Of a stretch of DNA of 64,000 bases, positions 1 through 64,000 are shown one piece after another (position 1 is the stretch's first letter; each line of letters opens with the position of its first letter). The DNA is from an uncultured Sphingomonadaceae bacterium (GTDB taxonomy: Bacteria > Pseudomonadota > Alphaproteobacteria > Sphingomonadales > Sphingomonadaceae), in assembly GCA_947501695.1 (NCBI GenBank), contig CANMWO010000001.1:992001-1056000 (forward strand), in the 5' to 3' direction. Made by a program: the position numbers and the translations under genes. Below the pieces are notes generated by a model, which saw only the letters and a program-made list of their open reading frames with translations, was not told the origin of the DNA and searched no databases.

Positions 1-133
1 TTCCAAATAATAATTAAACACCTAATTAAACGCTCTTGACGTAACGACTGTCTTAAGAGCACAGTGCACAACATAATAATAAGAAGTTGGTCCTCCCCAT
101 AATATAAGAAGAGACTGACAACCAGGAGAGAGC

Positions 134-3043
134 ATGATGAGGAAATCTATTTTACGCAATAAATGCGCCCTAGGCGCCTTGACACTGGCGATGACGATGA
201 CCCCCGGTCTGGTTCATGCGCAGGATGTTCAGGAAGACGACGACGCTGAAAATGTGATCGTCGTTACGGGGTCCTACATTCGTGGTACGCCCGAAGATGC
301 CGCTGTTCCCGTGGATGTTTACACGAGCGCTGATCTTGCACAAAATGGTGTGTCTTCACCGCTTGAGTTTATCAAAGACCTTCCCGAGGTTGGTAGCGTT
401 CTTGGCGATTCCAACCAGTTTTCTACTGCCGCTCAGGCTAACCAAGGCTTTGGTTCGGTAAACCTTCGTAACCTGGGACCAACGCGCACGTTGGTTTTAT
501 TCAATGGTAGGCGGACCTTGACTGCGCCGGGTGCTGTTGGCGGCGGTTTCGGTGATACAAACGCGATTCCACTTTTCGCTCTCGACCGCGTTGAAATTCT
601 GAAAGATGGCGCGGCGGCGACCTATGGTTCTGATGCTATCGCTGGTGTGGCAAACTTTGTTACCAAAACCGGTTTTGAAGGCGTTGAGCTGCAAGGCGAC
701 TATGATTTCATCAAAGGCTCGGACGGTAACTATACCGCTTCGATATTGGTCGGACAGAATTTCGGTGATCTGAATATCATGGCTGGCTTTGGCTGGCAGC
801 ATCGCTCCGAACTGGAGTCGACGGATCGCTCCTATGGATTTCAGCCTTATGAAGTAAATCCATCTGCATGGTCAGCACTAGCGACGCCAGGATTTTTTAT
901 TGTACCAGGCGTAGGCGCACGACCTGATGTGGGTTGTGCCGAAACAGGTGGTACCCCTGATGGGATATGTCGCTTTAGCTTCATTCCCTTTGATAATTTG
1001 ATCGAGGAAGAGGACCGTTATCAGGGCTATATCCAAGCGGATATCGACCTGTCCGACACGTTCCGTTTTCATGGCGAATTTACTTACGCGCAAACTGACC
1101 TTGATGGAATTGGCACATCACCAGGCTATCCGCCGCTTCAAGGTCCAGGCGGCGCGCGATTAGGCGGCGGCTTTACCGTCTCACCGGATAACCCCGGTGC
1201 AGCCGTTTTTGCTGATCAAATTGGCCTTACGGCTCCGATCGCTGGGCCCATTGGTATATTTCTATGGCGACCTTTTGGTAATCTAGGAAACCCAACCGAT
1301 CCTGGCAGAGGCTCTGGGCGCCAAACAGCGAACAACAAAGCTTTCCGTTTGTCTGGTACGCTGGAAAAAGATTTTTCCGACACAGTGCGCGGTCAATTGT
1401 CTGTGACCTGGGCAAATTATGAGCGTCGACGCAGTTCACCGGGCGTTGTCGGTTCGCGTTTGCAGGACGCCTTGAATGGTTTGGGCGGTGCCGATTGTGA
1501 TCCGGCTACCGGCACACCGGGCGTTGGTGGATGTCAGTGGTTTAACCCTTTCATCAATGCTGGGCCTGGGCATCCTTCCTTGGATTTGACAAATCCATTT
1601 TATGTTCCTGGAAACGAGAACTCGATTGACCTGATTAACTTTTTGCAGGTTCCAAACGGGGTTGAGGAAACCGAAGATTCACTGGTTGTAGATCTTATCT
1701 TCTCCGGTGAAATGAATATTGATCTGGGCGGCGGCAACATTGGTTGGGCGGCAGGTGCGCAATATCGCAAAGTTGATTTTCTTTCTCGTCCGCTTGGCGT
1801 TGAATCCAATCTGGATATTAACCCCTGCGTGATTTTGGGCGATCAAAGCTGTATCGGCGGCGCACTAGAGGGTGCCGGTTCTTTCATCTTCCTCGGCGGT
1901 TCTAGGCCGGAACGCCTGGATCAAGACGTGAAGGCTATCTTTGTCGAAGTGGCTGTTCCGGTCACTGACACATTGGAAATTACGGCAGCGGCTCGTTTTG
2001 AAGATTATGGTGGATCTATTGGTTCGACATTTAATCCCAAAGGCGCGGTACGTTGGGAACCAACCGATTGGCTGGTATTGCGCGGATCCGTGGGAACGAC
2101 CTTCCGCGGACCTTTGGCTGCGCAAGTATCCAACAACGCTGTGACATCGCTTGCGGCAATCGGCGCGGCAAACGGCAACTTCAAGGCTGTTGATATTGCC
2201 GGTAACCCAACCGATTTGGGTCCGGAGAAAGCATTTAGCTATAACCTCGGTGCTGTCGTCGATTTCAGCGGCTTTACGTTTTCGGTGGATTATTGGAGTT
2301 TCGATTTCAAAGACGAAATTACAACCACGGATGCGCAGGCGATTGCTAATAGCGTCGTACCGACTGCAGGCGGTCTCGCTGATTGTTCCAATCCGTTCGC
2401 GTCTCTCATCACATTTGATGGCGGCGCCTGTGTCCAGGGTACCACAAACGGCACCAACATCTCGCGTATTTTGACGCAGTGGGTCAACGGTCCGAAAACA
2501 AAAACATCTGGACTGGATTTTGCGGCAAGCTACACCACTGATATCGGACCGGGAGTCTATTCCATCGGAGTGAATGCAAGTCATATCTTGAAATATGACA
2601 TTGGTGATTTTAACTTGAACGGGACGTTGTTGCGTGATGGTTTCGGAGCAGTCGGGTTAGCCAATCTAGACCGCAATCCAGGTACTATTTCCCCATGGCG
2701 CGCCAATGCATTCATCAACTACAATGTTGCTGGGCTTAACCTCCGTTATGGTGCTACCTATATCGCTGGTGTTCGTGACGAAAGATGTGATGGATTGGAA
2801 TTTTGTGCCACCACCAATTTCGGCGGCACAAATTTTGGTCGGAATATTCAGAATTATACCCAGCATGACTTCCATGCTGCTTACGACTTGCCAATCAGTG
2901 CCTTTGAAGCACAGCTGCAATTTTCGATCGAAAATTTCACGAATGAAGAAGCCTCATCGGCGCGTTTGCCACTGGGTTATAACCCATTCGTCGGTAATAC
3001 TCTGGGACGTGTTTTCCGTCTTGGTGCCAAAGTCGGGTTCTAA
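134..3043 (+). CDS. TonB-dependent outer-membrane receptor
   Basis: 969 aa; signal peptide ending AHAQ-like (LVHAQ), ENVIVVTGSYIRG plug start, RNLGPTRTLVLFNGRR and DGAAATYGSDAIAGVANFVTK plug motifs, C-terminal aromatic beta-barrel end (FRLGAKVGF). Confidence 0.95.
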   Translation: MMRKSILRNKCALGALTLAMTMTPGLVHAQDVQEDDDAENVIVVTGSYIRGTPEDAAVPVDVYTSADLAQNGVSSPLEFIKDLPEVGSVLGDSNQFSTAAQANQGFGSVNLRNLGPTRTLVLFNGRRTLTAPGAVGGGFGDTNAIPLFALDRVEILKDGAAATYGSDAIAGVANFVTKTGFEGVELQGDYDFIKGSDGNYTASILVGQNFGDLNIMAGFGWQHRSELESTDRSYGFQPYEVNPSAWSALATPGFFIVPGVGARPDVGCAETGGTPDGICRFSFIPFDNLIEEEDRYQGYIQADIDLSDTFRFHGEFTYAQTDLDGIGTSPGYPPLQGPGGARLGGGFTVSPDNPGAAVFADQIGLTAPIAGPIGIFLWRPFGNLGNPTDPGRGSGRQTANNKAFRLSGTLEKDFSDTVRGQLSVTWANYERRRSSPGVVGSRLQDALNGLGGADCDPATGTPGVGGCQWFNPFINAGPGHPSLDLTNPFYVPGNENSIDLINFLQVPNGVEETEDSLVVDLIFSGEMNIDLGGGNIGWAAGAQYRKVDFLSRPLGVESNLDINPCVILGDQSCIGGALEGAGSFIFLGGSRPERLDQDVKAIFVEVAVPVTDTLEITAAARFEDYGGSIGSTFNPKGAVRWEPTDWLVLRGSVGTTFRGPLAAQVSNNAVTSLAAIGAANGNFKAVDIAGNPTDLGPEKAFSYNLGAVVDFSGFTFSVDYWSFDFKDEITTTDAQAIANSVVPTAGGLADCSNPFASLITFDGGACVQGTTNGTNISRILTQWVNGPKTKTSGLDFAASYTTDIGPGVYSIGVNASHILKYDIGDFNLNGTLLRDGFGAVGLANLDRNPGTISPWRANAFINYNVAGLNLRYGATYIAGVRDERCDGLEFCATTNFGGTNFGRNIQNYTQHDFHAAYDLPISAFEAQLQFSIENFTNEEASSARLPLGYNPFVGNTLGRVFRLGAKVGF

Positions 3044-3063
3044 TTCTCGAACATAGAAAATTT

Positions 3064-3097
3064 AAAGGGCTCGCCACAGTTTGGCGGGCCCTTTTTC
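3064..3097 (+). terminator. Rho-independent terminator after TonB receptor
   Basis: AAAGGGCTCGCCA ... TGGCGGGCCCTTTTT hairpin with T-tract directly after the stop codon. Confidence 0.8.
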
Positions 3098-3160
3098 TTT
3101 GAACGCCAACCCGTTCGGTCACAGGTTGACGAATCTCGGCATAATCCCTAAATTTGCGAC

Positions 3161-3718
3161 ATGGCAATTTTACCGATCCTTGAAGTTCCTGATCCGCGTC
3201 TGAAAACTGTTTCAGAGCCGGTCACAGAGTTTGACGATGCGCTTAAAACGCTCATCACAGATATGTTTGAAACCATGTATGACGCGCCGGGCATTGGCCT
3301 TGCCGCAATCCAGGTGGGTGTGCCCAAGCGGATATTGGTGATCGACCTGCAAGAGCCGGAGGAACATGATCACGAGCATGGTGAGCATTGTGACCACGAT
3401 CATGAGGTAGTGCGTGATCCCAAGGTGTTCATTAATCCCGAAATTCTTGACCCTTCGGCGGATTTAAACGTCTATAGCGAAGGCTGTCTGTCGGTGCCGG
3501 AGCAATATGCCGATGTCGAACGCCCCGCAGCGATCACCGCGCGCTGGCAGGATGAAACCGGCAAGCAATATGAAGAACAGATGGACGGCCTGCTCGCCAC
3601 TTGTTTGCAGCATGAGATGGATCATCTCGAAGGCATATTGTTTATTGACCATCTTTCCCGCCTGAAACGGCAGATGGTTCTCAAGAAGCTTGCCAAGCAG
3701 CGCAAAGAAGCCGCTTAA
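3161..3718 (+). CDS. def: Peptide deformylase with His-rich insertion
   Basis: GIGLAAIQVG, EGCLSVP and HEMDHLEGILFID motifs. Confidence 0.95.
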   Translation: MAILPILEVPDPRLKTVSEPVTEFDDALKTLITDMFETMYDAPGIGLAAIQVGVPKRILVIDLQEPEEHDHEHGEHCDHDHEVVRDPKVFINPEILDPSADLNVYSEGCLSVPEQYADVERPAAITARWQDETGKQYEEQMDGLLATCLQHEMDHLEGILFIDHLSRLKRQMVLKKLAKQRKEAA

Positions 3719-3792
3719 ACTGCTCTGACAGGCTTGCTTATAATGGCTATCCGGCCTAGGTTCTTGTTTCGTTCCAACTGAAAGGGCCTGTT

Positions 3793-5184
3793 TTGGACGC
3801 TATTGTCGCTCTCCTTATTGCTATTGTAACTCTCATCATCGGTTTGGGGGCAGGTTGGTTCGTCGGTGGACGCGCTGCAACGGCGTCGACCAAGGCGGCT
3901 GAGGAAACAGCAACTTCCCTGCGGAACATGCTGAACGGCGTGCAGACAGAGCGGGATACGGCAAGGTCCGAACGCGATTCCATCCGTGATGATAGAGATC
4001 AGGCGCGGCAAAATCTTGCGTCTTTGGAAGCCGACGCGCGCAATCATGAGAAACAATTACAACAATTGGTCGAAGCGAAAGAATCGCTGACGGCGCAATT
4101 TTCCGAAGTCGGTGCGAAAATGCTGGAAACGGCGCAGCGCCAGTTTCTCGAGCGCGCCGATCAACGTTTTGATCAGGCGAATGAAAAAGGCGGCGAGAAA
4201 ATCGCGAAACTGCTCCAACCGGTGCATCAACGGCTCGCTACCTATGAAGAATCGATCAAGAAAATCGAGAAAGAGCGGACTGAATCCTACGCCGGAATAA
4301 CGGCGACGATCGAGCAAGTGCGTCAGGGGCAGGACAGGGTGCAGCAGGAAGCGGCTCGGCTCGTCAACAGCTTGCGCAATGCGCCGAAATCGCGCGGTCG
4401 CTGGGGGGAACAACAACTTAAGAATGTCCTCGAAACTTGTGGTTTATCTGAACATACGGATTTCGTGACCGAACAGAGCGTTGATACCGAAGACGGCCGT
4501 TTGCGTCCCGATGCGGTGATCAGTGTGCCTGGCGGTCGCAAGCTGGTGATCGATGCCAAAGTCTCGCTCAATGACTATCAGGATGCGTTTGAAGCCGAGG
4601 ATGAAGATGCGCGCAGTTTTGCCATGGCGCGTCATTGCAACTCGATGAAAGCGCATATCGATGGTCTGTCAAAAAAAGCCTATTGGGATCAATTTGAAGA
4701 TGCGCCCGATTATGTGATTATGTTTGTCCCCGGCGAGCATTTTCTGTCCGCTGCTCTGGAGCATGAACCGACCCTTTGGGATCATGCTTTCGAGAAAAAA
4801 GTATTACTCGCCACGCCGACAAATTTGGTAGCGATTGCGCGAACCGTTGCTGGTGTCTGGCGGCAAGAGAAAATGGCAGCAGAAGCCAAGCAAATCGGGC
4901 AATTGGGTAAGGAAATGTATGATCGGCTTGCGGTTGCGGGAGAGCATCTCAAGCGCATGGGCTCCGGTCTTGGTAGTGCCGTTGGTAATTATAATAAATT
5001 TGTTGGCAGTTTCGAACGTAATGTCATGGCAACGGGGCGTAAATTTGCCGAGCTGAACGTTGAGACCGGTAAAAAAGATCTTGAGCCTGTTGCAGAAATT
5101 GAAGCTCTACCGCGCTATGCCACAGAAGAAGAATCTTCGCTGATAGAGGATGATCGTGAAATCAAAGACGAAGCTGCCGAGTAA
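3793..5184 (+). CDS. rmuC: DNA recombination protein RmuC
   Basis: N-terminal TM plus coiled coil, then RGRWGEQQLKNVLE and DAKVSLNDYQ motifs; TTG start. Confidence 0.9.
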   Translation: MDAIVALLIAIVTLIIGLGAGWFVGGRAATASTKAAEETATSLRNMLNGVQTERDTARSERDSIRDDRDQARQNLASLEADARNHEKQLQQLVEAKESLTAQFSEVGAKMLETAQRQFLERADQRFDQANEKGGEKIAKLLQPVHQRLATYEESIKKIEKERTESYAGITATIEQVRQGQDRVQQEAARLVNSLRNAPKSRGRWGEQQLKNVLETCGLSEHTDFVTEQSVDTEDGRLRPDAVISVPGGRKLVIDAKVSLNDYQDAFEAEDEDARSFAMARHCNSMKAHIDGLSKKAYWDQFEDAPDYVIMFVPGEHFLSAALEHEPTLWDHAFEKKVLLATPTNLVAIARTVAGVWRQEKMAAEAKQIGQLGKEMYDRLAVAGEHLKRMGSGLGSAVGNYNKFVGSFERNVMATGRKFAELNVETGKKDLEPVAEIEALPRYATEEESSLIEDDREIKDEAAE

Positions 5185-5209
5185 CTTTCTCGATGAAGAA
5201 GGTGACTGG

Positions 5210-5641
5210 CTAGGCTGCTTCCGGGTCTGATAATATCTCGCCACCACAGCCGGTATGATAGCCGCTGCCACTGACGGAAACTGTAACGGTATCGGCATAT
5301 TTTCGATCGCTCATCCCGTCATTACATTCTTCGTCTGATGTTATGGTGATCGTAATATTATTCAGGTCGCTAAAGCCCTTTATTTCCCAGCCAGTTGCTG
5401 TCGCCTTCATCCTCTGAATCGGCAGGGTAAAATCATTATTGCCATCTTGTGACGTATGAACAATCTCATCATTCTGGATTTCAGCGGTCCAGCCCGGTTC
5501 AGTGCCATAGGCTTTATATTCGGTCAGTTTTTCTTGAACTTCTGGTTCTTTTTGAGTCTCGTTACCGCAAGCCACCAATAGAAGTGGCAGAATTGGCATA
5601 ACCAATAGTGCATTTTTCATGTTTCTCTCTCCCGGAAACAA
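5210..5641 (-). CDS. Small putative lipoprotein (COG3650-like)
   Basis: Lipobox LLLVACGN; GTEPGWTAEI and ECNDGMSDRKYADTVTV segments. Confidence 0.65.
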   Translation of the reverse strand: MFPGERNMKNALLVMPILPLLLVACGNETQKEPEVQEKLTEYKAYGTEPGWTAEIQNDEIVHTSQDGNNDFTLPIQRMKATATGWEIKGFSDLNNITITITSDEECNDGMSDRKYADTVTVSVSGSGYHTGCGGEILSDPEAA

Positions 5642-5674
5642 GATAACATATTCGCCGATTTTACCTAATAGTGA

Positions 5675-6496
5675 TTATTTGCGGCGCTGGTTGAGCACTT
5701 CATAGGCCATGACGGCACTGGCAACGGCGGCATTCAGACTGTCGGCTTTGCCCATCATAGGCATTTTAACCAGCACATCACAGGCGGCTTCATAGTCCTG
5801 TGGTAGCCCTTGTGCTTCATTCCCGACGAGCAAGAATGTCGGTGTCTCATACCGAATCGCTTGATAATCCTTGTCCGTATTCAAACTGGTTCCCACTAGC
5901 TGCCCTGTACTGGAGCGGAGCCAGTCGATAAAATCGGCCCAAGATGCTTGTGAAATTTGCTGGGTAAAAATAGCGCCCATGCTAGCGCGCACAGCTTCGA
6001 CAGAAAACGGATCAACACAGTCGTCGATCAATATCAACCCACCAGCGCCAACAGCATCACCCGTACGCAATATCGTCCCCAAATTACCGGGATCGCGCAG
6101 CGCCTGCGCGACTAGCCATATATCCGATACATTGCGGTCTAGTTCAGCAAGAGGGGTAGGGTGATCTTCGTAAATGCCGATAATCGATTGCGGATTGGAT
6201 TTGCCGGACAATTTAGCGATAATCGCTTCACTTGTTTCAATCACTTCGCCGCCAGCATCGAAGGTCGCTGCCTCTATTTTCTGGGCGAGTGGGTGAAGCT
6301 CTGTATCTTCAACGACTACCAACAGTTTTGGCGTCTTTCCGGCATCCAGCGCTTCGGTCAGGATGCGCAGACCTTCAGCGAGAAAATGGCCTTCGCGCTT
6401 ACGATATTTCTTTTCGCGCAGGCTTTTTAACCGCTTGATTGTCGGGTTGGAAAAACCGGTAATTTGGCGTCTTTCAGGCGAGGACACGGTTATCAA
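5675..6496 (-). CDS. TrmH/SpoU-family RNA 2'-O-methyltransferase
   Basis: LRDPGNLGTILRTGDAVGA, LLVGNEAQGLP and MMGKADSLNAAVASAVMAYE motifs. Confidence 0.9.
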   Translation of the reverse strand: MITVSSPERRQITGFSNPTIKRLKSLREKKYRKREGHFLAEGLRILTEALDAGKTPKLLVVVEDTELHPLAQKIEAATFDAGGEVIETSEAIIAKLSGKSNPQSIIGIYEDHPTPLAELDRNVSDIWLVAQALRDPGNLGTILRTGDAVGAGGLILIDDCVDPFSVEAVRASMGAIFTQQISQASWADFIDWLRSSTGQLVGTSLNTDKDYQAIRYETPTFLLVGNEAQGLPQDYEAACDVLVKMPMMGKADSLNAAVASAVMAYEVLNQRRK

Positions 6497-6771
6497 TCCT
6501 CACCAAAACCATCGACGACCAGTCCAGCGAGTTTCTCAAGCGCTGTTTCAGCTTGATGGCCCTCAACGATAATCTCGACACTATCACCCTTGGCTGCGCC
6601 TAGCATCATCAAGCCCATGATTGACGTTCCTGTAACTTCTGTGCCGTCCTTGCCGACTTTGACCGACAGGCCTTCAGGTAATTTGCTAACATAGGTGACA
6701 AATTTCGCACTGGCTCTGGCATGGAGCCCACGATTGTTAGTGATGGCGACGGTTTTGCGATGCTCGCTCAC
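6493..6771 (-). CDS. ptsH: HPr-family phosphocarrier protein
   Basis: NRGLHARASAKFV active-site His and GTSIMGLMML regulatory Ser region. Confidence 0.92.
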   Translation of the reverse strand: MSEHRKTVAITNNRGLHARASAKFVTYVSKLPEGLSVKVGKDGTEVTGTSIMGLMMLGAAKGDSVEIIVEGHQAETALEKLAGLVVDGFGED

Positions 6772-7172
6772 GCATCGCTTCCCAATATTTCAGAGGCAAC
6801 GCTTATATATTTTTGACCGGCTTCTTTGGCAGCTGCAACAGCATCGGCAACGTCCATGCATTTGCGTGCACCATCCAAACGGATGAGCATGGGCAGGTTA
6901 ACGCCCGCAATGACCTCAACCTTGCCTTTATTCATCAACGAAATGGCAAGATTTGAAGGTGTGCCGCCAAATAAGTCAGTGAGAACTATGACGCCTTTGC
7001 CATTCTCCACTTTTTCGATGGACTCTGCAATTTCTTGACGTCGTTGCTCCATATCGTCGTGTGGGCCTATGCAAACCGACAAAATCGCTTTTTGCGGCCC
7101 GACAACATGTTCCATTGCGGTGATAAATTCGACGGCCAGACGACCGTGGGTAACAAGAACCAAACCGATCAT
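6768..7172 (-). CDS. PTS EIIA(Man)-family protein
   Basis: MIGLVLVTHGRLAVEF active-site His; VLTDLFGGTPSNLA motif. Confidence 0.9.
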   Translation of the reverse strand: MIGLVLVTHGRLAVEFITAMEHVVGPQKAILSVCIGPHDDMEQRRQEIAESIEKVENGKGVIVLTDLFGGTPSNLAISLMNKGKVEVIAGVNLPMLIRLDGARKCMDVADAVAAAKEAGQKYISVASEILGSDA

Positions 7173-7177
7173 TGCGA

Positions 7178-8107
7178 TTAAATACCCTTATTCCCGTTCA
7201 GATTCTGCATCGTTTCCAGCGCTTCCATTGGTCGTGACGCTAGATTGCGATGCGAGACATTGGGCGAAAAGCCTTGGGCATGCAAGCTTTTGCGTAGGGC
7301 TTCTGCAATGTGTACCGATCTGTGACGCCCGCCAGTGCAACCGATACCGATATTCACATAGGCTTTTCCCGCCTTAATATATTTTGGCAGCAGAAATGTG
7401 ATCATATCGCTAAATTTTTGCAGAGCCTCGGCATAGGCGGGATCTTTTGAAATATAATCTCCTACCTCCGCGTCTAATCCTGTCAGCTGTTTTAGGTCAG
7501 GATCCCAGAAAGGATTCGATAAAAACCGAACGTCAAATAACAGATCAATATTATTGGGTAGTCCGCGCGAAAAGCCAAAGCTGGTTATCGTAACTGTCGT
7601 AACTTTAGTATCCTGCAATGTGAAATGCTCACGCATTTGAGCTTGCAGATCATTGGCCGACAGATTGCTAGTATCGATAACATGGTCCGCCCAGCGTCGA
7701 AACGGTTCAAACTGGCTTCGTTCAAGCGCAATGCCTTCCTTTGCCGGTCGGTCGAGCGCCAGCGGATGACGTCGCCGCGTCTCGGAATAGCGTCGTTCCA
7801 GTTCTCCGCCTGCACAATCGAGATAGAGCGTCGAAATCTGGTAATTAGCATCTTCCTGCAATTTTTTGATGCGGTTGATCAACTTATCAGGCTCGAAACC
7901 GCGGGTCCGGCTGTCAAAACCCAAAGCAAGCGGTGGATCTGCATCCCCGCGTGAACTGGATGGCGGCGTATTTAGCAATCCTTCGACAAGTCGGATGGGG
8001 AAATTATCGACGGTTTCCCAGCCAATATCCTCCAGCGTCTTAAGGGCAGTGGATTTTCCCGCACCCGATAGGCCAGTGATAAGGAGAACATGTTTGCCTT
8101 CGCGCAT
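7178..8107 (-). CDS. rapZ: RNase adapter / nucleotide-binding protein RapZ
   Basis: LLITGLSGAGKSTALKTLEDIGWETVDNFP Walker A and YVNIGIGCTGGRHRSVHIAE C-terminal motif. Confidence 0.95.
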   Translation of the reverse strand: MREGKHVLLITGLSGAGKSTALKTLEDIGWETVDNFPIRLVEGLLNTPPSSSRGDADPPLALGFDSRTRGFEPDKLINRIKKLQEDANYQISTLYLDCAGGELERRYSETRRRHPLALDRPAKEGIALERSQFEPFRRWADHVIDTSNLSANDLQAQMREHFTLQDTKVTTVTITSFGFSRGLPNNIDLLFDVRFLSNPFWDPDLKQLTGLDAEVGDYISKDPAYAEALQKFSDMITFLLPKYIKAGKAYVNIGIGCTGGRHRSVHIAEALRKSLHAQGFSPNVSHRNLASRPMEALETMQNLNGNKGI

Positions 8108-8108
8108 T

Positions 8109-8591
8109 TTATTCTCCTCGCCGTGTTTGCAAGAGCCGGTTGAGCGCCATTTCGACCTTGATTGGAGCGCTGGATTCAGAGGGATTTAGGGTAATAGTTG
8201 GAATGGCCATGTTCATGATCGTTTCTATTTGGCTGTCCAATGGAAAGCGTTCGGTCTTTGATTTCAATATCACCTGCAGCTTTAGCGGAACATTTGAAAC
8301 ATGTTTACAATCAAAAATACCTAGTGATCTTACTTCAATTTTGCCTGCGATTTTAGCCGGAGCGTTCAGAACTATTCGGTTATCATCATTGTGCAGTTCA
8401 ACATAGTCATCGCTGATCAATATCGCACCACGATCCATCAAGCGCAGGGCGAGGTCGGATTTTCCTGCACCTGACGGACCCGATAGCATGACGCCAGCCT
8501 CTTGGATTGCGACACAGCTGGCATGAAGCGTTTCGTGGTTCTTTTTTGCCATCATGTTACCGGTGCCTTGGGTAGGCGTATCTCGAAACAT
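8109..8591 (-). CDS. hprK: HPr kinase/phosphorylase (short form)
   Basis: GPSGAGKSDLALRLMDRGAILISDDYVEL; start may be an internal Met (MMAKKN). Confidence 0.85.
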   Translation of the reverse strand: MFRDTPTQGTGNMMAKKNHETLHASCVAIQEAGVMLSGPSGAGKSDLALRLMDRGAILISDDYVELHNDDNRIVLNAPAKIAGKIEVRSLGIFDCKHVSNVPLKLQVILKSKTERFPLDSQIETIMNMAIPTITLNPSESSAPIKVEMALNRLLQTRRGE

Positions 8592-10144
8592 GCGCCTTTT
8601 TGGCCATCCGGCCTGTCGATTACCTCGATTGTGCCCTCATGTCCCTCGATGATCGTTTTCGCGATAGCGAGGCCAAGGCCACTATGTTTGCCGAAAGCCT
8701 CTCCCGGGGGGCGATCCGAGTGAAAACGTTTGAATATATTCAAACGTTGTTCCTTGGTAATCCCAGGGCCAGCATCAGAGACCTGAATCACCACTTTGTC
8801 CGCATCGGGCGTTGCAAGAATTTCGATCAAACCATCTTCCGGTGAGAAGGAAACCGCGTTGTCGAGTATATTGCTGAAAACGCGCTCTAATCGGTCGTCG
8901 TCTCCCATAATAGTGGCGACACCGCGGCCTGGTCGGGCAAAGGCGATTTTTACGCTTTCATTGGTATCGCGCTGTTCCCGGGCGGCGAGCAGCTGATCCA
9001 GCATTTTGCCAATATCAACTTTTTCAAATTTCGTTCTGGCGAGTTCGGCATCGACGCGGGATGCTTCGGAGATATCATTGATCAACCGGTCTATCCGTCG
9101 AACATCATCATTGGCAATGTCCAAAAGCTGTCTCCGCAAGTCGGGATCATCGACCCGGTCGATACCTTCCAGCGCAGAACGCAGTGATGCCAACGGGTTT
9201 TTGATTTCATGACTGACATCGGCGGCAAAGGCTTCGGTAGCATCAATCCGATAGCGCAGCGCAGCGCTCATATCGGCCAATGCGCGGGCGAGCTGTCCGA
9301 TTTCATCGCGCCGGCCTGGCATGCGCGGGACGGTTATCTCGGGGGCCCGCCCCAATCGAACGCGGACGGCCGCGCGGGCTAATTTCCTGATCGGGCGCAC
9401 AATGGTTCGAGCGAGGAATAGAGATAGCAGCACGGATACGATGGCCGTCAGGAATATCACGAGCACGACATTGGAACGTTCAGCGCGAACTATACGCGTG
9501 ATATCGCGGGCATTGCTGGTCAGCAGCAGGACTTGACCATTGCTGGGTAGGCTTGATGCAACAATGATTACCGGCGTGCGATCTGGCGCATATCGAACGG
9601 CGCTATTAGATTTTTCGCCCACCGATAGTAATTTTAACTCTGGCCAGGATGAGACTCTATCATTTTCCGGTTCTGCAAATGCTGTGATGGGGCTGCTAAG
9701 CACTATAAACTCAATCGATTGATCGAGCGTTCTAGCGACATCTTTCTGCCAGGTTTGTGTTTCCGGGTCCCTGAATTGATAGGTGGGTTCGGCGAGATCG
9801 AAACTGTCTACAATTTTTGCGCCGCTAGCATCATAAATCCGCAACCGACTTTTCAGAGCAATGGCAAAATTGATGATCAGATTTTCGCGATTTTCGGGTG
9901 TTTGCAGATTGAGTGCTTCAGAGATAATATGTGTTTGTAAGCGCGCTTGACTCAGCCGTTCGTGGGTCAGTTCGTCGCGGTAGTTATCGAGATAAAATAA
10001 ACTGCCCGCCAAAAGGGCGATCGCGACAATATTGACCGCCAATATTCGGGAGGTTAGCGACAACCGTGCAGACCATCGCAGGGATAGCTCCGGATCGTCG
10101 ATCTTCTTTATAGGCTTATTCGTTGTAGCGATAACCGGCTCCAT
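8552..10144 (-). CDS. chvG: Sensor histidine kinase ChvG
   Basis: [25 protein letters not shown]-box, [16 protein letters not shown] ATPase box. The ORF to 10261 overlaps chvI too far, so an internal Met (MEPVIATT) is taken as start. Confidence 0.88.
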
Positions 10145-10820
10145 AGAGCGTATCGATGGCATCAAAATCTGAATCGACTTCGCGGAATTTACGGCGGAGA
10201 CGTTTGATATGGCTGTCGATGGTCCGGTCATCGACATAGACGTCATCCTGATAGGCTGCATCCATTAGCTGGTTGCGGCTCTTGACCACACCCGGTCGGT
10301 TGGCGAGAGTTTCCAAGATCATGAATTCGGTAACAGTCAGCGTCACATTTTCGCCATTCCAATTTACCAGGTGCCGCGCCGGGTCCATTTCTAATCCGCC
10401 GCGTACAAGCGGTTCCAGTCCCTCGGTATCAGCCTCTTCGTCTGACAATTTAACCAGTTCTGCCCGCCGCAATATCGATTTAACACGGGCAATAAGAAGG
10501 CGTTGTGAAAAAGGTTTCTTGATATAATCATCCGCACCCATTGCGAGACCGAGTGCTTCGTCCAGCTCTTCGTCTTTTGACGTCAGGAATATTACCGGCA
10601 AATTGCTTTTCTCACGCACACGGCGAAGCAGCTCTAGCCCATCCATTTTCGGCATTTTAATATCGAAGATGCCGAGATCCGGTGGATTGTCGATGATTGC
10701 TTGAAGAGCCGCTTCGCTGTCGGAATAGACACGTGTTACAAAGCCTTCTGCCTGCATCGCGATAGATACAGAGGTTAATATGTTCCGGTCATCATCGACA
10801 AGGGCTATATTTGCGGCCAT
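10116..10820 (-). CDS. chvI: Response regulator ChvI (OmpR family)
   Basis: Receiver [15 protein letters not shown], winged-helix [16 protein letters not shown]; upstream of chvG. Confidence 0.92.
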
Positions 10821-11080
10821 TAAATGGGTTTATCCCGTGATCAATTATAAAGTTCAACTCTAAATCGACCTAATTGAAGCTAGGCGTTGGCACAAGGACG
10901 CATGTGTAAGTGTTCAGCACTGTCAAAATGGCCATCGTTGTCATTAATCCCAGATCGAAACAGGTGGTTTGGCTAGCCAATCTGGTAATTTGACCGACTC
11001 GTGATGGTGAGTTAAGCGCCTTCTCAAACCTGCCGAATCCGGCAATTATCCATTCCTAATTCAAGCCTAGGGGAATATTC

Positions 11081-12676
11081 GTGCCAAAAGTTTCGTCCAT
11101 AACATTAAATGATCAGGGCTTTGCCACAGCGGCAGAGCAGCACTGGAACTTGGGCGCGCCCGCATTGGTTGAGGCTGCGGTATCGCGTGGTGAGGGGCAT
11201 CTTGCAAAAGATGGCCCGTTGGTCGTCGAAACCGGCAAGCATACCGGTCGTTCTGCCAACGATAAATTTATCGTCCGCGATGGTGAGACGGAAGACAGTG
11301 TTTGGTGGGGCAAGACAAATGTCAGCATGACACCTGATCATTTCGCTGCGCTGAAAGAAGATTTTCTGAAAGCTGTCGCTGAAAAAGAAACCCTGTTCGT
11401 GCAAGATCTCTTCGGTGGCTCACAGCCAGAACATCGCGTGAATGTCCGCGTGATCAACGAACTGGCATGGCACAATCTTTTCATTCGTACGATGTTGGTT
11501 CGGCCGACCGGCGAAGAACTGGCCGGATTTGATCCGGAATATACTATTATTGATTTGCCTAGCTTCAAGGCTGACCCAGATCGTCACGGCACGCGCAGTG
11601 AAACTGTTATTGCGGTAAACCTGACTGAGAAGCTCATTCTGATTGGCGGCACCGCCTATGCCGGTGAGATGAAGAAATCCGTATTCGGACTGCTCAACTA
11701 TCTGTTGCCGCTCGATTCAGTGATGCCGATGCACTGTTCTTCTAATATGGGTCCAGAAGGTGATACGGCTATTTTCTTTGGCCTGTCAGGTACCGGCAAG
11801 ACGACCTTGTCCGCCGACGCTAGCCGTACCTTGATCGGTGATGATGAGCATGGTTGGTCCGATACTGCCGTATTCAACTTTGAAGGCGGTTGTTACGCCA
11901 AGATGATACGCCTGTCGGAGGAAGCAGAGCCGGAAATTTATGCAACCACACGCCGTTTTGGTACGGTGCTGGAAAATGTCGTGATGGACCCGGAAACCCG
12001 GGAACTGGATTTCGATGATAACAGCAAAGCGGAAAATACCCGCGGGGCTTATCCGATCGATTATATTCCCAACACTTCTGAAAAGAACATGGGGCCTGTA
12101 CCCAAGAATATCATCATGCTGACAGCCGATGCTTTTGGTGTGTTGCCTCCAATCTCTCGCCTGACACCAGAGCAGGCCATGTATCACTTCTTGTCTGGCT
12201 ATACGGCTAAGGTGGCCGGCACAGAAATTGGTGTGACGGAACCAGAGGCTACTTTCTCAACCTGTTTTGGCGCACCATTCATGCCCCGCCACCCATCAGT
12301 ATATGGCAACCTCTTGAAAGAACGCATCGCCAAGGGCGGTGTTCGTTGCTGGCTTGTCAATACGGGCTGGACCGGCGGCAAATATGGCGAAGGCAATCGT
12401 ATGCCAATCAAGGCAACGCGTGCTTTGTTGAATGCGGCGCTTGATGGCAGCCTGAACGATGGTGAATTCCGTACAGATAGTAATTTCGGCTTTGAAGTGC
12501 CGGTATCTGTGCCCGGTGTTGATACAGCTATCCTTGATCCACGTTCAACTTGGTCTGATGCTGCTGCTTATGATCAAACAGCCCAGAAACTGGTCAAATT
12601 GTTCATCGACAATTTTGAACAATTTGCTGAGCATGTCGATCAAAATGTTCGGGAAGCGGCACCAACTGCCGCCTGA
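11081..12676 (+). CDS. pckA: Phosphoenolpyruvate carboxykinase (ATP)
   Basis: [13 protein letters not shown] kinase loop, [17 protein letters not shown]; divergent from chvI. Confidence 0.97.
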
Positions 12677-12690
12677 GCAAAGGCTCTTTG

Positions 12691-13518
12691 TTAATTTAAT
12701 TGTCGCGGCCCTGCCGCGACAATTTTGATATCGACAATTCCAAGATCCTCACTTGGGTTTAGCGTTAGCGTCTCGTCCGGAACAAAGCCTTGTGCTTCTG
12801 TTTGCGATTCTATCTTGCCGTTAGTAGCGATATCGTGCGCAATACGGACGAGCCTCTTGATCACTTGGTTCGGCGGATAATTCGCTGGTGCGCTGAGCCT
12901 AATTTCCTGTCCGCTAAAATAGGATAGTCCATAAGTGTGGAACGTTCCTTTGGGGTTTTCCGAGATTGCTATCTGGATCAGCACAGGGAATGGGCCACCG
13001 GTGATATATTGATGGCTCGCTTCAGAAAAATATTCAAATCCGATGTGCAGTTTAGCAGGCTGCCAAATGACGCTGGTTGCATTGAAAGCTTCGCCGATAA
13101 CCCGCGCCAGTTCCAGGACCGTGCGATTGACGGTGCTGTCGTGTCTTGCGTTTGCGATATGGTCGCTCAGTGCTATTCCGATGGCCGGCATTGGACTTTC
13201 CGGAGCACTGCAAAAAATATGATTTAGCTTTTTAACCGCAAAAAGCCCAAAAACATCCTTCGCCACATGATGGGTTAAAGTGAAACTCATACCGCCTACA
13301 ACTGCTTCGGTAACGTCGAGGTCGGGATATTTCGAATGATTAAGTCTGACTCGCGAGGCAATCTCGTCTGGCAGTGATAAGTTGGACAGACGGAAGGTGT
13401 CCGCTACAGGAACCATAAGCAATAAAGGTGGATTTTGCTGTACCATCGCCGTTTTTCTACCATTCCCCGCAAAGCTTGATGTTCTTTTTATGTTCTTCGT
13501 TACATATGTCCATAGCAT
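12691..13518 (-). CDS. Uncharacterised protein (possibly DUF4261-like)
   Basis: Long ORF convergent with pckA; the HTYGLSYFSGQEI segment faintly recalls DUF4261. Start may be internal (MVQQNPPLLL). Confidence 0.5.
   Translation of the reverse strand: MLWTYVTKNIKRTSSFAGNGRKTAMVQQNPPLLLMVPVADTFRLSNLSLPDEIASRVRLNHSKYPDLDVTEAVVGGMSFTLTHHVAKDVFGLFAVKKLNHIFCSAPESPMPAIGIALSDHIANARHDSTVNRTVLELARVIGEAFNATSVIWQPAKLHIGFEYFSEASHQYITGGPFPVLIQIAISENPKGTFHTYGLSYFSGQEIRLSAPANYPPNQVIKRLVRIAHDIATNGKIESQTEAQGFVPDETLTLNPSEDLGIVDIKIVAAGPRQLN
12698..12724. terminator. Perfect 12-bp stem bidirectional terminator
   Basis: AATTGTCGCGGC-CCT-GCCGCGACAATT hairpin between the convergent genes, with A/T tracts on both sides. 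Confidence 0.8.
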
Positions 13519-13619
13519 AATAACGGCGCTAGTCGATATTGGTCCACAATGGATCGAAAGTCATCATCGCTTGATATCAAAGCGTTATGGCTGCAATATT
13601 CCTTTGAAGGAGCGGATAT

Positions 13620-13832
13620 TTGGCTGATTGGGTATTGTCGATATTAATGCTGGCTGGGGCTGGTCTGCTTGCCGGCGGGGTGTATTTGATCCGCACAGGA
13701 AAGAACAAAAAGCAAGGCATATTGATGCTCGTCGCATCAGCGGTCATGTTTGCCAATGTCGGCATTTGGACAATACCAACCGCTGATTCTTCGCCGGAAT
13801 TAGGGAACGCGTTTCCCGATAAACCAAATTAG
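13620..13832 (+). CDS. Small membrane protein, unknown function
   Basis: 70 aa with two hydrophobic segments separated by RTGKNKKQG. Confidence 0.5.
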   Translation: MADWVLSILMLAGAGLLAGGVYLIRTGKNKKQGILMLVASAVMFANVGIWTIPTADSSPELGNAFPDKPN

Positions 13833-13834
13833 GC

Positions 13835-14491
13835 CTACTTAATGGGCGAATCCGGCGCGAGACGCATGTCGAGATAATTGTCGACCGAACCCATTAGCAA
13901 TTCCATTTCATTTTCATAAAAATGGTTTGCGCGAGGGATTTCATCATGATGGATGGTGATATGTTTCTGTGTCCGCAATTTGTCGACCAGTTTCTGGACA
14001 GCGCTTGGCGTCACAACTTCATCATTCACGCCTTGGATGATAATGCCGGATGAGGGGCAAGGGGCGAGGAAGTTGAAATCATACATGTTTGCCGGCGGAG
14101 AAACGGAGATAAATCCGCGTACTTCCGGGCGGCGCATCAAGAGCTGCATACCGATCCAGGCACCAAAGCTATATCCCGCAATCCACGTTGTCTGCGCTTC
14201 GGGATGGATGCTCTGGACCCAATCCAGTGCAGAAGCAGCATCGGACAGCTCACCAATGCCATTGTCAAACGTACCTTGTGATCGGCCAACACCTCGGAAA
14301 TTGAACCGTAGAGTCGCAAAGCCGCGCCGCACGAAAGTTTTATACATTGCCTGCGTGATGCGATCATTCATTGTGCCCCCAGCTTGCGGGTGGGGATGAA
14401 GGATCATGGCCACGGGTGCACGATCTCGCGGTCCTGGGCTAAAACGGCCTTCGAGGCGTCCTTCGGGTCCGGTAAAAATTACGTCAGGCAT
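13835..14491 (-). CDS. Alpha/beta hydrolase
   Basis: ILHPHPQAGGTMND, FNFRGVGRSQG, AGYSFGAWI nucleophile elbow, RANHFYEN. Start set at MPDVIFTG within the longer ORF. Confidence 0.88.
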   Translation of the reverse strand: MPDVIFTGPEGRLEGRFSPGPRDRAPVAMILHPHPQAGGTMNDRITQAMYKTFVRRGFATLRFNFRGVGRSQGTFDNGIGELSDAASALDWVQSIHPEAQTTWIAGYSFGAWIGMQLLMRRPEVRGFISVSPPANMYDFNFLAPCPSSGIIIQGVNDEVVTPSAVQKLVDKLRTQKHITIHHDEIPRANHFYENEMELLMGSVDNYLDMRLAPDSPIK

Positions 14492-14637
14492 GGCTTTTTC
14501 AATTCTATGATCAAGATTACGATTTGAATGGCGACAAAAGGCAGATAAGCTTTTGCGCTGAATGAAGCGCCTATATAGAGAGAGTCCAGTAATCCGCAAC
14601 TCTATCCAGCAACTGTCAAAGAGTAACGTCCGTATTT

Positions 14638-15711
14638 ATGTCTGAAAAGAAACGTATCTACCTCGATTATGCTGCAACTACGCCGATGCTAGACGTCGCG
14701 CAGCAGGCCTGTCTAGAAGGGTTTGCGCATTGGGCAAACCCGTCCTCGCCCCATGCAGACGGACGCGCAGCTGGATCGATGCTCGAAAACGCACGGAAGC
14801 GATTAAAAGTTGCGCTGAATTGGGATGGAGAAGTCTTGTTCACCAGTGGGGCCAGTGAAGCCATTGCTATGGCGCTCAAACAATCGAAGCCGGTGCGGCA
14901 ACTGGTATCTCCGATTGAGCATGATGTCGTTTTGCGTTTTTCTGAAGGCGCAACTGCGGTTCCGGTCGATCTAAACGGTTTGGTGGTGCCCATGCGGCTC
15001 AATCACATGCTGAAGGGCGAAAAAGAACAAGCTTTGGTGGTTGTGCAGTCGGTTAATAATGAAACTGGCGTAATGCAGGATATGGAGGCACTGGCAAAGG
15101 TCACGCGAGATAGAGGCGCGATCTTGCTGGCGGATTGTTCGCAGTCTGCTGGGAAAATGCCGCTCCCCGATGCGGATATGATCATAATAGCGGGGCATAA
15201 ATTTGGCGGACCGCCGGGCGTTGGAGCCTTATTGATCAAGGATTTGAACCTGCTGCATGCCCATGGCGGGCAGGAACAGGGCTATCGCTCCGGTACCCAG
15301 AACCTCCCCTATATCATGGCGATGGTGGCAGCATTGGAGGCACCGGCCAATTGGGCCGGGCGAGCCACTGAACTGCGTGCGCATCTCGACAATGCGATCA
15401 AAACCGAGGGTGGGGCGATAATTGCTGAAAATGCGTCACGCATTGCGACCATTGGCAGCTATCATATGCCCGGTGTCGCCGCGAACACCCAGTTGATACG
15501 ATTTGATATGGCTGGTTTTTCGGTATCAGCGGGCAGCGCCTGTTCTTCCGGTACGCTTAAACCTAGTCATGTTCTTGAAGCGATGGGACTCGATGAAAAT
15601 ATGGCGCGCGAAGTCATTCGTGTCAGCATCGGCCGTGACACTACCCGCGCGCATATTTATGACTTTATCGAGCAGTGGAAGTCTATTTTCAACGCTGCCC
15701 GGGCAGCATAG
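14638..15711 (+). CDS. Cysteine desulfurase (class V aminotransferase), copy 1
   Basis: YLDYAATTPM, PLP Lys in AGHKFGGPPGVG, catalytic Cys in SAGSACSSGTLKPSHVL. Confidence 0.92.
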   Translation: MSEKKRIYLDYAATTPMLDVAQQACLEGFAHWANPSSPHADGRAAGSMLENARKRLKVALNWDGEVLFTSGASEAIAMALKQSKPVRQLVSPIEHDVVLRFSEGATAVPVDLNGLVVPMRLNHMLKGEKEQALVVVQSVNNETGVMQDMEALAKVTRDRGAILLADCSQSAGKMPLPDADMIIIAGHKFGGPPGVGALLIKDLNLLHAHGGQEQGYRSGTQNLPYIMAMVAALEAPANWAGRATELRAHLDNAIKTEGGAIIAENASRIATIGSYHMPGVAANTQLIRFDMAGFSVSAGSACSSGTLKPSHVLEAMGLDENMAREVIRVSIGRDTTRAHIYDFIEQWKSIFNAARAA

Positions 15712-15715
15712 CCCG

Positions 15716-16831
15716 ATGGCCAAAGATCCAATCTATCTTGATAATCAAGCGACAACACCGCTGGCTGCGGAAGTGTTTGACACGATGGTGCCCTGGTTAC
15801 GTGACCATTTCGGAAATCCGCATAGCGCCCATATATTAGGTCGCAAAGCCGCTGCCGTTGTAGAGGTCGCTAGAGAACAGGTGGCTGGACCGTTGCCTAA
15901 AGGCGGAAGTGTCCTGTTCACGGGCAGTGCGACCGAAGCCATTAATCTTGGCTTTGGTGCCGTTCGTGCTCTGAAAACCGAAGGAAAAAACAAGATTATC
16001 GTATTGGATAGCGAGCATGCCGCCGTCCGCGATACTGCGCTATCCTATGAAAAACATGGCTTTATGGTTGAGAAGCATCCGATCAGTTCTGACGGCGTTG
16101 TTTCACTAGAGCAATTGGCTGAATCGATTGACGATAAAACAGCACTTGTCGCGGCGATGCTCGTAAATAACGAAATCGGCGTTATTCAGCCGATCGAGGA
16201 AATTGTGGATCTCGCCCACAAAAAGGGCGCGTTGATGTTGTGCGATGTTGTTCAAGGCTATGGGCGGGTCGATATTCCAAACAATGTCGATATGGCTGCG
16301 ATATCGGCGCATAAGATATACGGCCCCAAAGGGATTGGGGCTTTTTGGCTGCGGGATGGGATTGGCGTACCGCCCATGATCCATGGTGGCGGCCAAGAGC
16401 AGGGCATCCGTTCCGGCACCTTGTCACCGGCCTTATGTGCTGGGTTTGGCCGCGCTGCCGAGCTTTGCCTAAAAAATCGTGACACCGATGCAGCCCATAT
16501 TCAGATACTAGCCAATAAAGCGCAAAGCTGTTTTGCAGACTGGACGATCAACGGTGCGATGGATCAACGCTATATGGGCAATCTAAATATCCGCCGCGAT
16601 GGCGTGGATGTGGCGCGTTTGATGTCTGATGTGCGCGGCGTGGCGTTTTCAGCCGGATCGGCCTGTGCCAGTGGTTCGGGCAGGCCCAGTCATGTTTTGG
16701 CGGCGCTTGGTCTTGAACCAGCGGAGATTAAATCCTCCATTCGTTTGGGGTTTGGCCGTTATAATAGCTTGGAAGATATTGAAATGGCATCAAAATATAT
16801 CAACGAAGCGGTCGAGGCACAGCTTGCATGA
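15716..16831 (+). CDS. Cysteine desulfurase, copy 2
   Basis: ATG at 15716 (MAKDPIYLDNQATTPLA), SAHKIYGPKGIG, SAGSACASGSGRPSHVL. Confidence 0.92.
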   Translation: MAKDPIYLDNQATTPLAAEVFDTMVPWLRDHFGNPHSAHILGRKAAAVVEVAREQVAGPLPKGGSVLFTGSATEAINLGFGAVRALKTEGKNKIIVLDSEHAAVRDTALSYEKHGFMVEKHPISSDGVVSLEQLAESIDDKTALVAAMLVNNEIGVIQPIEEIVDLAHKKGALMLCDVVQGYGRVDIPNNVDMAAISAHKIYGPKGIGAFWLRDGIGVPPMIHGGGQEQGIRSGTLSPALCAGFGRAAELCLKNRDTDAAHIQILANKAQSCFADWTINGAMDQRYMGNLNIRRDGVDVARLMSDVRGVAFSAGSACASGSGRPSHVLAALGLEPAEIKSSIRLGFGRYNSLEDIEMASKYINEAVEAQLA

Positions 16832-17169
16832 GTGACATAAAGGTGAATTTCGTCAGCGCAGATGGCGAACAGACCGTGACGGCAAAAGCATCTGATGGTG
16901 ATGATCTGCTGACCATCGCTCAGGTTAATGATCAGCCTTTGGAAGGCACATGCGAGGGACAGATGGCTTGTTCGACCTGCCACGTCATCGTTGCCGCCGA
17001 AGATTTTGACAAATTGCCCGAGGCGACAGAGATGGAGGAAGATATGCTCGATCTCGCCGCCGGTGCACGGCGGACCAGCCGCTTAGCCTGTCAGATTACC
17101 CTGACGCCGGAACTGGACGGCCTCACGGTGCACATCCCGTCTGAAAGCCGCAATATGCAAGGAGTATAA
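16828..17169 (+). CDS. 2Fe-2S adrenodoxin-type ferredoxin
   Basis: CEGQMACSTCHVIV ... RLACQITLTPELDGL cysteine pattern. Confidence 0.93.
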   Translation: MSDIKVNFVSADGEQTVTAKASDGDDLLTIAQVNDQPLEGTCEGQMACSTCHVIVAAEDFDKLPEATEMEEDMLDLAAGARRTSRLACQITLTPELDGLTVHIPSESRNMQGV

Positions 17170-17171
17170 GG

Positions 17172-18092
17172 ATGGTCGATCGCCGAACTTTCCTGCTGTC
17201 ATCTGGTTTTATGCTGCTTGGTGGTTGTATGGAGCGACCCTTTGTCAGCAGTGAAAATGCTTCAAGACCAGTAGTTTCGAATGTCCATGCGATTGCAAAA
17301 ATAGAAGAACGTATTGGGGGACGCTTCGGCGTCGCCTTGGCTTCTCCTGACGGTGATTTGATTTTAGCGCATCGGGGCGGCGAACGCTTTGCTATGTGTT
17401 CCACTTTCAAAGCGCCTTTGGCATCGATGCTGTTTGCCGCTCATCGGGCCGGAACGGTCGATATGTTCAAGAAATTTGATCTGAAAGAAGCGGATCGCAT
17501 TCCTTATATGCCGTTTGTTGAGAAGAAGCTTGCCGCGAAGGAAGCCGTCTCGCTTCATGAACTCGCAGGGGCAGCGGTGATGACAAGCGACAATGCGGCC
17601 GCAAATCTCATTCTAACGGCCACTGGCGGACCCGAAGCGTTCACAAAATTTGTGCGGGCAAACGGCGATAGCGTCACACGTCTGGACCGGATGGAACCGG
17701 AATTGAACGAAAACCTTCCCGGCGACCCGCGTGATACAACCACGCCTGAAGCGATGGCCAAGTTAATGCATAAGCTGGCCATAGACGCAGGTTCGTTGGA
17801 TATAGACAAGCTGACTTTACGAAAATGGATGGAAGACAGCAAAACGGGAGCAACCCGCATTCGTGCAGGCTTGCCGAAGGGTTGGTGGGTCGGGAATAAA
17901 ACCGGCACAGCTTCAGGCGGAATAGCGCGCAACGATATTGCCATTTTTAGACCGTCGACTGCCGAACTTTCGTTGGAACCGTTCACACTCACCGTTTATA
18001 TTGATCGACCAACGGCAACTCCTGAGCAAGTCGACGCAGCGATGGCCGAAGTTACCCGGATAGTTGTCCGGTTGATTTTTGGCGCAGATTAA
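17172..18092 (+). CDS. Class A beta-lactamase
   Basis: MCSTFK (S70xxK with C69), SDN, EPELNEN (E166xxLN), NKTGT (K234TG); RRTFLL + LLGGC leader. Confidence 0.92.
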   Translation: MVDRRTFLLSSGFMLLGGCMERPFVSSENASRPVVSNVHAIAKIEERIGGRFGVALASPDGDLILAHRGGERFAMCSTFKAPLASMLFAAHRAGTVDMFKKFDLKEADRIPYMPFVEKKLAAKEAVSLHELAGAAVMTSDNAAANLILTATGGPEAFTKFVRANGDSVTRLDRMEPELNENLPGDPRDTTTPEAMAKLMHKLAIDAGSLDIDKLTLRKWMEDSKTGATRIRAGLPKGWWVGNKTGTASGGIARNDIAIFRPSTAELSLEPFTLTVYIDRPTATPEQVDAAMAEVTRIVVRLIFGAD

Positions 18093-18150
18093 AAACTCAG
18101 CGCAAAAGCACACTTGAAATATGTCCGACTCCTCGCCATATGCGCAGCGG

Positions 18151-18233
18151 GAGTCGGGTGGACGTAGTGTTCGCCAACCCGGTCAGATCCGGAAGGAAGC
18201 AGCCGTAACGATTTTTCTACGGGTCGCCCGGCT
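18151..18233 (+). ncRNA. ffs: SRP RNA (4.5S), small bacterial type
   Basis: Conserved GGTCAGATCCGGAAGGAAGCAGCC apical core with complementary arms (GTCGGGTGGACGTAG / CTACGGGTCGCCCGGC), immediately upstream of dnaX. Confidence 0.93.
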
Positions 18234-18318
18234 TCTACTCACAAAATTTACACAGGCTTTTTGATCGAACCGAGGTTTAGGCTTCGACAAGCTGGCAGCT
18301 AGCGCCTAAACCTGACCT

Positions 18319-20151
18319 ATGTCCGATTCACCCGACATATTTGCTGCTGGCGGCGTCGAAGCTCCGATTGATCCGGCACCGGCTGCAGCCCAGCCTTACC
18401 GTGTTCTTGCGCGTAAATATCGGCCGTCCAGCTTTGCCGAACTGATCGGGCAGGATGCAATGGTTCAGACGCTGGGCAACGCGATTAAGCGTGACCGTCT
18501 GGCACATGCCTTCCTGATGACCGGTGTGCGCGGTGTCGGTAAAACATCGACAGCGCGTTTGATAGCCAAGGCGCTGAATTGTATCGGAGAGGATGGGCAG
18601 GGCGGCCCAACCATTGATCCGTGCGGGAAATGTGAGCCATGCCGCTCTATTGCTGATGGCAGTTTTATCGACGTTATCGAAATGGATGCTGCGAGCCATA
18701 CGGGTGTCGACGATGTTCGCGAGATTATCGAAGCTGTGCGCTATTCCTCGGTTTCAGCGCGCTACAAAATATATATTATCGACGAAGTCCACATGCTGTC
18801 GAAAAATGCTTTCAATGCGTTGTTGAAGACACTGGAAGAACCGCCAGCCCATGTGAAATTCATCTTCGCAACTACCGAGGTCAATAAAGTGCCAATTACG
18901 GTGCTTTCCCGTTGCCAGCGCTTTGATCTGAAACGAATCAAGGCGGAGCAATTATCCACCCATTTCGGCAATATCGTCGAAAAAGAGGGTGTCGAAGCAG
19001 AGCAGGATGCACTCGATTTAATCGCTCAGGCTGCAGAAGGGTCCGTTCGCGATGGTCTCTCCATTCTTGATCAGGCAATTGCCCATGCAGATATGGAAGG
19101 TGGCGGTGACGTCAAGGCGTCACAGATTCGCGAGATGCTCGGGCTATCTGATCGCAGCGCGGTGCGGCGATTGTTTGGATTGTTGCTAGGTGGGGATTCT
19201 CAAGCGCTGCTCGATGCGATTGACGAGCAATATCGCGTTGGTGTGGAGCCATTATCCTTGATGAATGGGTTGCTGTCGCTGTGCCATCAGGTGACCTTAT
19301 ATAAAGTCGGGCGCGCTAATGATCCGACTCTATCGGAAGAAGCCAAGGCACAGCTAGGTACTTGGTCTGAGAAATTATCCTACCCAGTTCTCCACCGGTT
19401 ATGGCAACTTCTTCTCAAAGGCTATGAAGAAGTGCAGCAAGCCCATATGCCGCGTGAGGCCTGTGATATGGCTCTTTTGAGGGTGCTGTGTGCGGCCGAT
19501 ATGCCCGACCCCGGCGAATTGGCAAAGATGCTCCAGCAAGGCAGCGCCCCTGCTGTTCCGCAGACTATGGAAGCGGCTCCAGCACCCATAGCCTCAGCAC
19601 CCATAATCCCAACACCCAAGGCACCGCCAGTCCACGAAGCACCGTCGGCCCCGGTGGCGAATAGTCCCGCTCCATTGACAGATGTTCCTGTCCCGGCAAT
19701 CGAACCGCAACAAATTGGGATTCAAGAAGAGCAATCCGCGACAGAGAATAAGCTGCCGACGGACTTCGAATCGGTCATCAAGATTATCGGCGGCGTATCA
19801 CCTGTATTGGAAAGCATATTAATAGCGGATATGCGTATCATCAGCTTCTCGGCACCGGTTATCGAGTATCAATCCGCGCGTCCCATTGCAGCGTCAGACC
19901 TTAAAAAAATTACTGACGCTTTAAATGACGCAACCGGAACGATCTGGACGTTTCAAGAGGGGCAGGGTGAGGCACAGCCGAGCATTTCAGAGCAGATCCA
20001 GCTTGATAAGGATGCTGCTACGCAGGCAATTTTGGATACGCCGTTCGTGAAAGCCGCATTTGAGGCTTTTCCGGATGCGGAACTACTCGAAAATGATATA
20101 AGTCAGACCCAGACTGATTCCGGGCCTGAATCAAGGAGCTCACAAGCATGA
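18319..20151 (+). CDS. dnaX: DNA polymerase III subunit gamma/tau
   Basis: GVRGVGKTSTARLIAKALNC Walker A, zinc Cys cluster, IDEVHMLSKNAFNALLKTLEEPP. Confidence 0.97.
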   Translation: MSDSPDIFAAGGVEAPIDPAPAAAQPYRVLARKYRPSSFAELIGQDAMVQTLGNAIKRDRLAHAFLMTGVRGVGKTSTARLIAKALNCIGEDGQGGPTIDPCGKCEPCRSIADGSFIDVIEMDAASHTGVDDVREIIEAVRYSSVSARYKIYIIDEVHMLSKNAFNALLKTLEEPPAHVKFIFATTEVNKVPITVLSRCQRFDLKRIKAEQLSTHFGNIVEKEGVEAEQDALDLIAQAAEGSVRDGLSILDQAIAHADMEGGGDVKASQIREMLGLSDRSAVRRLFGLLLGGDSQALLDAIDEQYRVGVEPLSLMNGLLSLCHQVTLYKVGRANDPTLSEEAKAQLGTWSEKLSYPVLHRLWQLLLKGYEEVQQAHMPREACDMALLRVLCAADMPDPGELAKMLQQGSAPAVPQTMEAAPAPIASAPIIPTPKAPPVHEAPSAPVANSPAPLTDVPVPAIEPQQIGIQEEQSATENKLPTDFESVIKIIGGVSPVLESILIADMRIISFSAPVIEYQSARPIAASDLKKITDALNDATGTIWTFQEGQGEAQPSISEQIQLDKDAATQAILDTPFVKAAFEAFPDAELLENDISQTQTDSGPESRSSQA

Positions 20152-20483
20152 AATCTATGGAAGAAATGATCCAAGCTGCACAGGAAGCGGCGCAAACGGT
20201 TCAAGCCCAGATGGAGGAAGCCCAGGCCAAACTCGACAGCATCGAGGTTGAAGGCAAGTCTGGTGGTGGTCTTGTATCGGTCAAAGCAACCGCAAAAGGT
20301 CGTATTTTGGGGGTCAGCATTGATGATAACCTGATGAAGGCCGAGGAAAAAGGTATTTTGGAAGACCTGGTCGCCGCTGCCTTTAACGACGCTCGCGACA
20401 AGGCGGATGCCGTCAGCAACGAAGAAATGGGTAAAATGACCGGTGGAATGGGTTTGCCAGCAGGGTTTAAGCTACCCTTTTAG
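20148..20483 (+). CDS. YbaB/EbfC nucleoid-associated protein
   Basis: C-terminal KMTGGMGLPAGFKLPF; follows dnaX. Confidence 0.95.
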   Translation: MKSMEEMIQAAQEAAQTVQAQMEEAQAKLDSIEVEGKSGGGLVSVKATAKGRILGVSIDDNLMKAEEKGILEDLVAAAFNDARDKADAVSNEEMGKMTGGMGLPAGFKLPF

Positions 20484-20603
20484 CGGTATTGCTCATTTCA
20501 CGCACAGGTGTCTAATGGTGGTTGAAGTCATCTTAGCGCGCCCCATATAGGCTGATAGCCGCCGAAACCGTCACCGAAACCGGCGCAATAGTTTGGAGTA
20601 TTA

Positions 20604-23039
20604 ATGTCCCAGTCCGAGTCCACATCTGCCTCTAGTCCCGAAGCCAAGGCGCTGCCCTTGCTGCCGTTGCGGGATATTGTAGTGTTTCCCAGCATGATCG
20701 TGCCTCTTTTTGTCGGGCGCGATAAATCGGTTGTGGCTTTGGAAAAGGCGATGGACAGCGACAAGGAAATCTTCCTGGTTGCCCAACTGGATCCGGCGGA
20801 AGACGATCCGGGCCGCGATCAGCTTTATGATCTTGGCGTCGTTGCGACTGTGTTACAGTTGCTAAAATTGCCCGATGGCACAGTCCGCGTGCTGGTTGAG
20901 GGTAAACAGCGCGCGACGCATGTTTCTTTGGACGAGCAAGACGATGGATTTGTCTTGGCTAACGTGAATTTGATTGCTGAAGATTCTGTTGACGGACCAG
21001 AGGCGACCGCGCTGATGCGCTCTGTGGTTGAGCAATTTGAAAATTACTCGAAACTCAACAAAAAAATGCCTGCGGAAACCGTGGTGCAACTTGGTGAGAT
21101 TGACGAAGCCTCGCGTCTGGCAGATGCCGTTGCGGCCAATATCAACGTCAAAGTGGCGGATAAGCAGAGTCTTTTAATCGAAAGCGACCCAATTAAACGC
21201 CTCGAGATGGCCTTTGCCTTCATGGAAGGTGAGCTTGGTGTTCTTCAGGTCGAAAAGAAAATTCGTGGCCGCGTAAAGCGTCAGATGGAGAAAACCCAGC
21301 GCGAATATTATCTGAATGAACAGATGAAGGCGATCCAGCGTGAATTAGGCGATGGTGAAGACGGCGAAGGCGATGAAATGTCTGCGCTGGGCAAGAAAAT
21401 CGAGGAGATGAAGCTCTCCAAGGAAGCCAAGGCCAAGGCCAATGCGGAATACAAAAAGCTTAAGGGCATGCAGCCAATGTCGGCTGAGGCCACTGTTGTT
21501 CGCAACTATCTCGATGTGTTGTTAGGACTGCCATGGGGCAAAAAATCCCGATTGAAGAAAGATATCAAGCAAGCCGAAACGGTCCTCGACGATGATCATT
21601 TTGCTCTGGAAAAAGTGAAAGAACGGATTCTTGAATATCTTGCCGTGCAAACACGAACGAACAAGCTGAAAGGCCCGATCCTTTGCCTCGTTGGCCCTCC
21701 CGGTGTTGGTAAAACTTCGCTGGGCCGCTCCATAGCGAGGGCTACTGGACGCGAATTTGTCCGTCAGTCGTTGGGCGGCGTTCGGGATGAAGCCGAAATT
21801 CGTGGGCATCGCCGGACCTATATTGGTTCGCTACCCGGTAAAATTGTGTCGAACTTGAAAAAGGCGGGTACGTCCAACCCACTTTTCCTGCTCGACGAGA
21901 TCGATAAGCTAGGCCAAGATTTCCGCGGCGATCCTGCCTCAGCCTTGCTAGAAGTGTTGGATCCGGAACAGAATGACAAGTTCCAGGACCATTATCTCGA
22001 AATTGATATCGACTTGTCGGACATCATGTTTGTGACGACAGCTAATTCGCTCAATCTTCCACAACCATTGCTCGACCGGATGGAGATCATCCGGCTCGAA
22101 GGTTACACCGAGGATGAAAAGGTAGAGATTGCCAAACGCCACCTTACCGAGAAGCAAATAGATGCGCATGGCTTGAAAAAAGGTGAGTTTGTTCTGCATG
22201 ACGACGCACTGCGCGACCTGATCCGCTATTATACGCGTGAAGCAGGTGTAAGGACCTTGGAACGTGAAATTGCCAAACTCGCACGTAAAGCGCTGCGTCG
22301 GATATTAGAGGGCGAATATAAGAGCGTCGAAATTACAACTGATAATCTTTCCGAATATGCCGGTGTTCGTAAATATCGTCATGGCGTCGGTGAGGAAGAA
22401 AACCAAGTTGGAGCTGTGACCGGTCTGGCCTGGACGGAAGTTGGCGGCGAATTGCTAACTATCGAATCTGTCACGGTTTCGGGCAAAGGCCAGATTAAGA
22501 CAACCGGTAAACTGGGCGAAGTGATGACCGAGTCGGTGCAGGCCGCTTTGTCATTTGTGAAGTCCCGCGCGCCATCATATGGGATCAAGCCCAGTCTTTT
22601 TGGCAGAAAAGATATCCATATCCACTTGCCGGAAGGGGCGGTACCAAAAGATGGTCCATCAGCCGGCGTCGGCATTGTAACCGCCATCGTGTCCACATTA
22701 ACTGGCATAACAGTTCGCCGCGATGTCGCTATGACTGGCGAAGTAACCCTGCGCGGGCGTGTATTGCCGATCGGCGGGCTAAAGGAAAAATTGCTCGCTG
22801 CCTTACGTGGCGGTATCACGACGGTATTGATTCCAGCGGAAAATGAGAAAGATCTGGTGGAAATTCCAGACAACATCACCTCATCGCTAAAGATCATACC
22901 AGTTAAACATGCGGATGAAGTACTTGCTCTAGCACTCACTGAAAAGATTCAGCCGATTGAATGGAGTGATGCAGATGAATTGGCGAGCCATGCTGCTGCT
23001 CCGCGTGCTGATGATAGTGGGTCTACCGCAAGACACTAG
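20604..23039 (+). CDS. lon: ATP-dependent protease Lon
   Basis: PLLPLRDIVVFP N-domain, GPPGVGKTSLGRSIA, catalytic KDGPSAGVGI and GLKEKLLAA. Confidence 0.98.
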   Translation: MSQSESTSASSPEAKALPLLPLRDIVVFPSMIVPLFVGRDKSVVALEKAMDSDKEIFLVAQLDPAEDDPGRDQLYDLGVVATVLQLLKLPDGTVRVLVEGKQRATHVSLDEQDDGFVLANVNLIAEDSVDGPEATALMRSVVEQFENYSKLNKKMPAETVVQLGEIDEASRLADAVAANINVKVADKQSLLIESDPIKRLEMAFAFMEGELGVLQVEKKIRGRVKRQMEKTQREYYLNEQMKAIQRELGDGEDGEGDEMSALGKKIEEMKLSKEAKAKANAEYKKLKGMQPMSAEATVVRNYLDVLLGLPWGKKSRLKKDIKQAETVLDDDHFALEKVKERILEYLAVQTRTNKLKGPILCLVGPPGVGKTSLGRSIARATGREFVRQSLGGVRDEAEIRGHRRTYIGSLPGKIVSNLKKAGTSNPLFLLDEIDKLGQDFRGDPASALLEVLDPEQNDKFQDHYLEIDIDLSDIMFVTTANSLNLPQPLLDRMEIIRLEGYTEDEKVEIAKRHLTEKQIDAHGLKKGEFVLHDDALRDLIRYYTREAGVRTLEREIAKLARKALRRILEGEYKSVEITTDNLSEYAGVRKYRHGVGEEENQVGAVTGLAWTEVGGELLTIESVTVSGKGQIKTTGKLGEVMTESVQAALSFVKSRAPSYGIKPSLFGRKDIHIHLPEGAVPKDGPSAGVGIVTAIVSTLTGITVRRDVAMTGEVTLRGRVLPIGGLKEKLLAALRGGITTVLIPAENEKDLVEIPDNITSSLKIIPVKHADEVLALALTEKIQPIEWSDADELASHAAAPRADDSGSTARH

Positions 23040-23277
23040 CTACAGATCAGCGCGATTCGGTGCCGGTTTTTCTTCCTAAGACAAATGACAGTTGGCGAAA
23101 AAAGGGCCGAAAATGTCCGATTTTGGATCAAATTTAACCATTTGGCATAAATATTACATCTTTGACCCAAAAATTGGCGGTTTTCCTTTGACTCAAGGGG
23201 GCTTCTTGTAGTTACTGGCCCCAGACAAAGTCGCGATTCAATCAAGAGTTGCTTTTAGAAAAGGGGGGATACCCATT

Positions 23278-23553
23278 ATGAATAAACAGGATCTTATCAG
23301 TAGCGTTGCAGATCACAGTGGTCTCAGCAAGAGCGATGCCGGCAAAGCCGTTGACGCAGTTTTCGATTCTATCACAGGTTCACTGAAGAGCGGCAATGAA
23401 GTCCGTCTCGTCGGTTTTGGAACATTTTCTACATCAAAGCGTAAAGCTTCTACAGGCCGTAACCCACGTACGGGTGAGCCAATGCAGATTCCTGCATCTA
23501 CACAAGCTAAATTCAAAGCCGGCAAGGGCTTGAAAGACGCCGTTAACAAATAA
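23278..23553 (+). CDS. HU-family DNA-binding protein
   Basis: 91 aa, GFGTFSTSKRKASTGRNPRTGEPMQIPAS. Confidence 0.96.
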   Translation: MNKQDLISSVADHSGLSKSDAGKAVDAVFDSITGSLKSGNEVRLVGFGTFSTSKRKASTGRNPRTGEPMQIPASTQAKFKAGKGLKDAVNK

Positions 23554-23559
23554 GTAATT

Positions 23560-23643
23560 GGGGGGAGTGCCTGGGCGCTTCCCCTTTTTTTCGCACTTTG
23601 TTTGAAAAATTCAGGCGGGTTCCTTTTGGACCCGCCTTTTTTC
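23560..23643 (+). terminator. Two consecutive terminator hairpins after HU gene
   Basis: GGGGAGTGC..GCGCTTCCCCTTTTTT, then GGCGGGTTCC..GGACCCGCCTTTTTT. Confidence 0.75.
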
Positions 23644-23820
23644 ATGGGTTAAGAATGCGCTGATGCCAGATGATCAGCTGTTTGGTAAAAACCTGTTCTA
23701 TGCTTGCGAGAGCTATACTAGCTTTATCCTGACCGTTACAGCTGTGTCGGATCACCCTTGGCTCGCGTTAGGGGTTTTTGTGGAAAATAATCCGCCGGAT
23801 TGTTTTTGAATCCATGAAAA

Positions 23821-23896
23821 TGGTAGACGCTGCAGGGATCGAACCTGCGACAAGCTGATTAAGAGTCAGCTGCTCTACCAACTGAGCTAAGCGTCC
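23821..23896 (-). tRNA. tRNA-Lys(CTT), CCA encoded
   Basis: Reverse strand GGACGCTTAGCTCAGTTGGTAGAGCAGCTGACTCTTAATCAGCTTGTCGCAGGTTCGATCCCTGCAGCGTCTACCA; loop CTCTTAA gives anticodon CTT. Confidence 0.95.
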
Positions 23897-23965
23897 ATAT
23901 TCTTGATATGTTTCTATATAGTCGACGCGCTCGGAAGAACAACCGTCTGATGGACTATCTTGACT

Positions 23966-25078
23966 TTATCCAAATGTTCCGCCGCGGCGGCCCGGATGCC
24001 TGTCGATTGCCATTAAAATTCCTATACAGATCATGATGGTCATCATGGATGATCCGCCATGGCTCAAAAAGGGTAATGGAATTCCAACCACTGGCGCAAG
24101 GCCCATGACCATCATCAGGTTGATGGCGACGTAGAAGAATATCGTCGTCGAAAGGCCTGCGGCTGCAAGCTGTGAAAAGCGTGTCTTGGCTCTCATGGCA
24201 ACACCAAGGCCCCAGCGAAATAGCAGGAAGAAACCGAACAAGACGGCTACACCGCCCATCAGGCCCCATTCCTCAGCCATCGTCGCAAATACAAAGTCAG
24301 TGTGTCCTTCAGGCAGATAGTCGAGATGGCTTTGGGTGCCATTTAGGAAGCCCTTCCCAAATATCCCACCCGAACCGATTGCGATTTTTGACTGGCTGAT
24401 ATGGTAACCCGCACCCAAGGGATCGTTTTCTGGGTTAAGGAAAGTGGTAACGCGGCGCTGTTGATAGTCCTCAAGCCCAAAGAAAAAGGCAATGGGGGTG
24501 ATGACAGCAATCGCAGCCGCCCCGCCGATAAACAATCGCATTGGCAGCCCAGCGAGGAAGGCCACGGTCATGGCTCCAGCCAGCACGGTAATTGTTGTGC
24601 CGAGATCCGGTTGCAGCAGAATTAATGCGCAAGGAAATGCGAGTAACATCAGCAACGGCCATATAGCTCCCCAAGTTCGGATTTGGCCTGCTGGCAAAAG
24701 GTCGTAAAAGCGGGCCACTGCCAGAATGATAGCAGGTTTCATAAGCTCGGATGGCTGGATGCGAATAAAGCCAAGGTTAAGCCATCTTTGGCTGCCGCCA
24801 CCGACTGCGCCGATTAGTTCAACGCCGAGAAGCATGATGACCACAACAATGTAAACAGGGAAGGCAATGGCTTTCCAGAAATTCTCTTTAAGTCGAGAAA
24901 AAACGATCGCCATGCCGAGAAAAACCATGAAACGGACCATGTGCAGACCTGCCCAGGGGGTAACGCTCCCGCCGGCCGCGGAATAGAGCACAACAAAACC
25001 AAAACCTGCCATAACCAAAAGCAGTAATATTGTTTTCCAAGGAAGTTGTGCAATGGGCGCGGGAATGAAATCGTTCAA
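23966..25078 (-). CDS. rodA: Rod-shape determining protein RodA (SEDS)
   Basis: Polytopic SEDS protein; QPDLGTTITV, LPEGHTDFVFATMAEEWG, PFLSHGGSSM. Confidence 0.95.
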   Translation of the reverse strand: MNDFIPAPIAQLPWKTILLLLVMAGFGFVVLYSAAGGSVTPWAGLHMVRFMVFLGMAIVFSRLKENFWKAIAFPVYIVVVIMLLGVELIGAVGGGSQRWLNLGFIRIQPSELMKPAIILAVARFYDLLPAGQIRTWGAIWPLLMLLAFPCALILLQPDLGTTITVLAGAMTVAFLAGLPMRLFIGGAAAIAVITPIAFFFGLEDYQQRRVTTFLNPENDPLGAGYHISQSKIAIGSGGIFGKGFLNGTQSHLDYLPEGHTDFVFATMAEEWGLMGGVAVLFGFFLLFRWGLGVAMRAKTRFSQLAAAGLSTTIFFYVAINLMMVMGLAPVVGIPLPFLSHGGSSMMTIMICIGILMAIDRHPGRRGGTFG

Positions 25079-25081
25079 TGC

Positions 25082-27067
25082 CTATTGTCCTACTTCGGCA
25101 GCAGAATCCTCGCCGTTCGCTTCGGTTTGAGGCGGGGCTACGCGTCCTTCGGCAATTGCCTTTTCCAGCTCCTTCTGCGCGCGGTAAGCGGCGAGTTGGC
25201 GATCCATACGTTCGGAGATCGTTCCGCCCCAGCTTTCCTCCATCGCCACCAGCTTCTTCATTGCCTTTTCGCGATCATAAAGAAAAGTCATGACGTCGCG
25301 TGCTACTGGATAAGCGGATGACGAGCCGCCCCCGTGTTGAATCACGACAGACGCGGCATAGCGCGGATTTTCAACGGGTGCGAAGCAAACAAACAGGCCA
25401 TGATCGCGGAATTTCCAAGGCACGTCTCGGCCTCCACGGCCATATTTTAGGCTGACGACCTGAGCGGTGCCGGTTTTACCGCCCAACTTTATGTTATCGA
25501 GCGGTAGTCGCGCGCGCCTTGCGGTGCCGGCGCCGTTTACAACTTCACTCATCGCTTCGCGCACAAAGGAAAGATGCTCCGGAGAAATATCCAATGGCGA
25601 TGCGGCGGGCCGATCTTGTTCGAGCAGCAGTTTAGCCTCCAGATTCCTTCCTGACGCCATGCGGGCAGCCATCACACACAGCTGCAAGGGATTGGACAGG
25701 AAAAATCCCTGTCCAATAGCACTATTCACTGTATCAAAATTTTCCCATTCACGGTCATGGCGCTTTTTGATCCATTGTGTGTCCGGCACCGTGCCGTAGC
25801 TTTGCGAGGCAACCGGCAAATCATATTTAGCGCCCAATCCCAGTTCACGCGCCATCAGCGCGATCGCGTCATATCCTATACGCAGAGCCATCTTGTAGAA
25901 ATATGTATCACAGCTTTGGGCATTCGCCCGCTTCATGTTCACGGTGCCATGGGTGCTGTGGCAATTGAAGAACCGATTGCCTACCCGCAATCCGCCGGGG
26001 CAGCTAACGGTTTCTTCCGGATCAATACCACCGCGCAGGAGCGCAAGCGACACCATCGGCTTGATCGTAGAGCCGGGCGGGAATAATCCTTTTAGAGATT
26101 TATCGCGTAGCGGAACATGATCATCGTCTCGTAACATCCCATATTCTGTTTGGCCAATGCCATCGGAAAAACTGTTGGGATCAAAAGACGGCATTGACGT
26201 CATCGCCAAAATGTCACCAGTTTTGCAATCCATCACGACAACAGAACCAGATTCAGGACCGAGGCGGCGCGCTGCATATTCCTGCAAATCAATATCGAGT
26301 GTCATTTGCATGGCTTTGCCGGGAATATCCGGGCGGCTATCAAGCTCGCGAACGATTTTGCCGCGAGCTGTGACTTCCACACGCTTTGCACCAGGCTTGC
26401 CCTGCAGGCGATCCTCGAACGTCTTCTCCAGTCCGTCCTTGCCGATCTTATATCCCGGCGTGACCAAGATAGGATCGGGATTTTCTTTGTAGTCTTCGGC
26501 AGATGCGATGCCAACGTAACCGACGAGATGCCCGACGGCTGCTCCTGTTGGATAGAAGCGAGAGAACCCTTGTCGTGGCGATACGCCCGGTAAATCGGGA
26601 AGGCGAACGCTAACGGCGGCAAAACTCTCCCAATCTAATCCGGTGGCAACCTGAACGGGTTGGAAGCTCGTTGCCTGCTCGAGTTCCTTGTTTATCCGGT
26701 CTATTTCCTCCTGATCGAGCGATAATAGCCGGGCCAATGTTGCAACGGTTTTGTCCTTGTCCTGCATCCGGTCAGGAATGAGGTCGACCCGGAAATCTGT
26801 TTTATTATTGGCAATGGGCTTACCGTTCCGATCAATCAGCCAACCGCGTCTCGGAGGTACTAGCGTCAAGTTGACGCGGTTACTTTCCGATAAAAGCTGA
26901 TAGCGTTCATTTTCGGCTACCGAGATGTAAGCCATCCTTCCGGCAAGCAGAACTCCGATACTAGCCTGCAATCCCCCTATGACTGTCGCACGCCGGGTAA
27001 AGGTTAAAGCCTGTACGGCTCCGCTAATGGTTTTGCCGCCGCCAATGCTCATCGGGCCACTCGCCAA
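25082..27067 (-). CDS. mrdA: Penicillin-binding protein 2
   Basis: RRGWLIDRNGKP, GSTIKPMVSLALL (SxxK), KLGGKTGTAQV (KTG). Confidence 0.95.
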   Translation of the reverse strand: MASGPMSIGGGKTISGAVQALTFTRRATVIGGLQASIGVLLAGRMAYISVAENERYQLLSESNRVNLTLVPPRRGWLIDRNGKPIANNKTDFRVDLIPDRMQDKDKTVATLARLLSLDQEEIDRINKELEQATSFQPVQVATGLDWESFAAVSVRLPDLPGVSPRQGFSRFYPTGAAVGHLVGYVGIASAEDYKENPDPILVTPGYKIGKDGLEKTFEDRLQGKPGAKRVEVTARGKIVRELDSRPDIPGKAMQMTLDIDLQEYAARRLGPESGSVVVMDCKTGDILAMTSMPSFDPNSFSDGIGQTEYGMLRDDDHVPLRDKSLKGLFPPGSTIKPMVSLALLRGGIDPEETVSCPGGLRVGNRFFNCHSTHGTVNMKRANAQSCDTYFYKMALRIGYDAIALMARELGLGAKYDLPVASQSYGTVPDTQWIKKRHDREWENFDTVNSAIGQGFFLSNPLQLCVMAARMASGRNLEAKLLLEQDRPAASPLDISPEHLSFVREAMSEVVNGAGTARRARLPLDNIKLGGKTGTAQVVSLKYGRGGRDVPWKFRDHGLFVCFAPVENPRYAASVVIQHGGGSSSAYPVARDVMTFLYDREKAMKKLVAMEESWGGTISERMDRQLAAYRAQKELEKAIAEGRVAPPQTEANGEDSAAEVGQ

Positions 27068-27564
27068 TTATCAATTGCTCCGATCAAGCGGGTCATGAAA
27101 GGATAAAGCAGGATTGAGAGTAATATCTGCGGCACTAATATTTCGAGCCTGAGTAAATTGCTTTGAAAGTCGATGATCAGCATACCGCATATTAGCACAA
27201 AAATAATCGAAAGGGAGGCTATAAGCCAGTCCTGCCAATAATCTCTGCCAACGCCTCTACGGTCGAGCGTTTCCAGCGCAATAAACACCAGCGACCATAA
27301 AAATGCGGCACTGCCAAATGGTTGACCGCTGAATATGTCATCTATCATGCCCAGCGGGAACCCGGCCCATACCGGCCAATAGCCGGGACGGATCAAGCGC
27401 CAGGAAAGCAATATCAATAGCCCCAAAGGCGGCAGGATAGGATAGTCGGTGATCAGTGGTAGTGCCGTAACCATTGAACCCAATATGACCGTGATTGACG
27501 GAATGAATTTTATGCGAAATTGCGAAGGTTGCCGATTGATACGAGAACGATAGGGTTTCGCCAT
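27049..27564 (-). CDS. mreD: Rod-shape determining protein MreD
   Basis: Small polytopic protein between mreC and mrdA; LGMIDDIFSGQPFGSAAFLW. Confidence 0.85.
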   Translation of the reverse strand: MAKPYRSRINRQPSQFRIKFIPSITVILGSMVTALPLITDYPILPPLGLLILLSWRLIRPGYWPVWAGFPLGMIDDIFSGQPFGSAAFLWSLVFIALETLDRRGVGRDYWQDWLIASLSIIFVLICGMLIIDFQSNLLRLEILVPQILLSILLYPFMTRLIGAIDNWRVAR

Positions 27565-28472
27565 TATTCTCCGCCTTCGGAAGCGGTTTCGGCCTCATCA
27601 ACTTTTTCCTGTTTGATGGCGGCGACAGTCTCGGCCTGAAACATAGGTTGCACGATGACATGGCTGACTTTTGCAGAATTTGCCAATATTCGAGCGATGG
27701 CTCCCGTGTCGGTTTTACGAATGACAACAGCTACGGGAATTCCAGGAGCATATAGGCCGCCGCTGCCCGATGTGATCAGTAGATCTCCGCCATTAAAAGG
27801 GTTGGTGCCCAAATTTATCGGGCGCACATCAACAGTTCCGTCCCCGCGACCAGTTGCGAAAGCTGGAAGTTCGTCACTGGCTCTTTTTACTGGCATCACA
27901 TTCTGCCCATCGGAGACAAGGAGTATCCGGGCAGTTGTCGGGCCGGCTTCCAAGACACGTCCAACCAAACCTTCGGGAGCTCGCACCGGTTGACCAATTA
28001 AGATGCCATCCGTGGTTCCCAACCCTAGGGTGGCCATGCGTCGGGAACTAGAAGATGTGGAGCTTATTAGACGCGCCATGCCGATGGCGTCAGGGACTTC
28101 TTTATCCAGATCGAGCAACCGCTTCAGTCGCTCATTTTCCTGCTTCAGGGAGCGAGCTTCCAATATTTCGATACGGCTTTTCTCAAGCTCGCGCTTCATA
28201 TCGGCGTTTTTTGACGCGGCGTTGAAATAGGCTGAGATATTCTCGCCGGCATTGCCTGTGGCTCCGCCTACTTCTGACAGGGTTCTGCTGACAGGCGCCG
28301 TTGCTTCTGCGCCGATGGTGCGAAGGACTGCAAAGCCCTGTGGATCGAAAATAGAGATAAGCAGCAAGAGGAGCCCGACAACAGCTCCTAATATGCCCAG
28401 TAAATAGCTGGCGAATATGCTATATTGCGCCCGCTTGGAAAATCCTGGGCGCCGGTTATTTGGCGGCGCCAT
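27564..28472 (-). CDS. mreC: Rod-shape determining protein MreC
   Basis: N-terminal TM + coiled coil, GLVGRVLEAGPTTARILLVSD, LLITSGSGGLYAPGIPVA. Confidence 0.93.
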   Translation of the reverse strand: MAPPNNRRPGFSKRAQYSIFASYLLGILGAVVGLLLLLISIFDPQGFAVLRTIGAEATAPVSRTLSEVGGATGNAGENISAYFNAASKNADMKRELEKSRIEILEARSLKQENERLKRLLDLDKEVPDAIGMARLISSTSSSSRRMATLGLGTTDGILIGQPVRAPEGLVGRVLEAGPTTARILLVSDGQNVMPVKRASDELPAFATGRGDGTVDVRPINLGTNPFNGGDLLITSGSGGLYAPGIPVAVVIRKTDTGAIARILANSAKVSHVIVQPMFQAETVAAIKQEKVDEAETASEGGE

Positions 28473-28516
28473 TACTGCTTATCCTTCCGCTTTCAACATT
28501 CCAGTCTTATGATCCA

Positions 28517-29596
<1,080 letters not shown>

Positions 29597-29728
29597 CTAA
29601 AACTATAGCGACATTTTGGCTGAACGGGGGATGAAGTTAACCATTTGCATCGTCCAGCAAAACACCTCGAAAAACTAAGTCGCAATCAAGGGTCGCTTGG
29701 CATGATCGCTTGGGCTAGGAACGCCGAT

Positions 29729-31540
29729 ATGTCAATAAGAAGACTCCCAAATAGCCTCATCAATCGGATCGCAGCCGGTGAAGTTGTCGAGCGTCCGGCT
29801 AGCGCGTTAAAGGAGCTGGTTGAGAATGCCATTGATGCGGGCTCCAGCCAGATTAATATTCGTTTGGAACAAGGTGGCCTCGATCTGATCGAAGTTGCTG
29901 ACAATGGATGCGGCATGACCCGCGATGATATGGCCTTGGCGCTGGAGCGTCATGCCACGTCCAAGCTGCCAGATGAAGCGATCGAGATGGTCGCGACATT
30001 GGGTTTTCGCGGGGAAGCGCTGCCTTCGATAGCGAGTGTAGCGCGACTCACTATAGAAAGCCGGGTTGAAGGCGAGGATGGTTGGACGCGAATTGTTAAT
30101 CACGGCGAAGTGGAAGCGGACGAGCCAGCGGCCATCCCGCCTGGCACCAAAGTGCGGGTGGAACAGCTCTTTGCCAAAGTACCAGCCCGCCGGAAATTCT
30201 TGCGCACGCCGCGCAGTGAATATGCCGCGTGCGTTGATGTGGTGCGGCGGCTCGCCATGGCCCGGCCTGATATCGGGTTCACGCTGACTCATGAAAATCG
30301 CAAGGCGATTGCGGTGCAGGGCGGCGAAAGCGGTCCGGATCGTGTGGCAGCGCTCACCAACAAGGAATTGCGCGCCAACAGCGTGGCGGTCGATCTGGCG
30401 CGGGAAGAAGTGCGGCTTTCCGGCGTCGCTGGCTTGCCAACCTATAATCGCGGTGTGGCCGATCATCAGTTCCTTTTCGTCAATGGCCGCCCCGTGAAAG
30501 ACCGCCTTTTGGTTGGTGCTGTGCGCGGGGCCTATGCGGAAATGCTGGCGCGGGATCGTCATCCTATTGTGGCCCTGTTTATTGATATGCCGCCGGAGCT
30601 TGTGGACGTGAACGTGCATCCGGCCAAAACCGAGGTTCGTTTCCGTGAACCAGCAATGATCCGCGGCATGATTGTCAGCGGCTTGCGGCGAGCTTTGGAC
30701 GAAGGTGGTTTTCGCGCGGTCCAGCGTCCGGCGGAATCGGCCCTGGCCAATTGGCAGACGGAACCGCAGGCGCCTGACCCACAAACAAGTATCTTTACTC
30801 CACAGGGACCCATTGGGGGCAGGGCAACGATCCAATCGCAGCCTTATCCATCCGCGGTGCAGGATAATAGCAGCGCTTTCAGTACGTTGAATCCTGACGA
30901 GCTGGCCCCGCTTATGGGGCGTGCCGAAGAAGCCGCGCAGCCTGTGCCCGAAGCTGTCAGCCACCCGCTCGGTATCGCCCGTGGGCAGGTGTCAAAAACC
31001 TATATCGTAGCCGAAGCAGAGGATGGACTGGTCATTGTTGATCAGCATGCCGCTCATGAGCGTTTGGTGCTGGAACGGATGCGCAAAGCTGTGGAAGGAG
31101 GAACTGTCGCTTCGCAGGCCTTGCTGATGGCCGAAGTCGTGGAGCTGGATGAGAATGCCTGTGACCGACTGGAAGCACGCATGGTGGAACTGTCAGAATT
31201 TGGTTTGGAACTCGAGCGTTTCGGTCCTTCAGCCATGCTGGTGCGAGCCACTCCGGCCATGCTGGGTTCGGGTGATGTCAAAGGCTTGATTACCGATCTG
31301 GCGGATGAACTCGGCGCATATGACGAGGCTTTGTCCTTGAAAGAGCGGATTGACCATGTCGCCTCGACCATGGCTTGTCACGGGTCTGTAAGGGCAGGGC
31401 GCGTGCTCAACGTCGCTGAAATGAACGCGCTTCTTCGCGAAATGGAAGTGACCCCGCATTCAGGGCAGTGCAATCATGGCCGCCCGACTTGGGTCAAACT
31501 GGCGCACGGGGATATTGAAAAACTCTTTGGGAGAAAGTGA
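29729..31540 (+). CDS. mutL: DNA mismatch repair protein MutL
   Basis: INRIAAGEVVERPASALKELVENAIDAGS, GFRGEALPSIASV; ATG at 29729 (MSIRRLPNSL) preferred over the upstream ORF start. Confidence 0.95.
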   Translation: MSIRRLPNSLINRIAAGEVVERPASALKELVENAIDAGSSQINIRLEQGGLDLIEVADNGCGMTRDDMALALERHATSKLPDEAIEMVATLGFRGEALPSIASVARLTIESRVEGEDGWTRIVNHGEVEADEPAAIPPGTKVRVEQLFAKVPARRKFLRTPRSEYAACVDVVRRLAMARPDIGFTLTHENRKAIAVQGGESGPDRVAALTNKELRANSVAVDLAREEVRLSGVAGLPTYNRGVADHQFLFVNGRPVKDRLLVGAVRGAYAEMLARDRHPIVALFIDMPPELVDVNVHPAKTEVRFREPAMIRGMIVSGLRRALDEGGFRAVQRPAESALANWQTEPQAPDPQTSIFTPQGPIGGRATIQSQPYPSAVQDNSSAFSTLNPDELAPLMGRAEEAAQPVPEAVSHPLGIARGQVSKTYIVAEAEDGLVIVDQHAAHERLVLERMRKAVEGGTVASQALLMAEVVELDENACDRLEARMVELSEFGLELERFGPSAMLVRATPAMLGSGDVKGLITDLADELGAYDEALSLKERIDHVASTMACHGSVRAGRVLNVAEMNALLREMEVTPHSGQCNHGRPTWVKLAHGDIEKLFGRK

Positions 31541-32058
31541 TGCGTTCAATTGCCTTATCTACCTTGGCGTTGCTGGCAACAGCTTGTGTCTCGAGCGAAA
31601 GCAACAGTCCCAGTTTTCCAGTTGATCCAGAAGGCGGCATTGGTGACGGTATAAGTAGGCCGATGCTGGAGCCCATAAAAAAAGATCAATTCAAGCGCCC
31701 ACGGCGGGTATTCGAAGCACCCGTAGCTTGCATCTTTATAGCGCAGGGCAATAGCGATCCGTTGCTTCTCGTAACGTCCCGACAAACCGATGGTGCCGCT
31801 GGCAAAGCTGCTATTCGGATTAACAATATGATTGTTGAGCTAGCAGATGACGCCGGCGACTTAGGCCGGATTAAGGCAGGCGGTTCTTTTAGCAGTGAAG
31901 CCATTCAGATCACCATCGAACGGCGCGGCGAAGAAACCAGACATAAGACGCAGGACACTTTTTTCTGGCCGGCGATATTGAAAATTTCTCAGGACGAAGG
32001 TGGGTCAAACATATATGAAGGCCATTATGAATGCGCCGCTGGTGATGCTGCCACCTAA
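31537..32058 (+). CDS. Hypothetical lipoprotein
   Basis: Signal with lipobox LLATAC; start overlaps mutL stop. Confidence 0.55.
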   Translation: MMRSIALSTLALLATACVSSESNSPSFPVDPEGGIGDGISRPMLEPIKKDQFKRPRRVFEAPVACIFIAQGNSDPLLLVTSRQTDGAAGKAAIRINNMIVELADDAGDLGRIKAGGSFSSEAIQITIERRGEETRHKTQDTFFWPAILKISQDEGGSNIYEGHYECAAGDAAT

Positions 32059-32501
32059 TCCCCGCGCACCTGAATTAAACCGGTGCTCTCCATTGTCATA
32101 ACTTGTTCGTCATTCTGGTTAAACACGGTGATCTTGCCCTTCATAATCCCCATTTCCGGGCGGCTTTCAGACCGTCGCTTCTCCAACGTAACATGCTCGC
32201 AGCGCAGCGTATCTCCCGGATAGACCGGCTTTAGCCAGCGCAGGTTCTCGACGCCGGGTGATCCAAGGCCCGCCTGTTTGTTGGCGTTCATATGATCAAC
32301 CATCATCCGCATCATCATCGCCGCGCTATGCCAGCCGCTGGCGGACAGGCGACCGAAATGGGTTTTTGCAGCCGCTTCTTCGTCGAGATGAAAAGCCTGT
32401 GGGTCATATTTGGACGCGAAGTCGATCACTTCGTCGCGGGTCACCTCATAGGATCCATATTTCTGAACGACGTTGATTTGGATATCTTCATAGTAGAGCA
32501 T
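32055..32501 (-). CDS. MaoC-family dehydratase
   Basis: Hot-dog hydratase pattern: FASKYDPQAFHLDEEAAAKTHFGRLSASGWHSAAM. Confidence 0.88.
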   Translation of the reverse strand: MLYYEDIQINVVQKYGSYEVTRDEVIDFASKYDPQAFHLDEEAAAKTHFGRLSASGWHSAAMMMRMMVDHMNANKQAGLGSPGVENLRWLKPVYPGDTLRCEHVTLEKRRSESRPEMGIMKGKITVFNQNDEQVMTMESTGLIQVRGD

Positions 32502-32541
32502 GGGCGACTTTCTGATGGAACCATAGTCCTATGACAAGGAT

Positions 32542-33783
32542 TCAGGGCTTGAGCGCCTGTTTAAATGGAGAGATATCACCATCACTTGGATTGGGTTTAA
32601 CGCTAACCAGGTGCGCGATCAGCGAATAGATATCCACATTGTCAAATGTTTCAATCTTGCCGTTGCCTGCAATATCGGGACCGCTGGCCAGGAAAAAGGC
32701 GATCATATCCGGGTGAAGATGGTTATATCCGTGGCCGCCGCCAATCCCAGTCATCCATTCTGGCTTGTCCTGATAAACCACCCATCCCGTTGTGGGCAGG
32801 CAGATAATCGACGGCACCCGGGCGTTCTTGCCATATTGCAGGCGGTCAGGGATGTCGGCTTTACCCCAACATTCCATATTGTCATGGGGCTTAAGGAAAG
32901 CGGCATTGACCATGCTCATATCATCAGCAAGTGGCTCAATGCCTGCATAATTGCCATCAACAACCAGCCGATATTTATCGCGTGGCAGGATATTGTCGAG
33001 ATAGATGACGCGGTCGGGATGGGTTTCGGCCATGCCGTGATCTGATGTGATGACGAAATTGACCGGCTGATCTAGGGCTGCAATCTGTTTCGTCAAACTA
33101 CCTATATTCTTGTCGACTGCGCTGATCGCTGCATGGAGCTTTTCACTAGGTGCGGGGCCATAAAAATGCCCGGCTGTATCGACAGTATCAAAATAGAGCG
33201 TGATCAGCTGTGGACGCGTTGCTGCCGGTCGCCGCATCCAGTCAGCAACAGCATTGACGCGGCGGTCGTTGGAAAGGGCTTGTGAAAAGGGCCACCAATC
33301 ACTGGGGCGGGTGCCATCCATCTCGACTTCTGATCCTGGCCAGAACATGGTTGCTGTTCTCACACCTTGCTTTTCAGCCGTTATCCAGATGGGTTCAGCT
33401 TGATCCCACCAAAAGGGATCTTTATTGGCCATCGTAAATCGTTGTCCGGGGCGAGCGATGTCTTCCATACTGTTGCCAACGATACCGTGATTATCAGGCG
33501 TTTTACCCGTGACCAATGTCCAATGATTGGGGAAGGTTTTGGTCGGAAAGCTGGACCGCATGTCGGCATATATGCCGGATGCTGCCAGCGCACTGAGATT
33601 TGGAGTGATGCCGCGATCGAGATAATCGGGTCGAAATCCATCTATGGATATCAATATCGTAACGGGCTCACGGGTTTCGCGAGCTGTGTCGCTAGCAGCG
33701 GGTGCGAATACCGCTTGCGAAGTTGCACATCCAGCGAGCAAAGCACACGCAGCAGCAACCTGTAATATATTCCGAATCATCAC
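32542..33783 (-). CDS. Ectonucleotide pyrophosphatase/phosphodiesterase family lipoprotein
   Basis: Lipobox LLAGC; SIDGFRPDYLDRGITPNL, FPTKTFPNHWTLVTGKTPDNHGI, TSDHGMAE. Confidence 0.9.
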   Translation of the reverse strand: MMIRNILQVAAACALLAGCATSQAVFAPAASDTARETREPVTILISIDGFRPDYLDRGITPNLSALAASGIYADMRSSFPTKTFPNHWTLVTGKTPDNHGIVGNSMEDIARPGQRFTMANKDPFWWDQAEPIWITAEKQGVRTATMFWPGSEVEMDGTRPSDWWPFSQALSNDRRVNAVADWMRRPAATRPQLITLYFDTVDTAGHFYGPAPSEKLHAAISAVDKNIGSLTKQIAALDQPVNFVITSDHGMAETHPDRVIYLDNILPRDKYRLVVDGNYAGIEPLADDMSMVNAAFLKPHDNMECWGKADIPDRLQYGKNARVPSIICLPTTGWVVYQDKPEWMTGIGGGHGYNHLHPDMIAFFLASGPDIAGNGKIETFDNVDIYSLIAHLVSVKPNPSDGDISPFKQALKP

Positions 33784-33827
33784 TTTCCCCTTAGACTGGA
33801 TGCAGTCTAACGGGCTTTTATGACAAG

Positions 33828-34928
33828 TCAGACATTGAATTTGAAATTCATGATATCGCCATCCTGTGCGACGTAATCCTTACCTTCTTGGCGCAACTTG
33901 CCTGCATCGCGCGCCGCGCTTTCTCCGCCGAGTGAGACATAATCGTCGAATGCAATGGTTTCGGCACGAATGAAGCCGCGTTCGAAGTCAGTGTGGATTT
34001 CGCCAGCGGCTTGTGGAGCCTTGGCCCCTTTATGCACTGTCCAGGCACGCGCTTCTTTCGGACCAGCGGTGAAGAAGGTTTGTAAGCTGAGCAATTGATA
34101 TCCGGCGCGGATGACGCGCGCGAGGCCGGATTCTTCGAGGCCGAGTTCCGCCAGATATTCGGTCCGCTCTTCCGCTTCCATGCCAACCAATTCGGATTCT
34201 ATGGCGGCAGATACAATCACAGCTTCTGCGCCATCTGCCTTCGCTTTTTCAAAAACGGTGGCGCTCATCGCATTGCCAGCGGCAGCATCGCCTTCATCTA
34301 CATTGCAGACGTATAATATAGGTTTGGCGGTAATTAGCTGTGATTGATCAAAAATGCGCTGTTCTTCATCATCTTTGGGTTCGGTCAGGCGTGCTGGCTT
34401 GCCCTCGCGGAGCAATTCCAGTGTTTGGCCAAGTACGCTAGCCGCGATCTTGGCTTCTTTGTCGCCGCTGGTTGCTTTCTTTTCGAATGCGGGAACCCGT
34501 TTTTCCAAGCTTTCCAGATCGGAAAGCAGCAATTCGGTTTCGACCACCTCGGCATCAGAAAGGGGATCGATTTTATTCGCTACATGCTGGATATCATCAT
34601 CTTCAAAGCAGCGTAACACATGCACAATCGCATCGACTTCGCGGATATTGCCGAGGAACTGGTTGCCCAAGCCTTCACCTTGCGATGCGCCTTTGACCAG
34701 TCCGGCAATATCGACGAACGCAAGCTGTGTTTCAATGATCTTCGCGCTGCCAGCAATTTTGGCAATTTGGTCTAGCCGCGGATCCGGAACAGCGACCTGA
34801 CCGACATTGGGTTCAATCGTACAAAACGGATAGTTAGCCGCTTGGGCGGCCTGTGTTTCGGTCAGTGCATTGAACAGCGTTGATTTTCCAACGTTGGGAA
34901 GACCAACGATACCGCATTTGAAACCCAT
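33828..34928 (-). CDS. ychF: Ribosome-binding ATPase YchF
   Basis: MGFKCGIVGLPNVGKSTLFNALT, C-terminal GEIHTDFERGFIRAETIAFDDY ... KDYVAQDGDIMNFKFNV; start trimmed from the 467 aa ORF. Confidence 0.95.
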   Translation of the reverse strand: MGFKCGIVGLPNVGKSTLFNALTETQAAQAANYPFCTIEPNVGQVAVPDPRLDQIAKIAGSAKIIETQLAFVDIAGLVKGASQGEGLGNQFLGNIREVDAIVHVLRCFEDDDIQHVANKIDPLSDAEVVETELLLSDLESLEKRVPAFEKKATSGDKEAKIAASVLGQTLELLREGKPARLTEPKDDEEQRIFDQSQLITAKPILYVCNVDEGDAAAGNAMSATVFEKAKADGAEAVIVSAAIESELVGMEAEERTEYLAELGLEESGLARVIRAGYQLLSLQTFFTAGPKEARAWTVHKGAKAPQAAGEIHTDFERGFIRAETIAFDDYVSLGGESAARDAGKLRQEGKDYVAQDGDIMNFKFNV

Positions 34929-35070
34929 TTTGACACTCCGTGGAATTAAGCGTGCTCGATAGCGGGCCTCCTTTGTTATTACCAGTAGCAACATGCAATG
35001 AAGATTGCATTCGTTCGTAAATCGGTGCAGGTTAATAGAAATTAACGATAAAATAACGGGGAGATTGGAT

Positions 35071-36033
35071 ATGAAGGCACGAGTTTTAGGTGCGATAGCG
35101 GGTGGTCTAGTTCTGGCGACAGCGATGCCAGCGCAAGCGGAGCGTGATACCGAACGTTTTACCTCTCTGACGGTATTTGGCGATAGCCTTGTTGATGCTG
35201 GGAATATTTTTACTGCCACTGGTGGTGCCATTCCTTCAGCTGCGAACGGCTATTTCAACGGTCGCTTTACTAATGGCTATGACTACACAGACCTGCTCAG
35301 TATTGAGCTTTTTGGTGCACCCACGGTTGCTTCCTTGCAAGGCGGAACCAATTTTGCATTTGGTGCTGCCCGGGCTTCGAACACGAACCCACAGGTTCCT
35401 GATTTCGGTGAGCAGCTTGGTCTCTATGCTGGCTATTTGGCAGCGGGTAATGAAGTCGATAGGAACGGCCTATATATCCTGAACTTTGGCGGTAATGATC
35501 TTTTCAATGCGCCGGATGACCCCGCCGATGCTGATATTTTCATTCGTCAAGCCGCGCAAGATTATGCTGCGGGTGTTCAGGCTTTGAACGATATTGGCGT
35601 AAGAAATGTCTTGTTGACAGGGTTTCCTGTCGCTGGACCATTGGGGTTCAGTGCTGAGGGATATTTGACACAGGAATTAGCAGCGTTGAGCCTTACGGCT
35701 GACACGACTTTCCTACGTTACAGCTATTTTGATTTTTTTGATCGTGTACTAACCGATCCTGGAGCGCTTGGTTTGCCGACACAGAGGCTGGACATCACTT
35801 GCCAAGCCGCCGGACCGGCAGCGATTGCAAATGGCTGTGATGGTATATTTTCGTTTGACGGAATTCATTTTTCAGCACCGATTCATGAAGCCTTGGCCCG
35901 GGATATTGATAGCCAGTTTAACGTGCTGGGTTCTGTACCAGAGCCGACAACTTGGGCGATGATGATATTGGGTTTCTTCATGACAGGGACCGCTATACGC
36001 CGACGCCAGAAAATTCGGGTCAGCTACAGCTAA
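35071..36033 (+). CDS. SGNH/GDSL hydrolase with PEP-CTERM sorting signal
   Basis: FGDSLVDAGN block I, NFGGNDLF, DGIHFSAPIHE block V; C-terminal VPEPTTWAMMILGFFMTGTAIRRR. Confidence 0.9.
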   Translation: MKARVLGAIAGGLVLATAMPAQAERDTERFTSLTVFGDSLVDAGNIFTATGGAIPSAANGYFNGRFTNGYDYTDLLSIELFGAPTVASLQGGTNFAFGAARASNTNPQVPDFGEQLGLYAGYLAAGNEVDRNGLYILNFGGNDLFNAPDDPADADIFIRQAAQDYAAGVQALNDIGVRNVLLTGFPVAGPLGFSAEGYLTQELAALSLTADTTFLRYSYFDFFDRVLTDPGALGLPTQRLDITCQAAGPAAIANGCDGIFSFDGIHFSAPIHEALARDIDSQFNVLGSVPEPTTWAMMILGFFMTGTAIRRRQKIRVSYS

Positions 36034-36052
36034 GCAGGCAAATTATTTAGTG

Positions 36053-36625
36053 TCAGTCGTCCTGCAGCCGCAGGGCGACTTCGCTAAGAAACCGGGCATC
36101 ATTATCTTTAGCCAACCAATCGGCCTCTGATGCGATAGCGCCCAGCATTCCGGCGAGGGGGTCTATTTCCGCTTTGGTATAATTGCCAAGAACATGGCCG
36201 TGCACGCGGGCCTTATGGCCGGGGTGGCCGATGCCAATCCGTACACGGCGGAAATCCGGGCCGATATGAGCTACGAGGGATTTGATACCATTATGGCCGG
36301 CGGTTCCGCCGCCACGTTTGACTTTGATCTTGAACGGTTCGAGATCGAGCTCGTCATAGAAGACAGTCACATCCTCTGGTTCCAGCTTATAGAAACGCAT
36401 CGCTTCGCCAACGCTGCGTCCGCTTTCGTTCATGAACGTTGCGGGCTTAAGCAATAATAGTTTTTCGGAACCGAGTCGTCCTTCGATGGCCCAACCCTGA
36501 AACTTTTGTTTGGGAGCAGGAAAGCCATGCACTTCTTCCAAGGCGTCAATCACCATGAAACCGACATTGTGGCGGTGGAGCGCATATTGCACACCCGGAT
36601 TGCCAAGGCCGACCCATAGTTTCAT
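36053..36625 (-). CDS. pth: Peptidyl-tRNA hydrolase
   Basis: MKLWVGLGNPGVQYALHRHNVGFMVID, KPATFMNESG, GGTAGHNGIKS. Confidence 0.96.
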   Translation of the reverse strand: MKLWVGLGNPGVQYALHRHNVGFMVIDALEEVHGFPAPKQKFQGWAIEGRLGSEKLLLLKPATFMNESGRSVGEAMRFYKLEPEDVTVFYDELDLEPFKIKVKRGGGTAGHNGIKSLVAHIGPDFRRVRIGIGHPGHKARVHGHVLGNYTKAEIDPLAGMLGAIASEADWLAKDNDARFLSEVALRLQDD

Positions 36626-36652
36626 TTCTTGGTTTCCTTAAAGTCCAGATAC

Positions 36653-36696
36653 AAAAAACCGCCCATACATCGACAAGCGCAGTATGAACGGTTTTT
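36653..36696 (-). terminator. Stem-loop between rplY and pth
   Basis: AAAAACCG..CATAC...GTATG..CGGTTTTT nested inverted repeat with terminal A/T tracts. Confidence 0.55.
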
Positions 36697-36722
36697 CGTT
36701 ACATTGTTTTATGCAGTGAGGT

Positions 36723-37409
36723 CTAGCCGTCTGACTTGTCACCTTCAGCGTCGCCGCCTTCGCCGTCAGTTGCTTCGCCTTCTTCGCCTTCTTCACCCTC
36801 TTCGCCTTCGCCTTCTTCGGCTTCGTCGTCAGAAGATTTCAGTGCGGATGGAGCGGTTACACCAGCAATGGTGAAGTCGCGATCAGTGATCGAGCTTTCG
36901 GAACCATCGGGTAGAGTAACGTTGGAAATGTGAATTGAATCACCAATTTCCAGACCAGTCACATCAACTTCGATCTGATCGGGGATCTTGTCTGCGTCAC
37001 ACATCAGGTCAAGTTCAAAGCGAACAACGTTCAATACGCCGCCACGTTTCAGACCAGGTGACTCTTCTTCATTCACGAATACAACAGGGATATTGACCTG
37101 TACCTTCGCGCCTTTGGCAAGGCGGAAAAAGTCAACATGCAGAGCACGATCAGAAACAGGATCAAAAGCAACATCTTTTGGTAGGGTACGGGTTACTTCA
37201 CCGTTCACATCCACCATGACCAGAGAGTTCATGAAAACGCCGGTGCCGAGCAACTTGTTCAGCGCGCGTTCTTCCAAATGAATTGTCACAGGTTCTTTTT
37301 TATCGCCATAAATAACGGCAGGTATGCGGCCTTCGCGACGTAGTGCGCGGGAGGCTCCCTTGCCAGCCCGCTCGCGAGGCTCGGCTGATAGTGTCAGCTG
37401 ATCACTCAT
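36723..37409 (-). CDS. rplY: 50S ribosomal protein L25/Ctc with acidic C-terminal tail
   Basis: [25 protein letters not shown]; tail [31 protein letters not shown]. Confidence 0.94.
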
Positions 37410-37546
37410 AATGTTGCTCCAAAAATAATGTTTTTACGATTTTTCCGCCACGCCTCCAGGGTGCTCATGGTCGGAAAGAGGGCGCTATAAGCAGGGAGCA
37501 GGGGAAAAGCAAGGAAATTTGGCTGTCTGATTCCGTGTCGCGGCTA

Positions 37547-38344
37547 TTACCGGAAAAACCCGATTTGATTGCTGGTCGCGAGCAAGGTTCCGCTGGCTGA
37601 CCATAGTTCCACACGGGAATCACATTTGCTATTTTTTACCACGGCTCCAGTTACGCGCATGATCAGATAGTCCGATCCTGCCGCGGCTATATCGTCTTCG
37701 CTAGCGAACAGATAAGTGGACATGGCAACGGTCGATCCCGGATGAAATTCTTCGCTGAGAAAAAAAGTCCGCGGCATGGGCACATCGCAAATGGAGACAA
37801 TGCTGATCCGGTCAAGCGGTCTGCCGTCTTCTTCCTTGATCCAGACTATCGTTTCCGGCGTGTCGTTCACCTGAAAAGGAACGCCTTTCGCAATATGTTG
37901 ATCATAGGTGCTGATCCATTGCGGCGCCTGACCCGGCACCGGTTCGAGCTTGGGATTGTCTTCAGGGGCAGAGACTTTAGGCATTTCGATTTGATAGTTG
38001 AGTTCCGTTGGCCGCCTGTTGCTGGTGACAATATCAGCCACGATAGCCAGATTGCCAGCCTGGGAGAGTTCGACCCGCCAAAACTGGGTAGAAGCACCCG
38101 ATTTGAGCAGCTTTGAATCCACGCTGACTTCACCGGGGCCTACCCCGACGATATAGGCGGTTTGCAGGGAAACAATAGGACTGGTGCGATCGGGATGATC
38201 TTCCACGGCTCTCGCCATGATCGCAGCTACCCAGCCGCCAAAGGCTGCACCTGTCGGATTGCGATAAACATCACTGGCTTCGATAGTATATTGCCCGTTG
38301 CCGCACGGTATGAGTGCAGTCTCGCGATCAAACAGAAATGTCAT
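37547..38344 (-). CDS. Acyl-CoA thioesterase family protein
   Basis: Double hot-dog layout; NPTGAAFGGWVAAIMARA, PMPRTFFLSEEFHPGSTVAMSTYLFA. Confidence 0.75.
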   Translation of the reverse strand: MTFLFDRETALIPCGNGQYTIEASDVYRNPTGAAFGGWVAAIMARAVEDHPDRTSPIVSLQTAYIVGVGPGEVSVDSKLLKSGASTQFWRVELSQAGNLAIVADIVTSNRRPTELNYQIEMPKVSAPEDNPKLEPVPGQAPQWISTYDQHIAKGVPFQVNDTPETIVWIKEEDGRPLDRISIVSICDVPMPRTFFLSEEFHPGSTVAMSTYLFASEDDIAAAGSDYLIMRVTGAVVKNSKCDSRVELWSASGTLLATSNQIGFFR

Positions 38345-38365
38345 GAAGTTGCCCTGAAATCTATA

Positions 38366-39280
38366 TTATTGAATTTTTTCGATTTTATACCCGCGCTTTT
38401 CTAGCATGGCTTGAACGGAATCGGGTCCTACCAAATGTGCAGCGCCAACGGCGACGAACGACAGGCCGGGGCTTTGCAGTTTTTTGTCTAACTGTTCCGT
38501 CCAATCCTGATTGCGCGCGACTAGAAGCTTTTCGCGGGTTTTAGGGTCTTCCAATATTCCGCCGCTGGAAAGTTCCACGATCATATCCGTGTCACCCGAA
38601 ATCCAGGCATTGAACAGTTTCTCAAAGGAGCTCTTGGTATCGGCTGCTTCCTCGACAACGCTGGTTAGCATGTCGCGCTGTTGGGATTCTGGCAATGTAT
38701 CAAAATAACCCAGTTGCTGCTCGATAGTTTCCAAGCCTTCGACAGGTTTCTTAAACTCACCAAATTGGGCCACCAGCTTTTTCTCAACACCTTCGCTAGG
38801 ATCGAGCCCTAGATTATTGGTTTGCGCCGATGCTAAAGATAAAGCCGCGGCCCAGCTTTCCATGCGATTGAGCGCAAATTCAGGTATATTGCTCTTGTCG
38901 ATAACCGCATCAAGATCACCACGTAGCGATGGTTTAACTCGCTTTTCAATTTCTGGCTGACCAGGCGAAATGGCGAGTTTTGCGAATATCTTGGCCGCAT
39001 TTTGTGTGTCTTCGAGGCCAAGCACTTCGATAACCAACTTGTCAGAGCTTTTTAACGCCTCTTCAAGGAGGGGAGTACGCCAGTTCACATCTTTTGGTAA
39101 TATGTGAATGGTGCCAAATAAATAGGCCTCACCAACCTGCTCAGGCTCGGTCCCCGTAACTTTCCAAAGAGCTGGCTTGCCGTCCTTTAGCGTGCCTAAT
39201 TGCATGGGTTCTGGGGCGTTAGAGCAGGCCGTCAAGCAGACAGTCGCGATCAGCGTCAATAAGGTTTGAATATATTTCAT
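38366..39280 (-). CDS. TraB/GumN-family lipoprotein, paralogue A
   Basis: Lipobox LTACSN; GTIHILP and GAAHLVG motifs, LEKRGYKIEKIQ end. Confidence 0.9.
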   Translation of the reverse strand: MKYIQTLLTLIATVCLTACSNAPEPMQLGTLKDGKPALWKVTGTEPEQVGEAYLFGTIHILPKDVNWRTPLLEEALKSSDKLVIEVLGLEDTQNAAKIFAKLAISPGQPEIEKRVKPSLRGDLDAVIDKSNIPEFALNRMESWAAALSLASAQTNNLGLDPSEGVEKKLVAQFGEFKKPVEGLETIEQQLGYFDTLPESQQRDMLTSVVEEAADTKSSFEKLFNAWISGDTDMIVELSSGGILEDPKTREKLLVARNQDWTEQLDKKLQSPGLSFVAVGAAHLVGPDSVQAMLEKRGYKIEKIQ

Positions 39281-39347
39281 TTACGATAGGTGGTTATCGT
39301 CGACAGAAATTGAAAGATGCCACGTCAGATAGCCTCTGAAAATAGCT

Positions 39348-40283
39348 CTAATATTTGATCCGCTCGACACGAAATCCGCGTTTCTTAAGTTGGACCTGCA
39401 AGCTGGCGTCTCCGGCCAAATGTCCCGCACCTACTGCCATGAAAACTGTTCCCGGCTGATCCATACGGTCATCAACCCAAACAGCCCAATTGGCATTTCG
39501 ATCGGAAAGAAGTGTCTCATAAAGGATTTTCTCTTCCAAGCCAGCATTCATGAGTTCTGCCAAAGCGTCGATATTGGCATTGGCCCAATGCGCCACCATA
39601 TTTTCCATACCATCAGCCATATCGCCGATGGACGCGACATTGAAGTTCAGGAAACGAATTTGGACATCTTCCGGAAGGTTATCGAAGAAACCCAATTGCT
39701 GCCGAGGCGTTTCAAGGCCGATGATTTTCAAATTCTTGGCCTTGGCGTTAGATATGAGTGATTTTTCGACGCCGCTATTTGTATCATAGCCATTTTTCAT
39801 CAACGGAACGAGAGACATGCTAACACTGGCAAACCAGGGGTCGAGTGGATCAAAAGCGTTTAGTGGCAGTTCTAGTGAAGTCATGGCGGCTTCATATTCT
39901 GTGCGGTCTTCCGCATTAAGTTTGTCGCGCAGCGGAACGCCAGTTGTGTCAATTGCGAGTTCACTCACGATTTTCATCATCTCGGCGGGCTCCGGCTCGA
40001 TCATCTCGATGACCAATTCATCCGAAGCCTCAAACGAATCTTTTACGGCTTCGTCAAACCAAGTGAGACCGGGCTTCAGAATATGAACCGTGCCAAACAG
40101 ATAGATTGTTGTATCTTCATCCTTAAGCACCCAGAGAGCCGGGTCCGGATCGTCCGGTATCGTGGCAATTTCAGCAGCTGCGGGCGCAGTCTCGCTGGCT
40201 GACTGCGGGGGTGTAGCTTGGCAAGCCGCCAATCCCAAAATGAGAGGCAAGGATAATAGGGGAGAAAACCAGCGGCGCATCAT
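39348..40283 (-). CDS. TraB/GumN-family lipoprotein, paralogue B
   Basis: Lipobox LAACQA; GTVHILKPG and GAGHLAG motifs, LKKRGFRVERIKY end. Confidence 0.9.
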   Translation of the reverse strand: MMRRWFSPLLSLPLILGLAACQATPPQSASETAPAAAEIATIPDDPDPALWVLKDEDTTIYLFGTVHILKPGLTWFDEAVKDSFEASDELVIEMIEPEPAEMMKIVSELAIDTTGVPLRDKLNAEDRTEYEAAMTSLELPLNAFDPLDPWFASVSMSLVPLMKNGYDTNSGVEKSLISNAKAKNLKIIGLETPRQQLGFFDNLPEDVQIRFLNFNVASIGDMADGMENMVAHWANANIDALAELMNAGLEEKILYETLLSDRNANWAVWVDDRMDQPGTVFMAVGAGHLAGDASLQVQLKKRGFRVERIKY

Positions 40284-40457
40284 GGGTATTATTCCAGTAT
40301 CTTTGTGAGTTCGGAAATCTGTTAGATTGTCCGTGTTAATCGAGCAATTGTTACTGAAATCCTAGCAATATTTCACTTTCCGAACAAAAAACTACAGCTG
40401 CTGGTGGCAAGTCGGTTATCACTCTGCTAATTGCTTAGTTAAATTAGGAGATTATCG

Positions 40458-42557
40458 ATGAGCCAAGTCCATGCCCGCACCTGCCATATTTGTGAAGCCA
40501 ATTGCGGTGTTTTGGTTGAGGTCGAAGGGCGTGAAATCCTGTCGATTAAGGGTAACCCTGATCATGTCTTAAGCCGCGGACATATCTGCCCAAAGGCAAC
40601 AGCTATAGCCGACCTGCAGGATGATCCTGACCGGTTGCACAAGCCGCAGAAAAAAGTGAATGGCCAGTGGCAGGAAATTGGCTGGGAAACGGCGTTTCAG
40701 GAAATCGCCGTTAAGCTGAAAGACTTGAAGGAAGCTGCTGCCAAGCCTGCTATGTATATGGGTAACCCGAGCGCGCATGATTATGGCATTTCGACGCAAG
40801 TCAGCACGTTGCGCCGTGCCATGGGTCTGAAAAATATCTATTCCGCTTCGACACTGGACCAAATCCCGCATCATGTCGTCCAATATCATATGTATGGGCA
40901 TGTCAGCCTTGCCGCCGTGCCGGATATTGATCGCTGCCAATATCTGGTTATCGTTGGCGGTAATCCGGCCGCTTCCAATGGTAGCATCTGGACTGTACCG
41001 GACTTCAAGAAACGCGTGAAGGAAATGCAGGCGCGTGATGGCAAGCTGATCGTGATTGATCCTCGCCGGACCGAGACCGCGAAACTGGCGGACGCACATC
41101 ATTTCGTGAAACCTGGAACGGACACGGCATTGTTCATCGGTATATTGAAAGCGGTCTTTGACGACGGGCACGCCGATGTTTCTCGCCTCGAAGCCATTAT
41201 GGATGACAGTTGGGATAACATCGAGCCAGCTATTGCCGGCTTTGATATGGAACAGCTGTCCGCTCATTGTGGTATTTCGGTCGACGATATGCGGGAAATG
41301 GCCGCGCAATTGGGCGCCGATCAACCGGCCGCAATTTATGGGCGCATGGGTGTTTCGGTTTGCGAGTTTGGAACACTCAACCAATGGCTGATTCAGGTCA
41401 TTAACATCGCGACGGGCAATTTGGACCGCGAAGGCGGTACGATGGTGCCAGAGCCTGCGCTGGATACAATTAACCTGGTGGGCAGGGGCTCTGTGCGCAA
41501 GATCGACACCATACGTGGTGAAATGCCGGTAGTCATGGGTGAGTTACCGACTATTACGCTGGCGGACGAATTGCTGCGTGAGGATGAAGAGCGGATCCGG
41601 TCGTTGTTCGTTATTACGGGCAATCCTGTGCTTTCCTCGCCTGATGGAGCCAAGCTGGATCGCGCGTTGGAGAAACTTGACCTGATGGTCTCGTTTGACA
41701 TGTACGTCACCGAAACCAGTCGCCATGCCGACTATATTCTTCCGCCATGCGGGCCGCTGGAAAAGGACCATTATCCGTTCTTCTTTGGACCGCTGGCAAT
41801 CCGCAACTACGCGAGCTACTCGCCTGCGATTTTCGACATTCAGGATGGCGAGAAAGCTGATTGGGAAATTATTGCAGAGCTGGCGCGCGAGATATTGGCA
41901 ACCGACGGTCAGGATGTGCCCAATATCCGGGAGCCGCGGGACGTGCTCGACAATATGTTGCAAAGCTCGCCTGCTGGCCTGACCTTGGCCGAGGTCGAGG
42001 CCGCACCGAACGGGATTGATCTGGGGCCGTTGCGTTCTTGCTTGGCGGACCGTTTGCTGACGGAAGACAAAGAAATTCAATGTGCGCATCCTGATTTTCT
42101 CGCCGAGTTACAGCGTTTTGGCGGTTCACTTGATGACATGCGTTCGGATATGCTGCGCCTTATCGGCCGCCGCCATGTGCGGAGCAATAATAGCTGGCTT
42201 CATAACAGCAAGCGCCTGCTCAAAGGGCCGGACCGCTGCACCTTGATGATCCATCCCGATGATGCCGCCAAGCGCGGTCTGTCTGATGGCGACATGGCGG
42301 TAGTCGAAAGCCGTGTGAACAATGTCGAAATCGTTGTGGCTGTCACGGATGACGTCATGCCCGGCGTGGTGTCTATCCCGCATGGCTTCGGTCATGGCCG
42401 TGAAGGGGTGGGCTTGTCTGTCGCAGCCTCAAAACCGGGGGTCTCGATCAATGATTTGACTGATCCGACCCGTTTCGACCCGTTGTCCGGCAACGCCGTA
42501 TTGAACGCTACGCCAGTCACTGTGGAGCGAGCAGTCGAGATGGTGGCCGCTGAGTGA
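40458..42557 (+). CDS. Molybdopterin-dependent oxidoreductase (4Fe-4S, FdhF/NapA-like superfamily)
   Basis: N-terminal CHICEANCG...GHICPKA cluster, MGNPSAHDYG, LFVITGNPVLSSPDG; C-terminal molydopterin dinucleotide-binding region SIPHGFGH. Confidence 0.92.
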   Translation: MSQVHARTCHICEANCGVLVEVEGREILSIKGNPDHVLSRGHICPKATAIADLQDDPDRLHKPQKKVNGQWQEIGWETAFQEIAVKLKDLKEAAAKPAMYMGNPSAHDYGISTQVSTLRRAMGLKNIYSASTLDQIPHHVVQYHMYGHVSLAAVPDIDRCQYLVIVGGNPAASNGSIWTVPDFKKRVKEMQARDGKLIVIDPRRTETAKLADAHHFVKPGTDTALFIGILKAVFDDGHADVSRLEAIMDDSWDNIEPAIAGFDMEQLSAHCGISVDDMREMAAQLGADQPAAIYGRMGVSVCEFGTLNQWLIQVINIATGNLDREGGTMVPEPALDTINLVGRGSVRKIDTIRGEMPVVMGELPTITLADELLREDEERIRSLFVITGNPVLSSPDGAKLDRALEKLDLMVSFDMYVTETSRHADYILPPCGPLEKDHYPFFFGPLAIRNYASYSPAIFDIQDGEKADWEIIAELAREILATDGQDVPNIREPRDVLDNMLQSSPAGLTLAEVEAAPNGIDLGPLRSCLADRLLTEDKEIQCAHPDFLAELQRFGGSLDDMRSDMLRLIGRRHVRSNNSWLHNSKRLLKGPDRCTLMIHPDDAAKRGLSDGDMAVVESRVNNVEIVVAVTDDVMPGVVSIPHGFGHGREGVGLSVAASKPGVSINDLTDPTRFDPLSGNAVLNATPVTVERAVEMVAAE

Positions 42558-42619
42558 TTGGGTCAAATGGTGGCCTCAACAAGAGCATGAGCGCCGTTTG
42601 GCAGTCACGATAAGGCTAT

Positions 42620-43747
42620 CTAAGGCATGCGTTCGAGCTGATAGCCCCTTTTCTCCAGCGCGGTTCGCAGATTGTTTTCGCCGTATAGATATTCCTGACT
42701 GACGATAACAAGACTGGCCCCTTCATCCTCCAGCATTGCGCCGATTTTGCCCGACCAGTTTTTCAATCGGTTCTGGCGAATATGCTCGTAAAGGTCGCTG
42801 AGACCTTCTGTCTTGACCGGCGGGGCTTCTGGCGGCTCGCCTTTGGCCCAAGCAACTCCTTGATGCTCTTGCGCAGTCAATGGTCCAACTCGGCCGTAAG
42901 GACCACGTTTTCTGTTTCTATATCGCTGAGATTTTTCCACCGTCAATTCCGCTCGGGTAAAAGCGTTGAGCCACTTTCGTTGCTTCTTCTCATCGATATC
43001 GTTTAGTAGATCAATCAGGTGTGACGGCTCTTCCAGCCCATCGACCTTGAGGTCGCGATCTTTAACTGCATTGGTTATTTTATAGTCGAGATACTGATTA
43101 TTGCGCCCGGGCTGAAACATCCGGTCGGTGTCGGCAATAAGGGTAACGAGCAGCCACGTCGGCATGAAATCACCAATAACCAAAAAGTCGCTCTTCAAAT
43201 CCCCTTTAATTCTTTCAAACAAGCCAGGATCAAAGCGATCTTCCACTAGGTCGCGATCATGGCGGATGAGTTTGCGAAAAGCTTCGCGTTCATTCTGCCG
43301 TCGCGTTTCCCGGTCTCTTTTATCGTAATAAACGGTTTCGAAATATACCTTGTCTGCGCTTTCGAAAGCGGTTGCAATGGCTTGGCTCTGCCACTTTATT
43401 CGACTCGAAAAACCTTCAATTCCGGCGAATATATAGATGGTTGAATCCGCATCGCTCATTTTCCAAAGCGCCGGGCTGGGGGTAAACTCAAAGACTGCCT
43501 TATAGGCGGCTTCGCGTTCTTTACGCTCTTTTTCAGCTTGTTTAACGGCTTCTGAGTTGCTGTGAGACGGTGTTGGTGTCGCATCTCTGGCGGCTTCGGC
43601 AACTGCGGCTTCGGCTGCCGCTGTTGCTGCTTCTATAGCTTCTTCGACGGCAGTTTTTTGTGCAGACGCGGGGCTGGCGAGCGGGATAGAGGCGGTTAGG
43701 GCGCAAAGAGCAACAAACCGAGACGACGCAAAAATGGATTTAATCAT
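42620..43747 (-). CDS. TraB/GumN-like protein, divergent paralogue C lacking GxxH motifs
   Basis: SPALWKMSDADSTIYIFAGIEG aligns by eye with the PALWKV..GTIH region of A and B; C-terminal LEKRGYQLERMP matches paralogues. Start taken at MIKSIFASS. Confidence 0.75.
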   Translation of the reverse strand: MIKSIFASSRFVALCALTASIPLASPASAQKTAVEEAIEAATAAAEAAVAEAARDATPTPSHSNSEAVKQAEKERKEREAAYKAVFEFTPSPALWKMSDADSTIYIFAGIEGFSSRIKWQSQAIATAFESADKVYFETVYYDKRDRETRRQNEREAFRKLIRHDRDLVEDRFDPGLFERIKGDLKSDFLVIGDFMPTWLLVTLIADTDRMFQPGRNNQYLDYKITNAVKDRDLKVDGLEEPSHLIDLLNDIDEKKQRKWLNAFTRAELTVEKSQRYRNRKRGPYGRVGPLTAQEHQGVAWAKGEPPEAPPVKTEGLSDLYEHIRQNRLKNWSGKIGAMLEDEGASLVIVSQEYLYGENNLRTALEKRGYQLERMP

Positions 43748-43864
43748 TTGAAATCGTTGAAATATATTGACTGAATGCAGGATTAACATCGTCGTGCCAA
43801 ATACGTCATATGGCCGCATTAAAGGATATGGGTTCTTGACCCGTGCGACACCATAAGCCAAAGC

Positions 43865-44818
43865 GTGGCCGACCCTATTGCACACCCTATTTTATTGGCG
43901 AAGAAAGCTATCACCTTGACCGACCAGAAGCCTCTCAGCTTCCAGCAGATCATCCTGAAACTCCATGATTATTGGAGCAATCAGGGATGTGCGATCTTGC
44001 AGCCGTACGACATGGAAATGGGTGCGGGGACCTTTCATCCCGCAACCACCCTAAAGGCGCTTGGTCCGGACCCATGGAATGCTGCTTTTGCGCAGCCTTG
44101 CCGCCGGCCTACGGACGGCCGCTATGGGGAAAATCCCAACCGGTTGCAGCATTATTATCAATATCAGGTGATCCTGAAACCCTCGCCGCCGGATATCCAG
44201 CAGTTGTATCTCGACAGCCTGACCGCGATCGGCATTGATCCGATGCTCCACGACATTCGCTTTGTCGAGGATGACTGGGAAAGCCCGACACTGGGCGCCT
44301 GGGGTCTGGGCTGGGAAGTCTGGTGCGACGGCATGGAGGTGACGCAGTTCACCTATTTCCAGCAAATGGGCGGTTTTGACTGCAAGCCGGTGGCTGGCGA
44401 ATTGACTTACGGGTTGGAACGGCTCGCCATGTATATTCAAGGCGTCGATAATATCTATGATCTGGATTATAACGGTGCTGGAGTCACTTACGGCGATATC
44501 TTCCTAGATAATGAGAAGCAGATGTCGGAGTGGAATTTCGAGGTCGCCAATACCGAAACGCTGTTTGACCTGTTCAACAAGGCGGTGGGCGAATGCGAAA
44601 ATTGCCTCGAGGCAAAACTGCCTATTCCGGCCTATGAGCAAGCGATCAAGGCGAGCCATGTATTCAACCTCTTGCAAGCACGCGGCGTGATCTCTGTGCA
44701 GGAACGCGCCAGCTATATGGGCCGCGTCCGGGATCTCGCGAAGGGTAGCTGTGAAGCCTATATGACGAAGAACGCCGAAGACTGGAAGTTGCGTCATCCG
44801 AAATGGAGCGCGGCATAA
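43865..44818 (+). CDS. glyQ: Glycyl-tRNA synthetase alpha subunit
   Basis: [44 protein letters not shown]. Confidence 0.97.
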
Positions 44819-47097
44819 TGGCTGATTTCCTGCTCGAACTGCTCTCCGAAGAAATTCCCGCTCGTATGCAGGCCAAGGCGCGTGCGGACCTCGAACGCTT
44901 GTTCGTCGCGCAATTGAGTGATGCTGGCCTGAAAGCTGGCGATGTCACCGTCTATTCGACACCAAGGCGGCTTGCGCTGATCGCAAACGACCTGCCGGAT
45001 CAGACTGAGGCGGTTAGCGAAGAAGCCAAGGGGCCACCGGAAGGCGCGCCCGATCAGGCGGTTGATGGGTTCTGCCGCAAAAATGGCGTGATCCGCGATC
45101 AGCTGGAAGTCCGTGACGTCAAGGGCCGGGCGACCTATTTTGCGGTGATCAACAAGCCGGGCCGAGCGACCAGTGATGTGCTGGCCGAAGCCATTCCGGC
45201 GATCATCAAAGCCTTCCCATGGCCAAAATCCATGCGTTGGGGCGATGCTAGTGCTTCGACGGAAAGCCTGCGTTGGGTGCGGCCTTTGTCAGGCATTGTC
45301 GCGATATTGGGTGATGATCTGGTCGCCTGTGAAATTGACGGCGTGACGTCAGGTTATGAAACCGTCGGCCACCGCTTTCACCATGAGGGCCCAGAAAAAA
45401 GAGGCATAACCATCGGCAATGCGGGTGATTATGCTGAAAAACTGCGCGCCTGCCATGTCTTGGTAGATCAGGCCGAACGCGAAACCATCGTACGCGAGGG
45501 CGCAGCCAAGGCGGCATCAGATGGCGGTCTGGAACTGGTTGCCGACGAAGGTCTGGTGATTGAAAATGCGGGCCTGACCGAATGGCCTGTGCCCTTGCTG
45601 GGCGGCTTTGATCCCGCCTTTCTGGATGTGCCGGAAGAGGTCATCCAACTCACCGCCCGGGTGAACCAGAAATATTTTATCTGCCGCGACAAAAACGGCA
45701 AATTGGCACCGAATTTCATCTGCACCGCCAATATTGACGCCAGCGATGGCGGCAAGGCGATTGTTGCGGGTAATGAAAAAGTGCTGGCGGCAAGGCTGTC
45801 CGACGCCAAATTCTTCTGGGAACTTGACCAGAAGACACCGTTGGAAGATCATGCCAAGAAATTGAGCAACATTGTGTTCCATGAAAAACTGGGAACGGTT
45901 GCCGACAAGGTAGAGCGTGTGGCCAAGTTGGCCGAGTGGTTGGTTTCTTTAGAAGGGAATGGTTTTTACCAGTCCAGCCCCGGCGATACACTTCATGGTG
46001 AAGTGTCTGAGGCCGCACGTCTCTGCAAAGCCGATCTCGTCACCGAAATGGTGGGCGAGTTTCCCGACCTGCAAGGTCTGATGGGCGGCTATTATGCAGA
46101 GAAACAAGGCAAGTCCGAGGCCGTCGCGAACGCGATCCGCGATCATTATAAGCCGGTCGGGCAGGGCGACGAGGTGCCGACGGATCCGGTGACGGTAGCG
46201 GTGAGTTTGGCGGATAAGCTGGATACGCTGGTAACATTTTTCTCTGCAAACATGGCGCCAACAGGATCAAAAGACCCTTTTGCATTGAGGCGAGCAACAC
46301 TAGCTGTAATTAATCTTTTGACTAAAAACTCAATACGAATTCCTTTGTCAGAGGCTCTCATAGTTCCATTGACGAAAATGCTTGAGGGCGGAGGCGACGC
46401 AAAGACAGTTTACACGTTCAACAAGGGCGATAAATCGGACAATCGCTATGTTTGGATAGATGAACTTTTGGTTGGATCGTCCAATGAGGGTGTTGCATTT
46501 CGACCAAGCTATGATGCAACATTGGACCAGCAACGGTTCAAGCATTTGTTGTTGCCATCTTCATTTGTAGGAGATTTATTCGATTTCTTCGCCGAACGCC
46601 TAAAAGTCCAACAACGCGAAGCTGGCGTCCGTCACGACCTAATCGACGCTGTATTCGCGCTTGGTGGAGAGGATGATCTGGTCCGCCTGCTGGCGCGGGT
46701 GAAAGCCTTGCAAGCTTTCGTCGAGACGCCAGACGGAGAAAACCTACTCGCCGGCTACAAGCGCGCCTCGAACATCTTGAAGAAAGAAACCACTGCGGGT
46801 GTAGACCCAGAGCAGAGCAACTCAAAATCCCTTTCCTACACGCCCGAAAAAGCCGAAAAGGCGCTCATCGATGCGCTGGATGCGGCGCAGCCGAATGTGA
46901 CTGCTGCCATTGCGGCGGAAGAGTTTGAAAAAGCCATGACCGCGCTGGCGGATCTGCGCGCGCCGATTGACCAGTTTTTCGAGGATGTGACGGTGAATGA
47001 CAGCGATGCGGATAAACGGGAGGCGCGGCTTGCTCTGCTGGCCCGTTTCCGCGCAGCCGTCCATCAGGTCGCCGATTTTTCGAAGATTGAGGGATGA
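44818..47097 (+). CDS. glyS: Glycyl-tRNA synthetase beta subunit
   Basis: FLLELLSEEIPARMQ, TPRRLAL, GSKDPFALRR; start codon overlaps glyQ stop (TAATG). Confidence 0.96.
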   Translation: MADFLLELLSEEIPARMQAKARADLERLFVAQLSDAGLKAGDVTVYSTPRRLALIANDLPDQTEAVSEEAKGPPEGAPDQAVDGFCRKNGVIRDQLEVRDVKGRATYFAVINKPGRATSDVLAEAIPAIIKAFPWPKSMRWGDASASTESLRWVRPLSGIVAILGDDLVACEIDGVTSGYETVGHRFHHEGPEKRGITIGNAGDYAEKLRACHVLVDQAERETIVREGAAKAASDGGLELVADEGLVIENAGLTEWPVPLLGGFDPAFLDVPEEVIQLTARVNQKYFICRDKNGKLAPNFICTANIDASDGGKAIVAGNEKVLAARLSDAKFFWELDQKTPLEDHAKKLSNIVFHEKLGTVADKVERVAKLAEWLVSLEGNGFYQSSPGDTLHGEVSEAARLCKADLVTEMVGEFPDLQGLMGGYYAEKQGKSEAVANAIRDHYKPVGQGDEVPTDPVTVAVSLADKLDTLVTFFSANMAPTGSKDPFALRRATLAVINLLTKNSIRIPLSEALIVPLTKMLEGGGDAKTVYTFNKGDKSDNRYVWIDELLVGSSNEGVAFRPSYDATLDQQRFKHLLLPSSFVGDLFDFFAERLKVQQREAGVRHDLIDAVFALGGEDDLVRLLARVKALQAFVETPDGENLLAGYKRASNILKKETTAGVDPEQSNSKSLSYTPEKAEKALIDALDAAQPNVTAAIAAEEFEKAMTALADLRAPIDQFFEDVTVNDSDADKREARLALLARFRAAVHQVADFSKIEG

Positions 47098-47249
47098 CGT
47101 GATTGCTAGTCGAGCCTGTGTGAATTGTGTGAACTTTGAAACTGCGCAAGCAGATCACATGATGATTCAGAAGGATGTCATGATTGGCGAAATACACCCT
47201 GTGATGTGTGTGAACTTTGGGCCGATAAATTTCGGAGATAGAACATAAT

Positions 47250-49934
47250 ATGACTCAATATGTATATCGTTTCGGTGGTGGTATAGACGCCGACGGCGCG
47301 CCAACCGACAGCACCGAAGCCCGCAACCTTTTGGGCGGCAAGGGCGCTAATCTGGCCGAGATGGCCAATATCGGCCTGCCAGTGCCTCCCGGCTTTACGA
47401 TTTCCACCGAAATGTGCACCCGCTTCATGCAGGATAATGGGGCTTATCCCGACAGCCTGACCGGTGAAGTGGCGCAGGGCGTGGCGCATATTGAAGCGAT
47501 TACCGGTAAAAAATTCGGCGACGCGGCTGATCCGCTGCTCGTTTCCGTTCGGTCTGGCGCGCGCGCGTCGATGCCGGGCATGATGGATACCGTGCTTAAT
47601 CTCGGCCTGAACGATGAGACTGTGGAAGGCCTTGCTAAAACCTCTGGAGACGAGCGTTTTGCCTGGGACAGCTATCGCCGCTTCATTCAAATGTATTCGG
47701 ACGTGGTGCTGGAACTGGATCACGATGCTTTTGAGGAAGCGCTAGAAATAGCTAAAGAAGATAACGGTTTCTTCACCGATACTGAGATGGAGTCTCAGCA
47801 TTGGAAGGCGCTCGTGGCCGAATATAAGGGCCTTGTTGAAGAGCAATGGGGCAAGCCATTTCCTCAGGATGTGAATGACCAACTCTGGGGAGCGGTGAGC
47901 GCGGTTTTCGGCAGCTGGCAGGCAGATCGGGCCAAAGTCTATCGCCGCCTAAACGATATTCCCGCTGAATGGGGCACGGCCGTCAACGTGCAAGCGATGG
48001 TGTTTGGCAATATGGGCGAAACATCGGCAACCGGTGTGGCCTTTACCCGTAACCCATCCACTGGTGACAGCGCCTATTATGGCGAATGGCTGATCAATGC
48101 GCAGGGCGAAGATGTGGTGGCCGGTATCCGTACCCCGCAATATCTCTCAAAAGCCGCGCGTGAGGAAGCCAATGCCAAGCCGCTCTCCATGGAAGAGGCA
48201 ATGGCCGAGACCTATGGCGAGCTGACCAATGTGTTTGATCTGCTAGAGCGCCATTATCGCGACATGCAGGATATTGAGTTTACTGTAGAGCGCGGAAAAC
48301 TGTGGATGCTGCAAACCCGTTCTGGCAAGCGGACGGCCAAGGCGGCGCTGAAAATCGCCGTAGATATGGCGAATGACGGCCTGATTACCGAGGAAGAAGC
48401 GGTTGCGCGGGTCGATCCCATGGCTTTGGACCAGTTGCTCCATCCAACGCTAGATCCCGATGCCATGCGCGACGTGCTGACCACCGGTCTGCCTGCGTCG
48501 CCCGGGGCTGCTTGCGGAATTATCGTATTCGACTCCGATACGGCTGAACGCCGCACAGAAATGGGCGATGAGGTGATTTTGGTGCGGGTGGAAACCTCGC
48601 CAGAGGATATTCACGGCATGCACGCCGCCAAAGGCATTTTAACCGCACGTGGCGGTATGACGTCACATGCTGCGGTTGTGGCGCGCGGCATGGGGCGTCC
48701 CTGTGTGTCCGGCGCGGGCAGCCTGAGCATCAATAATGAGACAAAACTGCTAAAAATCGGGGATCGTGAGCTGAAAGAAGGCGATGTTTTGACCATCGAC
48801 GGAAGCAATGGTCAGGTTATGGCCGGGCGCGTGAAAACGATCCAACCAGAGCTGGTTGGTGATTTTGGCGTGTTGATGGAGTGGGCCGATAAAGTCCGCC
48901 GTCTGGGCGTTCGTACTAACGCGGAAACGCCTCAGGATTGCAGGGTTGCACGCGATTTTGGTGCAGAAGGCATTGGTCTTTGCCGGACCGAGCATATGTT
49001 CTTCGAAACCTCGCGAATTACGGCCGTCCGTCAGATGATCCTGGCGGCCAATGAAGCGGGCAGGCGGGAAGCGCTGGACAAGCTATTGCCCGAACAACGC
49101 GAGGATTTTCGCCAGATTTTCGAAGTGATGGTAGGCTTGCCGGTAACTATCCGCTTGCTTGACCCGCCATTACATGAATTTTTGCCACATCATCAGGCGG
49201 AATTTGAAGAAGTGGCCGCTGCGGCTGACGTTGGCGTGGAAACGTTGAAACAACGCGCCAATGAACTGCATGAGTTTAACCCGATGCTGGGTCATCGCGG
49301 ATGCCGTCTTGGCGTCACCTACCCTGAAATCTATGAAATGCAGGCGCGGGCAATTTTTGAAGCCGCCTGTGAAATCGCAGAAGCCAGCGGCGAAGCGCCT
49401 ATTCCAGAGGTAATGATCCCGCTCGTGGCCACCGCGCGCGAGCTAGAATTGATGAAAGACGCCGTCGACCGCATGGCCGAAGAAGTTTTCGCCGAGAAAG
49501 GCCGCCGGATTGAATATCTCGTTGGCACGATGATCGAATTACCACGCGCTGCTTTGATGGCCGGAAAAATTGCGAACCACGGCGAGTTTTTCAGCTTTGG
49601 AACCAATGACTTAACGCAAACTACATTGGGTGTGTCACGTGATGACGCCGGTCGTTTCCTGACCCAATATGTCGATAAAGGCATTTTCCCACGCGATCCG
49701 TTTGTCAGCCTCGATATTGAAGGCGTTGGCCAGTTAATTGAACTAGCGGCAGAACGGGGCAGGGCCACGCGACCAGACATTAAACTGGGCATTTGCGGCG
49801 AGCATGGTGGCGATCCTGCCTCCATTGCGTTCTGCGAAAAAACAGGCCTAGATTATGTTAGCGCGTCACCTTATCGTGTGCCCATCGCGCGACTGGCAGC
49901 AGCTCAAGCTGCGCTAGCGGAGCGGAAAAACTAG
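47250..49934 (+). CDS. ppdK: Pyruvate, phosphate dikinase
   Basis: LLGGKGANLAEM, GGMTSHAAVVARGMGRPCVSG phospho-His domain, GTNDLTQTTLG, CGEHGGDP. Confidence 0.97.
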   Translation: MTQYVYRFGGGIDADGAPTDSTEARNLLGGKGANLAEMANIGLPVPPGFTISTEMCTRFMQDNGAYPDSLTGEVAQGVAHIEAITGKKFGDAADPLLVSVRSGARASMPGMMDTVLNLGLNDETVEGLAKTSGDERFAWDSYRRFIQMYSDVVLELDHDAFEEALEIAKEDNGFFTDTEMESQHWKALVAEYKGLVEEQWGKPFPQDVNDQLWGAVSAVFGSWQADRAKVYRRLNDIPAEWGTAVNVQAMVFGNMGETSATGVAFTRNPSTGDSAYYGEWLINAQGEDVVAGIRTPQYLSKAAREEANAKPLSMEEAMAETYGELTNVFDLLERHYRDMQDIEFTVERGKLWMLQTRSGKRTAKAALKIAVDMANDGLITEEEAVARVDPMALDQLLHPTLDPDAMRDVLTTGLPASPGAACGIIVFDSDTAERRTEMGDEVILVRVETSPEDIHGMHAAKGILTARGGMTSHAAVVARGMGRPCVSGAGSLSINNETKLLKIGDRELKEGDVLTIDGSNGQVMAGRVKTIQPELVGDFGVLMEWADKVRRLGVRTNAETPQDCRVARDFGAEGIGLCRTEHMFFETSRITAVRQMILAANEAGRREALDKLLPEQREDFRQIFEVMVGLPVTIRLLDPPLHEFLPHHQAEFEEVAAAADVGVETLKQRANELHEFNPMLGHRGCRLGVTYPEIYEMQARAIFEAACEIAEASGEAPIPEVMIPLVATARELELMKDAVDRMAEEVFAEKGRRIEYLVGTMIELPRAALMAGKIANHGEFFSFGTNDLTQTTLGVSRDDAGRFLTQYVDKGIFPRDPFVSLDIEGVGQLIELAAERGRATRPDIKLGICGEHGGDPASIAFCEKTGLDYVSASPYRVPIARLAAAQAALAERKN

Positions 49935-49948
49935 GGGGTAGGGCAGCA

Positions 49949-51319
49949 ATCCGGTACTGGCTAGCATTTTGCACAATCCTGTTTCTCGCTGTTTCGGGAG
50001 CAGCGGAAGCTAAGAAAGTTGCGCTTGTCGTCGGCAATTCCAACTATGCGAACACTAGCCCGCTAGCCAATCCAGTCAGTGACGCAAAGCTGATAGCTGC
50101 ATCCGCCAAACTGGCGGGTTTCGATGATGTTACGGTTGCGATTGACCTGTCGACCAGTGATTTTCAGCTTACGCTTCGCGACTTTCGTGCGAAAGCTAAT
50201 GGGGCGGATGTTGCAATGGTCTATTATGCCGGTCACGGCATTGAAGGACAGGGCAAGAACTGGCTGATACCGGTCAATGCGGAGCTTAAATCGAGCTTAG
50301 ACCTACCTTATGAGGCACTCAATTTGGATCGGGTGATGGAATCGCTCTCCGGCGCGCAGATGCGGATGGTTGTCCTAGATGCGTGTCGTAATAACCCCTT
50401 CGCAAGGTCATGGAAATCGGGCACGCGCGCCGTGAACCGCGGTCTGGCTGGCATTGAAGCCGATGATGTTCTGGTAATTTATGCCGCGGCGCCGGGCCAA
50501 ACCGCGATGGATGGTGATGGAGAAAACTCCCCCTTTGCCGCATCTTTCGCCAATCGCCTGCCTCAAGCAGGTCTGCCGGTGCAGCTACTCGGCGGTATGG
50601 TACGGGACGATGTTCTTATGGCGACTGGAGGTGAGCAGCGGCCCTTTGTTAGTGCTAGCATCACCGGAACGCCGGTTTATCTGGTCGACGCTGTTGCTGG
50701 TGACGATAGGCTGGTTCCTTTGCAAACGCCGGCGATTGCTGCGCTGGACGAGTCAGCCTTGGACGCGCTAGCTTGGCAGGGAGCAATGAAAGCCGATACG
50801 CCTACTGCTTATCGCAGCTATCTCGATCAATTCCCGGGTGGGAAATTCGCTAGTCTGGCTAGCGAGAATATCGCCAGCCAGTCAAATCCAGCAGATGCAG
50901 ATGGAATTGCGCAAAATCCAGCTGGATTGATCGATGCCGTGCTGCCCTACCGTTATGATGTCGCAGAAACAGAAGCGTTGCCGATCGATGGGATATGGAT
51001 GATTTCGTCAATTAAAAAACGCATCCGGATTAAAAAAGGACGGGCCTTTGCGCTTGATGGCTGGACCCATGCATTGATATTGAAGGTAATGCCGGATATG
51101 GTGGTTTTACGCGATTTCCAGCGTATAGCGCCTGGGGAATATGAAGCTGATGATTTGCCACTTGGATCCAAGGCAAAAATGACATTGCAGGCTGATGGAA
51201 ATCTAAAGGTCAGGAATAACATCTTTCCGATAGCGATTAAATATACCCTTATCAGAGAAACTTTAGACAGCGCAGAAGCAATGAACGATGAGCTGACTTT
51301 GCTGCCTTCAGAAAAATGA
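49949..51319 (+). CDS. Caspase-like (peptidase C14 family) protein; start codon uncertain
   Basis: KKVALVVGNSNYA p20 strand, YYAGHGIEG catalytic His, LDACRNNPF catalytic Cys. First canonical start is ATG 50216, inside the domain; 49949 is an ATC downstream of a GGGGGTAGGG purine run. Confidence 0.75.
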   Translation: MRYWLAFCTILFLAVSGAAEAKKVALVVGNSNYANTSPLANPVSDAKLIAASAKLAGFDDVTVAIDLSTSDFQLTLRDFRAKANGADVAMVYYAGHGIEGQGKNWLIPVNAELKSSLDLPYEALNLDRVMESLSGAQMRMVVLDACRNNPFARSWKSGTRAVNRGLAGIEADDVLVIYAAAPGQTAMDGDGENSPFAASFANRLPQAGLPVQLLGGMVRDDVLMATGGEQRPFVSASITGTPVYLVDAVAGDDRLVPLQTPAIAALDESALDALAWQGAMKADTPTAYRSYLDQFPGGKFASLASENIASQSNPADADGIAQNPAGLIDAVLPYRYDVAETEALPIDGIWMISSIKKRIRIKKGRAFALDGWTHALILKVMPDMVVLRDFQRIAPGEYEADDLPLGSKAKMTLQADGNLKVRNNIFPIAIKYTLIRETLDSAEAMNDELTLLPSEK

Positions 51320-51326
51320 TAAAAAC

Positions 51327-51364
51327 GGCTTGCCAGAGGGGGAATCTCCCCCTATCTGACAGCC
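51327..51364. terminator. Long imperfect hairpin between caspase-like gene and tRNA-Arg
   Basis: GGCT..CAGAGGGGGA-ATC-TCCCCCTATCTG..AGCC; no strong T-tract. Confidence 0.5.
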
Positions 51365-51372
51365 TCTAATGC

Positions 51373-51449
51373 GCGCCCATAGCTCAGCTGGATAGAGTAC
51401 TTGACTACGAATCAAGGGGTCGGGAGTTCGAATCTTCCTGGGCGCGCCA
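51373..51449 (+). tRNA. tRNA-Arg(ACG), CCA encoded
   Basis: GCGCCCATAGCTCAGCTGGATAGAGTACTTGACTACGAATCAAGGGGTCGGGAGTTCGAATCTTCCTGGGCGCGCCA; anticodon loop CTACGAA. Confidence 0.96.
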
Positions 51450-51557
51450 CTTTCCTCACATTTTTTATCATACGGCCTTAGGTGCACTTGCGCTGCTGTG
51501 CGGTGAAGCCTAACTTATTGGCATTGTGTATCCATTTCACGTTTAAAGGATTGCCTG

Positions 51558-52178
51558 TTGGCTGACTATTCTGACACTTTTGAAGATGCTCTTGCTGCCC
51601 GTGAAGCTGCCAAAATTCCTGTGCCGGACGAGGTTCAGAATGCAGTTAAAACGCTGTTGCGCTGGTCTGGTGAGGATCCAGAACGGGAAGGCCTTCTTGA
51701 TACGCCCAAGCGCGTGGCGCGTGCATGGAAAGAATATTGTGAGGGATATCAGGAAAACCCTGCAATTCATCTCGCACGGACTTTCGAAGAAGTTGGCGGC
51801 TATGATGAACTGGTATTGCTCAAAGACATTCCGTTTCATTCCCATTGCGAGCATCATATGGCGCCGATAATCGGCAAGGCCAGTATCGCCTATATGCCAA
51901 CCGACAGGGTTGTCGGTATCTCCAAACTCGCCCGCGTGCTGCATGGTTTTTCGAGGCGCTTGCAAGTGCAGGAGCGGCTGACCGCGGAAGTGGCGGAATG
52001 TATCTGGGACAATTTAAAACCTCATGGCGTAGCCGTCGTGATCGAAGCCAGTCATAGCTGCATGACAGCGCGCGGTGTGCGTACTCCGGGTGTCGGCATG
52101 ACGACCAGTCGTTTGTTAGGCTGCTTCCTTGATGATGCGCGTAGCCGCAAGGAAGTGATGAGTTTGATGGGTTATTAA
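51558..52178 (+). CDS. folE: GTP cyclohydrolase I
   Basis: REGLLDTPKRVARAW, FHSHCEHHMAPIIGKASIAYMP, SHSCMTARGV. Confidence 0.97.
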   Translation: MADYSDTFEDALAAREAAKIPVPDEVQNAVKTLLRWSGEDPEREGLLDTPKRVARAWKEYCEGYQENPAIHLARTFEEVGGYDELVLLKDIPFHSHCEHHMAPIIGKASIAYMPTDRVVGISKLARVLHGFSRRLQVQERLTAEVAECIWDNLKPHGVAVVIEASHSCMTARGVRTPGVGMTTSRLLGCFLDDARSRKEVMSLMGY

Positions 52179-52183
52179 GTCCC

Positions 52184-52840
52184 TTAATCCATCCACATGC
52201 GCATCAAATTATATTGTAACGCTTGCATGCGGGTATAGTTTTCATGCTTCATGTTCAAACCTTCTAAAGCCGCAACTTCATTCAGCTCATAAAGCAGGTT
52301 ACGTTTCATAACGTCAGAAACCTTGCTTTGAATGAAGGTGATCGCGACCATCCGTTCGCCGTCGGAAATCGCTTCGACTTCATGGAGAGTATGGGATGGA
52401 TAAACGATCGCGGTCCCGGCTAATCCTTTGAAGCGCATACTGGCTTCGCCTTGTGTGACGCGCAGCGCGCCGCCTTTATAATCATCTGGGTCGTTTAAAA
52501 ATATCGTACAACTGATATCCGACCGGAGCGGTCCATCCGGTAGTGGAATAATGGCGCTGTCAGCATGAAGGCCGTAATGCATTCCCGGTTGATAGCGAGT
52601 AATGAGAGGCGGGGCGACTTTCTCTGGGAAAGCGAAGTCGGTAAACTCAGGGTTAGACATCAACGCATCATAAAGAATTTTGGATGTCTTATTATAGGCG
52701 TCGAGATCGTGGAGCTGAAGATTGTTTTTCACTTTTGAATGGGGATTGCTGATTTTTCCATCAACAAATTGGCCGCTATTGGAGATTCTTTTGATTTCGT
52801 TCACTTGACTTTGATCTAGCAATTTGAGCTGTTTGAACAT
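52184..52840 (-). CDS. PKHD-type Fe(II)/2-oxoglutarate hydroxylase
   Basis: HYGLHADSAI HxD motif, YPSHTLHEVEAISDGERMVAITFIQS distal His/Arg, YbiX/PiuC-like C-terminus. Confidence 0.9.
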   Translation of the reverse strand: MFKQLKLLDQSQVNEIKRISNSGQFVDGKISNPHSKVKNNLQLHDLDAYNKTSKILYDALMSNPEFTDFAFPEKVAPPLITRYQPGMHYGLHADSAIIPLPDGPLRSDISCTIFLNDPDDYKGGALRVTQGEASMRFKGLAGTAIVYPSHTLHEVEAISDGERMVAITFIQSKVSDVMKRNLLYELNEVAALEGLNMKHENYTRMQALQYNLMRMWMD

Positions 52841-53889
52841 TATCTTCTCGTTTCAATCCATTGCATGGCTTCTGCCACCAGAGGGAAGTCACCTGCAATA
52901 TTTTCGGTCCATCTAATTGCCGCTGCAATATCGACTGCATTGTCTCGTGTTGCTTCTAGCAATAATTGCTGTCGCAAATTCGGACTATAGTCATGTTCTG
53001 GCGCTTTGGAATAGGAAGACATGATCGGGCCTGATAACAGCTCAGTTGTTTTTTGCGTCGATAGCTTGTGCGAGAAATGCCCAGCTGCTCTTGATAAGTA
53101 TTCTTCAGGATTAGAGAGAAATGATTCAAAATCCATCCATAATATATTGGTGGATGGCTTGTTCTTTTGCGCTCTGAAAAGCGTAACCAGTTCGCACAAC
53201 CAGCTCATCGCGACGCGCTGGGCAAGTGATAGCTCCCAAAGTCGGGCGGGTGCTTTACCGAGATGCTGGGTTAGTCGTTTTAATCGATTACCGGCCATCA
53301 TGTGCATCTCTTGCACCGAGGTTTCTCCGGCTAATATAGTCGGGATATAGCGATCAAGCGGAGCGTAAAGGAAAAGTGCATCTACCGGGCCGACCAATAA
53401 TTGGGGAGCTAGTTCGCTGACGAAGCTACTGGCTTTGATCATGACCTTTTGGTCGGGGTGAAACGATCGGGATAACCAGCGAACTGTCTCGTCAAGGCGG
53501 CGCTGATAGGTTTCCGGAGACCAAGGACTCTCTGGCTCGTCCTGGATCTGCGAGATTTCAGTTAAGGTCCGCAGCAATTGCGGTTCTCTTAGCGCCAATA
53601 CGGTGTCGATTTCCCCCAGTAACCTCGAAAGCAAAGTCGATCCCACATGACCGATGTGGAAAATATATTGTGGTGTTGGCCTATCCTCCAGAGTCAGTTC
53701 GGACAATTGAGACCAGGGTACCAATTGTCGCCGTAACTGCGGTGTGAAAATCCGTTGATCGAGAAAACTGGCCTTGCGATAATCGTCTTCGGTCAAATGC
53801 GACAACAGCACTTGGTCCGTCGGTAAATCGACCAGATGGGGCAGGAGCCGCGCATCCTGGGTGAACTGATTTTGCCAGCTATCGGTCAA
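52840..53889 (-). CDS. Sulfotransferase-like P-loop protein, uncharacterised
   Basis: YIFHIGHVGSTLLSRLLGEIDTVLALREPQ resembles the PAPS-binding loop and following region of sulfotransferase-fold proteins. Confidence 0.55.
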   Translation of the reverse strand: MTDSWQNQFTQDARLLPHLVDLPTDQVLLSHLTEDDYRKASFLDQRIFTPQLRRQLVPWSQLSELTLEDRPTPQYIFHIGHVGSTLLSRLLGEIDTVLALREPQLLRTLTEISQIQDEPESPWSPETYQRRLDETVRWLSRSFHPDQKVMIKASSFVSELAPQLLVGPVDALFLYAPLDRYIPTILAGETSVQEMHMMAGNRLKRLTQHLGKAPARLWELSLAQRVAMSWLCELVTLFRAQKNKPSTNILWMDFESFLSNPEEYLSRAAGHFSHKLSTQKTTELLSGPIMSSYSKAPEHDYSPNLRQQLLLEATRDNAVDIAAAIRWTENIAGDFPLVAEAMQWIETRR

Positions 53890-53907
53890 TATACCCTCAT
53901 ATAAACG

Positions 53908-53959
53908 AAAAAGCCCGGATTTGGATTGTTACCATGTAACGCACCAGCTCCGGGCTTTT
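53908..53959 (-). terminator. Terminator downstream of rplI
   Basis: AAAAGCCCGGA ... TCCGGGCTTTT with an inner GTTAC-CAT-GTAAC stem in the loop. Confidence 0.75.
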
Positions 53960-53976
53960 CAATCACTTGCGGACAA

Positions 53977-54627
53977 TCATTCTTTGTCTTCGGTGCTTTC
54001 TTCTGTTTCTTCAGCAGCTTCCTCGGAAGCCGCTTCTTCAGAAGCTTCTTCTTTGTCAGATGCTTCTTCTTCACCGTCATCTTCGCTTTCAGGCGCCAAA
54101 GCTGCAGCAGCCAATTCGGCCTGCTCATCTTCAAACATCTGGGCGATGACGTCGATGCCATCTTTCTGCAGTTCCGCTTCGTCATCAGAGCGGGCCACAT
54201 TGACCTGCACATTGACAGAAACTTCTGGGTGCAAACGGACGCGAACATCGAAAACACCAAGCGTTTTGATTGGTTTCTCGAGTATCACCATGCTTTTCTC
54301 AACCGTGGCACCATCGGCAGCCAGAGTTTCAACAATATCGCGAACCGAAACCGAACCGTAAAGCTGGCCGCTGGCAGAAGACGCACGGATCAAAACAATC
54401 TGTTTGCCATCAATACCGCCAGATGCTTTTTCCGCTTCTGAGCGTTTCGCTTCATTGTCTGATTCAATCTGCGCGCGATTGGCTTCGAAAACCTTCTTGT
54501 TGGCTTCGTTGGCGCGCAGGGCCTTTTTGTTGGGCAACAAGAAGTTACGGGCATAGCCGTTCTTCACAGTGACAACATCACCGATGCTGCCCAGTTTTTC
54601 GACTCGTTCGAGCAAAATAATATCCAT
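53977..54627 (-). CDS. rplI: 50S ribosomal protein L9 with long acidic C-terminal extension
   Basis: MDIILLERVEKLGSIGDVVTVKNGYARNFLLPNKKA; tail SEDDGEEEASDKEEASEEAASEEAAEETEESTEDKE. Confidence 0.95.
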   Translation of the reverse strand: MDIILLERVEKLGSIGDVVTVKNGYARNFLLPNKKALRANEANKKVFEANRAQIESDNEAKRSEAEKASGGIDGKQIVLIRASSASGQLYGSVSVRDIVETLAADGATVEKSMVILEKPIKTLGVFDVRVRLHPEVSVNVQVNVARSDDEAELQKDGIDVIAQMFEDEQAELAAAALAPESEDDGEEEASDKEEASEEAASEEAAEETEESTEDKE

Positions 54628-54638
54628 TGGTCTTGCTC

Positions 54639-54863
54639 CTATTTCACGAGATAAGGCAGCAGGCCGAGATGGCGAGCGCGTTTGATGGCTTTGGACAATT
54701 CGCGCTGCTTCTTAGCGGAAACTGCGGTGATACGACTAGGTACGATCTTGCCACGCTCGGAAATATATCCCTGCAGCATTTTCACATCTTTATAGTCAAT
54801 TGGTTGCGCGTTTTTGCCGGAAAAGGGGCAGCTTTTGCGGCGACGGAAAAATGGACGTCCCAT
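54639..54863 (-). CDS. rpsR: 30S ribosomal protein S18
   Basis: [65 protein letters not shown]. Confidence 0.98.
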
Positions 54864-54884
54864 GATTATTACTCCTTATCTAGC

Positions 54885-55268
54885 TTAACTATCGTCGCGG
54901 TCGCGACGAGGTGGGCGATCACCACCGCCACGGCGGGTGTCACGTTCAGGCTTACGCATCATGACTGATGGGCCTTCTTCATGCTCGTCCACGCGGATGG
55001 TGAGAAAACGGATAACGTCTTCATTGATACGGGTCTGACGCTCAAGTTCAGCAATTACGTTGGTTGGTGCGTCGAGACGCAGCATCACGTAATGCGCTTT
55101 GCGGTTTTTTTGAACCTTATAGGCCAGCGTACGCAGGCCCCAGGTTTCGGTCAAAACGACTTTGCCTTCATTGGCTTCAACAATTTTTGTAGCTTCCTGA
55201 GCGAGACTATCGACTTGAGATTGGCTCAAATCCTGACGCGCGAGGAAGACATGCTCATACATTGGCAT
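54885..55268 (-). CDS. rpsF: 30S ribosomal protein S6
   Basis: [45 protein letters not shown]. Confidence 0.97.
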
Positions 55269-55785
55269 GCAGTATTTCCTTCATATTACCGATCGCTGAC
55301 GCCGCACCATGCAGACACGCCCCTCCGGCTTTCTTTGTTTTTCCAGGTGATTCGAACAGTCGAATAAAGCGGAAGCGGCGTCCATGGCGGATTTGCGGGA
55401 GGAATGCAAGTGTTGTGGTGGGAGTCTTTATAGAATCTCAAGTGCTGAGCGACGACATGCGTCGCCTTGGCTACGCGCCATATATGATAGGCTCGCTTAT
55501 TCGAGGAAAGCCAAACAGGCGGATGTCCGCGCCAAGGTTTCCAGTAACACCACTTGCTTATCCGGCGACCAGCAATACCCCGATATTTTTCGGCGTCATT
55601 TTTTGAATTTTTGCAAAATTGGAAATATCTCAGTTGCATTTTGCAAAGCAATCGCATTCCGCAAATTTTATTCCTGATGCCTATCACGCGGTTAACTCAA
55701 TAACTCCCCGATATTCATCGAAAAAAATATTCTGGCATTGAAGTTGCTCAGAAGCAGTAACCTTAATTGACTGGAGAAAAAAGCA

Positions 55786-56085
55786 ATGCCAAACACATAT
55801 TTTTCTAACAATTTCAGCACCATTGAGGAGAGTAGTGTTACAAAGCGCTACAAGTACAAGATTGGCAATGAGGTTCTAGACCGTATTAAAGCGGAAAAAA
55901 TGAGGACGGGAACGGGGGCAAGGGGGCTGTTGCACGCAATGCATCACATTTACCCGCCTGAGCTATCCGGCGATATGATCAATAATTGGATATCGGGCCG
56001 GACCAAAAAGGCATATTGGGAACATGTGAATTGGGTATTGGAACGATATGCAATTTTGCCAACAAAGCATCGGAAAACCACTTGA
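55786..56085 (+). CDS. Small orphan protein, unknown function
   Basis: 99 aa ORF with GAGAAAAAAG-like upstream purines, basic and Trp-rich C-terminal half, in AT-rich surroundings. Confidence 0.45.
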   Translation: MPNTYFSNNFSTIEESSVTKRYKYKIGNEVLDRIKAEKMRTGTGARGLLHAMHHIYPPELSGDMINNWISGRTKKAYWEHVNWVLERYAILPTKHRKTT

Positions 56086-56243
56086 GTAGCTTGCACGATA
56101 TCACTGAGAATGCCGGGTCGCCTGTCTTAAAGTTCAGCCTATAAAATATAGAACTAGATATTTAGGATAAGCAATCGATCACTTCTTACCACGCCTTGGA
56201 TTAAATAATGTAAGCTTTTGCACCCATAGCGGACACTAATGCT

Positions 56244-57509
56244 TCACTTGATAAACTTGAACATATGCCCGCCAATTTTCCGCATCTGGATTTCTTCCGA
56301 TCCCTCGGTAATCCTGTAACGGCGGTGGTGGCGATAGATATGTTCGAAAGGCTTGTGGCGGGAATAGCCCATGCCGCCGTGGACCTGCATGGCTCGGTCT
56401 GCGGCGTCGCAGCAGAGGCGGTTGGCTCGGTAGTTACACATGGACACCTGAGCCGAAAGATATTTGGCGACATCCACCTTGGCCATCCCGTCCATTTGGG
56501 ATGCCGTTTTGTAGATGAGCTGGCGTAGCATGGCTGCCTCTGTATGGAGCTCTACCAAGGGAAATTGGATCGCCTGATTGACTGCCAGCGGCTTCCCGAA
56601 CGGTTTGCGCTCTCCGGCATATTTCACCGATTGATCGATACAATATTGCGCGGCACCCAGTGATGAGGCGGCTTGGCGGATCCGGTTTTCATGCACAAAA
56701 TGCTGGGCGGCGGCGAGACCCATGTCGAGATCACCCAATATCTGGTCTGCAGGAATCCAGACGTTGGTAAAACTGCATTTCGGATGATCGGTGGGCATGT
56801 TGAATGTCCACATATATTCGCCAATTTCAAAACCCTCGGCGTCGGTTGGGACGATGAAACAACCTATGCCTTGCGCATCACCATCTTTGCCGCGGTGGCG
56901 GGCAAAGGTCATGACATGACTGGCGACATGCAGACCGGTGGTCCACATTTTGTTGCCGTTGATCAGCCAGCCGTCCACGCCGTCACGCTGTTCAGCGACA
57001 GCGGTCGTGTCCATCCAAGTGGCATCCGAACCATGATCTTCCTCGGTCAGACCAAAACACCACTTCATCTCGCCCTTGAGCATTGCAGGAATGCATTCTT
57101 GTTTTTGCTTATCCGTTCCGAAATCCCGGAGCATCAATGGCTGGACGAGATTACCGACGATCGAATTTTCATTTTGCAGGTCATTGTGGAGACCTAGCCC
57201 CTTGTGCGCGAGATGCTCACGGATCCGTGCCATACCAAGATTAGAGCCATCCTGTCCGCCAAAATCCTTGGGCAAGGCATAACGAAAATGTCCGGCGGCA
57301 TCGGCGGTACGGCGCATTTCGTCGAGCAGATCCTCCCATTCCTTGGTCGGCAGGCCCTGATTATCCCAATCTGTCCGGCTGTCTTCCCGACGATGATCGA
57401 AAAAGCGGATATTGTCATCACGTCGCTCAATCGGTTTAATTTCTGCTTCAATAAAATCATCGAGAACGGAGAGATAGTCTTCTATTTCCTGCGGAATATC
57501 AAAGCTCAT
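56244..57509 (-). CDS. Acyl-CoA dehydrogenase family protein
   Basis: MKWCFGLTEEDHGSDAT, NGNKMWTTG, QVHGGMGYSRHKPFEHIYRHHRRYRITEGSEEI. Confidence 0.95.
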   Translation of the reverse strand: MSFDIPQEIEDYLSVLDDFIEAEIKPIERRDDNIRFFDHRREDSRTDWDNQGLPTKEWEDLLDEMRRTADAAGHFRYALPKDFGGQDGSNLGMARIREHLAHKGLGLHNDLQNENSIVGNLVQPLMLRDFGTDKQKQECIPAMLKGEMKWCFGLTEEDHGSDATWMDTTAVAEQRDGVDGWLINGNKMWTTGLHVASHVMTFARHRGKDGDAQGIGCFIVPTDAEGFEIGEYMWTFNMPTDHPKCSFTNVWIPADQILGDLDMGLAAAQHFVHENRIRQAASSLGAAQYCIDQSVKYAGERKPFGKPLAVNQAIQFPLVELHTEAAMLRQLIYKTASQMDGMAKVDVAKYLSAQVSMCNYRANRLCCDAADRAMQVHGGMGYSRHKPFEHIYRHHRRYRITEGSEEIQMRKIGGHMFKFIK

Positions 57510-57510
57510 A

Positions 57511-58917
57511 TCATGGTCTCCATTTGTTGAGCGCGACCTCTAGGCCGGCATATTTAGGTTGATCGATGGATAGGCGTTCGAGAGCAGAGAGCCGAAAATG
57601 GTCCCAAAGACCGGGATACTCTGCATTTATGCGTCCTTCTGAAAGAGCGGCGCAAAGCTGTCCATGGTCTAATCCGATAGCCTTTAGTCGTGCGTCTGAG
57701 GCGGCCTGAAAGTTTTGCCCATGGCGAGCATGTCGCTGCGCGATGCCAAGCGCGTTGCCAGCCACTCTGGACTGAAACATGTCATGGCCTTTTAGATCGG
57801 GCTGAACCTTTTCTTTATTCCACTCGCCAAGAGCGGTTAGTAGCTCGTCGTAGCTGATTTCGCCGCAGTCTTCCGGCAATGTAGGAGACTGCCAATCGAT
57901 TGGGGTGCACAATTTCGATGGTAATATTCCTTCAAACAACAGCGCAAGATCAATTTCAACTTCTGAAACGCGGCGGCCAATGACAGTGCGCTCCAGCGAG
58001 CGATCACCGTTGCTACGCCAGATTTCACCCATCAACAAACAGCTAACTCCCCACCAAAGGGTCGAGTAAATCAGCCAGTAGCGAAAACGTTCCGGATCGA
58101 CCGTCTCACCGCCGTGGCTCGCATAGGCAGCGAGGAAAGCTTCCGCTGTATCAAAGCCACCTGCGACTTTTTCATAATGACCGAAGCGCCAGCTTGGCGT
58201 GCATAGATAAGCCAGATCCTGTATCGGATCACCCAGGCGCGTTAGCTCCCAGTCGAGCACGGCTGACAGGCCTGATGATGTGATCATCAGGTTGCCCATA
58301 CGGAAATCGCCATGGACGATTTTTCTGACATCACTTGCCGGTGCGTTTGATTGGAGCCAATGAAAAGCATATTCGAAGATTGGGATTGCGCCACCGATTT
58401 CGTCATAGCGTTCTCGCTGCTGATCGATAAGTTGTGCTGGAGACAAATATTCAAGCGGTTCCGGCAAGTTTTCGGGCACCATGTTGTGAATACGCCACAA
58501 CTCCAATGCGCATTGTTCGGTCAATCTACTTTCGGCTTCGGCGAATTCGGGTTTTCCAAGAATTTTGTGCGGCAGTGTTTCACCTTCGGCCTTGTCCATT
58601 ATAAAGCCTTCGCCAAGGCCATCTTCAGGTTTTAACCGCGCCCGGACGATTGGCGCTGTGACTTCCGATTGAACAGCCAGATCAATTATATCGGCTTGTG
58701 TCGCCAAAGAGATTCCGCGCATTCCTTCCTCGTCGCGTGAAATGCCCTTTGGCAAGCGGCGCAGGACAAATGCTTCATCATCAAAGGTGAAGGACCAGCT
58801 TTCCATGCTAGCACCGCCAGACAGTCGTCGAACGTCGGCAAGCAACCCGACACTACGGAAGGTTTTGGCGCAAAAATCAGCCAGTTTTTGTTTAAAGTCA
58901 GGGCTCTCCATTTGCAT
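57511..58917 (-). CDS. Phosphotransferase (APH/ACAD10-like) family protein
   Basis: RLSGGASMESWSF, KIVHGDFRMGNLMIT, AVLDWELTRLGDPIQDLAYLC. Confidence 0.92.
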   Translation of the reverse strand: MQMESPDFKQKLADFCAKTFRSVGLLADVRRLSGGASMESWSFTFDDEAFVLRRLPKGISRDEEGMRGISLATQADIIDLAVQSEVTAPIVRARLKPEDGLGEGFIMDKAEGETLPHKILGKPEFAEAESRLTEQCALELWRIHNMVPENLPEPLEYLSPAQLIDQQRERYDEIGGAIPIFEYAFHWLQSNAPASDVRKIVHGDFRMGNLMITSSGLSAVLDWELTRLGDPIQDLAYLCTPSWRFGHYEKVAGGFDTAEAFLAAYASHGGETVDPERFRYWLIYSTLWWGVSCLLMGEIWRSNGDRSLERTVIGRRVSEVEIDLALLFEGILPSKLCTPIDWQSPTLPEDCGEISYDELLTALGEWNKEKVQPDLKGHDMFQSRVAGNALGIAQRHARHGQNFQAASDARLKAIGLDHGQLCAALSEGRINAEYPGLWDHFRLSALERLSIDQPKYAGLEVALNKWRP

Positions 58918-59047
58918 GGACCTAATTGGTCAATTGAAACTTGGCAATCGCAATAGTGCTAGCGATTTACGCTGTGATACTTGCATGCTGAGCCATTCCC
59001 TCTTACCTGCGGCTAAAGCAAATTAACAAAATTGATAAGGGGCAAGC

Positions 59048-59983
59048 ATGAGGGCGTTTATTTTTCCGGGACAGGGCAGTCAGGCCGTTGGTATGGGCAA
59101 AGCCTTAGCCGAAGCCAGCAATACGGCCCGCGAAGTTTTTCAGGAAGTCGACCATGCGCTGGAACAGGATCTGTTCAAACTGATGTGCGAAGGCCCAGAA
59201 GACGAGTTGACCCTGACGGAAAATGCGCAACCGGCGATCATGGCTAATGCGATTGCGACATTGCGCGTTATGGAAAAAGAAGGCGGCAAATCACTTGCCG
59301 ATCTATGTTCTTACGTCGCTGGTCATAGTTTAGGTGAATATACCGCGCTCTGTGCTTCAGGTGCTTTGAACCTGTCGACAACGGCGGAGTTACTGAAATT
59401 GCGTGGTCAATCCATGCAGAAAGCGGTTCCAGTTGGTGAGGGCGGTATGGCCGCCTTGCTGGGTGCAGATATAAAGAAGGCCGCTGGCTTGGCAAAAGCC
59501 GCGGCGCAAGGTGAAATATGTACTGTTGCCAATGATAATGATCCGACTCAAGTTGTCATTTCCGGTCATATGGGTGCGATTGAACGCGCCATCGCGCTGG
59601 TGAAAGAGCATGAGATCAAACGCGGAGTATTACTGCCTGTATCAGCGCCTTTCCATTGCTCGCTTATGCAGCCAGCAGCGGAAGCGATGGAAGAGGCTCT
59701 TGCTGAAGCCAGTATTTTGCCTCCAGTTGTTCCGGTTTTTGCCAATGTTACAGCCGATGCCGTAAGTGATACCGACGAAATTCGCAGTTTGCTGGTCGAA
59801 CAAGTGACCGGGACAGTTCGCTGGCGCGAGTCTGTTTTGAACCTATCTGAGGCCGGAGTAGAACAGTTTGTCGAATTGGGCGGCAAAGTACTCGGCGGCA
59901 TGGTAAAGCGGATTAGCAAAGAAGTCGAAACGACTAGCTTGATCACCATGGACGATATTGAAGCTTTTCTGGCTTCGGTTTAA
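59048..59983 (+). CDS. fabD: Malonyl-CoA:ACP transacylase
   Basis: FPGQGSQAVGMGK, VAGHSLGEYTAL active-site Ser, PVSAPFHCSLM. Confidence 0.97.
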   Translation: MRAFIFPGQGSQAVGMGKALAEASNTAREVFQEVDHALEQDLFKLMCEGPEDELTLTENAQPAIMANAIATLRVMEKEGGKSLADLCSYVAGHSLGEYTALCASGALNLSTTAELLKLRGQSMQKAVPVGEGGMAALLGADIKKAAGLAKAAAQGEICTVANDNDPTQVVISGHMGAIERAIALVKEHEIKRGVLLPVSAPFHCSLMQPAAEAMEEALAEASILPPVVPVFANVTADAVSDTDEIRSLLVEQVTGTVRWRESVLNLSEAGVEQFVELGGKVLGGMVKRISKEVETTSLITMDDIEAFLASV

Positions 59984-60028
59984 ACGCCCTTTCTGATATT
60001 TTTGCCGACATGATAGATAGGAACAAAC

Positions 60029-60772
60029 ATGTTTGATCTCAAAGGAATGACAGCGCTGGTAACCGGCGCATCTGGCGGTATCGGTTCAGCCATTGCCAAA
60101 TCGTTGGCTGAGCGTGGGGCGACGATAGCGTTATCGGGTACGCGCAAACTGACATTGATGGAGCTGATTCCGGAACTGAAAGGTGAGGGTCATGTTGTTA
60201 TTCCTTGCAATCTTTCTGATGCCGAAGAAGTAAACGCGCTGGTTCCCTCGGTGATTGAAAAGCTCGGTAAGATCGACATTTTGGTGAATAACGCCGGGAT
60301 CACTCGCGACGGTTTGGTGATGCGTATGTCGGATGAAGACTGGTCCGATGTTTTGAACGTCAATCTGGAATCTGCTTTTCGGCTCGCTCGTGCAGCAGCA
60401 CGTCCGATGATGAAAGCCCGCCATGGCCGGATTATTTCGATCACTTCCGTTGTCGGCGCGACCGGCAATCCGGGACAGGTCAATTATGTTGCGTCCAAGG
60501 CTGGCCTAGTTGGTATGTCGAAAGCGTTGGCACAGGAGCTGGCCTCGCGCGGCATCACTGTGAACTGTGTATCGCCAGGCTTTATAGCATCCCCGATGAC
60601 GGATGCGCTAACCGATGCGCAGAAAGACGACATAAATCGTAAAATTCCTGCCGGGAAAATGGGTGCTGGGGAAGATATTGGTGCCGCTGTGGCTTATCTG
60701 GCAAGTAACGAAGCAGCCTATGTGACCGGCCAGACGCTGCACGTAAATGGCGGCATGGCGATGATTAGCTAA
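60029..60772 (+). CDS. fabG: 3-oxoacyl-[ACP] reductase
   Basis: TGASGGIGSAIA, NNAGITRDGLVMRM, YVASKAGLVGMSKALAQE, HVNGGMAMIS. Confidence 0.96.
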   Translation: MFDLKGMTALVTGASGGIGSAIAKSLAERGATIALSGTRKLTLMELIPELKGEGHVVIPCNLSDAEEVNALVPSVIEKLGKIDILVNNAGITRDGLVMRMSDEDWSDVLNVNLESAFRLARAAARPMMKARHGRIISITSVVGATGNPGQVNYVASKAGLVGMSKALAQELASRGITVNCVSPGFIASPMTDALTDAQKDDINRKIPAGKMGAGEDIGAAVAYLASNEAAYVTGQTLHVNGGMAMIS

Positions 60773-60784
60773 CGGGCATTCGAG

Positions 60785-61321
60785 ATGTTCTCTGTTTTAT
60801 TATCGCTGGCAATGGCTGCAAGTTCCCAACCATCCCTGCCGACGGAGGGATTGCTGACCATTGAAAATCTCGATTGTGTGAGCAAAAAAGTCTCAGCCGA
60901 TCAGGCGCAGGCTTATTATGCCATGGCGCGCAAAGGAAGCGAAGTAGAGGCGTTTCAATCAGCAGGCGCGTTAACTGAAAGCTGTCAGACCCTGCATGGC
61001 TGGACCGATGTTCAAACGCGTAGCGCATTTCGAGTGTCATTGATGGACGGTTGGCTTTTGCAAGAAGGACTAATCGAAACAATTCGGAATTTGGGAGATT
61101 TCAAGCCATTTCTCGACCAATATTATCGTGATAACGTGAAGCCAACGGGTAGATATATGCTGGAAGATGTCTTCCTATCTGGCAAAATGGATGAGGATTT
61201 GACCGCCGCCGGCTATCCGGAAGATAAGAAATTGCGCGAACTGGCTTATAATTACTGGGAATGGCGCGGTGCCCTATACGGTATCGAGGAAGATTTTCGG
61301 AATGGCGAACTGCGACAATAA
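60785..61321 (+). CDS. Hypothetical protein between fabG and acpP
   Basis: 178 aa ORF, predicted N-terminal signal (LLSLAMAASSQ), same orientation as the fab genes. Confidence 0.6.
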   Translation: MFSVLLSLAMAASSQPSLPTEGLLTIENLDCVSKKVSADQAQAYYAMARKGSEVEAFQSAGALTESCQTLHGWTDVQTRSAFRVSLMDGWLLQEGLIETIRNLGDFKPFLDQYYRDNVKPTGRYMLEDVFLSGKMDEDLTAAGYPEDKKLRELAYNYWEWRGALYGIEEDFRNGELRQ

Positions 61322-61428
61322 CTGACAATGTCAGGCCTACATTCACAAAGCTGCTCTTGCCCTCTTGCAAGCGGCGCGGCATGCCACTAGGACAAAATAG
61401 AAATTAATAAAACGAAGAAGGAACTCTC

Positions 61429-61665
61429 ATGAGTGAGACTGCAGACCGCGTAAAAAAGATTGTTGTTGAGCATCTTGGTGTAGAAGCTGACAAAGTGACC
61501 GAAGAAGCGGCATTCATCGATGATCTGGGCGCAGACAGCCTTGATATTGTTGAGCTTGTGATGGCTTTTGAAGAAGAATTCAGCGTCGAAATCCCTGACG
61601 ATGCGGCTGAAAAAATCGCAACCGTCAAAGACGCGATCGATTTCATCGACAAAAACAAGGGCTAA
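61429..61665 (+). CDS. acpP: Acyl carrier protein
   Basis: [35 protein letters not shown]. Confidence 0.98.
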
Positions 61666-61731
61666 TTGATTTTAGAATGTAGCCAATAGTTTTGGCTGAC
61701 ATTCTGGGGCCAATGATCGCTAAATAATACC

Positions 61732-61782
61732 AAAGCGGCTCACCGGCCTGGGAAGCATTTCCTGAACCGGTGGCCGCTTTTG
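61732..61782 (+). terminator. Hairpin/attenuator-like element between acpP and fabF
   Basis: AAAGCGGC(T)CACCGG ... CCGGTGGCCGCTTTT, 14 paired bases with a one-base bulge and a short T-run. Confidence 0.65.
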
Positions 61783-61820
61783 AATTGGGGCTTAGGCAAG
61801 CCTGATAAAAGGAGCATAGC

Positions 61821-63074
61821 ATGCGTCGTGTTGTAGTGACCGGACTGGGTTTGGTAACACCTCTTGGTGGAGATGTGGAAACGACTTGGAGCAATATATT
61901 AGCTTCAAAATCCGGTGCTGGAAAGATCACGCGCTTTGATGCCTCCGATCAAAAATGTCACATCGCCTGTGAGGTAAAGCCCGCCGATCACGAATATGGA
62001 TTTGATCCAAGCAAACGGGTTGATCACAAGGTCCAGCGTCAAGTTGATCCGTTCATTGTCTACGGCATTGATGCCGCCGGACAGGCATTGGAAGATGCTG
62101 GCCTGACGGAAATGACTGACGAAGAAAAGCTGCGTGTGGGTTGCTCCATTGGTTCAGGCATTGGCGGATTACCGGGGATTGAAAAAGAATCTCTGGTTCT
62201 TCACGAGCGTGGACCGGCCCGGGTTAGTCCGCATTTTGTCCATGGCCGCCTGATCAACCTGATCTCGGGTCAGGTTTCGATCAAATATGGATTGATGGGT
62301 CCTAATCACGCGGTTGTGACTGCTTGTTCCACGGGTGCGCACAGCATTGGCGATGCGGCGCGGATGATTGCACTGGATGATGCCGATGTCATGCTGGCTG
62401 GCGGAGCAGAGGCAACGATTTGCCCAATAGGCATTGCTGGCTTTGCTCAAGCGAAGGCGCTCTCCACGAACAATGACAATCCGGAAGCAGCGTCACGCCC
62501 TTATGACAAAAACCGCGATGGTTTTGTGATGGGTGAGGGTGCAGGTGTTGTGGTTCTTGAAGAATATGAGCGCGCCAAAGCGCGCGGTGCGACCATCTAT
62601 GCGGAAGTTGTAGGCTATGGCCTTTCCGGAGATGCTCACCACGTGACCGCACCTCACCCCGATGGTGTCGGTGCCTATCGCTCAATGGAAATGGCGCTGA
62701 AACGCTCAGGCCTCAGTACGGCAGACATAGATTATGTGAATGCCCATGGTACATCAACAATGGCCGATGTCCTTGAACTGGCAGCAGTGCGCCGTTTGTT
62801 CGGTGATGATATTGCTAACATGTCCATGAGTTCAACCAAATCTGCGATCGGCCATTTGCTGGGCGGAGCAGGAGCTGTGGAAGCGATTTTCTGTATTTTG
62901 GCCCTTCGCGATCAGATTGTTCCACCGACATTGAATCTCGATGATCCGGAAGATAGCTGTGAAGGCGTTGATCTGGTGCCACATGTCGCCAAAAAGCGCG
63001 AAGTGAAAGCCGTGCTGAGCAATAGCTTCGGTTTCGGTGGCACCAATGCCAGTATCATCATGAAGGCGGTATAG
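61821..63074 (+). CDS. fabF: 3-oxoacyl-[ACP] synthase II
   Basis: VVVTGLGLVTPLG, AVVTACSTGAHSIGDA, NAHGTSTMADVLE, SNSFGFGGTNASII. Confidence 0.97.
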   Translation: MRRVVVTGLGLVTPLGGDVETTWSNILASKSGAGKITRFDASDQKCHIACEVKPADHEYGFDPSKRVDHKVQRQVDPFIVYGIDAAGQALEDAGLTEMTDEEKLRVGCSIGSGIGGLPGIEKESLVLHERGPARVSPHFVHGRLINLISGQVSIKYGLMGPNHAVVTACSTGAHSIGDAARMIALDDADVMLAGGAEATICPIGIAGFAQAKALSTNNDNPEAASRPYDKNRDGFVMGEGAGVVVLEEYERAKARGATIYAEVVGYGLSGDAHHVTAPHPDGVGAYRSMEMALKRSGLSTADIDYVNAHGTSTMADVLELAAVRRLFGDDIANMSMSSTKSAIGHLLGGAGAVEAIFCILALRDQIVPPTLNLDDPEDSCEGVDLVPHVAKKREVKAVLSNSFGFGGTNASIIMKAV

Positions 63075-63081
63075 CGTTATC

Positions 63082-64000
63082 ATGCGGCGCTTCGGTTGCC
63101 TGATCCTCATAATAGCAGCGGTTATTGTCGGCCTTGTGGCGACTAATTTTATCTATGGATGGAATGCCAGTGGACCGTTGGAAACTGAGCAGCAAATAAT
63201 CGTCAAGTCAGGCTCAAGCCTTGGCATGGCGGCCAAATCTCTCGAAGACGATGGCGTAATCGAATCTGCTGATGCGTTTCTAACTCGGGCTAGAGTTTTT
63301 GGTGGATCAGAACCGATCAAGGCGGGGGAATTCATCATTCCTGCAGGCGCAAGCAACGCGACAATATTGAACATATTGCAGGGCGGGAAAACAGTCCAAC
63401 GGCTGATAACTATTCCAGAAGGAACGCCATCAATCATCGTCCACGAAAAATTGATGGCCGAAAAGCTTCTAACTGGAGAGGTCCCGATACCAACTGAAGG
63501 CTCAATATTACCGGACAGCTATAGTTTTGAACGCGGCGAAGCGCGGTCTGCAGTGGTGGCGCGCATGCAAAAGGCGATGAAAGATACCATTGCTGAGCTA
63601 TGGCCAAAGAAAACTGCGGCTAGCGTTGTGAAAACTCCGGAAGAGGCGATCATATTGGCGGCGATTGTCGAAAAAGAAACAGCTCTGGCTCGCGAGCGGC
63701 GGACTGTCGCTGCGGTATATAGTAACCGGGTTACACGCAATATGATGTTGCAGGCTGATCCGACGATTATCTATCCGATTACAAAGGGCAAGCCGTTGGG
63801 ACGCCGCATAAGACAATCCGAAATTGCCGCGGTAAACGACTATAATACATATTCGATGGTTGGGTTGCCCAAAGGCCCCATTGCCAATCCTGGTCGTGCG
63901 TCGATTGAAGCCGTGCTCAACCCGGCCAAAAGTGATTTTCTGTTCTTTGTGGCAGACGGCAAAGGCGGGCATGTCTTTGCCAAAACACTAGCTGAGCACA
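63082..64000 (+). CDS. mltG: Endolytic transglycosylase MltG, truncated by window end
   Basis: ATG 63082 MRRFGCLILIIAAVIVG; ILAAIVEKETALARERRTVAAVYSNRV, MMLQADPTIIYPI, YNTYSMVGLPKGPIANPGRASIEAVLNPAKSDFLFFVADG. Absent from the ORF track because no stop lies in the window. Confidence 0.95.
   Translation, partial: MRRFGCLILIIAAVIVGLVATNFIYGWNASGPLETEQQIIVKSGSSLGMAAKSLEDDGVIESADAFLTRARVFGGSEPIKAGEFIIPAGASNATILNILQGGKTVQRLITIPEGTPSIIVHEKLMAEKLLTGEVPIPTEGSILPDSYSFERGEARSAVVARMQKAMKDTIAELWPKKTAASVVKTPEEAIILAAIVEKETALARERRTVAAVYSNRVTRNMMLQADPTIIYPITKGKPLGRRIRQSEIAAVNDYNTYSMVGLPKGPIANPGRASIEAVLNPAKSDFLFFVADGKGGHVFAKTLAEH

Follow-up and report, generated by a model that had tools for sequence, protein, structure and literature searches.

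A glyQ-adjacent TraB/GumN-family protein of Sphingomonadaceae without GxxH motifs

Little is known of what bacterial TraB/GumN proteins do. VvRRSP and the Ere-type enzymes, which are placed in the same proposed TIKI superfamily as the TIKI-type TraB/PrgY/GumN proteins (PF01963), are active enzymes with a 2His/2Glu set, and leucine at any one of these residues abolished cleavage by VvRRSP (PMC6254334). The C1/C2 domain of the Pasteurella multocida toxin (PMT) has the superfamily fold without this catalytic set (PMC6254334). The protein described here, C, likewise lacks the two histidines; the PMT domain is a cytotoxin domain, distant from C in sequence, and serves as a precedent through its description in that paper.

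The DNA analysed (the window) is a stretch of 64,000 nucleotides from an uncultured Sphingomonadaceae bacterium, and contains exactly three PF01963-type genes, A, B and C, which are the only ones in the host genome. The original prediction held that C is a paralogue of A and B that has lost both GxxH motifs, and a pseudo-enzyme that might act as their regulator or partner. The features of the locus are as follows.

38366–39280, minus strand: A, intact TraB/GumN lipoprotein (GTIH/GAAH); PF01963 E = 2.8e-66, lipobox read from sequence
39348–40283, minus strand: B, intact TraB/GumN lipoprotein (GTVH/GAGH); PF01963 E = 3.8e-72, lipobox read from sequence
40458–42557, plus strand: molybdopterin oxidoreductase gene between B and C; PF00384, PF01568, PF04879
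42620–43747, minus strand: C, 375-aa TraB/PrgY/GumN-family protein, predicted to be secreted, without GxxH motifs; ORF, PF01963 E = 2e-25, orthologues in three other genomes
43661–43747, minus strand: putative Sec signal peptide of C, residues 1–29, predicted cleavage ASA|Q
43478–43657, minus strand: N-terminal linker of C, residues 31–90, Ala/Glu-rich, then charged
43412–43429, minus strand: lost motif 1 of C, FAGIEG (residues 107–112); FGT[IV]H in A/B
43337–43339, minus strand: E137 of C, Glu kept in all C and C-prime (see below)
43205–43324, minus strand: charged segment of C, residues 142–181
43031–43033, minus strand: E239 of C, in GLE, kept; followed by H243, new and invariant in four C
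42767–42769, minus strand: R327 of C, kept; its Asn partner is lost (RN in A, B and C-prime)
42680–42703, minus strand: lost motif 2 of C, VSQEYLYG (residues 349–356); VGA[AG]H in A/B
43916–44818, plus strand: glyQ, glycyl-tRNA synthetase alpha chain, divergent from C; PF02091 E = 1.3e-145, putative start taken at TTG 43916

The C gene and its product

C is a single ATG-initiated reading frame of 375 codons on the minus strand, with the coordinates originally predicted. Similarity among four orthologues begins at MI[KR], which supports the start codon; as all four agree on start and frame, a misread start or a frameshift hiding the GxxH motifs was rejected. The PF01963 profile matches residues 93–373 over its full length (1–263 of 263) with 90.6 bits, against a curated cut-off of 26.8 bits, bearing out the predicted family membership; the corresponding scores are 224.5 bits for A and 243.7 bits for B, and the profile also matches all eight C and C-prime sequences tested. 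The likeness to PALWK...D.TIY.F and the C-terminal EKRGYxLERM, first aligned by eye, was also reproduced, C carrying PALWKMSDADSTIYIF and EKRGYQLERM.

In common with the family, C has PALW, TIYxF, E137, GLE, R327 and the C-terminal RGYxLER, but it lacks both GxxH motifs, GVE and the Asn of RN, and has two additional segments, each of which had been foreseen. The Ala/Glu-rich linker reaches 58% A+E within 36 residues (28% in A, 33% in B) and is poorly conserved among orthologues (20–40% invariance). The charged segment is 62.5% K/R/D/E/H, as against at most 37.5% in A or B, and is partly conserved among C orthologues (FRK[LI]IRHDRD.VE.RF.PGLF). A and B carry lipoboxes (LTAC and LAAC), while none is seen behind the putative signal peptide of C, which reads as a soluble, Sec-exported protein.

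A search by sequence for solved structures of TraB relatives gave no credible hit. A model of C built from nine sequences had a pLDDT of 52.9, and one of B had a pLDDT of 77.4 and a pTM of 0.76; Foldseek returned no significant PDB match for either.

C is a separate transcription unit, divergent from glyQ and parted from B by the opposite-strand oxidoreductase gene. A promoter scan gave nothing exceeding shuffled sequences. The window also encodes a GDSL lipase-like protein with a C-terminal PEP-CTERM sorting motif (35005–36033; PF00657, PF07589).

Ancestry beside glyQ

Three genomes of other genera (G110, G067 and G052) carry TraB genes in tandem, in which the glyQ-adjacent copy is divergent from glyQ, has intact motifs and ranks first or close to first among the matches to C. 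We call this subfamily, found beside glyQ within the same bacterial family, C-prime (for example L101, L102 and L103). A profile search of 401 family genomes, combined with earlier loci, gave 27 C-prime sequences from other genera, with glyQ nearby in the retrieved loci. C shares with them its position next to glyQ, its divergent orientation, and MP and WAxG features, but GxxH is present twice in 27/27 C-prime and absent in C. With glyQ as the anchor, C is the positional orthologue of C-prime. In G002 (L096/L102), a genome from outside the genus, the order A-B-oxidoreductase-C-prime-glyQ is that of the window and the motifs are intact (GTVH/GGGH); the active site was therefore lost on the lineage leading to the genus of the window.

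Phylogenetic analysis gave the same ancestry. C and C-prime form one clade against 24 A/B-type TraB proteins with branch support of 95/96, and in a wider tree a constraint joining C to four C-prime sequences beat a free quick search by 11.9 log units of likelihood. C is 21–24% identical to the four C-prime proteins directly compared with it. C-prime alone as a group has support of 68/35; with C on a very long stem (about 2.8 changes per site), the tree is compatible with a position of C either beside C-prime or inside it. Synteny and tree together rule out a recent duplication of A or B. The description of C as a paralogue that has lost GxxH was thus right as to the loss, whereas its ancestor was a member of a third subfamily and not A or B.

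This ancestry bears on whether C could partner A, B or both, as a regulator or as a structural component such as a dead subunit in a mixed complex. The three proteins belong to one fold family and share a neighbourhood, their N-termini mark all of them as secreted or envelope proteins, and pseudoenzymes often regulate active relatives. However, the neighbourhood was inherited from an ancestral tandem that included an active-site-bearing C-prime, so proximity is not evidence of partnership. A, B and C share no operon, C lacks the lipobox of the other two, and most of the genus has A and B without C. We consider a partnership unlikely, if conceivable in the four species with C; because C is its own divergent unit, separated from B, and A/B are kept where C is absent, the proposal of a regulator or partner found no support.

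A TraB/GumN gene adjoining glyQ is widespread in this bacterial family (27 loci in many genera; L101–L126, and window 43747–43916), and we know of no functional link between the two genes. One in-frame TGA interrupts each of two C-prime matches (L104, L126), suggestive of gene decay or of faulty assembly in their genomes. In most genomes of the genus, and in G002, the molybdopterin oxidoreductase gene lies between B and C/glyQ; it was not found at the locus in G110, G067, G052 and G163.

Residues lost, kept and new in C

In every alignment made, FAGIEG and VSQEYLYG of C fall on the GxxH columns, opposite FGTIH/VGAAH in A and FGTVH/VGAGH in B. The four C orthologues read FAGIE, FAGIE, FAGNR and FGATN at the first column, and VSQEY, VSQEY, VSQKY and VNQEY at the second. 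Both histidines are therefore gone in 4/4, as predicted for C itself, and the motif-less form is shared by all four genomes. Position 111 is E, E, R and N, while position 353 is Tyr in all four, within a conserved SQ[EK]YLYGENN or NQEYLFGENN. Among about 108 aligned TraB sequences, loss of both motifs is confined to the C orthologues, so it is not due to chance. Glu111 was rejected as a substitute metal ligand, since the position is Arg and Asn in two orthologues and so holds no conserved replacement; the second site is fixed as Tyr.

The losses extend beyond the two motifs. Where C-prime is conserved at 90% or more, the residues lost from C include G108 (kept only in G154), T109, H111, the GVE motif (219–221, now YLD), N328 of the RN pair, W334, R338, G350 and H353; of these, GVE, the Asn of RN, R338 and G350 had not been noted before. 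C keeps P90, P92, A93, W95, Y105, W119, E137, P196, E239, W300, A301, G303, R327, W331, G343, V349, G356 and R373. Such a pattern is expected if the fold is retained and the chemistry gone. As regards the 2His/2Glu set, both histidines are replaced and E137 is kept.

The replacement of both histidines in 4/4 orthologues and the free variation at position 111 argue for the predicted pseudo-enzyme, and hydrolytic activity is probably absent. Mutation of either catalytic histidine abolishes the activity of VvRRSP, a distant superfamily enzyme, a result that would extend to TraB proteins by family analogy (PMC6254334).

Alternatively, C could still be an enzyme, with a site rebuilt from H243 (by E239), H322 (near R327), H163 or Tyr353. 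All four C proteins have H163, H243 and H322, which are absent from the aligned C-prime, and for this reason we retain a rebuilt site at low probability. E137, E239 and R327 are also retained, and the second-motif segment QxYL[YF]GENNLR remains conserved among the four. Against this, residue 111 is free to drift, GVE and RN have been lost too, and the invariance covers four sequences from one clade, which makes it weak evidence; we know of no TraB/GumN family member that uses such a site. We hold it improbable that C is an enzyme of this kind, and equally so that, once the GxxH site was lost, its fold acquired in this single clade a new centre for catalysis or ligand binding around H243/E239 and H322/R327.

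Distribution, constraint and role of C

C was found in four of the 33 genus genomes: that of the window (G000), G173 (83% identical), G178 (69%) and G154 (55%); L034 and L035, which came up when public species genomes were scanned, correspond to the copies of G173 and G178. It is missing from the other 29, and is therefore dispensable; A/B-type genes were detected in 28 of these. Matches to C in the remaining genus genomes are at the level of A- or B-type genes, and one 67%-complete genome has no match at all. No other genome among 151 of the order has a close relative of C at E<=1e-13, and none was found in the viral contigs searched.

A tree built from four neighbouring proteins places the carriers in one part of the genus and calls for three presence/absence changes; G174, the sister of G178, and an eight-species group lack C. 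In these C-less genomes, 81–93 bases separate the oxidoreductase gene from glyQ, measured between their aligned ends, with no remnant of C seen in the gap, and the TTGACCC...GCCAAAGC stretch upstream of glyQ is kept. The count of changes alone cannot separate gain from loss, but since C shares its position with C-prime, loss is the natural reading of its patchiness.

The C-less loci L074 (G174), L066, L068, L076 and L092–L095 have an identical 81-base oxidoreductase–glyQ spacing. As G174 groups with the carrier G178, a single deletion allele may have spread by recombination. A weak match to C residues 4–116 (L097, G171:C20; E 4e-4), with two stops, probably reflects the low-complexity linker.

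This patchy presence, with its three changes on the genus tree, and the faster evolution of C relative to A and B are what a functionless gene would show if caught decaying ahead of frameshifts. The coding sequences speak against it. Pairwise dN/dS of C (NG86, YN00) is 0.13–0.28, higher than for A, B, glyQ and the oxidoreductase (0.02–0.08) and well below 1; the closest pair (G000/G173) has a dS of 0.39–0.52 and a dN/dS of 0.18–0.28, and dS is saturated for more distant pairs. The frames are free of internal stops in all four species, whose C proteins are as little as 55% identical. Neutral substitution walks at the smallest distance (0.26 per site) stayed stop-free in 1/1000 runs, and at larger distances in none. 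Purifying selection thus acts on C, if less strongly than on A and B, and the gene is no drifting relic, although its constraint is looser. A pseudogene is ruled out by dN/dS and the neutral simulation, and we give decay in progress little credence.

We consider it likely that C is a constrained descendant of C-prime with a dismantled active site: a secreted, non-catalytic pseudoenzyme, probably with a binding role. The loss of both histidines while the frame stays intact in four related species points to a dead enzyme that was probably reused for a function other than cutting. By synteny and tree, the ancestor was the third TraB/GumN gene beside glyQ, whose site is still intact in other genera. 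On the branch to the genus of the window, C lost the histidines of both GxxH motifs, GVE and the Asn of RN, while core residues of the fold, together with E137, E239 and R327, were retained. The gene still encodes a protein predicted to be soluble and secreted, and it is kept by purifying selection where it persists, although most species of the genus lack it. Its most likely role is to bind without catalysis in the periplasm; least certain is the partner, which may be the former substrate of C-prime (a peptide or envelope ligand), bound without being cut, or the surface of a periplasmic protein.

Pseudoenzymes as such are common, and C is a well-documented case of pseudoenzyme conversion within a known family. 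The glyQ locus offers a natural series, from intact C-prime in many genera, through a site-less yet constrained C in one clade, to clean absence in close relatives. If C did rebuild its centre, the intact-motif relatives at the same locus would allow a before-and-after view of how a TIKI-fold enzyme is repurposed. Comparison of C with C-prime could separate binding from cleavage in the TraB/GumN family.
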